Assembly (NCBI GenBank): GCA_947177185.1
Contig: CAMWTJ010000014.1
Span: 1-38,647 of the forward strand
Origin: an uncultured Porphyromonadaceae bacterium
Lineage (GTDB): Bacteria > Bacteroidota > Bacteroidia > Bacteroidales > Muribaculaceae
Length of the DNA stretch: 38,647 nt
Direction of reading: 5' to 3'
Part shown: positions 1 through 38,647 of the stretch, piece after piece
Layout of the letters: the number at the start of each line of letters is the position of its first letter
How positions within the stretch are numbered: position 1 is the first letter of the stretch
Notes under the pieces: model-generated
What the model saw: the letters and a program-made list of their open reading frames with translations, nothing else
Database searches by the model: none
Told to the model about the DNA's origin: nothing
Translations under genes and position numbers: made by a program

Positions 1-72
1 CCCTCGTCTGCAAGAATTAATCCATCTCGAAATACACGACCCACGGTTTAACAAATATTGGGGAACGGGGTC
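1..72 (-). repeat. Truncated copy of a dispersed hairpin repeat (copy C)
   Basis: Read on the minus strand, 72 to 45 matches the two perfect 28-nt arms at 8322-8349 and 8613-8640 at about 25 of 28 positions. It continues with GGGTCG, a variable AT-rich stretch, and CTTGCAGACGAGGG at 14-1. In the other copies that last segment leads directly into the GGAG-hairpin, so the window edge cuts the element just before its hairpin. It lies about 80 bp upstream of the first gene. Confidence 0.7.
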
Positions 73-152
73 TAAGACTCCGTCTGCGGGCCGTTCGGAT
101 AATAAAATGCGCGTGCGCGCGTTATACCGTATAGTAAGATATGTTTTCCACA

Positions 153-2081
153 ATGAAAAAGACCACACTTTGCGCCGTGATAGCAGCCACCGCCCTGGTG
201 GCGGCCGCGAAAAAACAGGCCGACCCTGTGCTCATGAACGTAGCCGGCAAGAACGTGCCGCTGAGCGAGTTTGAATACCTCTACAACAAAAACAACACCC
301 AGCAGCTCGAGCCGCTGAGCCCCGACCGATACCTCCAGATGTTTGTAGACTACAAACTCAAGGTGGCCGACGCCGAGGCCGCCGGCCTCGACACCACCGC
401 CGCCTTCCGCACGGAGTATCTGCAGTATCGCGACGAGCTGGCCAAGCCCTACATGCGCGACGAAAGCGCCCTCGACAGCCTCGTGGCCGAGGCCTACAGC
501 CACTACGGCCGCACCGTGCGCGTGAGCCACATCATGCTGCCTCAGGGCGCGGCATCGCGCCAGGCGCTCGACTCGCTGCGCGCCGACATTAAGGCCGGAC
601 GCATCAGCTTCGAGCAGGCGGCCATGCAGCGCAGCATCGACAAGCCGTCGGCCATGCGCGGCGGCGCCATGGGCAATGTGCTGCCCGGACGCTTCCCCTG
701 GGCCTTCGAAAAGGCCGCCTACGACACGCCCGAGGGCGAGATTTCAGCCCCGGTCAACAGCGGCTTCGGATGGCACCTGGTGCGCGTCGACGCCGTGAGC
801 CCGTCGGAAGGCGAGGTGCACGCCGCCCACATACTGCGCCTGACGCGCGGCCTCGACGCCGAAAGCGCCGCGCGCGAGCACGCCGTGATAGACTCGCTGC
901 ACGCCGTGGCTGCCGCCGGCGGCGATTTCGCCGACCTTGCGCGCCGCTTCTCGCAGGACCCCGGCTCGGGCGCGCGCGGCGGCGACCTCGGATGGTTCGG
1001 CCGCGGCATGATGGTGCAGCCCTTCGACAGCATCGCGTTCGCGCTGCCCGACGGAGGCCTCTCGGAGCCTTTCCTCACCGACTTCGGATGGCATATCATA
1101 TACAAGAACGAATCGCGCAAGGAACGCGCGCTCGAAGAGCTGCGCCCGGAGATTGAAAAGGCCATGAGCCGCGACGACCGCTCGACGGCTCCCGAACGCG
1201 CCTTCGCGCGCCGTGCCGTGGCCGAACGCGGCGGCGCACCCGTGGCCGCCACCGTGGCCGCCCTGCGCGCGGCCATAGCCGCCGCTGCCGACGGCACCGC
1301 CCTCGACTCGCTGCTGGCATCGCCCGCGCTGGCGTCGCTGCAGGCCTACAGACTGCGCCCGGCAGGCGCCACCCTGGCCGACGTGGCACCGCGCGTGGCC
1401 GGCGTGCTCGTGGCCGAGGCCGACCGCGCATCGGCCGTGGAAGCCGCCGAAGCAGCCATAGAAAGCGCCATGCAGGAAGCCGCGCTCGACGACGCGCGCG
1501 CCACGCTCATGGCCACCAACACCGACTACCGCAACCTCATGAACGAATACCGCGACGGCATCCTGCTCTTCGAGATAGCCAACTCCAAGGTGTGGGAGCG
1601 CGCCGGCAAGGACACCGAAGGCCTCGAGGCCTTCTTCGAGGCCAACCGCGACAAGTATGCGTGGGACGCGCCGCGCTTCAAGAGCTACGTGGTGTTCGCC
1701 GCCACAGACAGCCTCGTGCAGGAGGCTGTGGCCTTCGCCGCAGCCGTCGACGCCGCCGACCCCTCGGCGTTCGTGGAGGCCATGCGCGCGCGCTTCGGAC
1801 GCGACGTGCGCGTGGAGCGCGTGCTCGCAGCCAAGGGCGAGAATCCCGTGACCGACTACCTGGCCTTCGGCGGCGAGCGTCCCGAGCCCAAGAGCAAGCA
1901 GTGGGCCTGCTACGCTGCCGTGGGCGGCAGGGTGATCAACTCGCCCGAGAGCGTGGCCGACGTGCGCGCAGCAGCCGTGGCCGACTACCAGGCCGCCCTC
2001 GAAGCCGAGTGGCTGAAGGAGCTGCACGCACGCTACAAGGTGAAAATCAACAAGAAAACCCTCAAAAAAATAGGCGGATGA
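153..2081 (+). CDS. Periplasmic peptidyl-prolyl isomerase / SurA-type chaperone with two PpiC domains
   Basis: Parvulin-type prolyl isomerase that should help fold outer-membrane and secreted proteins in the periplasm. I start it at ATG 153, because the residues that follow ([19 protein letters not shown]) form a normal signal peptide; an in-frame ATG at 141 would only add MFST. The product is 642 aa. A SurA-like N-terminal segment (about 25-115) is followed by two rotamase domains, about 121-213 (from VRVSHIMLP to FGWHLVRV) and 222-320 (from VHAAHILRL to FGWHIIYK). The second carries the typical [10 protein letters not shown] turn. The C-terminal half is alanine-rich, helical and not assignable. 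It overlaps the next gene by ATGA, so the two are translationally coupled. The family is clear; which copy of the Bacteroidetes SurA paralogues it is remains uncertain. Confidence 0.9.
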
Positions 2082-2932
2082 CCGGCATCCGACGCATAGC
2101 CCTGTATGGAATCGTGGCCACCGCCCTGTGCGGGTGCGGCCACGATTCCGCACAAAAGGCCGCCGAAGGCGCCCTGGCGCGGGTGGGCCTCGCCACGCTC
2201 TCGCGGGCGGAGGTGGCCGCGGCGCTGCCCGCGGGACTGAGCGCCGACGACAGCGTGCGCCTCGCGCGCGCGTACGTTCGTAACTGGATAGACACGCGCC
2301 TGGTGGAGGATGTGGCCGCCGAACACGTCGACATGGCCACCATAGAGCGCATGACGGCCGCCTACCGCCGCGACCTCATAATGCGCGAATACCGCGAGCG
2401 CATGTTCGCCGCCGAGGCGGTGGAGTTCGCCGACAGCGTGGTCGACGACTACTACAGCCGCCACAGCGCCGACTTCGTGCTGCAGCGCCCGCTCATACGC
2501 GGCGTGTACATCAAGCTGCCCGACGACAGCAAGGCGCTCAAGGCCATACGACGCCTGTACCGCTCCACACGCCCCGACGACATGGACCGCCTCGAAAAAG
2601 AAGCCCTCGGCGAAGCCATACACTACGACTACTTCCGCGACCGCTGGATAGACTGGGAGCAGGTGGACGCACGCATACCCTACGACTTCGGCAACTCGCC
2701 GGCGGAGTTCCTGCGCACGCACCGCAACCTCGACGTGTCGCTCGGCGGCTTCACCTACCTGCTCGACGTGTCGGACGTGCTGCCCGCCGGCTCGGCCATG
2801 CCGCCCGAAGCCGCCCGCCCGCTGATCGAAGAACGCCTGCTGGCCGAACGGCGCCGCGCCTACGACGCCGCCCTGCGGCAGCGCCTCTACGACTCGGCAA
2901 TAGAAGCAGGGCGCGCCCAGGTGTACGAATAG
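2078..2932 (+). CDS. SurA-like lipoprotein lacking an obvious PpiC domain
   Basis: Predicted 284-aa lipoprotein, started at ATG 2078 inside the stop of the preceding PPIase gene. The N-terminus has arginines, a short hydrophobic stretch and the lipobox LCGC, predicting lipidation at Cys20. The rest resembles the helical chaperone part of SurA/PpiD proteins, with many charged amphipathic helices and a segment around [23 protein letters not shown] where parvulins begin their isomerase domain. I cannot see the conserved GGDLG/GWH motifs of an active PpiC domain. It probably acts as a periplasmic holdase partner of the upstream protein; that role is inferred from the operon and the partial resemblance. 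A hairpin-rich intergenic region and terminator follow. Confidence 0.75.
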
Positions 2933-3021
2933 CCCGCGCGAGAACGCAAAAATGGCGCACAGCCGTGCACGCGCCGCCAGATAAAAGATTCTCGCGAAGC
3001 CTCCGCGAGCGCCAACTCACT

Positions 3022-3059
3022 ATCGCCCAAATGATTACGCATCATTTCGGGCGATTTTT
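3022..3059 (+). terminator. Rho-independent terminator after the SurA-like pair
   Basis: ATCGCCCAAATGAT and its near-complement ATCATTTCGGGCGAT pair around the loop TACGC, with one bulged C, followed by TTTTT. Two weaker hairpins lie just upstream (GGCGC/GCGCC at 2954-2975 and CTCGCG/CGCGAG at 2991-3009). It separates the chaperone genes from ybeY. Confidence 0.7.
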
Positions 3060-3114
3060 CCATCCACAAACCAGTCGCCGAAAAATCAAAAATAGACACA
3101 ACAGCATTTTGCGC

Positions 3115-3144
3115 TTGCGATTTCGAAAAAAAATGCTAACTTTG
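3115..3144 (+). promoter_or_regulatory. Bacteroidetes-type promoter of ybeY
   Basis: TTG at 3115-3117 (about -33) and TAACTTTG at 3137-3144 (about -7) are separated by 19 bp, the Bacteroidetes primary sigma factor pattern. The predicted transcript start near 3148 lies downstream of an in-frame ATG at 3133. This rules out that longer start and favours ATG 3163. Confidence 0.75.
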
Positions 3145-3162
3145 TGCTCTAATTGCGAATTG

Positions 3163-3594
3163 ATGACACCTGCATTTCAATGGATATGCGATGGGGTGCA
3201 ACTTCAAGGCGTTGACACCCGAAGACTTGAACAATGGATTGAACAAGTCGTGGCATCGCACAACCGTTTTCTTGGCCCCGTCAGCTACATCTTCTGCGAC
3301 GACGAACGCATACTCGAGGTAAACCGTCAGTTCCTGAATCACGACTACTACACGGACATTATCACATTCGACTACTCGCGCGGGCGAGTGGTCAGCGGCG
3401 ACCTGTTCATATCGCTCGACACAGTGCGCAGCAACGCCGCCCTCGTGGGCGCCACCTACGACCGCGAGCTGCGCCGCGTGATCATACACGGCATCCTGCA
3501 CCTCTGCGGCATCAACGACAAAGGTCCCGGCGAGCGCGAAATCATGGAAAAGCACGAAAACGCCGCCCTGGCCATGCTGCCCCCCGGCGTGTGA
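3163..3594 (+). CDS. ybeY: Endoribonuclease YbeY (rRNA maturation / ribosome quality control)
   Basis: Single-strand endoribonuclease involved in 16S rRNA 3' end maturation and ribosome quality control, 143 aa. The YbeY core is evident: the SYIFCDDERILEVNRQFL strand-helix, then HDYYTDIITFDY, SGDLFISLDTV and the metal-binding HGILHLCGINDKGPGERE. The first two histidines of the HxxxH zinc site are present. The third histidine found in E. coli (HGVLHLLGYDH) is replaced by the NDKGPGE segment, which from memory is usual in Bacteroidetes YbeY. The start at 3163 is set by the promoter, whose -7 box overlaps the more upstream ATG. The gene ends 40 bp before mnmG and is probably cotranscribed with it. 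Confidence 0.93.
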   Translation: MTPAFQWICDGVQLQGVDTRRLEQWIEQVVASHNRFLGPVSYIFCDDERILEVNRQFLNHDYYTDIITFDYSRGRVVSGDLFISLDTVRSNAALVGATYDRELRRVIIHGILHLCGINDKGPGEREIMEKHENAALAMLPPGV

Positions 3595-3634
3595 GCCAAA
3601 TGTGCGAGTCCGATACAGAAAAACCATTGCGCAA

Positions 3635-5524
3635 ATGAATTTCGATTACGATGTGATTGTTGTCGGTGCCGGCCACGCCGGCTGCGAGGCAGCCAGCGCC
3701 GCCGCCCGCCTGGGAGCGCGCACACTGCTCGTGACCCACGACATGAACAAAATAGCGCAGATGAGCTGCAACCCCGCCATAGGCGGCATAGCCAAAGGCC
3801 AGATAGTGCGCGAAATCGACGCCCTCGGCGGCCACACCGCACGCATCACCGACGCCACAGCCATACAACTGCGCATGCTCAACCGCTCCAAAGGCCCCGC
3901 CATGTGGAGCCCCCGCGCGCAGTCGGACCGCGCCCGCTTCTCGGCCATGTGGCGCCACACACTCGAACACACCCCCGGCCTCGACATGTGGCAGGACGCC
4001 GTCACACGCCTGCTCACCGACCCCGCCGGCACCACCGTGCAAGGCATCGAAACAGCCCAGGGAGCCACCTTCCGCGCCTCCAAAGTAGTGCTCACCACAG
4101 GCACCTTCCTCGGCGGCCTCATGCACATAGGCCGCGTGCAGATGCCCGGCGGCCGCATCTCCGAACCCGCCAGTCACGGCATCACCGAACAGCTCACCGC
4201 CCTCGGATTCACCGCCGACCGCATGAAAACAGGCACCCCCGTGCGCATCGACGGACGCAGCGTAGACTGGAGCCTCACCGAAGAACAGCCCGACGAAGAA
4301 GACTTCCACCGCTTCTCCTACGGCCCCGCCCCCGCAGCCCCACTGCGCCGCCGCCCCTGCCACACCGTGATGACCAACGAACACACCCACGAAATACTGC
4401 GCCGCGGCCTTCCCGACTCCCCCCTCTACAACGGCCAGATAAAAAGCATAGGCCCCCGCTACTGCCCCTCCATCGAAACCAAAATAGTCACCTTCGCCGA
4501 CAAAACCGAACACCACCTCTTCCTCGAACCCGAAGGCCAGGACACCACCGAATACTACCTCAACGGCTTCTCCTCGTCGCTGCCCATGCACATACAGATA
4601 GAAGCCCTGCAGACCATCCCCGCCCTGCGCAACGTGCAGATATACCGCCCCGGCTACGCCATCGAATACGACTTCTTCGACCCCACGCAGCTGCACCACA
4701 CCCTCGAAACCCGCCTCATGCACGGCCTCTACTTCGCCGGCCAGATCAACGGCACCACAGGCTACGAAGAAGCCGCCGGCCAAGGCCTCGTGGCCGGCGC
4801 CAACGCCGCCCTCGCCGCCCAAGGCCGCGCCCCCCTCACCCTGCGCCGCGACCAAGCCTACATAGGCGTGCTCATAGACGACCTCGTGACCAAAGGCGTC
4901 GACGAACCATACCGCATGTTCACCTCCCGCGCCGAATACCGCATACTCCTGCGCCAGGACAACGCCGACGAACGCCTCACCCCCCTGGCCCACGCCATAG
5001 GCCTCGCCGACGACACCCGCATGCAACGCCTCACCGAAAAAACCGCCTGGCGCGACGCCATCACCGAACTCGCCGCCACCCTCTCCGTGCGCGCCGCCGA
5101 CATCAACCCCACACTCGAAGCCCACGGCGAAGCACCCCTGCAACAAGGCGTAAAACTACAGACAGTGCTCATGCGCCCCCGCATAAGCATACACCACATA
5201 GCACCCGCAGTGCCCGCCCTGCAACAACTCCTCCAGAGCATCCCCGCCGACCGCCGCGACGAAGTGGCCGAAAGCGCCGAGATACTCATCAAATACGACG
5301 GCTACATACGCCGCGAACAAGCCGCCGCCGACCGCCTCCGCCGCCTCGACGACGTGCGCCTCGACGACAAACTCGACTACAACACCATCACAGCCCTCAG
5401 CACCGAAGCACGCCAGAAACTAAACGCCCGGCGCCCCGCCACACTCGGCCACGCCTCACGCATACCCGGCATATCGCCCGCCGACGTCAACGTGCTGCTC
5501 GTGATGCTCAACAAACCGTACTAA
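3635..5524 (+). CDS. mnmG: tRNA uridine-5-carboxymethylaminomethyl modification enzyme MnmG (GidA)
   Basis: FAD-dependent enzyme that, with MnmE, installs the carboxymethylaminomethyl group on wobble U34 of several tRNAs. The product is 629 aa, normal for the family. ATG 3635 puts the Rossmann FAD motif VVGAGHAGCEAA at residues 9-20; an in-frame GTG at 3602 would add a non-conserved tail. Family motifs include SCNPAIGGIAKGQIVREID (about 44-62), the GRISEPASHGITEQL loop, GQINGTTGYEEAAGQG, and the C-terminal GidA-associated helical domain that binds tRNA and MnmE. Its coding strand is notably rich in C and poor in T compared with apt downstream. mnmE is not in the window. A parS-like palindrome sits 2 bp after the stop. 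Confidence 0.97.
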   Translation: MNFDYDVIVVGAGHAGCEAASAAARLGARTLLVTHDMNKIAQMSCNPAIGGIAKGQIVREIDALGGHTARITDATAIQLRMLNRSKGPAMWSPRAQSDRARFSAMWRHTLEHTPGLDMWQDAVTRLLTDPAGTTVQGIETAQGATFRASKVVLTTGTFLGGLMHIGRVQMPGGRISEPASHGITEQLTALGFTADRMKTGTPVRIDGRSVDWSLTEEQPDEEDFHRFSYGPAPAAPLRRRPCHTVMTNEHTHEILRRGLPDSPLYNGQIKSIGPRYCPSIETKIVTFADKTEHHLFLEPEGQDTTEYYLNGFSSSLPMHIQIEALQTIPALRNVQIYRPGYAIEYDFFDPTQLHHTLETRLMHGLYFAGQINGTTGYEEAAGQGLVAGANAALAAQGRAPLTLRRDQAYIGVLIDDLVTKGVDEPYRMFTSRAEYRILLRQDNADERLTPLAHAIGLADDTRMQRLTEKTAWRDAITELAATLSVRAADINPTLEAHGEAPLQQGVKLQTVLMRPRISIHHIAPAVPALQQLLQSIPADRRDEVAESAEILIKYDGYIRREQAAADRLRRLDDVRLDDKLDYNTITALSTEARQKLNARRPATLGHASRIPGISPADVNVLLVMLNKPY

Positions 5525-5525
5525 A

Positions 5526-5543
5526 TTGTTCCACGTGGAACAA
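5526..5543. other. parS-like centromere site (ParB binding)
   Basis: TTGTTCCACGTGGAACAA is a perfect 18-bp palindrome. Its 16-bp core (5527-5542) fits the general parS pattern TGTTnCACGTGnAACA bound by ParB, including the central CACGTG. No U-tract follows on either strand and the centre leaves no room for a good loop, so a terminator is less likely. The position just after mnmG recalls the origin-proximal mnmG-parAB neighbourhood of many bacteria, although parA and parB are not here. Confidence 0.75.
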
Positions 5544-5590
5544 AACTAAAATAATCTTCCGCAAATCAATCATTTAACTACTTATCCGAA

Positions 5591-6109
5591 ATGGAATATA
5601 TCAAATCTAAGATTCGTGACGTGCAGGACTTTCCCTCTAAGGGCATCCTGTTCAAGGACCTCACGACTGCTTTCAAAGACCCCCGCGCGCTGCACATCAT
5701 AGGCTGGGACCTGTCGCAGCTGTATCGCGACAAGGGTGTGACGAAGGTGGTGGGCATTGAATCGCGCGGTTTTATCGGCGGTTCGATTCTCGCTTTCGAA
5801 CTCGGTGCCGGTTTTGTGCCGGCGCGCAAGCCGGGCAAGTTGCCTGCCGACACCGTGAAGCTGGAGTATGCCAAGGAGTATGGCACTGATACCATCGAGA
5901 TGCACCGCGATGCTATCGGGCCCGACGATGTGGTGGTGATCCACGACGATGTGCTCGCCACCGGCGGCACCATGGCAGCCTGCTACGAGCTGGTGAAGAG
6001 CATGAACCCGAAGAAAATCTATATCAGCTTCATTATCGAGCTCGAGGCATTGGGCGGCCGCGCCAATCTGCCGGAGGGCGCCGATGTGACGTCGCTGATA
6101 AAATACTGA
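5591..6109 (+). CDS. apt: Adenine phosphoribosyltransferase
   Basis: Converts adenine and PRPP to AMP in purine salvage (cytoplasm). The 172-aa product has the APT N-terminus (IRDVQDFPSKGILFKDLT), the GIESRGFIGG loop at about 55-64, the RKPGKLP segment at 79-85, and the PRPP-binding motif VVVIHDDVLATGGT at 114-127. The start at 5591 follows an AT-rich 66-bp gap from mnmG. Third codon positions contain many more T and G than in mnmG, a sharp change at the parS-like site. A terminator lies directly downstream. Confidence 0.97.
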   Translation: MEYIKSKIRDVQDFPSKGILFKDLTTAFKDPRALHIIGWDLSQLYRDKGVTKVVGIESRGFIGGSILAFELGAGFVPARKPGKLPADTVKLEYAKEYGTDTIEMHRDAIGPDDVVVIHDDVLATGGTMAACYELVKSMNPKKIYISFIIELEALGGRANLPEGADVTSLIKY

Positions 6110-6122
6110 TGCAGCAAAACAG

Positions 6123-6154
6123 TCGGGGGCCTTGCACGGGCCCTCGATTTTTTT
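6123..6154 (+). terminator. Rho-independent terminator after apt
   Basis: TCGGGGGCC pairs imperfectly with GGGCCCTCGA around TTGCAC and is followed by seven Ts. It begins 13 bp after the apt stop, so dtd is probably transcribed from its own promoter or by readthrough. Confidence 0.75.
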
Positions 6155-6184
6155 GCGCCGCACAGTGCGATATTGCATACGCTT

Positions 6185-6637
6185 ATGAGAATAGTGATAC
6201 AACGCGTGAGCCGCGCTTCCGTCACCGCCGACGGCGAGCTGACGGGCAGCATTGGTCCGGGGCTGATGGTGCTCGTGGGCGTGGAACACGGCGACACCCC
6301 CGACGACGCCGCGTGGCTCGCGGGCAAGACCGCAGGGCTGCGCATCTTCAACGACGAGTGCGGGGTGATGAACCGCTCCGTGGCCGACACAGGCGGCGGT
6401 GTGCTCGCCGTGAGCCAGTTTACGCTTACGGCCGGCACACGCAAGGGCAATCGCCCGAGCTACATCCGCGCCGCGGGCCACGACGTGGCCGTGCCGCTCT
6501 ACGAGCTATACTGCCGCCTCGTGGGCGAGGCCCTGGGCACTACGGTGCAGAAAGGACGCTTCGGCGCCGACATGCAGGTGGACCTGACCAACGACGGCCC
6601 CGTGACCATAATCATAGACTCGCGCCTGCGCGAATAA
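6185..6637 (+). CDS. dtd: D-aminoacyl-tRNA deacylase
   Basis: Hydrolyses D-amino acids mischarged on tRNA, especially D-Tyr, protecting translation. The product is 150 aa, the usual DTD length, starting at MRIVIQRVSRASV. The active-site motif SQFTL lies at 77-81, followed by GNRPSY, and the cross-subunit Gly-cisPro motif NDGPVT at 136-141. An in-frame TTG at 6173 would add only four residues and is not conserved. In Bacteroides this gene typically follows uvrC downstream of apt; here uvrC is absent and a nucleoside kinase follows 22 bp later. Confidence 0.96.
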   Translation: MRIVIQRVSRASVTADGELTGSIGPGLMVLVGVEHGDTPDDAAWLAGKTAGLRIFNDECGVMNRSVADTGGGVLAVSQFTLTAGTRKGNRPSYIRAAGHDVAVPLYELYCRLVGEALGTTVQKGRFGADMQVDLTNDGPVTIIIDSRLRE

Positions 6638-6659
6638 CCACGAAGTACTCCATACAAGC

Positions 6660-8321
6660 ATGAACACCATACAGATTTACTGCGAGAACACCGGCGGCTA
6701 CATAGACGTGGAAGGCGGCGAGAGCCTCGCCTCCATAGCCGCCCGCCTGCAGCTCGGCTTCGAGCCGCTCTGCGCGCGTGTGAACAACAAGACCGAGGGC
6801 ATGCACTACTGCATCTACCGCCCGAAGACAGTGGAATTCACCGGCGCCGACAGCGCCTCCGGCAAGCGCGCCTACGTGCGCTCGCTGTGCATGCTGCTGT
6901 ACTGCGCCGTGCGCCGCGTGTTGCCCGAAGCGCGCCTGCACATTCAGCACAGCATACAGCGCGGCTACTACTGCACGCTCAACGACCACGCCGGCTACCT
7001 GCCCGCCACGCCCCGCGCGCTGGCCGAGATAGCGGCGGAGATGCGCCGCATGACCGCCGCCGACATGCCCTTCGAACACTGCGAGGCACGCACCGCCGAC
7101 GTGGTCGAGATATTCCGCAGCCAGGGCCTCGACGACAAGGTACTGCTGCTGGAAACGATGCACATGCCCTACACCGTGTACTACCGCCTGGGCGACACCT
7201 GCGACAGCTACTACGGCACGCTGGTGCCGCGCACGGGGCTGCTGCGCACGTTCGACCTGCGGCCCTACAAGAAGGGCTTCATTCTGCTGGCTTCGGAGCA
7301 GGCCATCGTGGAGCCCGAGATTCCGCAGGAGAAAATGTACAAGGCGTTCACGGACTATGTGGAGTTCAACCACATCCTGGGCGTGTGCAACGCCGGCGAG
7401 ATGAACCGCATGGTGCAGAACCGCCACGCCGCCGACCTGATAAACCTCGCCGAAGCGCTGCACAACAAGCATCTGGGACAGATAGCCGACGAAATCACAC
7501 GCCGCTACCACGCCGGCGGCGCGCGCGTGGTGCTCATAGCCGGCCCGTCGTCGTCGGGCAAGACCACGACCACCAAGCGATTGGCTATTCAGCTGATGGC
7601 CAATCTGTTGAAGCCTCAAATGATATCGCTCGACGACTACTTCGTGGACCGTCACACCACACCGCTCGACGAACACGGCGACTACGACTACGAATCGCTT
7701 TACGCCCTGGACCTCAAGCAGTTCAACAAAGACCTCAACGCCATACTGCGCGGCGAGGAGGTGGAACTGCCCACCTACAACTTCGAGCTCGGCCGCCGCG
7801 AATACCGCGGCAATCGCCTGCGCCTCGACCGCGGAGGCATACTCCTGATAGAAGGCATACACGGCCTGAATCCCGAACTCACGGCACAGGTGGCCGAAGA
7901 CATGAAATTCCGCGTGTACGTGTCGGCCCTGACCACCCTCACCATCGACAGCCACAACTGGGTGCCCACCACCGACACCCGCCTGCTGCGCCGCATCATC
8001 CGCGACTACAAATACCGCGGCATCTCCGCGCGCGAGAGCATCCGCCGCTGGCCCAGCGTGCGCCGCGGCGAGGAGCGGTGGATATTCCCGTATCAGGAAA
8101 ACGCCGACGCCACGTTCAACTCCAGCCTGCTTTTCGAGCTCGGCGCCATACGCAAATACGCCGAACGCACGCTCGAGGACGTGCACAGCGACGAGCGCGA
8201 GTACAGCGAGGCTTACCGCCTGCGGCGCTTCCTGCAACACTTCGAGCCCATCCCCGACGACCTGATTCCGCCCACATCGCTGCTGCGCGAATTCCTCGGC
8301 GGCTCCTCCTTCCACTACTAA
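6660..8321 (+). CDS. Nucleoside (uridine-type) kinase with threonyl-tRNA-synthetase-like N-terminal domain
   Basis: Predicted P-loop kinase, 553 aa. The C-terminal half (about 285-490) is uridine/phosphoribulokinase-like: Walker A GPSSSGKT at 295-302, SLDDYFVDR at 323-331, the conserved YDYESLYALDLKQF segment, a LPTYNFELGRREY lid region and an IEGIHGLNPEL strand. The N-terminal half (about 1-210) resembles the TGS and second additional domains of threonyl-tRNA synthetase and contains HSIQRGYYCTL. This architecture is known in Bacteroidetes and Firmicutes, where it is annotated as nucleoside kinase; the actual substrate is unknown to me. It follows dtd by 22 bp, and a repeat element begins directly at its stop codon. 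Confidence 0.88.
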   Translation: MNTIQIYCENTGGYIDVEGGESLASIAARLQLGFEPLCARVNNKTEGMHYCIYRPKTVEFTGADSASGKRAYVRSLCMLLYCAVRRVLPEARLHIQHSIQRGYYCTLNDHAGYLPATPRALAEIAAEMRRMTAADMPFEHCEARTADVVEIFRSQGLDDKVLLLETMHMPYTVYYRLGDTCDSYYGTLVPRTGLLRTFDLRPYKKGFILLASEQAIVEPEIPQEKMYKAFTDYVEFNHILGVCNAGEMNRMVQNRHAADLINLAEALHNKHLGQIADEITRRYHAGGARVVLIAGPSSSGKTTTTKRLAIQLMANLLKPQMISLDDYFVDRHTTPLDEHGDYDYESLYALDLKQFNKDLNAILRGEEVELPTYNFELGRREYRGNRLRLDRGGILLIEGIHGLNPELTAQVAEDMKFRVYVSALTTLTIDSHNWVPTTDTRLLRRIIRDYKYRGISARESIRRWPSVRRGEERWIFPYQENADATFNSSLLFELGAIRKYAERTLEDVHSDEREYSEAYRLRRFLQHFEPIPDDLIPPTSLLREFLGGSSFHY

Positions 8322-8449
8322 GACCCCGTTCCCCGATATTTGTTAACGCCGGGGTCGCATATCTCTGAGTGATTTTTGTCTTGTGATGAAGGAGCGTAGC
8401 CATTGCTACGTGACTGAGGAACAAGGCAAAAAACGCCGGAGAGATGCGA
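8322..8449 (+). repeat. Hairpin repeat copy A (left half of a REPIN-like inverted pair)
   Basis: A 35-nt unit (8322-8356) starts GACCCCG and ends CGGGGTC. It is followed by a 95-nt imperfect hairpin at 8355-8449. Outer arms are TCGCAT..CTCT with AGAGATGCGA. Middle arms are TTTTTGTCTTGT (8373-8384) with ACAAGGCAAAAA (8421-8432). The apex is CGTAGC-CATT-GCTACG (8395-8410), preceded by GGAG and followed by TGACTGA. The first 28 nt are a perfect inverted repeat of 8613-8640. No protein gene fits here. Confidence 0.85.
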
Positions 8450-8487
8450 TGATAAGGTAATTTAACACATTAGCACGCATCTGTTAT

Positions 8488-8514
8488 CCGAGGCAAAAGT
8501 TACATTCGCCTCGG
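8488..8514. other. Central hairpin between the inverted repeats
   Basis: CCGAGGC (8488-8494) and GCCTCGG (8508-8514) form a perfect 7-bp stem with a 13-nt loop, between the two inverted repeat copies. No T-tract follows, so it is not an obvious terminator. Confidence 0.5.
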
Positions 8515-8640
8515 CCAATCGCCGTGCATCTGCGTCCGCTTGTTTCGGTCACAATGCAACCGCATTGCTCCCTCACTGCACGAACACATCTGCACAACGC
8601 TTGACCGCCCCAGCGTTAACAAATATCGGGGAACGGGGTC
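8515..8640 (-). repeat. Hairpin repeat copy B (right half of a REPIN-like inverted pair)
   Basis: Read on the minus strand, 8640-8613 is identical over 28 nt to the start of copy A. Further along is GAGGGAG followed by CAATGC-GGTT-GCATTG (8567-8552) and then TGACCGAAACAAG. The flanks match those of the copy A apex, while the stem sequence differs at four compensated positions. The left boundary near 8515 is approximate. Confidence 0.75.
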
Positions 8641-8678
8641 TGAGCCCCCTATACTTATTAAGACCCATACACTGCACC

Positions 8679-8722
8679 AGTCCCTCTCCCCTACCCTGCC
8701 GGCGGGGAGGGGGACTTTTTTT
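8679..8722 (+). terminator. Strong isolated rho-independent terminator
   Basis: AGTCCCTCTCCCC (8679-8691) pairs with GGGGAGGGGGACT (8704-8716), 13 bp with one G-T wobble and a 12-nt loop, followed by seven Ts. It lies about 360 bp beyond the nucleoside kinase stop and before the metG promoter, so it either ends a long 3' UTR or ends a separate non-coding transcript covering the repeats. Confidence 0.8.
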
Positions 8723-8817
8723 GGCCGCACGCCGGCTGCCGCGGCAGCGTCGCGGCGGCAGTATATAATAGGTATATAATATATGTGTGCACAAAAACGT
8801 GCGGCCCGCGGCGGCGA

Positions 8818-8849
8818 TTTTGCAGATTGATGCATTTTTAGTATTTTTG
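8818..8849 (+). promoter_or_regulatory. Bacteroidetes-type promoter of metG
   Basis: TTTTG at 8818-8822 and TATTTTTG at 8842-8849 are 19 bp apart, matching the -33/-7 pattern. The predicted transcript start near 8853 gives a leader of about 24 nt before ATG 8877. Confidence 0.8.
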
Positions 8850-8876
8850 CAAGTTGAATTATCAGACTTTTACAAG

Positions 8877-10928
8877 ATGGAAGAAAACAAATATAAACGT
8901 ACACTCATCACCACCGCCCTGCCCTACGCCAACGGCCCCGTGCACATAGGCCACCTGGCCGGCGTATATGTGCCCGCCGACATCTACGCCCGCTACCTGC
9001 GCCTTCGCGGCCGCGAGGTAGTGATGGTGGGCGGCAGCGACGAACACGGCGTGCCCATCACCATCCGCGCCCGCAAGGAAGGCATCACCCCGCAGGACGT
9101 GGTGGACCGCTACCACAAAATCATCAAGGACTCGTTTGAAGAGTTCGGAGTGTCGTTTGACGTGTATTCGCGCACCACATCGGCCACCCACGCCGAAACG
9201 GCGAGCGAATTCTTCCGCCACATATACGACAAGGGCGGCTTCGTGGAGAAGCCCTCCATGCAGTTTTACGATGAAGGCGCCGGCCGCTTCGTGACCGACC
9301 GCAACGTGACGGGCGAGTGCCCCGTGTGCCACGCCCAGGGCGCCTACGGCGACCAGTGCGAGAAATGCGGCTCGTCGCTCAGCGCCACCGACCTCATCAA
9401 CCCCCGCTGCGCCGAAACCGGCAACGTGCCCGTGATGCGCGAAACCTTCCACTGGTATCTGCCGCTCGACCGCTGGCAGCCCGAGCTCGAGAAATGGATA
9501 CTCGAGGACCACAAGGAATGGCGCACCAACGTGTACGGCCAGTGCAAGTCGTGGCTCGACCTGGGCCTGCAGCCGCGCGCCGTAACACGCGACCTCGACT
9601 GGGGCATCCCCGTGCCCGTGGAAGGCGCCGACGGCAAGGTGCTCTACGTGTGGTTCGACGCCCCCATAGGCTACATATCCAACACCAAAGAGCTGCTGCC
9701 CGACAGCTGGGAAAAATGGTGGAAAGACCCCGAAACACGCATCATCAACTTCATCGGCAAGGACAACATCGTGTTTCACTGTATCATATTCCCGGCCATG
9801 CTCATGGCCTACGGCGACGGCTATCAGCTGCCCGACAACGTGCCTGCCAACGAATTCCTCAACCTCGAAGGCGACAAGATAAGCACCTCGCGCAACTGGG
9901 CCGTGTGGCTGCACGAATACCTGCGCGACTTCCCCGGCAAGCAGGACGTGCTGCGCTACGTGCTCACGGCCAACGCCCCCGAAAGCAAGGACAACGACTT
10001 CACCTGGGCTGACTTCCAGGCCCGCAACAACAACGAGCTCGTGGCCGTGCTGGGCAACTTCGTGAACCGCGCCGTGGTGCTCACGCACAAATACTTCGGC
10101 GGCACGGTGCCCGCTCCCGGCGAGCTTCAGCCGGTGGACACGCAGATGCTGGCCGACGTGCGCGCAGCCGTGGCCGCACTCACCGACGCCCTCGACACCT
10201 TCCGCTTCCGCGAGGCCCTGAAACAGGCCATGGAGATAGCGCGCATCGGCAACCGCTACCTGCAGGAAACCGAACCCTGGAAAGTGGCCAAGACCGACAT
10301 GGACCGCACGGCCACCATACTGTACATGGCCCTGCAGCTGTGTGCCAACCTGGCCGTGGCCTGCGAGCCCTTCATGCCCTTCATGAGCGCCCGCCTCGTG
10401 AAAATGCTCGGCCTCGGCAAGCCCTCGTGGGAAATGCTCGGCAGCGACACACTCGTGGCCGCAGGCAGCGCCGTGGCCCAGCCCGAGCTGCTCTTCGAGA
10501 AAATCGAGGACGAAGCCATAGCCGCACAGCTCAAGCGCCTGGCCGACACCAAGAAAGCCAACGAAGCCGCCGCGTGGAAACCCGCGCCCGTGCAGCCCGA
10601 CGTGGACTTCGACACCTTCTGCCTCTCCGACCTCCGCGCCGGCACCGTGCTGGAGTGCGAGCGCGTGCCCAAGGCCGACAAGCTGCTGCGCTTCCGCATC
10701 GACGACGGCACGCCCGAAGGCCGCACCATAGTGAGCGGCATAGCCAAAAGCTATCCCGACCCCTCCGAACTCGTGGGCCGTCAGGTGGTGTACATAGCCA
10801 ACCTGCCCGCGCGCAAGCTGCGCGGCATCGAAAGCCAGGGCATGATACTCTCGGCCGAAGACAAAGACGGCAGCCTCGTGCTCGCGTCGGTAAGCCGCCC
10901 CGTGGCCCCCGGCGCACAGATAAAATAA
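8877..10928 (+). CDS. metG: Methionyl-tRNA synthetase
   Basis: Charges tRNA-Met in the cytoplasm. The 683-aa class I synthetase has the signature HIGH at residues 23-26 within [15 protein letters not shown], a zinc knuckle with CPVC at 148-151 and CEKC at 161-164, and the KMSKS-equivalent KISTS at 334-338. The C-terminal EMAP-II/Trbp111-like tRNA-binding domain runs from about 575 to the end ([32 protein letters not shown]). ATG 8877 was chosen because the promoter's predicted start lies at about 8853, excluding upstream in-frame starts. It is followed 22 bp later by the asparaginase gene, probably in the same transcript. Confidence 0.98.
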
Positions 10929-10950
10929 AGAAACCCCGCTGCATACGCCC

Positions 10951-11982
10951 ATGAAACCGCGCATACTCATAGTCTACACAGGAGGCACCATCGGAATGAT
11001 CGAGGACCAGGCCACGAAGGCCCTGCGCCCGTTTGACTTCTCGCATCTGATGGAAAACGTGCCTAAGGTGAAGATGCTTGACTATGTGATAGACAACATC
11101 CAGTTCGACCCGCCCATCGACTCGAGCGACATGAGTCCCTCGCACTGGCAGCACATAGTGCGCGCCATAGCCGACAACTACGATCGCTACGACGGTTTTG
11201 TGGTGCTGCACGGCACCGACACCATGGCCTACACGGCCTCGGCGCTGTCGTTCATGCTCGACGGCCTTGAGAAGCCCGTGATAATCACCGGCTCGCAGCT
11301 GCCCATAGGCGAAGTGCGCACCGACGGCGAGGAAAACCTCATCACGGCGCTTCAGATAGCCGCCGAGCGCGACTCCGACGGTCGCCCCATGGTGCAGGAA
11401 GTGGCCATACTGTTTGAAGACTACCTCTGGCGCGGCAACCGCGCCAGCAAGCGCTCGGCCGACAATTTCAACGCCTTCCGCAGCAGCAACTATCCCGAGC
11501 TGGCCAGCATAGGCCTGGGCATACACTACAACCGCGAGAGCCTGCACCGCGACCACGCCCACGGCAGCGGCCTGCGCGCGCACTACGCCATGGACACCAG
11601 CGTGATAGGCATAGACCTGTTTCCGGGCATCACCGAGAGCTCGCTGCGCCACATGCTCGCCACGCCCCACATAAAAGGCATCGTGCTGCGCACGTACGGC
11701 ACCGGCAACGCGCCCACGGCGCAATGGTTCACCGACGCCATCACGGAAGCCGTGGAGCGCGGCATCGTGATAGTGAACGTCACGCAGTGCGCCGACGGCG
11801 GCGTGCATCCCAAGCGCTACCTCGCCGGCGACATACTCAACAACACCGGCATCGTGAGCGGCGCCGACCTCACGTTCGAGGCCGCCATAGCCAAACTGAT
11901 GTTTCTCTTCGGCCTGGGTCTTGACCCCGACGCGGTGCGCCGCCGCATGGGCCACACCATAGCAGGCGAGATGTCGGTATGA
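10951..11982 (+). CDS. ansA: Type I (cytoplasmic) L-asparaginase
   Basis: Hydrolyses asparagine to aspartate and ammonia. The 343-aa product has no signal peptide, pointing to the cytoplasmic type I enzyme rather than the periplasmic type II. Catalytic motifs are visible: YTGGTIGMI with the first nucleophilic threonine at Thr13, and HGTDTM at 87-92 containing the second Thr-Asp pair (89-90). ITGSQLPIGEVRTDG is also typical. Its stop codon overlaps the ATG of the next, unrelated small secreted protein (ATGA at 11979). Confidence 0.95.
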   Translation: MKPRILIVYTGGTIGMIEDQATKALRPFDFSHLMENVPKVKMLDYVIDNIQFDPPIDSSDMSPSHWQHIVRAIADNYDRYDGFVVLHGTDTMAYTASALSFMLDGLEKPVIITGSQLPIGEVRTDGEENLITALQIAAERDSDGRPMVQEVAILFEDYLWRGNRASKRSADNFNAFRSSNYPELASIGLGIHYNRESLHRDHAHGSGLRAHYAMDTSVIGIDLFPGITESSLRHMLATPHIKGIVLRTYGTGNAPTAQWFTDAITEAVERGIVIVNVTQCADGGVHPKRYLAGDILNNTGIVSGADLTFEAAIAKLMFLFGLGLDPDAVRRRMGHTIAGEMSV

Positions 11983-12341
11983 AACAGTCGGCGGCACGCA
12001 TCCTCCCCACCGGCCGGGCCCTGCGCGGCCTTCGCATAGCCGCCGTGGCGCTGGCCGCGGCGTGCATGGCCGCGCCGGCCACAGCGGCCGCGCCGCGCAC
12101 GTGGGAGAGCGTGGAGCTGACAGCCGCCGACAACGACACCCCCGTGGCCGTGGAAGTGGCCGTGCGCGACGGCTACGTGTACGTGACGCTCTCGCGCCGC
12201 GCGCATGTGAAACTGTTCACCATACTCGGCCAGACCGTGTCGCAGGCCGAACTGCCCGCCGGCACGTCGCGTCTGCGCATGAGCGGCCGCGGCATCTACA
12301 TACTGAAAGCCGGCGACACCACGCTGCGCATCACCCTGTGA
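11979..12341 (+). CDS. Small exported protein resembling a lone T9SS-type C-terminal tail
   Basis: A 120-aa product, coupled by ATGA to the asparaginase gene. Residues 18-38 are a hydrophobic alanine-rich segment ending in ATAAA, a plausible signal peptide after an arginine-rich N-terminus. The mature part is only about 80 residues. Its last 44 (77-120: VKLFTILGQTV, ELPAGTSRLRM, GIYILKAGDTTLRITL) look like a Por secretion system sorting domain, a small beta-sandwich normally found at the end of much larger secreted proteins. No cargo domain is visible. It could be a remnant of a larger protein, a stand-alone tail-like protein, or an unrelated beta-sandwich; the function is unknown. Confidence 0.7.
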   Translation: MKQSAARILPTGRALRGLRIAAVALAAACMAAPATAAAPRTWESVELTAADNDTPVAVEVAVRDGYVYVTLSRRAHVKLFTILGQTVSQAELPAGTSRLRMSGRGIYILKAGDTTLRITL

Positions 12342-12427
12342 GCCCTCCCGGCGGCGACACTTGCGGGGCAGGCGGAGAACTCTCTACCCCGATACGTGTT
12401 ACACAATAGTACACCAACAGCAACAGT

Positions 12428-12871
12428 ATGGAAACACTGAAAGTAAAAATCATAAACCGCTCGGGCATGGAACTGCCCGCCTACGAAACCACCGAATCGG
12501 CAGGCATGGACGTGCGCGCGTGCCTCGACGCGCCCGTCACACTGGGCATGCTCGAACGCGCGCTCATACCCACCGGCCTGCGCGTGCAGCTGCCCGCCGG
12601 CTACGAAATGCAGATACGTCCGCGCAGCGGCCTGGCCCTGCGCCACGGGCTCACGCTGGCCAACAGTCCCGGCACCGTCGACGCCGACTACCGCGGCGAA
12701 ATAGGCGTGATAGTGATCAACCTGAGCCGCGAGCCCTTCACCATCAACCCCGGCGAACGCATATGCCAGATGGTGGTGGCGCCCTACACGCGCGTGCAGT
12801 GGGAAGCGGTAGAGGAAATAGACCGCACCAAGCGCGGCGACGGCGGCTTCGGACACACGGGACTCAACTGA
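12428..12871 (+). CDS. dut: dUTP diphosphatase
   Basis: Converts dUTP to dUMP, keeping uracil out of DNA and supplying dTMP synthesis. The 147-aa trimeric-type enzyme has all five family motifs: AGMDVRA (25-31), PRSGLA (65-70), GTVDADYRGEIGV (82-94, catalytic Asp85), GERICQMVV (109-117) and the C-terminal RGDGGFGHTG (136-145). The 86 bp upstream (12342-12427) hold no gene and no clear promoter. dut, a TPR protein and a DUF4292 lipoprotein form a run that I know from Bacteroides genomes. Confidence 0.97.
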   Translation: METLKVKIINRSGMELPAYETTESAGMDVRACLDAPVTLGMLERALIPTGLRVQLPAGYEMQIRPRSGLALRHGLTLANSPGTVDADYRGEIGVIVINLSREPFTINPGERICQMVVAPYTRVQWEAVEEIDRTKRGDGGFGHTGLN

Positions 12872-12888
12872 CAACACACCATACAGCA

Positions 12889-14703
12889 ATGAAATACAAC
12901 GGCTTACATGCCATAGTAGGAGCAGTGGCCCTGGCCGTGGCAGCCGGTGCGGCCGCCGGCGGCCGCGGCAATGCGCCCGACTGGGACCGCGACGCCGCCG
13001 CGCGCAAGGCAGCGTACGTGTACATAGACGCCATGGTCGACGTGAGCGACGAGCGCTACACCGACTACACCTCCAAGCTGCACCGCGCCGTGCAGCTCGA
13101 CCCGGCCGACGCCGACATAGCCGCCGACTACGCCGAACTGCTGCTGCAGACCACCGAACTCGACTCGGCAGGCCTCGAGAGCGCCTACGAGGCGCTGTAC
13201 AGGCGCTTCGACAAAGACCGCAGCGACTGGGCCAACGCTGCCGCTACGGCCGAACTGGCCCAGCGGCTGGGCCGCTACGACGACGTGGCCACGGTGTGGA
13301 AAGCCCTTCAGAAAGCCCTGCCCGGCCGCAACGACCCGTCGATGAACCTCGCCGACACGTACGTGCTGATGTACATGCGCGGCGACTCCGCCGCCTACGA
13401 CAGCGCCATGACCATATACTCGCGCCTTGAGGAAGGACTCGGATTCGACATCGGTCTTTCGAGCCACAAGATACGCGCCCTGGCCCTGCGCAAAGACACA
13501 GCCGCCGTGATGGACGAGCTGCAGCGCATCACCCTGGCCGCGCCCGCCGACGCCGACGTGGCCCTGTACGCCGGACAGATGTACGAAAACTTCGGCCGCC
13601 CCGACAGCGCCATGGCGCGCTACGAACACGTGGCCGCACTCGACAGCACCGACGGCCGCGCCCTCATGCTGCGCGCCCAGCTGCACCTCTCGCAGGGCGA
13701 CTCCGCCGCCTACGACGCCGAGGTGTTCCGCGCCCTCGAGAGCCACAATCTCGACTTTCAGAACAAAATGCGCATGCTCACGGGCTACATCCGCGCGCTC
13801 TTCACCGACAGCACGCAGCACGCACGCATAGACCGCCTGTTCGACGTGATGCGGCAGGTGAACCCCGGCGAGCCGCAGCTGCACGCCCTCAACGCGCTGT
13901 ATCTGGCACAGACAGGCCGCCCCGACAGCGCCGCCGAACAGGCCGGCTACGCCGTGGACCTCGACCCCGACAACGCTGAGCTGTGGAGCATGCTCGTGCA
14001 GATGCAGGCCGCGCGCGAAGGCACCGCCGCCGACGAGGGCGTGGTCGACGCCGCCCGCCGCGGCGCCCGACACTTTCCCGAATCGCTGTATTTCCCGATA
14101 GTGGGCGCCGGCCGCCTGGCCATACTCAAGCGCTACGACGAAGCCTCGGCCATGCTCGACAGCTTCGACATATCGGCCATGGACAATCCAGAAGCCGCAA
14201 GCGACTACTGGAGCATGAAGGGCGACATAGAATACGGGCGCGGCAACACCGACTCCTCGGCCGTGATGTATGAGCGCGCCATAGCCATAAACCCGCACAA
14301 CTATATGGCGATGAACAACTTCGCCTACCACCTGGCCGTGGCCGACTCACTGCTCGACCGCGCCGAGCACTACTCGGCGCTGGCCGTGAAAAATGACCCT
14401 CAGAACGCCACCTACCTCGACACGTACGCATGGGTGCTGTTCCGCAAAGGCGAGTACACGCTGGCGCGGCAATACATCGACGCCGTGCTGCGCATCTTCA
14501 AGGAACAGGACGACAAAGCCGCGGAAGAAGGGCTCGAAGCCACAGGCGCGTCGGCAGAAGTGCTGGACCACGCGGGCGACATCTATTTCATGACCGGCGC
14601 GCGCAAGGAAGCGCTCGAATACTGGCGCCGTGCCCACGAGCTCGAGCCCGACAACGCTCTCATAAAGCGCAAAGTAGACAATAAAACCATATTTTTCGAA
14701 TGA
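12889..14703 (+). CDS. Exported tetratricopeptide-repeat protein
   Basis: A 604-aa protein starting at MKYNGLHAIVGAVALAVAAG, a signal peptide or N-terminal anchor. The body is built of TPR-like helical hairpins, for example LHRAVQLDPADADIAADYAELLLQ near the N-terminus, YAVDLDPDNAELWSMLVQMQ in the middle, and YERAIAINPHNYMAMNNFAYHL and AHELEPDNALIKRKV near the end. Such proteins usually scaffold envelope complexes; no enzymatic motif is seen. It follows dut by 17 bp and its stop overlaps the start of the DUF4292 gene (ATGA), so the three are probably one operon. The conserved pairing with DUF4292 suggests an envelope role, which is inference. Confidence 0.85.
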   Translation: MKYNGLHAIVGAVALAVAAGAAAGGRGNAPDWDRDAAARKAAYVYIDAMVDVSDERYTDYTSKLHRAVQLDPADADIAADYAELLLQTTELDSAGLESAYEALYRRFDKDRSDWANAAATAELAQRLGRYDDVATVWKALQKALPGRNDPSMNLADTYVLMYMRGDSAAYDSAMTIYSRLEEGLGFDIGLSSHKIRALALRKDTAAVMDELQRITLAAPADADVALYAGQMYENFGRPDSAMARYEHVAALDSTDGRALMLRAQLHLSQGDSAAYDAEVFRALESHNLDFQNKMRMLTGYIRALFTDSTQHARIDRLFDVMRQVNPGEPQLHALNALYLAQTGRPDSAAEQAGYAVDLDPDNAELWSMLVQMQAAREGTAADEGVVDAARRGARHFPESLYFPIVGAGRLAILKRYDEASAMLDSFDISAMDNPEAASDYWSMKGDIEYGRGNTDSSAVMYERAIAINPHNYMAMNNFAYHLAVADSLLDRAEHYSALAVKNDPQNATYLDTYAWVLFRKGEYTLARQYIDAVLRIFKEQDDKAAEEGLEATGASAEVLDHAGDIYFMTGARKEALEYWRRAHELEPDNALIKRKVDNKTIFFE

Positions 14704-15566
14704 ACAGACACAGCCTGCTACTCGCCACGGCCGCCGCACTGGCCATAGTGCTCGCGGCCTGCGGCGGCAATAAAAGCGCAGTCGGCAGCGCCGGCAGCAG
14801 CGACAAGACCCCTACCCTGACCCCCTCGGCCGACGCCACACCCGCCGAACGCTACGCGGCCATGACCGCCGCCTACGGCCTGTGGCACGACGTGCAGATG
14901 CCCGTGAAGGCCACACTGCGCTCACCCGCCAACCTGAGCGCCTCGGGACGGCTCACCATGGTGTGCGACTCGCTCGTGCACCTGAGCATGCGCGTGCTTG
15001 GCATGGAGGTGGCCGTGGTGCGCATGACGCGCGACTCGGTGCACGTGTACGACAAGTTTCACCGCTACCTCTTCGCCGAAAGCATCCGCGCCGTGCAGGC
15101 CCGCACGGGCCTCACGCTGGCCGACATGCAGTGTGCGCTGCTGGGGCGCGCTTTCGTGCCCGGCGCAGGCGTGGCCACCGCGCGCTCGGCGTCGTCGCTG
15201 CGTCTGGGAGGCACCTACCCTGCCCTCGACATAAGCGCGGCCCACAGCCCCTCCGGCTACGAATGGAGCATGAAAGCCACCACCCTGGCCGACGCCCGCG
15301 TGGCCCTGCAGTCCATAGCCGTGAGCGCCGGCAGCGTGAAAGCCACCTGCACCTACACTCCCGCGCCGTCGCTGACGGCCACAGGCGCCGTGGCCTCGGC
15401 CCTGGACATAAACGCCACCATAGCCAAAAAGCAGCTGAGCGCGCGTCTGCAGTACACGCTCGACGACGCCCGGTGGAACACACGCACAGTGCCCGCCGCA
15501 CCCTCGGCGCGCGGCTACCAGCGCCTGCCCGCATCGGCGCTCCCGCGCATGTTTCAGATATTCTGA
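14700..15566 (+). CDS. DUF4292-type lipoprotein
   Basis: A 288-aa lipoprotein: signal sequence with lipobox LAAC and predicted lipidated Cys21, followed by a Ser/Gly/Thr linker. The mature domain resembles the DUF4292 family of Bacteroidetes lipoproteins, whose fold recalls LolA/LolB-like lipid-binding proteins (SASGRLTMVCDSLVHLSMRV, VHVYDKFHRYLF, and a repetitive beta-rich C-terminus). The family match rests on the operon context (dut, TPR, DUF4292) and sequence pattern. In Bacteroides an M23-family peptidase usually follows; here there is a terminator instead, so the conserved cluster is interrupted. Confidence 0.8.
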   Translation: MNRHSLLLATAAALAIVLAACGGNKSAVGSAGSSDKTPTLTPSADATPAERYAAMTAAYGLWHDVQMPVKATLRSPANLSASGRLTMVCDSLVHLSMRVLGMEVAVVRMTRDSVHVYDKFHRYLFAESIRAVQARTGLTLADMQCALLGRAFVPGAGVATARSASSLRLGGTYPALDISAAHSPSGYEWSMKATTLADARVALQSIAVSAGSVKATCTYTPAPSLTATGAVASALDINATIAKKQLSARLQYTLDDARWNTRTVPAAPSARGYQRLPASALPRMFQIF

Positions 15567-15592
15567 CGCGCGCCTGGCGCGCAGCACAACAA

Positions 15593-15627
15593 AAGCCGTG
15601 TCCGAGATAGTCGGACACGGCTTTTTT
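15593..15627. terminator. Bidirectional terminator between convergent operons
   Basis: AAGCCGTGTCCGA (15593-15605) and TCGGACACGGCTT (15611-15623) form a perfect 13-bp stem with loop GATAG. A run of Ts follows on the plus strand and a shorter one (TTTTG) on the minus strand. It sits between the DUF4292 gene (+) and the DUF3078 gene (-). Confidence 0.92.
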
Positions 15628-15644
15628 GTATATTTATGCGCCTT

Positions 15645-16961
15645 TTACAGCGAGGTGAACTTGTAGGCGAAACCTATGGAGAGTATTTCCTTGAACTGCA
15701 GCTTGCGCCACTTGGTGCCCTCGGCAGGCGGCGTGTGCGAGTCGTAGCGTGCGTGTGCGAAAATCTGCGTGGTGAGGAATTTGTTTATTTCAAACAGCAG
15801 AGTGTTTTCCCAGTCGGCCTGTATGGTGTGGTAGTCGGAAAAAGCGTACACGCGCGAGCGCAGCGAAATGTTGTGGCACATCTTCCAGAAGAGTTTCAGC
15901 TCCACGTTGCTACCGAACTTGCTGGCTGTGGTGCGATCCTGGCGTATGTCGTAGTTCTCGTGGTTGATGCGGTCGGTGGTGCACACGCGCAGATTGTAGC
16001 TTATGGGCGATATGTTGGCGTCGAAGGTGAAGGTCTTCTTTGCGTTGGCGTAGTTGTAGGTCATACCGACACCGACAGTGAGGTCGGCCGGCGAGAGGAA
16101 GCCCGACTTCAGCTGCGTGGTGTTGGTTTCGTAGCTGTTGAGGAGCTGCGTCTTGAACTGTCCCGTGACCGAATAGTACCAGCGGCGTGCGGCCTTCAGA
16201 CCGAATGTGCTGTTGACCTGGAAAATGTCTTCGTTGATATTGTAGTCGTGTATTTCGTCGTCGGGCGCGTTGTTCATGCCGAGCTTGTACTGCGCGGTGG
16301 TTTCAAACAGCAGGTTGGGATGAAACTCCTGGTTGAGTTTCACGTTGTAGTAAATCTGTCCGAGCAGCGTGAGGTTGCTCTTGCCGCCCTGATACCAGTT
16401 GGGCGACACGTAGGCCTGCGAGAACTGCAGCGACACGCGGAAATCGCGTATCCAGTGGCGTTTCTTCACCTCCTCGGCCTTAAGCGTGGGCGCATCGGCA
16501 GGTCCTTCGACGTTTTCTATGATCGTGACCTTGAAATCCGAGGGATCCACCACGGCCGAATACTGCTTGGGAGCTTCGGGCAGGTCGGAGCGCAGGTAGG
16601 GCGTGTTGTCGGGATATCCGAAGAAGAAGCGGTGGCGCATGCCCTGCATGCGTGCGGCCAGAGCGTTGGCGTCGTCGAGCCATCGCAGTGCGGGGTCGGA
16701 GCTGTAGTCGGTGCCCGACACAGTGATGCTGTCCGGGAAATCGTAGTGGTTATATACCGCCGGCGAGAAAAAATAGTCGGGCAGAGGAGTGAGCGAGCAC
16801 ACGGTGTCGACGACCGTCGCGGTGTCCTCGTCCGGGGCCACTATCTCGGCAGTCTGTGCCGCGTCTGGACGCGAAGCGGAGTTGCGGAAATGAAACTGTG
16901 CGTCAGCCTGTGCCGTGGCTGAAACTGCTGCGAGCAGCAATATGGCTTTGGTCAGTTGCAT
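15645..16961 (-). CDS. DUF3078 outer-membrane beta-barrel protein
   Basis: A 438-aa exported protein. MQLTKAILLLAAVSATAQADAQ is a signal peptide. Residues from about 170 onward are alternating amphipathic strands typical of an outer-membrane barrel, including WYQGGKSNLTLLGQIYYNVK, the hallmark of DUF3078, and it ends in an aromatic/aliphatic strand (ILSIGFAYKFTSL). The N-terminal 150 residues are a periplasmic or linker region rich in Asp, Thr and Pro. It is the second gene of an operon with menG, 35 bp downstream of it. Function is unknown; in Bacteroidetes the family commonly sits next to menG/ubiE and aroE. Confidence 0.85.
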   Translation of the reverse strand: MQLTKAILLLAAVSATAQADAQFHFRNSASRPDAAQTAEIVAPDEDTATVVDTVCSLTPLPDYFFSPAVYNHYDFPDSITVSGTDYSSDPALRWLDDANALAARMQGMRHRFFFGYPDNTPYLRSDLPEAPKQYSAVVDPSDFKVTIIENVEGPADAPTLKAEEVKKRHWIRDFRVSLQFSQAYVSPNWYQGGKSNLTLLGQIYYNVKLNQEFHPNLLFETTAQYKLGMNNAPDDEIHDYNINEDIFQVNSTFGLKAARRWYYSVTGQFKTQLLNSYETNTTQLKSGFLSPADLTVGVGMTYNYANAKKTFTFDANISPISYNLRVCTTDRINHENYDIRQDRTTASKFGSNVELKLFWKMCHNISLRSRVYAFSDYHTIQADWENTLLFEINKFLTTQIFAHARYDSHTPPAEGTKWRKLQFKEILSIGFAYKFTSL

Positions 16962-16996
16962 GCTGTTGGTGTGATGAACGGCTATGTGTGGTTATG

Positions 16997-17737
16997 TTAC
17001 TTTTTTGCTACGTAGAGAGTGCATGCGCCGAAAGTCATGCTTCGGAAAGATGCTTCGGAGGCTCCCGCCTCGAGCATGAGAGCGCACATATCAGCGCCCT
17101 GCGGCACCGCCGCTATGCTCTCGGGAAGATATGAATACGCGCGCACGTCGCGCGAAACGAGGCGTCCGAGGGCCGGAATCACGGTGCGCGTGTACAGGCG
17201 GTAGAGCGGCGCCGTAAGGCGCCCGCGCGGTGTCGACAGCTCGAGCACGCACAGCACGCCGCCGGGTCGCAGCACGCGCATCATTTCAGCGTATCCGCGT
17301 GCCAGATGCTCGAAGTTGCGCACTCCGAAAGCTACCGTGACGGCGTCGACCGCGGCATCGGGCAGCGGCAGGTCCATGCTGTCGCCGGTGCGCAGCTTCA
17401 CGCGCCCGCCGAGGCCCGCGCGCTCCACCTTGCGGCATCCTACGGCCACCATGCCTTCGCTGAGGTCGATGCCTTCCACCTCGGCTCCGGGCATGCGGCG
17501 CGCCATGGCAATGGCCATATCGCCGGTGCCGGTGGCAATGTCGAGAATCCGCGCCGGCTCCTCGCGGGCCACGCGGCTCACGGCGCGCCGGCGCCACAGA
17601 CGGTCGATGCCGAGAGTCATGGCGCGGTTCATGAAGTCGTAGGCGGGCGCGATGCTGTCGAACATGTCGCGCACCTGCAGACCCTTGGCGCGGCTGTCGC
17701 CGCCGTAGGGCATCACTTTTTCGGCCTTTATCTCCAT
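16997..17737 (-). CDS. menG: Demethylmenaquinone methyltransferase
   Basis: SAM-dependent C-methyltransferase of the UbiE/MenG family, 246 aa. The SAM-binding motif I is DIATGTGDMAIAMA (66-79), preceded by the UbiE signature FDSIAPAYDFMNRAMTLGIDRLWRR (in segments, 26-50) and followed by FGVRNFEHLARGYAEMMRVL and RPGGVLCVLELSTP. Bacteroidetes make menaquinone rather than ubiquinone, so the substrate should be demethylmenaquinone. Translation starts at ATG 17737, only about 4 nt after the predicted transcript start. The DUF3078 gene follows in the same operon. Confidence 0.95.
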   Translation of the reverse strand: MEIKAEKVMPYGGDSRAKGLQVRDMFDSIAPAYDFMNRAMTLGIDRLWRRRAVSRVAREEPARILDIATGTGDMAIAMARRMPGAEVEGIDLSEGMVAVGCRKVERAGLGGRVKLRTGDSMDLPLPDAAVDAVTVAFGVRNFEHLARGYAEMMRVLRPGGVLCVLELSTPRGRLTAPLYRLYTRTVIPALGRLVSRDVRAYSYLPESIAAVPQGADMCALMLEAGASEASFRSMTFGACTLYVAKK

Positions 17738-17744
17738 ACAGGCG

Positions 17745-17752
17745 CAAAATTA
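17745..17752 (-). promoter_or_regulatory. Minus-strand -7 box of menG
   Basis: On the minus strand the sequence reads TAATTTTG, matching TAnnTTTG. The transcript would start near 17741, giving a nearly leaderless menG mRNA. No convincing -33 element is seen at the expected distance. Confidence 0.55.
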
Positions 17753-17785
17753 CAAAAAAATTATAAAAATACGGGCCCCGCCGGC

Positions 17786-17942
17786 TGTTGAAAACACTGT
17801 TGAAAAGTGTAAAAAAGTTTTCAGCAAGTTTTAAAAAGTTTATTTGTACGGATGGCCGATTTTTGGTAAGCAGAAGGCCCGCGAGATGCGCAATAGGCGG
17901 GGCATAAAAGTTGTGGGGGTGTTTTCAATGGGTTTTTCAACG
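17786..17942. other. Paired inverted 9-mers (DnaA-box-like) in an AT-rich divergent region
   Basis: TGTTGAAAA occurs at 17786-17794 and 17798-17806, phased at 12 bp. In the opposite orientation TTTTCAATG (17922-17930) and TTTTCAACG (17934-17942) are also 12 bp apart. A fifth relative, TTTTCAGCA, is at 17818-17826. They differ from the consensus DnaA box TTATCCACA at two or more positions. About 200 bp of very AT-rich DNA follows on the nadA side. This fits an origin of replication (boxes plus unwinding element) or operators for menG/nadA. Confidence 0.45.
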
Positions 17943-17972
17943 CTTTTAGACAGAAAATTGGGAGAAAATTAT

Positions 17973-17980
17973 TAACTTTG
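17973..17980 (+). promoter_or_regulatory. -7 box of nadA promoter with a long AT-rich leader
   Basis: TAACTTTG matches TAnnTTTG; an imperfect upstream element TTTTAG lies at 17944-17949. Transcription would begin near 17984, leaving a leader of about 199 nt before nadA. The leader is very AT-rich for this genome, contains a small TAGAT/ATCTA hairpin and no open reading frame I would support. Confidence 0.55.
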
Positions 17981-18182
17981 CACATTATTAACAGGATGTA
18001 GATAAACCATCTAAACTGCTAATATTCATAATATAAGCATGTTTATAAACTTTGAAAACCCTGCCTTGTAGTTCAATAACCCTAAAATGCAAGCAAAAGG
18101 CCTAAAAGTTATCAAAGCTTTCTACAACATCTACTACTACTTAAAAAGATTTTAAAAATTAAATAAACCAATAAATAAAATA

Positions 18183-19151
18183 ATGACTGTCGAAAAAGGC
18201 TATGTCGATGCTCCCGTGGCTCCGGGCACGAATCTTGTGGAAGAAATCCGGCGCTTGAAAAAAGAGAAGCAGGCCGTGGTGCTGGCGCATTATTATCAGA
18301 GCGGCGAGATTCAGGACGTCGCCGACATGGTGGGCGACTCTCTGGCCATGGCGCAATATGCCGCCACGCTGACCGACGCCCGGATTGTGGTGGTGTGCGG
18401 CGTGCACTTCATGGGCGAAACGGCCCGGCTGCTGTGTCCCGACAAGAAGGTGCTGATTCCCGACCTCAACGCCGGCTGCTCGCTGGCCGACAGTTGTCCT
18501 CCCGACAAGTTCGAGGAGTTTGTGAAAGCGCATCCCGGCCACACGGTGGTGAGCTACGTCAACACCTCCGTGGGAGTGAAGGCCCTGACGGATGTGGTGG
18601 TGACCAGCGGCAACGCCCGCCGCGTGGTGGACAGCCTGCCCGCTGACGAAAAAATAATATTCGGCCCCGACCGCAATCTGGGCAATTATATAAACGCGCA
18701 GACGGGCCGCCGCATGGTGCTCTGGGACGGCGCGTGCCACGTGCACGAGCTCTTCTCGGCCGAGAAGATAGCCGAGCTGAAGGCCGCCCACCCCGAGGCC
18801 CGCGTGCTCGTGCATCCCGAGTGCAAGCGCCCGCTGACGCTGATGGCCGACTGCGTGGGCTCCACGGCCGCCCTGCTCAAATATGCGCAGGAGAGCGACG
18901 CGCAGGAATTCATCGTGGCCACCGAAAGCGGCATCCTGCACGAGATGCGCCGCCTGTGCCCCGACAAGACCTTCATACCGGCGCCGCCGTCGGACAGCAC
19001 ATGTGGCTGCAACGACTGCGCCTACATGAAGCTGATCACTCTCGAGAAACTCTACAACACACTGCTGCACGAGATGCCCGTGGTGGAGGTGGATCCCGCT
19101 CTGGCCGAGCGCGCACGCCGCCCCATAGAGCGCATGCTGCAGCTTTCGTGA
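18183..19151 (+). CDS. nadA: Quinolinate synthase A
   Basis: [4Fe-4S] enzyme that condenses iminoaspartate with dihydroxyacetone phosphate to quinolinate in NAD synthesis. It is 322 aa. [19 protein letters not shown] (36-54) is the first of the three repeated-domain signatures; [25 protein letters not shown] (96-105), WDGACHVHE (181-189), HPECKRP and CGCNDCAYM (274-282) follow. Conserved cysteines near 99, 185 and 276-279 should ligate the cluster. nadB and nadC are not in the window, so nadA stands apart from the rest of the pathway. leuS begins 28 bp downstream. Confidence 0.96.
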
Positions 19152-19179
19152 ACAAATACCCCCATACATAAAAAAGACT

Positions 19180-21963
19180 ATGAACTACAACCCTCAAGAT
19201 ATAGAACCCCGCCGCCAGCAGTACTGGCGCGACAAGCAGACCTACAAAGTGGAAGCCGACGCCACGCGTCCCAAATTCTATGTGCTCGACATGTTTCCCT
19301 ACCCTTCGGGAGCCGGCCTGCACGTGGGGCATCCGCTGGGCTACATAGCCAGCGACATATACTCGCGCTACAAGCGCCTGCGCGGCTTCAACGTGCTGCA
19401 TCCGATGGGCTACGACGCCTACGGTCTGCCCGCCGAGCAGTATGCCATACGCACCGGGCAGCATCCTGAGAAAACCACCACCGACAACATAGCCCGCTAC
19501 CGCTCGCAGCTCGAAAAGATAGGTTTCAGCTACGACTGGAGCCGCGAGCTGCGCACCTGCGACCCCGAATACTACAAATGGACCCAGTGGGCTTTCAAGC
19601 GCATGTTTGAGAGCTACTACGACACCGATGCCGACGCCGCACGCCCCATCTCGGAGCTGGTAGCCCACCTTGAGGCCCACGGCACCGACGAACTGCACGC
19701 GGCCGCAGGCAAGGACGTGGAGTTCACGGCCGCCCAGTGGCAGGCCATGGACGAGAAGCAGCGCAGCGACGCGCTCATGAACTGGCGCCTGGCCTACCTG
19801 GGCAATTCGATGGTGAACTGGTGTCCGGCGCTGGGCACCGTGCTGGCCAACGACGAGGTGAGCGAAGGCCTCAGCCTTCGCGGCGGCCACCCCGTGGAGC
19901 AGAAGATGATGTATCAGTGGTGTCTGCGCGTGAGCGCCTACGCCGGACGTCTGCTCAAAGGGCTTGAAACCATAGACTGGACAGACTCTCTGAAGGAAAC
20001 GCAGCGCAACTGGATAGGCCGCAGCGAGGGTGCCGAGATGCACTTTGCGGTGGAAGGAAGCGATGTGGTGCTCGACATATTCACCACGCGCGCCGACACC
20101 GTGTTCGGCGTCACCTTTATGGTGCTCGCTCCCGAGAGCGCTTATGTGGACATGGTGACCACGCCCGAGCGCCGCGAGGCCGTGCAGGCCTATGTGGAGG
20201 CCACACGCCGCAAGACCGAGCGCGAGCGTCTGATCGACAAGAAGGTGAGCGGAGAGTTCACGGGCGCCTATGCCATAAATCCGCTCAGCGGAAAGCGCGT
20301 GCCCGTGTACGTGAGCGACTATGTGCTGGCCGGCTACGGCACGGGAGCCATCATGGCCGTGCCCGCCCACGACAGCCGCGACTATGCCTTCGCCCGCCAT
20401 TTCGGTCTGCCGGTGATTCCGCTGATAGAAGGCGCCGATGTGAGCGAGGAGAGCTTCGACGCCAAGAGCGGCAAAATGATAAACTCCGCCGGTCCCGAGC
20501 TCGACCTCAACGGCATGGAGGTGGCCGACGCGATAGCCGCCGCCAAACGCTTCATAGAAGAAAAAGGAATAGGCCGCGTGAAGGTGAACTATCGCCTGCG
20601 CGACGCCATATTCAGCCGCCAGCGCTACTGGGGCGAGCCTTTCCCCGTCTACTACAAGGACGGCGTGCCGCACCTGCTGCCCGACAGCGAGCTGCCGCTG
20701 CTGCTGCCCGAGATAAGCAGCTACAAGCCCACCGCCGACGGCGAGCCGCCGCTGGCGCATGCCGAGGGATGGCACACCCCCGAGGGCTACCGCCTGGAAC
20801 TCAACACGATGCCGGGCTTCGCCGGCTCGTCGGCCTACTATCTGCGCTACATGGACCCGCACAACTCCGAGGCGCTGGTGGGCCGCGAGGCCAACGCCTA
20901 CTGGCGCAGCGTCGACCTCTACATAGGCGGCACCGAACACGCCACAGGCCACCTCATATACAGCCGCTTCTGGAACAAATTCCTGTACGACCTGGGCGAA
21001 GTGGTGGAGGACGAACCCTTCCGCAAGCTCATCAACCAGGGCATGATACAGGGCCGCAGCAACTTCGTGTACCGCATCAAGGACACCAACACCTACGTGT
21101 CGGCCGACCTCAAGGACAGCTACGACACCACGGCCATACACGTAGATGTGAACATAGTGTCGAACGACGTGCTCGACACCGAGGCCTTCCGCAAGTGGAT
21201 GCCCGAGTATGCCGACGCCGAATTCGTGCTCAACGCCGACGGCAAATACATATGCGGATGGGCCGTTGAGAAGATGTCGAAGTCGATGTTCAACGTGGTC
21301 AATCCCGACGACATCGTGGAGCGCTACGGCGCCGACACGCTGCGCCTGTACGAGATGTTCCTCGGCCCGCTCGAGCAGAGCAAGCCCTGGGACACCAACG
21401 GCATCGATGGCGTGAACCGCTTCCTGAAAAAATTCTGGGGCCTCTACTACAAGGGCGACACCCTGCTGGTGGACGACAGCGAGCCCACGGCCGACAATCT
21501 CCGCAGCCTCCACAAGCTCATAAAGAAGGTGGGCGCCGACATAGAAGCCTTCTCGTTCAACACGTCGGTGGCCGCGTTCATGATATGCATCAACGAGCTC
21601 TCGCAGCAGAAATGCCACTCGCGCGCAGTGCTCGAGCCGCTGGCGGTGGTGCTGTGTCCGTTTGCGCCGCACATAGCAGAAGAGCTGTGGCACACGGCCC
21701 TGGGTCATGACGACAACGACAGCATAGTCGACGCCGCCTGGCCTGAATACAGCGAGGAGTATCTGCGCGAGAGCAGCGTCACGTATGCCGTGAGCTTCAA
21801 CGGCAAGGCACGCTTCAGCATGCCTATGCCCGCCGACGCCGACGCCGCAGCCGTGGAAGCCGCCGCTCTGGCCCACGAAAGCTCCGCCCGCTGGCTCGAA
21901 GGCAAGACCGTGCGCAAGGTGATAGTGGTGCCGGGCAAGATTGTCAATATAGTGGTAGGATAA
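19180..21963 (+). CDS. leuS: Leucyl-tRNA synthetase
   Basis: Charges tRNA-Leu. At 927 aa it is full length for the bacterial enzyme. HIGH is present as HVGH at 48-51 within [17 protein letters not shown], and KMSKS is exact at 698-702. The editing (CP1) domain is intact, with the threonine-rich [13 protein letters not shown]-like segment (here [13 protein letters not shown]) and [19 protein letters not shown]. The C-terminal anticodon-binding and leucine-specific domains follow, ending [13 protein letters not shown]. It lies between nadA and rdgB with short gaps and is probably cotranscribed with them. Confidence 0.98.
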
Positions 21964-21993
21964 TAAAGCACTGTTTTTTACGTTAAAGAGAAG

Positions 21994-22593
21994 ATGGAAA
22001 ACGTGCGTACGATAGTGTTTGCGAGCCACAACGCCCACAAGGTGGCAGAGCTGCGCCGCATCTGCGGCGAGCGCTTCCGCGTGCTGTCGCTGTCCGACAT
22101 GGGCTGCGACACGGATATCCCCGAGGATGGCGCCACTCTTGCGGAAAATGCCGAAGCCAAGGCCCGATGGGTGTACGAACGCTACGGATGCGAGTGTTTC
22201 GCCGACGATACCGGCCTGGAGGTGGATGCTCTGGGCGGTGCGCCGGGTGTGCACACAGCCCGCTTTGCAGGCCCTGAGTGCGATTCGCGTGCCAACGTGG
22301 ACCTGCTGCTGGAGCGACTCCACGGCGTGGCCCTGCGGAGCGCACGCTTCCGCACCGTGATAGCGCACATCGACGCCGACGGCCGCCTGCGCCGCTTCGA
22401 AGGCACCGCCGAGGGCAGCATCGCTCCCGGGCGGCGAGGCGAGGCAGGCTTCGGCTACGACCCCGTGTTCGTGCCCGCCGAGGGCGACGGACGCAGCTTC
22501 GCCGAAATGGCCGCCGACGAAAAAAACGCCATCAGCCATCGCGGACGCGCCACGGCGCTTCTGATAGATTTTCTGCAATCTTCTCTCATATGA
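21994..22593 (+). CDS. rdgB: Non-canonical purine NTP pyrophosphatase (RdgB/HAM1)
   Basis: Removes ITP, dITP and XTP from the nucleotide pool, preventing their incorporation into nucleic acids. The 199-aa product has the SHNAHK substrate-binding motif (11-16), the catalytic DDTGLEVDAL segment (71-80), GVHTARFAG, GFGYDPVF and SHRGRA near the end, all hallmarks of the family. It starts 30 bp after leuS, and its last codons overlap the porZ start by 4 bp (ATGA at 22590). Confidence 0.96.
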   Translation: MENVRTIVFASHNAHKVAELRRICGERFRVLSLSDMGCDTDIPEDGATLAENAEAKARWVYERYGCECFADDTGLEVDALGGAPGVHTARFAGPECDSRANVDLLLERLHGVALRSARFRTVIAHIDADGRLRRFEGTAEGSIAPGRRGEAGFGYDPVFVPAEGDGRSFAEMAADEKNAISHRGRATALLIDFLQSSLI

Positions 22594-24995
22594 TAAAACG
22601 ACTCTTCCTCTACATTGTGTCTGTGCTGGCACTTGTGTCGGGCGCCGCGGCGCAGGGCACAGGCAGCTGGACCATAATGCCCGTGTACGGCGGCGCGGCC
22701 GACCGCATGATAGAAACGCCGTCGCTGGTCTACTACCTGAGCAAAGGCCATCTTTTCAGCTACAACAAGGACACGCAGGAAACCATGCACTACAGCACGG
22801 TCAACAAGCTCAACGACATAAAAATAAGCCTGATAGCCTACAACGCTGAAAAAAAATATCTGGCCATAGCCTACGACACGCACAACGTGGACCTGCTCTA
22901 CGACAACGGCCGCGTGGTCAACATGCCCGACATACGCGACGCCGACATATCGTCCGACAAGTCCATAAAATCCATAGATTTCGGCAGCGGCGGACGCATG
23001 TTTCTGGCCACGGGCTTCGGCTTTGTGGTGTACGACGACGACAAGCACCGCGTGGCCGACAGCGGCGTGTACAACAAGGCTTTCGAATACGCCGTGCAGC
23101 TTGCCGACCGCCTGGTGCTGGTGGACGCCACCGGCGCCGTGTACGACTCTCCAGCGGCCGACCGCCACAACTCCATGGCCTCGCTGCGCCGCACGGGCAG
23201 CGTGAGCGGCGCGACGCGCGCCTACTGCCGCCTCGGCGACAGCCGCATAGTGTATCGCAGCGGCGCCCCCACGGCGGCTGCGTGCGTCTACAATGTGCTC
23301 ACACCCGACTTCGAGGCCGGAACGCTCGCTTCGGCCAAGGTGGACAACGGCGCGCTGCGCATGGACTTCGCGCGCACGGCCGACGGCCGCGTGCGCTTCG
23401 CCTCCGGCACGGTGCAGCGCGTGATAGGCACGGACGGCACCTTCAAAGTGGAGCGTGTGGTGCCGTCGACACTGTTCGGCAAAACCATCACCACCGGCGG
23501 CGACGGCGATTTCTGGGTGTCGGACAACGAAGGCGTGAGCCATATAAATGTGGGCCTCGACGAAAGCATCACCGTGCTCGGCAATCCTTCCAAGCCCGAA
23601 ACCCTCGTGTGCTACTGGCCGGCCATCAAATACATATCGCCCGACGGCCGGCGCATATATATGAGCAACATTGGCTACGACAGTTTCAAGAACGAGGTGG
23701 AAACGCCGTGTTTCACCGTGAAGCAGACCACAAATATAATCGAGGACGGCGAGATAAGGGACGTAAGCTGCTACGACATCGACAACACCGGCAGCATCAT
23801 GACCGGCGGCAACACCTGCATAGCCGAAGCCCCCACGGACGGCTCGGAGTATTATATAGTGAACTATCAGAAGGGCATCTACAGGATAAAGGAAGGAATA
23901 CAGACCGGGAAGCTGGGCAAGGGACAGCTGCCTTACACCGAATCGTGGGCCCAGTGGGTCTACGACATATCGTTTGACCGCGACGGCAATTTATGGATAG
24001 GCGTATGGTCCACGTCGGTCAGAAACCCGGTGTATATACTGCCTGCCGACAAACTGAAAGACATGGACAGCGTGACGCCCGCCGACTGGCTGAAGCCTGC
24101 CGTGACGCCGTTCTCCATGGGCAACGGCTCAGTGTCGGTGCACCACTCGGGCAGCGGCTACGTGCTCTACGGATGCAACCACCAGCAGAACGGCATGCTG
24201 GTGTACAACCACAACGGCACGCCTCTGGACCTCTCGGACGACAGCTACATAAAGGTAGACCAATACGTCACCCAGGACGGCGACGGCGTGGCCATAGACC
24301 GTGTGTTCCGCATGTTTGAAGACCGGCAGGGCCGCATATGGGTGTGCCATCAGAACGGTGTGTTCGTGATAAACGACATCACCAAGGCCGTGCAGGGCAA
24401 CTCGCTGCACGCGCGCCGCCCGAAAGTGTCGCGAAACGACGGCACCAACTATGCCGACTTTCTCCTGGCCGGCGAATACGTTTACGACATAAGCGAGGAC
24501 CCCTCCGGCCGCAAGTGGATAGCCACGAGAGCCTCGGGCGTGTATCTCGTGAACGACGACGGCACCGAGATAATAGAAAACTACACGATAGAAAACTCGT
24601 CGCTGCCTTCCAACCAGGTGTTCACCGTGCAGGCCGATCCTTTCAGCAACAAGGTGTATTTCGGCACCGACAAAGGCGTGGTGTGCTATATGAGCGACGC
24701 CGCTCCCGGCGCCGAGGACTACAGCGACGTATATGCCTATCCCAACCCGGTGCGTCCCGACTATACGGGCTGGATCACCGTGACGGGGCTTATGGACAAT
24801 TCGCTGGTGAAGATAGTGGACACCGCCGGCCATGTGGTGCGCCAGGGCACGAGCGAGGGCGGCATATTCCTCTGGGACGGCTGCAACAACGCAAACCAAC
24901 GCGTGCGTTCGGGCGTTTACTATGTGTTCGCTTCGCAGAACGCGTCCGGCTCGGCCTCGGGCCGTCCGGCCACCAAAATTCTGGTAATAAACTGA
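22590..24995 (+). CDS. porZ: PorZ-like type IX secretion system propeller protein
   Basis: An 801-aa exported protein. Signal peptide MIKRLFLYIVSVLALVSGAAAQ is followed by many beta-propeller blades of the two-component-regulator propeller type, such as YDISFDRDGNLWIGVW, VFRMFEDRQGRIWVCHQNGVF and YDISEDPSGRKWIATRASGVY. An N-terminal domain includes IAYNAEKKYLAIAYDTHNVD and IDFGSGGRMFLATGFGFVVY. The last about 80 residues form a T9SS sorting-like domain (VYAYPNPVRPDYTGWITVTG to PATKILVIN). This layout matches PorZ, the T9SS surface component that presents anionic LPS to the sortase PorU in Porphyromonas. The PorZ assignment is from architecture and recall; other propeller proteins are possible. 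No other T9SS core genes lie in the window. Confidence 0.75.
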   Translation: MIKRLFLYIVSVLALVSGAAAQGTGSWTIMPVYGGAADRMIETPSLVYYLSKGHLFSYNKDTQETMHYSTVNKLNDIKISLIAYNAEKKYLAIAYDTHNVDLLYDNGRVVNMPDIRDADISSDKSIKSIDFGSGGRMFLATGFGFVVYDDDKHRVADSGVYNKAFEYAVQLADRLVLVDATGAVYDSPAADRHNSMASLRRTGSVSGATRAYCRLGDSRIVYRSGAPTAAACVYNVLTPDFEAGTLASAKVDNGALRMDFARTADGRVRFASGTVQRVIGTDGTFKVERVVPSTLFGKTITTGGDGDFWVSDNEGVSHINVGLDESITVLGNPSKPETLVCYWPAIKYISPDGRRIYMSNIGYDSFKNEVETPCFTVKQTTNIIEDGEIRDVSCYDIDNTGSIMTGGNTCIAEAPTDGSEYYIVNYQKGIYRIKEGIQTGKLGKGQLPYTESWAQWVYDISFDRDGNLWIGVWSTSVRNPVYILPADKLKDMDSVTPADWLKPAVTPFSMGNGSVSVHHSGSGYVLYGCNHQQNGMLVYNHNGTPLDLSDDSYIKVDQYVTQDGDGVAIDRVFRMFEDRQGRIWVCHQNGVFVINDITKAVQGNSLHARRPKVSRNDGTNYADFLLAGEYVYDISEDPSGRKWIATRASGVYLVNDDGTEIIENYTIENSSLPSNQVFTVQADPFSNKVYFGTDKGVVCYMSDAAPGAEDYSDVYAYPNPVRPDYTGWITVTGLMDNSLVKIVDTAGHVVRQGTSEGGIFLWDGCNNANQRVRSGVYYVFASQNASGSASGRPATKILVIN

Positions 24996-25534
24996 TGAAC
25001 GGAAATATACATCTTAAATACGCCGACGAGCGTGACAAGAGCTACGGTGTGGCCGGCATGGCCATAGCCGTTGTGGCATACGACTGCGAGGACATGCTCG
25101 CCTCAGTGTCCATAGACGCCGCTCCGGGCCACAACCTGGAGTTCGGCAATGAAATGGCCTTCAACGGCAATCCGCGCCTGTCGGCGAAACTCGCGTGGAA
25201 CGAACTGCTCAAGCACTACCGCCTGGCCACCGGGCTGCTTGTGGCCAACGCCATGAGCCGCCACTACGTGCAGCATCGCCGCCGCCTGCCCGGCGAAACG
25301 CAGCGCGCGCTGCACGATGTGCTGCACACGTGCGGCGCTGCCGACGAGGTGCAGCTCGACGCCGACGAGGTGGATGAAGTGCTTACGAGCAACTATCAGT
25401 TCTTCGACCGTCTGTTTCAGATGCAGGTGGTGCACGACGCTACGCACCGGCTGGCTTCCGACCTTGTGGCGCAGCGCACGCTGTCGGCGGCCGAGGTGCT
25501 GGACCGCCTCGCGGCCATGATGCGTGTGCTCTGA
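24995..25534 (+). CDS. Conserved Bacteroidales protein of unknown function
   Basis: A 179-aa soluble protein whose ATG overlaps the porZ stop by one base, so it is translationally coupled to porZ. There is no signal peptide or membrane segment. The first 70 residues look beta-rich (GVAGMAIAVVAYDCEDMLASVSID, then FNGNPRLSAKLAW) and the remainder helical, with an acidic middle (VQLDADEVDEVLTSNYQFF) and the closing TLSAAEVLDRLAAMM. I do not recognise a named family, though I recall similarly placed small genes next to porZ in Bacteroides. A cytoplasmic accessory role is only a guess from position. Confidence 0.7.
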   Translation: MNGNIHLKYADERDKSYGVAGMAIAVVAYDCEDMLASVSIDAAPGHNLEFGNEMAFNGNPRLSAKLAWNELLKHYRLATGLLVANAMSRHYVQHRRRLPGETQRALHDVLHTCGAADEVQLDADEVDEVLTSNYQFFDRLFQMQVVHDATHRLASDLVAQRTLSAAEVLDRLAAMMRVL

Positions 25535-25551
25535 CGCGCAGACAGTTTTTT

Positions 25552-26613
25552 TCAGCGGGCCGCGGGTTTGACGAATCTGCGGCCTATAATGTTCCACGAC
25601 GCGAACGAGAGCAGCACCACAGCCGCAAGCACTATGGCGAAGCTGCTGTAGCAGCCGATGGCGGGCAGTCCGAGCCAAACTGCTGTCTGCATCACAGGGT
25701 AGTGGAAGAGATACATGTCGTAGCTCACGTTGTCGTGGTGGCTAAGCACGGAGCGTTTTCCGCTCATGCACACGGCCATCATCACGGTGGTGTTCACCAG
25801 GGCTTCGAGCCACAGGTGATAGCCGGGGATATGGTCCTGAAGCAGTGCGAGCGCTATGCCGCACGCGAGAAATATCCACTTTCGGCGCATGAAGTAATCA
25901 AAACATATGTAAATCAGCGCGCCGGTGTAGAAATAGTCGAGCTGTCCCACAAACTGCCTTCCCAGGATTTCGTACATTGCGTGGCCCGTGGCCGCATACA
26001 TGCAGGCGAACGCTGACTTGTAGACGATAGCGGTCACTATGAGCGTCACAATCACCGCGGCTGCCGAAAGTCTGAGCCGTCGGCGCAGTTTTTCGCATAT
26101 GGCGGCCACCACCGGCACCGACGCATACAGAAACCACTCCACTTTCATGGTCCATAAGGAGCCGTTGACGGCGCTGTTGCTGTACTCGGGGCCCTCGAAC
26201 ACTCCCGGCAGGCCCGGATGCAGGAAGTTGCAGAACGAAATGTTGGCCGCCAGATATTTCCAGAAACCGGCGTCGGCGAAATACGCGCGTACGCCCAGAG
26301 AAGACACCGCCGAGAGGGCAAGCGCGCACAACACCACAATGAAGATATACGGCGGCAGGATGCGGCGCGCCCTGCCTGCGAAAAATGAGGCGAGGGAGGG
26401 GTTGGCGCGCGAGCTGTAGCTTCCGTAAATCAGGAATCCGCTCAGGGCGAAAAAGCATCCCACGGCCGCGTGCGGCGATATGAACCACGGTATGGAATAT
26501 CCGCACAGAAAATTGAAATGGATTATGATTACGCTCAGACTCAGCACGTAGCGCATGGCGTCCATGTTGTTGTTGGAGCGCTTGAGTCTGTAGGCGTACT
26601 GTACCGGTTTCAT
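25552..26613 (-). CDS. Acyltransferase family 3 membrane protein (OafA/YrhL-like)
   Basis: A 353-aa integral membrane acyltransferase, predicted to O-acetylate or otherwise acylate a surface glycan. About ten hydrophobic segments are visible. The N-terminal pattern is typical: NNNMDAMRYVLSLSVIIIHF (DxxRxxxxxxVxxxH), then HAAVGCFFALSGFLIYGSY and RARRILPPYIFIVV. A WTMKVEWFLY segment corresponds to the conserved W-x-x-x-x-E motif, and YDMYLFHYPV lies near the C-terminus. I start at ATG 26613, which overlaps the preceding stop as ATGA; an ATG at 26631 is less likely. It is last in the lrp-lepB-WbqC-acyltransferase operon. The substrate is unknown. Confidence 0.87.
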   Translation of the reverse strand: MKPVQYAYRLKRSNNNMDAMRYVLSLSVIIIHFNFLCGYSIPWFISPHAAVGCFFALSGFLIYGSYSSRANPSLASFFAGRARRILPPYIFIVVLCALALSAVSSLGVRAYFADAGFWKYLAANISFCNFLHPGLPGVFEGPEYSNSAVNGSLWTMKVEWFLYASVPVVAAICEKLRRRLRLSAAAVIVTLIVTAIVYKSAFACMYAATGHAMYEILGRQFVGQLDYFYTGALIYICFDYFMRRKWIFLACGIALALLQDHIPGYHLWLEALVNTTVMMAVCMSGKRSVLSHHDNVSYDMYLFHYPVMQTAVWLGLPAIGCYSSFAIVLAAVVLLSFASWNIIGRRFVKPAAR

Positions 26614-27212
26614 GGCATAGGCTTGCCGCACCGGCGTATGCAGAGCGCTGCTTCCGGTCCGAGGTTGAAGATGAGGTCGAGCACGCTCAGGCCGCCCAGG
26701 AATCCGAGCGAGTCGGCGCGCACCTGCCAGTACGGGCCCGCGACGGGCTCTGAGGGCATTTGCACGACGTCTGACGCGTCGTAGTCGACGGGAGTATCAA
26801 TGAGCAGTATTTTGCACACGGCGTCGTTCACGGCCTTTATTTGCTCCGTGAGGGGTGTTCCTTCCGGGGCGAACAGTGCCGGGGCGAGTCTGTCGATGTA
26901 GAATTCGTAGTAGGGGGTGCGTCCGTAGGCCGAGGCGAGGGTGGTGGCGTGCACGTCCTGCCAGCGTCCGTGGCCGCTCACGCTCACGTCGCTCCAGCGT
27001 GCGTGCGGTATGCCGTGCGGCGGCTGCACCGGCACTGTGAGGCGCAGGCGTCCGCGCGTGTCGGCTATCTCGTAGCGGTGTGTTTCCTTGCGCCGCTTGT
27101 CGTAGGGCGATGCGAGGGCAATGGCCACGCGGCCTGCGGCCGCCATGGCCGCGTAGTATGCGGCAGGCGGAGCGAGAGCAGGCGGCAGCAGCACTGTTCC
27201 TTCCGGCATCAT
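26610..27212 (-). CDS. WbqC-like family protein
   Basis: A 200-aa protein resembling the WbqC family (PF08889), which in some bacteria is encoded with glycan biosynthesis genes but whose reaction is unsettled. The pattern starts with VLLPPALAPPAAYYAAMAAAG and includes the RYEIADTRGRLRLTVPVQ, WQDVHATTLASAYGRTPYYEFY and SVLDLIFNLG segments I associate with the family. The start (two adjacent ATGs at 27212 and 27209) overlaps the lepB stop, and the stop overlaps the acyltransferase start. A WbqC-like gene next to lepB is common in Bacteroidales. Confidence 0.8.
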   Translation of the reverse strand: MMPEGTVLLPPALAPPAAYYAAMAAAGRVAIALASPYDKRRKETHRYEIADTRGRLRLTVPVQPPHGIPHARWSDVSVSGHGRWQDVHATTLASAYGRTPYYEFYIDRLAPALFAPEGTPLTEQIKAVNDAVCKILLIDTPVDYDASDVVQMPSEPVAGPYWQVRADSLGFLGGLSVLDLIFNLGPEAALCIRRCGKPMP

Positions 27213-28672
27213 TTGTCGGGGTTGGCGTCTTTGAGTATGCGGTTCCAGCGTATGCCGCCGTTGAGTATGCTGCGGTCTTTGTCGAAGCTGATAAGCACGC
27301 GCATCGGGGTGCCTACCACGTGGTCTTCGGGCACGAATCCCCAGAAGCGCGAGTCCTGCGAGTTGTCGCGGTTGTCGCCCATCATGAAGTAGTAGTCCAT
27401 GCCGAAGGTGTAGGTATCGGCCGGCTTGCCGTCAATGTACACCTTGCCGTCGTCGGCGAGATAGGCGTCGGTGTGTCCCTCGTAGTTGCGTATGGCGCGG
27501 TGGTATATCTTCCAGGCTTCGGGTGTGAGCTTCACGCAGAGTCCTTTTGCGGGAATGAGCAGTCCGTCGGCGCCGCCGTAGTCCGAGAGCGTCCAGTTGT
27601 CGGCCAGTCCTTCGGGGAAGAGTCCCATGGCCGCGCCGTCGGTGGCGAACACCTGTCCGAATTTGGCGGCATCGGCCAGTGTGCCGTCGGCTTTGAGTTC
27701 GGATATCATCTGCTGCGTCATGGGCATCACGTAGAAGAAGCACTGTTCCGACGCGCCCGGCAGAATGGACAGCAGGCGCAGGCGGTCGGCTCCTTCGGCG
27801 CGTATGCTCTGCACGTCGCCTTCGGCCGCGCCGAGGCTGTGCAGGCGGTCGGCGTCGAGGGGTCGTGTGGTGGCCAGTATGTAGTTGAACTGCACGTTTT
27901 CAGGCATAGGCTGCGCGTGGCCGTCGATGTAGATGGTGTCGGAGGCTATGCGTATGCGCTGTCCGGGCAGTCCCACGGCGCGTTTCACGAAATTCTGACG
28001 TCTGTCCACGGGCCGGTATATCACTTCGCCGAACTGTTCGGGATGCTGCTTTATGTATTCGCGTCCGTAGTGGCGCACGAGCATGTCGTAGTATTCGGCC
28101 GACTCCTCGTAGCGCGCGCACACGGTGTCGCCGGCGGGGAAATTGAACACCACGATGTCGCCGCTTTCCACGTCGCGCAGTCCTTTGAGCCGGTGGTATG
28201 AGTTGGCCGGCGAGTCGAGGTAGCTTTTGCAGCCGAGTATGGGCAGCTTGTTGTGCACGAGCGGGAAATGCACCGGCGTCATGGGCACGCGCGGTCCGTA
28301 GGTGAGTTTGTTGACCCACAGATAGTCGCCCGTGAGCAGTGTTTTTTCAAGTGAGGACGAGGGTATCTGGTAGTTCTGTCCGACGAAGGCGAACACGAAA
28401 TACACCAGCACCAGTGCGTAGACTATGGCGTCGACCCATCCCATCACGCCCAGCAGGGCTTTGTTTTTGCTTTTCTTCCACCAGGTGAGGGGTATGTAGC
28501 CTGTGATGTAGATGTCGAACAGCAGCACCAGTGCGAGCGCCCACCAGGGGTTGCCGAGCCATGCCACCCATGCCAGAAACAGGGCTGCCACCAGCCCGAA
28601 GCGCACCCAGCGCGTGGGCTTTACCGCGGCTATGCGGCGCCGCAGGTCGGTCTTGAAATCAGCCGCGCTCAT
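27209..28672 (-). CDS. lepB: Signal peptidase I
   Basis: Inner-membrane serine protease that removes signal peptides during Sec export. At 487 aa it is longer than the E. coli enzyme, as is usual in Bacteroidales. Three N-terminal membrane segments lie at about 24-40, 43-60 and 80-97, followed by the catalytic serine in QIPSSSLEKTL (Ser107, with the usual Met replaced by Leu), the catalytic lysine in NFVKRAVGLPG (Lys230) and the conserved box E MMGDNRDNSQDSRFWG. A large insertion (about 255-400) lies between boxes D and E. It begins 6 bp after the Lrp gene and overlaps the WbqC start. Confidence 0.95.
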   Translation of the reverse strand: MSAADFKTDLRRRIAAVKPTRWVRFGLVAALFLAWVAWLGNPWWALALVLLFDIYITGYIPLTWWKKSKNKALLGVMGWVDAIVYALVLVYFVFAFVGQNYQIPSSSLEKTLLTGDYLWVNKLTYGPRVPMTPVHFPLVHNKLPILGCKSYLDSPANSYHRLKGLRDVESGDIVVFNFPAGDTVCARYEESAEYYDMLVRHYGREYIKQHPEQFGEVIYRPVDRRQNFVKRAVGLPGQRIRIASDTIYIDGHAQPMPENVQFNYILATTRPLDADRLHSLGAAEGDVQSIRAEGADRLRLLSILPGASEQCFFYVMPMTQQMISELKADGTLADAAKFGQVFATDGAAMGLFPEGLADNWTLSDYGGADGLLIPAKGLCVKLTPEAWKIYHRAIRNYEGHTDAYLADDGKVYIDGKPADTYTFGMDYYFMMGDNRDNSQDSRFWGFVPEDHVVGTPMRVLISFDKDRSILNGGIRWNRILKDANPDK

Positions 28673-28678
28673 CTGCCG

Positions 28679-29143
28679 TTACTCTTTGTAGCTTACGGGT
28701 ATCTCGCGCGAGATGCTGTTGTCGAGCGAGATAAGGGTTTCGGTGCCCACCACTCCGGGTATCATCTGTATCTTGTTGTTGAGCAGGTCCATCAGGTGCT
28801 CGTTATTGCGTGCATAGAGCTTGAGCAGCAGGGTGTAGGGGCCGGTGGTGAAGTGGCACTCCACCACTTCGGGTATTTTTTCGAATTCGGGCACGGCGTT
28901 GCGGTACATGGCGCCGCGTTCGAGCGTCACGCCTATGTAGGTGCAGGTGTTGAAGCCGAGCACACGCGGGTCCACGGAATATCCCGAGCCGGTGATCACA
29001 TTGAGTTCGATCATGCGCTGTATGCGCTGGTGTATGGCCGCGCGGCTGACGCCACATTCCACTGCTACGTCTTTCGAGGGTATGCGGGCGTTGTGCATGA
29101 CTATTTTCAGTATGTGTCGGTCGAGATTGTCTATTTTTTCCAT
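28679..29143 (-). CDS. Lrp/AsnC-family transcriptional regulator
   Basis: A 154-aa DNA-binding protein. The N-terminal winged helix (NLDRHILKIVMHNARIPSKD, then GVSRAAIHQRIQRM) and the C-terminal RAM ligand domain (GFNTCTYIGVTLE, GPYTLLLKLYA, IPGVVGTETLI) are clear. ATG 29143 gives the family-typical MEKIDNLDRHIL start and sits about 27 nt after the predicted transcript start; an in-frame ATG at 29185 would lie upstream of the -7 box. It heads the operon with lepB, which suggests cotranscription, not necessarily regulation of lepB. The ligand is unknown. Confidence 0.93.
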   Translation of the reverse strand: MEKIDNLDRHILKIVMHNARIPSKDVAVECGVSRAAIHQRIQRMIELNVITGSGYSVDPRVLGFNTCTYIGVTLERGAMYRNAVPEFEKIPEVVECHFTTGPYTLLLKLYARNNEHLMDLLNNKIQMIPGVVGTETLISLDNSISREIPVSYKE

Positions 29144-29173
29144 TGTTGTGATATTGTCTTCTAAAATTTGTTG

Positions 29174-29181
29174 CAAAATTA
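29174..29181 (-). promoter_or_regulatory. -7 box of the lrp-lepB operon
   Basis: Read on the minus strand, TAATTTTG matches TAnnTTTG within an AT-rich intergenic stretch. The transcript would start near 29170. The -33 position has only an imperfect TTTAG. Confidence 0.6.
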
Positions 29182-29300
29182 ACAAATTTCCATCAAATAA
29201 CTAAATTAATAAACATAAAAAAAGCAAACTTGCGTCGAAAAACAAGATAACGCCCGTCGTGTCCTATACAAATGAGCTATCCGTCATGCGTGCGCGGGCA

Positions 29301-29337
29301 CACAGAAAGCGGCGCATCCGATGCGCCGCTTTCTGTG
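29301..29337. terminator. Long perfect inverted repeat, probable terminator of the endonuclease gene
   Basis: CACAGAAAGCGGCGCATC and GATGCGCCGCTTTCTGTG are perfect complements separated by one base, giving about a 15-bp stem with a 7-nt loop. It lies 28 bp downstream of the endonuclease stop on the minus strand. A classical U-tract is missing, though the descending arm contains TTTCT. Confidence 0.65.
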
Positions 29338-29364
29338 GATATGCCGTAAGGCTGCGGGGGGTGA

Positions 29365-31038
29365 TTACCGCACTGTCACTTTCACGGGCGAGGTGCCGCT
29401 TCCGGCCGTCACCACATAGACGCCTGCGGGGAGCGCTATCTCTGTGGCGCCCGAGGCTGTGGCCAGGAAGGCCACGAGGCGTCCGGCCACGTCGTACACG
29501 GCCACGTCGGTGAGGTCGGTGGCGGCGCGCACCAGCAGGAAGCCTTCGTCGCCGTACACGGTGAAGGGCACTTCGGCGTTGGCGTCGGTGATGCCGCTGT
29601 GGCTCACGAACACGATGTTGCTCTCGGGGCTTTCATAGCCGAGGCGCACCGAGCGCACCGAGTAGCTCTCGCTGTCGCTGAGGTTGAATTCCTCTATGAG
29701 CTCGCCGCTGCCTTCGCTGATGATTTCTTCCACGGTGGGCACGCCGTTGTTGTAGCGCGTGCGGGTGATTATGAAGTAGTCGGCTGTTTCGGATTCGGGT
29801 ATGGTCCAGTTGGCCACGTAGCTGTCGGAGGTGATGTCGGTGGCTGCGAGGGCTGTGGGAGCCGAGAGTGTGGGCACGTCGAGGCACTCGCCGCGCAGCT
29901 CTACGCCGCGTGAGCCGGCGCCGTCGGTGCCGGTGCCGCTGATGAGCAGTCGGGCTGTGTGCATGCCGGTTTCGGTGGGTGCGTATGTGAGTGTGAGCCA
30001 TGTGCCTTCGGGGCTGTTGACCTGTGTGGCGCTAATGCTGCTGACGGGTGTGGAGAACATGTCGGTGTCGCCGCGGTATATTTTCAGCTGCAGGGCCTGG
30101 CGTATGTTGGAGCCTTTGAAGAGCAGTTTGGCTGTGGTCTTGCTGCCTTTTGCCACCTGTCCGAATTCGAGCACGGCGCCGTTGACGGGTGTTTCAAGCT
30201 CGGCGTCGCCCACGGGGTCGGGCGTGTCGTTGAGGTGGAATACCTCGCCCACGCGGTTGCCCCAGATGTATTCCACGAGCTCGGGCATGTCGATGAAGGG
30301 GTTGCGGTTGTCCTGGAAGCTGTACACCTTGTCGTTGCGCATTTGTTCCTTCTCGCTTACCTGGTCCTCGCGGTGCCATTTGAGCAGCAGGCGCACGCTC
30401 CAGGCGTTGAGGGTGGGGTACACGTTCTGGTTCACCATATACATGTAGCTTTGGTTCCAGGTGAGGTTCTGGTAGCATGTGACCATGTAGAAATATGCGC
30501 GTGCGAAGTCGCCCTTGTACTCGTCGGCGGGCTCGAACACGCGCGATGCGCCTCCGCCCTGTCCCTGCACGGGATATCCTACCTTGCACACGCCGTTGTC
30601 AAAGGTGGGGGTGTAGCTCATGTCCACCTCGCCGAGCGGATAGTTGCTTTTGGCGGTGTTGGCCTTCATTTCCGAGGGGTAGAGGTGGTTGAGGTCGACG
30701 TAGGCCGACGTGTACTCCACGCTGCCGTTTTGCTTCCACCACGATTTCGGAAACGAGTGCTCGCGGTTGAGCCCCTGGAAGCTGGGCGCATACAGGGGTA
30801 TGTCGGAGTACATGTCCCACCAGCGGTTGCTCTCGGGATACACGTCCGTCACGCGGAAATACTGCGGAAGATTGGAGTAGCTCGAAACGAGTCGGAAATT
30901 GTGTATGCGGTTGAAGATGGCTGTTTTGAGTTCGCCTTCTTTTTTGCCGTCGAGCGACGAGTAATAGCCTGCCGGAGCTTCGGCTTGCGCGCCGAGTGTT
31001 CCTAATGCTATGGCTAAGATCAGGTGACTAAGTTTCAT
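29365..31038 (-). CDS. Secreted endonuclease I with T9SS C-terminal sorting domain
   Basis: Predicted extracellular DNase/RNase of the endonuclease I family, 557 aa. MKLSHLILAIALGTLGAQAE is the signal peptide. The nuclease domain (about 23-260) carries NREHSFPKSWW (91-101) and DLNHLYPSEM (115-124), followed by AKSNYPLGEV, the beta-beta-alpha metal motif of EndA-like enzymes. Two beta-sandwich regions follow, including a fibronectin III-like domain (about 385-470). The last about 75 residues (VYGDEGFLLVRAATDLTDVA, then VYDVAGRLVAFLA, LPAGVYVVTAG) are a type A T9SS tail. It should therefore be exported by Sec, then T9SS, to digest extracellular nucleic acid. Its leader is unusual (see 31053-31265). 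Confidence 0.92.
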   Translation of the reverse strand: MKLSHLILAIALGTLGAQAEAPAGYYSSLDGKKEGELKTAIFNRIHNFRLVSSYSNLPQYFRVTDVYPESNRWWDMYSDIPLYAPSFQGLNREHSFPKSWWKQNGSVEYTSAYVDLNHLYPSEMKANTAKSNYPLGEVDMSYTPTFDNGVCKVGYPVQGQGGGASRVFEPADEYKGDFARAYFYMVTCYQNLTWNQSYMYMVNQNVYPTLNAWSVRLLLKWHREDQVSEKEQMRNDKVYSFQDNRNPFIDMPELVEYIWGNRVGEVFHLNDTPDPVGDAELETPVNGAVLEFGQVAKGSKTTAKLLFKGSNIRQALQLKIYRGDTDMFSTPVSSISATQVNSPEGTWLTLTYAPTETGMHTARLLISGTGTDGAGSRGVELRGECLDVPTLSAPTALAATDITSDSYVANWTIPESETADYFIITRTRYNNGVPTVEEIISEGSGELIEEFNLSDSESYSVRSVRLGYESPESNIVFVSHSGITDANAEVPFTVYGDEGFLLVRAATDLTDVAVYDVAGRLVAFLATASGATEIALPAGVYVVTAGSGTSPVKVTVR

Positions 31039-31052
31039 GGATGAATTTTGTA

Positions 31053-31084
31053 GCCCGTTCCCCTGTTTTTGTTGAATCCGGGGC
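31053..31084 (-). repeat. Diverged relative of the dispersed repeat unit
   Basis: On the plus strand it reads GCCCGTTCCCC, a TG-rich middle with TTTGTT, then CCGGGGC. It shares the CCCGTTCCCC block, TTTGTT and CCGGGG ends with the unit at 8322-8356. The GGAG-hairpin portion is absent. It lies 15 nt upstream of the endonuclease start codon, inside its leader. Confidence 0.5.
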
Positions 31085-31096
31085 AGAGGGCTTTGT

Positions 31097-31225
31097 TTAG
31101 TTTATAGATTTGTAAATAGTTGAAGCGATTGTATTATCAAGTTTCCCTGGTGTCGTGTCTTCAAGCGTCTTAATTCTTTTGACCCGGTAGTCCGGGTTTG
31201 CCAAAAAAATGGAGAGCGTGCTCAT
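31097..31225 (-). CDS. Possible leaderless 42-aa ORF in the endonuclease leader
   Basis: ATG 31225 lies about 4 nt after the predicted transcript start of a good minus-strand promoter. It opens a 42-codon frame beginning MSTLSIFLANPDYRVKRI and ending STIYKSIN. There is no resemblance to a family I know. It could be a leader peptide for the endonuclease, or a chance frame in a structured leader that also contains the hairpin ACCCGG-ACTA-CCGGGT (31197-31182). Confidence 0.3.
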   Translation of the reverse strand: MSTLSIFLANPDYRVKRIKTLEDTTPGKLDNTIASTIYKSIN

Positions 31226-31232
31226 AGTGTCG

Positions 31233-31265
31233 CAAAGATAATTATTATTTCTAATAAACACCAAA
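31233..31265 (-). promoter_or_regulatory. Promoter of the endonuclease leader
   Basis: On the minus strand TTTG (31265-31262) is followed after 21 bp by TATCTTTG (31240-31233), matching -33/-7. Transcription would start near 31229, about 190 nt before the endonuclease ATG at 31038. Confidence 0.75.
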
Positions 31266-31328
31266 TACAAAAGTTTTGTTTTATTATACTTTTTTCCTTT
31301 GCGTTCACTCGAACCGGCTCTTATTTTG

Positions 31329-31336
31329 TATTTTTG
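31329..31336 (+). promoter_or_regulatory. -7 box of the helicase-nuclease gene
   Basis: TATTTTTG matches TAnnTTTG. The transcript would start near 31340, about 14 nt before ATG 31354. A TTTG exists at 31298-31301, but the 27-bp spacing is too long, so the -33 element is uncertain. Confidence 0.6.
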
Positions 31337-31353
31337 CATAATAATCAAGTATC

Positions 31354-34300
31354 ATGCTCACTATCTACAAGGCTTCGGCCGGGTCGGGCAAGACCTACAC
31401 TCTTGCTTTTGAATACATAAAAGTGCTGCTGGGAGTGAAGCAGGAGGGCGGCGACGACGCTGCCTACCGCCTCAACGCGCCGCGCTACAGCGGGCTGCCG
31501 CGGCGCGTGCGCAACCGCCACCGCGCCATCCTGGCCATCACCTTCACCAACAAGGCCACCGACGAGATGAAGGCGCGCATAGTGCGTGAGCTCGACTCGC
31601 TGTCGCGCCTCGGCGCCGGGGCGCCGTATGCGGAGGCTCTGTGCGCGCTCTACGGCTGCACGCCGGCCGAACTGTCGGCAGAGGCCACGGCCGCGCTGCG
31701 CGATATACTCAACGACTACCGCCATTTCAATGTCAGCACCATCGACAGTTTCTTCCAGATGGTGCTGCGCACGTTTGCCAGGGAGGTGGACCATCAGGGC
31801 GACTATCAGGTGGAGCTCAACGACTCGTCGGCCGTGGCCGCGGGTGTGGGCATGCTGTTCGACGACCTCAATTTCGGCGTGGCGCCGAAGGAAAAGCAGA
31901 TAAAGCACTGGATAGCCGACTATATGCGCGCGCGCATAGCCGCAGGCAGCAGTTTCAATATTTTCGACCGCTCGAGCCGTCTGGCGGCCGAGGTGGTGGG
32001 CTATGTGCACAAAATGTGCAGCGAGGAGTTCAAGCTCAAGGCCGCCGACACGATGGACTATCTTGAAGACACGTCGCGCCTGCGGCGCTACCGCGACGCC
32101 GCCCGCAAGGCCGTGGCGGAGGCGCGCGCCGAAGCCGCCGCGGCAGCGGCCGCGGCGCTCGAGGCCATAGACACGCTCCCGCAGGGACGCGCGGCCATCA
32201 ACAGTACTTTTCTGACCATGCTGGCCACGGCGGCTTCAGGCAGGATGCCGGAGGCAGCGGCCTTCGGCGTGGGCTATCCGGCCAAAGCCAAGACTTTCAA
32301 GGCCATACTGGCCGGCGACGGCAAGAAGCCGTATCTGGCCAAGAATCTGCCCAAGGAGAAGGGGCGCACGCTGTATCCCGACGCAGCCTTTACGGAGCGC
32401 CTGACCGAAGCGGCGCGCGCGCTGCAGAGCGCCCACGTGCGCGCGGCGATAGCGCAGATGATAGCCGAGGCGGCTCCGTCGCTGGAGTTTCTCGGTCTGG
32501 CGTGGCAGTATGTGGCCGACTATCGCCGCGACAATAATCTTGTGCTCATGAGCGACACCAACGACCTGCTGCGCCGCATCATAAACGGCGCGGAGGTGCC
32601 GTTCATATACGAGCGCATAGGCATGGAACTGCGCCATTTCCTTATCGACGAGTTTCAGGACACGAGTGTGATGCAGTGGGAAAACCTGCGGCCGCTCGTG
32701 GCCAACTCGCTGTACGACAACGCCGACAGTCTTATAATCGGCGACGAGAAGCAGGCCATATACCGCTTCCGCAACTCCGACAGCAGCCTGCTGCACCACC
32801 GCGTGGCCACGGACGATTTCCCGCGCCACCACACGCTGCGCGGCAGCGCTCCGGCCGACAATACCAACCACCGCAGCGCCCACGGCGTGGTGCGCTTCAA
32901 CAACGCGCTTTTCTCGCGCCTGGCCGAGGCCTATGCCATCGACGGCTACGAAAACGTGCGTCAGAGCCTGTTCGGACGCTTCGAGGGCATGCCGGCCCAT
33001 GTGCGCCTCACGCCCTGGACGGCGCTGCAGGCTGCCGGCGACGGCGACGGCGCCGCAGGGCGTCCCGCGGCGGCTCAGATGCGCGAGGCCGCGCTCGACG
33101 CCATGGCGCGCGAGATTATAGCCGCACACGCCCGCGGCTATGCCTGGAATCGCCTGGCCGTGCTGGTGCGCAGGCGTGCGGAGGCGCAGGATGTGGTGGC
33201 ACACCTGATGCGCCATTATCCCGAAATACCGCTGCTCAGCAACGAGGGGCTGCGCCTCGACAGCAGCGCGGCCGTAAGGCTGATAGTGAGTATGCTGAAG
33301 TTTGTGGACCGCTCGTACTCCTCGCTCGAGTCCGACGCGCAGCCGGGTGGATATGCCTCGTACGGCGACATCATGCTCATGCTCTCGCGCTTCGAATACG
33401 AGATGGGCCGCGGCGGCGTGGACCCCGAGGAGGCCCTGCACAGGGCCGTGGGAGGCGCCGGCACCGAGGCGCTCGACGCCGAGGCCGGAGGGGTGCGCGA
33501 GGCGCGCGCCGCGAGTCTGCCGGCGCTGGTGGAGGTGATCATAAGCCGCAATGTGCCCGAGGAGCAGCGCCGGCGCGAATTCGCCTACATAGCCGCCTTC
33601 CAGGATGTGGTGCTCGAGTACTGCTCGCTCTACAACCCTTCGGTGCACGCCTTCCTCGAGTGGTGGGCGCGCAATTCGGCGCGGCTGACGGTGGGCGCCG
33701 CGGCCACGCTCGACGCCGTGGCCGTGATGACCGTGCACAAGGCCAAGGGACTGGAGTGGGACTGCGTGTACATCCCGTTTGCCAACTGGCAGATAGAGCC
33801 GCGCGGCGAGGATGTGTGGCTGCCCGTGGCCGACATACCCATAGGCGACGCCGCCGACCGCCCGTCGGTGCTGGCGCTGCCCATGACGGCTTTCTGGCGC
33901 GAGGCCGGCGAGCCGTTCGAGAGCGCGTGGCGCGAGAGTGCGCGCCTGCAGATAGCCGACAATATGAACATGACCTACGTGGCCTTCACGCGCCCAGTGC
34001 GCGAGCTGCACGTGTGGTTCGACCCCGCGCGGGGCGTGGGGGCGCTGCTGCCGGGAGCGCTCGCGCAGGCACATGCGTCGGACACCAAGCCCGAGGGCAT
34101 GGCGCTGGCCGCGGGGCTCGACAGCAGCGGTGTGTTTGCTTTCGGAGAGCCCACATGTCCCGAGGCGCCGAAAGCCGGCGCGGAAGGCGCCGAAACGGTG
34201 GCGCCGCCGCCCTACAGGGTGATTTTCCGCGACGACACGCGCGAGCTGACCACCGTCGACGATATCACCAACTCCCTGGAGCGCGACCTCGATATAGGCA

Positions 34301-34806
34301 ATGAGGAGCTGAAGACCGAACCCGTGGACCCGGCGCCGTCGACTCCCGACGAGCGGGCACGCGCGCGCGCGGCAGAGCGCGGCAACGACCTGCACGCCGT
34401 CCTGGCCATGATGCGTCACCGCGCCGACATGGACATGGCCATAGCCGCCGTGGCCACTCGCTCGCGGCTCGACGCCGACGAGCGTGCAGCCTACAGGCAG
34501 CTGCTCGACGAGGCTTTCGACCACGCCGGCAGCCTGGCCGGGCAGTGGTTTGCCGACGATGTGCGCGTGCTGGCCGAGCGCACCATCTACGTGGGAGCGC
34601 GCGGCGAGTCGTTCCGCCCCGACAGGCTGGTGTTCTATCCCGACGGCAGTGTCGATGTGGTGGACTATAAATTCACGGCCGAGCCCTGCGACAGCCATCG
34701 CAGCCAGGTGCGCGCCTACAGGGCCATGCTGGCCGAGATGGGCTACCGCGACACGCGCGGCTATCTGTGGTATCCGGCTCTGAAGCGCATCATCTCCGTC
34801 GGCTGA
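31354..34806 (+). CDS. addA: AddA/RecB-type UvrD helicase with C-terminal PD-(D/E)xK nuclease
   Basis: ATP-dependent helicase-nuclease for double-strand break resection, 1150 aa. Helicase motifs in order: Walker A KASAGSGKTYTL (6-17), ILAITFTNKATDEMKARI, motif II DEFQDTS (432-438), GDEKQAIYRFRNSD, motif V VAVMTVHKAKGLEWDCVYIP and motif VI MTYVAFTRPVRELHVWF. The C-terminal nuclease keeps its active site: RPDRLVFYP (Asp1090), VVDYKF (Asp1104, Lys1106) and the following Q-x-x-A-Y helix (SQVRAYRAML). The AddB-like partner usually adjacent in Bacteroidetes is not found here. The 3' end overlaps the convergent flippase gene by 17 bp. AddA is the best name, but RecB-like naming is also used. Confidence 0.9.
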   Translation: MLTIYKASAGSGKTYTLAFEYIKVLLGVKQEGGDDAAYRLNAPRYSGLPRRVRNRHRAILAITFTNKATDEMKARIVRELDSLSRLGAGAPYAEALCALYGCTPAELSAEATAALRDILNDYRHFNVSTIDSFFQMVLRTFAREVDHQGDYQVELNDSSAVAAGVGMLFDDLNFGVAPKEKQIKHWIADYMRARIAAGSSFNIFDRSSRLAAEVVGYVHKMCSEEFKLKAADTMDYLEDTSRLRRYRDAARKAVAEARAEAAAAAAAALEAIDTLPQGRAAINSTFLTMLATAASGRMPEAAAFGVGYPAKAKTFKAILAGDGKKPYLAKNLPKEKGRTLYPDAAFTERLTEAARALQSAHVRAAIAQMIAEAAPSLEFLGLAWQYVADYRRDNNLVLMSDTNDLLRRIINGAEVPFIYERIGMELRHFLIDEFQDTSVMQWENLRPLVANSLYDNADSLIIGDEKQAIYRFRNSDSSLLHHRVATDDFPRHHTLRGSAPADNTNHRSAHGVVRFNNALFSRLAEAYAIDGYENVRQSLFGRFEGMPAHVRLTPWTALQAAGDGDGAAGRPAAAQMREAALDAMAREIIAAHARGYAWNRLAVLVRRRAEAQDVVAHLMRHYPEIPLLSNEGLRLDSSAAVRLIVSMLKFVDRSYSSLESDAQPGGYASYGDIMLMLSRFEYEMGRGGVDPEEALHRAVGGAGTEALDAEAGGVREARAASLPALVEVIISRNVPEEQRRREFAYIAAFQDVVLEYCSLYNPSVHAFLEWWARNSARLTVGAAATLDAVAVMTVHKAKGLEWDCVYIPFANWQIEPRGEDVWLPVADIPIGDAADRPSVLALPMTAFWREAGEPFESAWRESARLQIADNMNMTYVAFTRPVRELHVWFDPARGVGALLPGALAQAHASDTKPEGMALAAGLDSSGVFAFGEPTCPEAPKAGAEGAETVAPPPYRVIFRDDTRELTTVDDITNSLERDLDIGNEELKTEPVDPAPSTPDERARARAAERGNDLHAVLAMMRHRADMDMAIAAVATRSRLDADERAAYRQLLDEAFDHAGSLAGQWFADDVRVLAERTIYVGARGESFRPDRLVFYPDGSVDVVDYKFTAEPCDSHRSQVRAYRAMLAEMGYRDTRGYLWYPALKRIISVG

Positions 34807-36277
34807 GGCGCGGCAGCGGGATGTGCTCGAAACGCACTATGGCCGCCATGTAGCCCGCCAGCAGCACGGCGCGCGCGGCGAACGCCGCGTGGCGCGGCAG
34901 GGGAGCCAGCGCGTGCACGCCCACGACGTACAGCACGGCCGCCAGCGCGCAGTAGGCCAGTATGCGGCCCACGGGATAGGGGATGGGGTAGTAGCGGCGC
35001 CCGGCGGCATAGCTCGCGAGCATCATGGCGCCGTAGCTGGCCAGCGACGCCCATGCGCAGCCCATGAAGCCTATGCGCGGCACCAGCGCCACGTTCAGCG
35101 CCACCGTCACGGCCAGGCCGAACAGCGAGAACCACGCGCCCCACATGGTGCGGTCGGTGAGCTTGTACCACAGCGAGAGGTTGAAGAACACGCCGTAGCA
35201 CAACTCGGCGAGCATGATCACCGGCACCACGGCCAGGCCGCTGAAGTAGCGCGGCGATATGAAATACTTGAGTATGTCGAGATAGTACGTCACGCCCAGG
35301 AATATGAGCATGGCGCACAGCACGAAATACTTCATGGCGTCGCAGTACGAGCGCGTGCGGTCTTCGCCGCTGTCGCGGCCGCGGGCAAATATGAAGGGCT
35401 CGTAGGCGAAGCGGAACGCCTGTATGAACATCACCATCACGATGGCTATCTTGTAGTTGGCGCCGTAGATGCCGAGCTGGCTCATGGCGTCGGCCGGGTC
35501 GGCCACCAGGTCGGGCAGCAGTATCTTGTCGATGGTCTGGTTCATCACGCCGGCCACCCCGAGCACCAGCAGCGGAGCCGAGTAGACTATCATCTCGCGC
35601 CACAGACGCAGGTTGAAGCGCCAGCGGAAGCCGCGAAGCTCGGGTATCATCAGCACGAAATTGGCCAGGGTGGCCACCAGGTTGCTCAGGAATATGTAGC
35701 CGATGCCGAAGTCAGGGTCGTAGAACCAGTCCACGCTGCCCGGCGCGTGTTTCATGAGCCACGGACACAGCAGTATGAAAAACAGGTTGAGGCCTATGTT
35801 TATGCCTATGTTGACCAGGCGCAGCATCGCGAAGCGCAGCGCGCGCCCGCGGAAGCGCAGGTAGCAGAAGGGCAGGCCGAGGAAGGCGTCGGCGGCCACG
35901 CACACTATCATCATGGCCGCATAGGAGGGGTGGTCGCCGCAGTGCAGCCACTCGCTCACGGGGCCGAGAGCGGCCAGCGCCACGGCCACGAACACGGCCG
36001 ATGTGGTGCCGACGCTTATCAGCACCGTGGAGTACACCTCCATGGGGTCGGGCCAGCGCTCGTGGTTGGCGAAACGGAAAAATCCCGTTTCCATGCCGTA
36101 GGTGAGCACGAGCAGCGCCACGGCCACCACGCTGTAGACAAACGTGACCACGCCGTACTCCGCCTGTGCGAACATGATGGTGTACAGCGGCACGAGGCAC
36201 CAGTTGAGGAAGCGCCCCACGATGCTGCTCAGGCCGTAGACGGCCGTGTCTTTTGCCAGACTTTTTATTCCTGCCAC
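34790..36277 (-). CDS. Polysaccharide / lipid-linked oligosaccharide flippase (Wzx/MATE-like)
   Basis: A 495-aa inner-membrane protein with about 12-14 hydrophobic segments, starting MAGIKSLAKDTAVYGLSSIVGRF. This N-terminus and the overall pattern (FLNWCLVPLYTIMF, APLLVLGVAGVMNQTIDKIL, a central YGANYKIAIVMVMFIQAFRF) are typical of polysaccharide biosynthesis/oligosaccharide flippase proteins of the MVF superfamily. It should move undecaprenyl-linked glycans across the inner membrane. In Bacteroides a close relative usually sits upstream of dut; here it is 22 kb away, behind a two-component system, with a 12-bp gap from the kinase gene. The specific glycan is unknown. Confidence 0.87.
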   Translation of the reverse strand: MAGIKSLAKDTAVYGLSSIVGRFLNWCLVPLYTIMFAQAEYGVVTFVYSVVAVALLVLTYGMETGFFRFANHERWPDPMEVYSTVLISVGTTSAVFVAVALAALGPVSEWLHCGDHPSYAAMMIVCVAADAFLGLPFCYLRFRGRALRFAMLRLVNIGINIGLNLFFILLCPWLMKHAPGSVDWFYDPDFGIGYIFLSNLVATLANFVLMIPELRGFRWRFNLRLWREMIVYSAPLLVLGVAGVMNQTIDKILLPDLVADPADAMSQLGIYGANYKIAIVMVMFIQAFRFAYEPFIFARGRDSGEDRTRSYCDAMKYFVLCAMLIFLGVTYYLDILKYFISPRYFSGLAVVPVIMLAELCYGVFFNLSLWYKLTDRTMWGAWFSLFGLAVTVALNVALVPRIGFMGCAWASLASYGAMMLASYAAGRRYYPIPYPVGRILAYCALAAVLYVVGVHALAPLPRHAAFAARAVLLAGYMAAIVRFEHIPLPRLSRRR

Positions 36278-36289
36278 GGTGGTATGCGT

Positions 36290-37780
36290 TTAGGATTTGT
36301 TTTCTTTGTTGTCGGTCGTCGGCGCCTTGGGCAGCGTGTAGGCGAACACGAGGCCGCCGGTGTCGGCGTTGCGCACGCTTATGCGTCCGCCGTGGGCCTC
36401 GACGGTGCTTTCCACTATGGGCAGTCCGAGCCCGGTGCCGCCCACTTTGCGCGAGCGTCCGGCGTCGATGCGGTAGAAGCGCTCGAAGAGATGCTCGAGA
36501 TGCTCGTCGCCCACGCCCACGCCGTTGTCGAAAAACTCGAAATGATAGAATTTTTCGTCCTCGCCAGTCAGGCGCACGCCGCACACGGTGCCGCGCGAGT
36601 AGGCCACGGCGTTGCGCACGAGGTTCATGAGCATGCCCGAAAGCAGGTTGTAGTTGCCCTGCACGTACACGCCGGGGCGCACGCCGTTTTCAAACGTGAG
36701 ATTGCCCAGGGTGCCGCTTTCCTCTATGTCGACGCCCACGCCGAACACTATGTCGTGGTAGTCGAGAGCCTCCACGTTGATGAGCGAGCTGCCGTCCTGC
36801 AGGCGCGAGATGGCCGTCACGTCGGCCACGAGCTGCGCGAGGCGGTCGGCGTGCTGCTGGGCCTTCACTATGAAGTGGTGTGCCGCTTCGGGGTCGATGT
36901 CGGGGGTGTTGACTATGGTGTCGAGATAGCCTTTGATGACGCCTATGGGCGTTTTCAGCTCATGGTTGATATTGTTGGTGAGCTGCCGCTTCACGCGGGC
37001 TTTCTCCTCCATGGCGTGCATGGCCACCTCGTGCTCGTGCTTGAGGCGCTCCAGGGCCTGAAGACGCTCTTGGTATATGTGCACTATCTGTCGGGAGATG
37101 TCGCCGAGCTCGTCGTGCGGATAGTCGGCCGAGGGCACGAAATCGGGGCTCGTGGCGGCTTTTTCGGCAAAGTCGCGGAGCATGCTGATGTTTCGTCCGA
37201 AATGGCGTGTGCTGTAGTAGCCTATGACGGTGAGCACCACGGCTATGCCGAGCATGATTAGCCAGAAATCCTCGCTTTTTTCGTCGAGCATCACTGATAT
37301 CTCGCTGTCGAAAGGCATCATGGCGTACACCTCGATGCGTCCGTCGGATGTGCGCGCCGCTTTGTAGAAGAAGTTGGCGTCGTTGTCCTGCACGTGCACC
37401 AGTTCGCCGGTGTTTTCGTCGGCCACTTCGCGCTGTATGATGGCTCCGTTGTTGTAGACGAGATTTCCGCGGTCGTAGACCGATAGGCACACTTTTTCGT
37501 ACAAGGGGTTTTCCTTGTAGTAGTTGGCCATGAAGTTGATGAAGGGCAGCGGGTCGAGTTCGTTCTCGTAGGCGTCGATGATGCGGCTGTTGATAAACTC
37601 CAGGGGCTCGCGCACGCGCGCGTCGTTTATCATTTCCATGTTGTGGCGCTGCCACAGTCCCATACCGGCCACCACCACCCACATGGCCACCGTGAGTGGC
37701 ACGAAGAGCTGCCAGTGGTAACTAACGTGCCTCCTTAAATCCGTAGCCGAATCCCTGGCGCGTGATGATGTGGTTGCCAT
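36290..37780 (-). CDS. Membrane sensor histidine kinase
   Basis: A 496-aa kinase with two membrane segments (about 24-43 and 173-188) flanking a periplasmic sensor domain of about 130 residues, a HAMP-like linker, a DHp domain with NINHELKTPIG (phosphorylated His273), and a full ATPase domain (N box NLVRNAVAYS, G1 DNGVGVGDEHLEHLF, F box ERFYRID, G2 GGTGLGLPIVE). ATG 37780 is needed to include the first membrane segment, so the gene overlaps the 3' end of the response regulator by 59 bp. An SD-like AAGGAGG occurs within the overlap, but no start codon follows at a usable distance. Signal and targets are unknown. Confidence 0.93.
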   Translation of the reverse strand: MATTSSRARDSATDLRRHVSYHWQLFVPLTVAMWVVVAGMGLWQRHNMEMINDARVREPLEFINSRIIDAYENELDPLPFINFMANYYKENPLYEKVCLSVYDRGNLVYNNGAIIQREVADENTGELVHVQDNDANFFYKAARTSDGRIEVYAMMPFDSEISVMLDEKSEDFWLIMLGIAVVLTVIGYYSTRHFGRNISMLRDFAEKAATSPDFVPSADYPHDELGDISRQIVHIYQERLQALERLKHEHEVAMHAMEEKARVKRQLTNNINHELKTPIGVIKGYLDTIVNTPDIDPEAAHHFIVKAQQHADRLAQLVADVTAISRLQDGSSLINVEALDYHDIVFGVGVDIEESGTLGNLTFENGVRPGVYVQGNYNLLSGMLMNLVRNAVAYSRGTVCGVRLTGEDEKFYHFEFFDNGVGVGDEHLEHLFERFYRIDAGRSRKVGGTGLGLPIVESTVEAHGGRISVRNADTGGLVFAYTLPKAPTTDNKENKS

Positions 37781-38435
37781 ATTCGCCGAGCTTTTTGCGC
37801 AGACGGGTGATGTTGGTGTCGATGGTGCGGTTTGTCACCACCACGTCGTCGCCCCATACCTGTGTGATTATTTCCTCGCGTGAGTAAATGCGGTTGGGAT
37901 GGCGCAGGAAGAACAGCAGCAGGTCGAACTCCGTGCGCGTGAGCGGCACTTCGTTGCCTTCCATGTAGCATATTTTCTGGTTGAGGTCTATGCACAGGTC
38001 CTCGAACACCACGTCGGGCTCTTTGTCGGCGTTTTCCGACGCGGCCTGCGCGGCGCGCTCGTTGAGGCTGGTGCGGCGCAGCACTGCGCGCACTCGGGCC
38101 AGCACCTCGCCTATGACGAAGGGCTTCGTCACATAGTCGTCGGCGCCTATGTTGAGGCCCATCACCTTGTCGTCCTCGGCGCCGAGGGCCGAGCAGAAGA
38201 TTATGGGCGTGAATTCCGTGGCGGGGTTGTTGCGCACGCGTTTTGCAAAATCAAATCCGCTGATGCGCTCCATCATTATGTCGACCATTATCAGGGTATA
38301 GGCGCTGAGGTCCTTCTCCAGCGCTTCTTCGGCGCTGTAGGCGCAATCCACGTCGTAGCCTTCTTTTTCAAGATTGAATTTCAGGATTTCGCAGATAGCT
38401 TCTTCGTCGTCTATTACCAGTATTTTGATTCTCAT
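37722..38435 (-). CDS. OmpR/PhoB-family response regulator
   Basis: A 237-aa transcription regulator. The receiver domain has the acidic pair Asp9-Asp10 (ILVIDDEE), the phosphoacceptor Asp52 (LIMVDIMM), the conserved Ser in FCSALGAEDDKV and the TKPF lysine. The C-terminal winged helix is typical (PLTRTEFDLLLFFLRHPNRI, SREEIITQVWG, RTIDTNITRLRKKLG). ATG 38435 gives the family-typical MRIKILVIDDE; in-frame ATGs further up lie before the predicted transcript start at 38458. It forms an operon with the histidine kinase and flippase genes. Targets are not visible from this sequence. Confidence 0.95.
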   Translation of the reverse strand: MRIKILVIDDEEAICEILKFNLEKEGYDVDCAYSAEEALEKDLSAYTLIMVDIMMERISGFDFAKRVRNNPATEFTPIIFCSALGAEDDKVMGLNIGADDYVTKPFVIGEVLARVRAVLRRTSLNERAAQAASENADKEPDVVFEDLCIDLNQKICYMEGNEVPLTRTEFDLLLFFLRHPNRIYSREEIITQVWGDDVVVTNRTIDTNITRLRKKLGEYGNHIITRQGFGYGFKEAR

Positions 38436-38461
38436 CTTAAATCGTAAGTGGGTTCGGACCT

Positions 38462-38469
38462 CAAAGTTA
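38462..38469 (-). promoter_or_regulatory. -7 box of the two-component operon
   Basis: Minus-strand TAACTTTG matches TAnnTTTG. The transcript would start near 38458, about 23 nt before ATG 38435. No clear -33 TTTG is found at 19-21 bp. Confidence 0.6.
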
Positions 38470-38564
38470 GCATATTTCGATTGAAATAAAATGTTAATGC
38501 GTGTTAAATACATGGCAATTCCAAAACAATACGGCTCATACGCATGTTTCAATGTCAAAGCTAC

Positions 38565-38572
38565 TATATTTG
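38565..38572 (+). promoter_or_regulatory. Plus-strand -7 box reading out of the window
   Basis: TATATTTG matches TAnnTTTG, divergent from the two-component operon. Transcription would begin near 38576. The -33 region is weak. Confidence 0.5.
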
Positions 38573-38614
38573 CACTGTGTTTTTCATGGTATTTAGATTT
38601 AAGGTTAAAGTTTT

Positions 38615-38647
38615 TCGGTTGTCGTGAGACAGCCGATTTTCTTTTTT
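38615..38647 (+). terminator. Terminator-like hairpin at the right edge
   Basis: TCGGTTGTC and GACAGCCGA pair over 9 bp (one G-T wobble) around a GTGA tetraloop of the GNRA class, followed by TTTTCTTTTTT to the window end. It lies about 40 nt after the predicted plus-strand transcript start, so it could end a very short RNA or act as a leader attenuator for a gene outside the window. Confidence 0.65.

Follow-up and report, generated by a model that had tools for sequence, protein, structure and literature searches.

A 319-bp element in a Muribaculaceae genome is probably a miniature derivative of an IS5-family insertion sequence and carries a conserved hairpin at each end

The window, which is the whole stretch of 38,647 nucleotides analyzed here, contains an element of 319 bp (8322-8640) directly behind the stop codon of a gene for a PRK/uridine-kinase-like protein. 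A sequence check bore out the preliminary description of its arms, which are 28 nt long (8322-8349 and 8613-8640), perfectly complementary and separated by 263 bp, and of its two GGAG units with a 6-bp stem and a 4-nt loop, which lie in opposite orientations (plus strand, 8391-8417; minus strand, 8571-8545). With the flanking bases included, the inverted repeat extends over 37 nt at 95% (8318-8354 and 8608-8644). The features of the locus are as follows.

6660..8321, plus strand: upstream gene, PRK/uridine-kinase-like, 553 aa (ORF list; PF00485, E 1.1e-15; stop codon equivalent in the orthologues)
8319..8321, no strand: left target-site copy TAA, which is the stop codon of the upstream gene (sequence; survey of T(A/T)A at element tips)
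8322..8349, plus strand: left terminal inverted repeat, 28 nt (complementarity and arm-pattern search)
8351..8451, plus strand: left-end hairpin, reading inward (covariance model R1, 107 bits, a score that is high by construction because both window ends were included in the R1 alignment)
8391-8417, plus strand: left hairpin tip, GGAG-CGTAGC-CATT-GCTACG-TGACTGA, with GGAG 70 nt from the left end
8452..8509, plus strand: short leftover interior, at the position of the transposase gene in long relatives (compared with loci L089, L138, L315, and L127)
8510..8611, minus strand: right-end hairpin, reading inward (model R1, 87.3 bits, high by construction for the same reason)
8571-8545, minus strand: right hairpin tip, GGAG-CAATGC-GGTT-GCATTG-TGACCGA, with GGAG 70 nt from the right end
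8613..8640, minus strand: right terminal inverted repeat, 28 nt (complementarity and arm-pattern search)
8641..8643, no strand: right target-site copy TGA, one base unlike the left copy (sequence; stop codons of the orthologues)

The element is real and repeated beyond chance. A query of 327 bp gave at least 50 matches in the element's own genome at E<=0.01, and three full-length copies were present among the matches listed, at 100, 94, and 87% identity. The arm, searched with up to three mismatches, was found 19 times against 0 for a reversed control, and the pattern GGAG-N16-TGACYGA 17 times against 4 for its control. By reading, 12 of these 17 matches form the 6-bp stem; 11 of the 12 sit in copies with terminal inverted repeats (TIRs), and the twelfth (C72:20-46) lies at a contig end. 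Several partial copies break off at contig ends, as is expected of repeats in an assembly of 82 contigs. Near the contig start, positions 29-76 of the window hold the remnant right arm of another copy (arm match 46-73, then TAA). Two further loci (L014 and L019; G000:C11 and C43) are remnants of around 35-50 bp with nearly fused tips and with the target copies kept at least in L014, and they are probably collapsed copies.

Element matches were obtained in 27 of the 49 genomes of the genus, its own included (E<=1e-6), and fell into a left end (around query positions 1-146) and a right end (around 167-327). At 19 pair loci (L087-L105) the two ends face each other no more than 4.8 kb apart, with remnants of one protein family in the interiors. 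The longest transposase frame among these interiors, 239 aa in L089 (G032:C58) with the start missing, scored 171.2 bits against NF033580 (IS5 transposase, cut-off 110) and 85.6 bits against PF01609 (cut-off 23), and is thus an IS5-type DDE transposase frame. This frame had matches in 20 of the 49 genus genomes (E<=1e-10), which were 36-100% identical and mostly partial. Left and right ends of the element's type surround IS5 transposase sequence in L089, L138, and L314; in these closest long copies the transposase is not evidently intact, and the intact copies are more distant relatives. Two of the latter, L315 (G592; 251 aa, counted from M) and L127 (G035; 247 aa, counted from the first M), have a start-to-stop transposase, a structured end on each side, and a flanking TAA left and right, while L143 has an open transposase frame of 263 aa from stop to stop and is likewise flanked by TAA left and right. 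A near-complete copy at 94% identity in Barnesiella sp. WM24 was seen by reading to have lost the right hairpin and to have an altered C-terminus. According to the record titles, the hosts of the close relatives are Muribaculaceae and other Bacteroidales.

One element copy (L087 2645-7770; G033:C6) is interrupted by around 5 kb with ORFs that by eye resemble a Mu-type prophage, and the idea that this interior is cargo was dropped in favor of a prophage inserted in a copy. The window element had no match in the phage collection, and neither it nor L239 had one in the plasmid collection; a phage or plasmid origin was rejected on these searches.

We consider the 319-bp element to be a MITE, an internally deleted derivative of a Bacteroidales IS5-family DDE insertion sequence that has kept its structured ends of around 145 nt, with a probability of around 0.85. 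It is short, bounded by 28-nt TIRs, free of a transposase gene, and present in multiple copies. The preliminary description was right in that the element looks mobile, is non-autonomous and multicopy, and has paired inverted hairpins; the alternative that it had raised, a MITE with long terminal repeats, is the correct one. Some observations count against this explanation. The target copies of the window element are unequal (TAA/TGA), its own genome yielded no intact transposase of the same subfamily but only a 40-residue piece (C24:85-204), next to a left end and close to a contig end, and the closest long copies are not evidently intact either. Sequence comparison shows the origin, the ends, the target preference, a lineage-specific insertion, and a conserved single-strand structure. 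From established MITE biology we infer mobilization in trans by the parent transposase: the MITE would be moved by an IS5-family DDE transposase acting on its TIRs.

The target preference was surveyed at tips where the model match began at position 1-2, scored at least 30, and had 40 bases of flank (150 tips, one of them unplaced). T(A/T)A stands before 130 of 149 tips, equally divided between TTA (65) and TAA (65), and T-N-A before 136 of 149; the copies of the window, TAA and TGA, agree with this pattern with one mismatch. A 3-bp T-N-A target duplication defines the IS1031-like group of the IS5 family, to which this preference corresponds. The preliminary description had held that identical conserved positions in related genomes, with no sign of mobility, would refute its REPIN-like reading. 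Instead, the site was empty in all 29 orthologous loci fetched (46 other genomes had a match), as checked by eye over around 220-420 bases, with one locus reaching 18 bases past the stop and one containing a run of N. The 29 orthologous genes end at the equivalent codon, which is TGA in 20, TAA in 6, and TAG in 3. The data are most simply read as an insertion at TGA, after which the left copy acquired one change; the comparison indicates that the insertion is lineage-specific.

At 29 of the 149 tips the target is the stop codon of a frame that is 80 codons or longer, compared with 3.5% expected, a preference that is overstated because the null comprised all T-N-A sites in the flanks, coding sequence included. 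Left ends account for 21 of 83 and right ends for 8 of 66, a difference that is not significant (p 0.06). Among the 145 tips with a neighboring frame, 98 are turned toward a gene's 3' end (p 2.8e-5 when compared with one half), at a median distance of 9 nt for left ends and 12 nt for right ends. This bias could equally come from purifying selection against promoter insertions.

Each GGAG unit is the tip of a hairpin of around 100 nt and begins 70 nt from its element end. Going inward from either end, the architecture is the same: the TIR, then a long stem with imperfect pairing, then a tip where GGAG stands across from GAC. The left end of the window element folds at -58.9 kcal/mol when read inward versus -43.1 outward, and the right end at -74.2 versus -44.0. 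The tip motif is present in 116 of 144 distinct ends, in most cases at 70 nt (left ends, 60 of 64; right ends, 44 of 52) and otherwise at 69 or 71 nt. For the analysis of covariation, 15 of 53 cluster representatives of the ends were removed by hand as decayed, hairpin-deleted, or overlapping, L094 was excluded for its extra stem pairs, and the two window ends were added, which resulted in an alignment of 39 ends that mixes left and right ends as paralogues.

The consensus comprises 31 pairs, of which 26 have at least one compensatory change among the 39 ends. Paired cells amounted to 94.5% versus 69.5% after shuffling, percentages that apply to intact hairpins because the ends were chosen as distinct and intact; the p-values for the cells assume independence, and the cells are not independent. 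The covariation score was 0.704, compared with 0.246 after shuffling and at most 0.157 with slid partners. On the inward strand, G-U and A-C stood at 106:13 (47:7 in left ends, 59:6 in right ends). Since prediction on the inward strand itself favors G-U, the structure was also derived from Watson-Crick pairs only, and the ratio was then 70:26. The inward fold was lower in energy than the outward fold in 39 of 39 ends. At the tip, two consecutive GA/GA steps are each present in 35 of 39 ends, with the GA of the GGAG tag across from a GA of the opposite strand in 35 of 39. Two GGCG ends have TAAC on the partner strand, not TGAC. Likewise, in L121, L123, L234, L236, and L251 the third tip base is C (GGC) and the partner is AAC, not GAC, which is a possible case of non-canonical covariation from A-G to C-A.

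A single-stranded form would account both for the compensatory changes and for the excess of G-U over A-C on the inward strand of both ends. The alignment thus indicates that the end structure is maintained as single-stranded nucleic acid, with RNA and DNA fitting alike. A plain long TIR was rejected because beyond around 37 nt the ends have a common structure, not a common sequence. A known structured RNA was rejected on negative Rfam searches: window positions 7800-9200 gave one match under its cut-off (16.2 bits against 40, E 0.77), and ten related loci gave 0 matches at gathering scores.

Model R1 matched 182 of 297 sampled genomes of the family, in 22 of 30 genera, 17 of 392 genomes of the order, and 1 of 392 genomes of the phylum, the last being that of the window itself; these large searches were run with stricter filters, by which weak matches are lost. 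Thirteen of the order genomes with matches lie outside the family, and in 11 of the 13 the matches look like single hairpins, many of which can be seen to lie between TIRs of another kind, in the manner of a smaller MITE. Such MITE-like palindromes with one hairpin and other TIRs were seen in other Bacteroidales families or genera (L234, L236, L237, L239, L245, L251, L254, and L356), and they share a similar tip, GG(A/C)-stem-(G/A)AC. In some, L243, L255, and L237 for instance, the outermost bases vary between copies, yet they form inverted repeats within each copy. The remaining two of the 13 have nearly alike long hairpins at contig starts, in genomes of two other families (L242 45-133, L246 59-147), with a shortened GGGAGCGAAGCGACTGG tip lacking GACYGA. 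Within the genus, one-hairpin forms with the window's own TIR were found at L059, L071, and L209.

A tree of 21 transposases, which was midpoint-rooted for drawing only, unites all 10 that have structured ends in a single group (96/92). Neighbors from genome G520 at 37-42% identity, L324 (900 bp) and L341 (870 bp), are without matching ends save for a weak match in L324, which scored 16.1 bits (E 0.039) with filters off. The further weak matches outside the group under the same setting were 12.3 bits for L157 and 11.4 bits each for L152 and L318; a 24.4-bit match at the end of the L318 locus reads as a neighboring MITE. L158 begins at a contig end, which places its left end outside the scan. 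We interpret the structured ends as a derived feature that the members of one IS5 clade share. The single-contig genome G520 itself holds four near-identical IS5 copies of around 900 bp and at least six of around 870 bp without matching structured ends.

The preliminary description had read the element as a REPIN mobilized by a RAYT (Y1) transposase. A tetranucleotide tag does precede the hairpin (GGAG), and the two units are inverted. However, the hairpins lie within IS5 ends, with an IS5 transposase between ends of the same type, TIRs, and a T(A/T)A target, and in the window's own genome they are neither free-standing nor RAYT-flanking, all but one of the stem-forming units being parts of TIR elements. 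We know of no Y1 transposase that duplicates a target of this type. A search for Y1_Tnp (PF01797) found no match in this genome (90.94% complete). In the genus, 33 of 49 genomes have a Y1_Tnp match. They include 19 of the 27 that carry the element and 14 of the 22 that lack it, so the two are not clearly associated; 8 of the 27 element-bearing genomes were without a match. Of the 62 Y1_Tnp matches, some of them weak, 23 loci (3 plus 20 fetched) were scanned, and the strict GGAG-hairpin-YGACYGA unit occurred at 0 of 23, compared with 18 of 20 element loci. A related hairpin lies near two of the 23. The one in L356, around 0.3 kb off (47.8 bits), is apparently a separate one-hairpin MITE. The other is a GC-rich look-alike in L352 (917-961; 20.1 bits), around 0.14 kb from the Y1_Tnp match; its tip is similar (GAGGGAGCGC..GCGCGACCGAG), and it may be a genuine REP-like repeat that belongs to a Y1 element. 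REPs and REPINs with RAYTs (PMC3733652) resemble the window element as intergenic, possibly RNA-acting hairpins with a tetranucleotide tag, but the tags there are GTAG or CGTC, with 0 occurrences of GGAG in the text of that paper, and the GTAG repeats are linked to the Y1 HUH transposase without IS5 ends. On the searches of the own genome and the genus and the scan of Y1 loci, RAYT mobilization was rejected as extremely improbable.

The closest known systems, from sources available in part, are MITEs. In Porphyromonas gingivalis, which has the IS5-family elements ISPg1/3/4/9, the Bacteroidetes MITEs MITE239, MITE464/PgRS, MITE700, and BrickBuilt likewise have TIRs that match resident IS5-family elements (PMC4596501). 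BrickBuilt retains no transposase remnant according to that text, and it differs in that its long stem-loops come from internal tandem repeats; a conserved hairpin beside each TIR is not described for the P. gingivalis MITEs in the available part (PMC4596501). Correia/NEMIS, ERIC, and CIR are also small mobile repeats with folding transcripts, and the RNA of CIR has two stem-loop arms and a linker, as in the window element (PMC2229807). MITE RNA structures are reported to regulate adjacent transcripts, with an effect of ERIC on mRNA stability (PMC2229807). These repeats have other TIRs, hosts, and sizes (around 100-200 bp), and IS5-linked mirror-image end hairpins are not described for them in the sections obtained (PMC2229807). 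MITEAba12 is a bacterial MITE that has moved, for which a resident DDE-transposase insertion sequence, ISAba12, is the proposed mobilizer; in the accessible text it differs in its 113 bp, 16-bp TIRs, and 9-bp target duplications and in being identical to ISAba12 only in the TIRs (PMC6382973). Some insertion sequences of Amoebophilus, including the IS5-family ISCaa9, have hairpins in the first 50 bp, given without detail in the extract (PMC3196728), and a Prevotella repeat, as far as the excerpt goes, has no TIRs (PMC4755523). The IS110 bridge-RNA elements are like the window element in having a structured RNA of an insertion sequence, judging from part of the source (PMC11208160). The window element differs from IS110 in its IS5 DDE transposase and short T-N-A target. 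IS110 uses a different recombinase, and its bridge RNA guides the choice of target. Covarying mirror-image end hairpins in IS5 elements were not found described among open-access titles and the opening parts of abstracts, a set that leaves most subscription papers and ISfinder outside.

As to what the hairpins do, we give even odds to their acting at the RNA level when host transcripts enter the element. A transcript entering from either side would present the inward strand, which would fold at once into the long hairpin, and the folded hairpin would buffer both element and host gene through 3'-end formation or stability, without productive read-through. Insertions directly behind stop codons would then be tolerated, and the RNA-level role fits the frequent position of the element there. 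The main rival, which we hold to be distinctly less probable, makes the hairpins cis-acting parts of transposition, in which the inward, non-transferred DNA strand would be extruded as a hairpin that the transposase or a host protein binds. The mirror-oriented hairpins at an equal and fixed distance of 70 nt fit that role too, as does their retention in MITEs, which keep what mobility needs and have no transposase gene to regulate. Strand-specific folding suits single-stranded DNA as well, and paired GA steps (two positions, 35 of 39 ends each) are also stable in DNA. Single-stranded hairpins are bound in IS200/IS605 or integron attC sites; to our knowledge, however, IS5-family DDE transposases do not need single-stranded ends. 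Right ends also appear to be hairpin-less in L138, L140, L159, and L185 (the sequence was read in L138 and L185), and forms that have a single hairpin and are closed by a bare TIR, which occur both in the genus (L059, L071, L209) and in other families, indicate that two hairpins are not always needed.

It is unlikely that the left hairpin serves only as an attenuator in the 5' leader, against transposase expression from outside transcripts, with the right hairpin as its duplicated, functionless mirror. In long copies the left hairpin does separate the tip from the start of the transposase, and the stem-loops of IS200 terminate impinging transcripts and occlude the ribosome site, as stated in the part of the source available (PMC3196728). 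However, the right hairpin pairs equally well and has the same bias, though it would be free to decay, and transposase-free MITEs retain both hairpins. Somewhat speculatively, and with less confidence than for the RNA-level role, we suggest that this Bacteroidales IS5 clade may have folded-strand ends whose paired-GA tip would be recognized by the transposase or by a protein of the host, which would couple transposition or host tolerance to entering transcription, and that MITEs may have spread these ends across the order.

A DDE insertion sequence is normally taken to end in double-stranded protein-binding sites, and a conserved folded-strand hairpin at each end is unexpected for this kind of transposon. 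IS5-linked MITEs in Bacteroidetes (PMC4596501) and RNA-level roles of MITEs elsewhere (PMC2229807) are already described. In the present elements, a single-stranded structure appears to have been retained at both ends despite changes in sequence. This feature characterizes a single transposase clade and is present in 182 of the 297 sampled genomes of a gut-bacterial family, and many copies sit in what would be the 3' untranslated region of a host gene. It offers a case in which one can test whether RNA or single-stranded DNA structure works in a DDE transposon.
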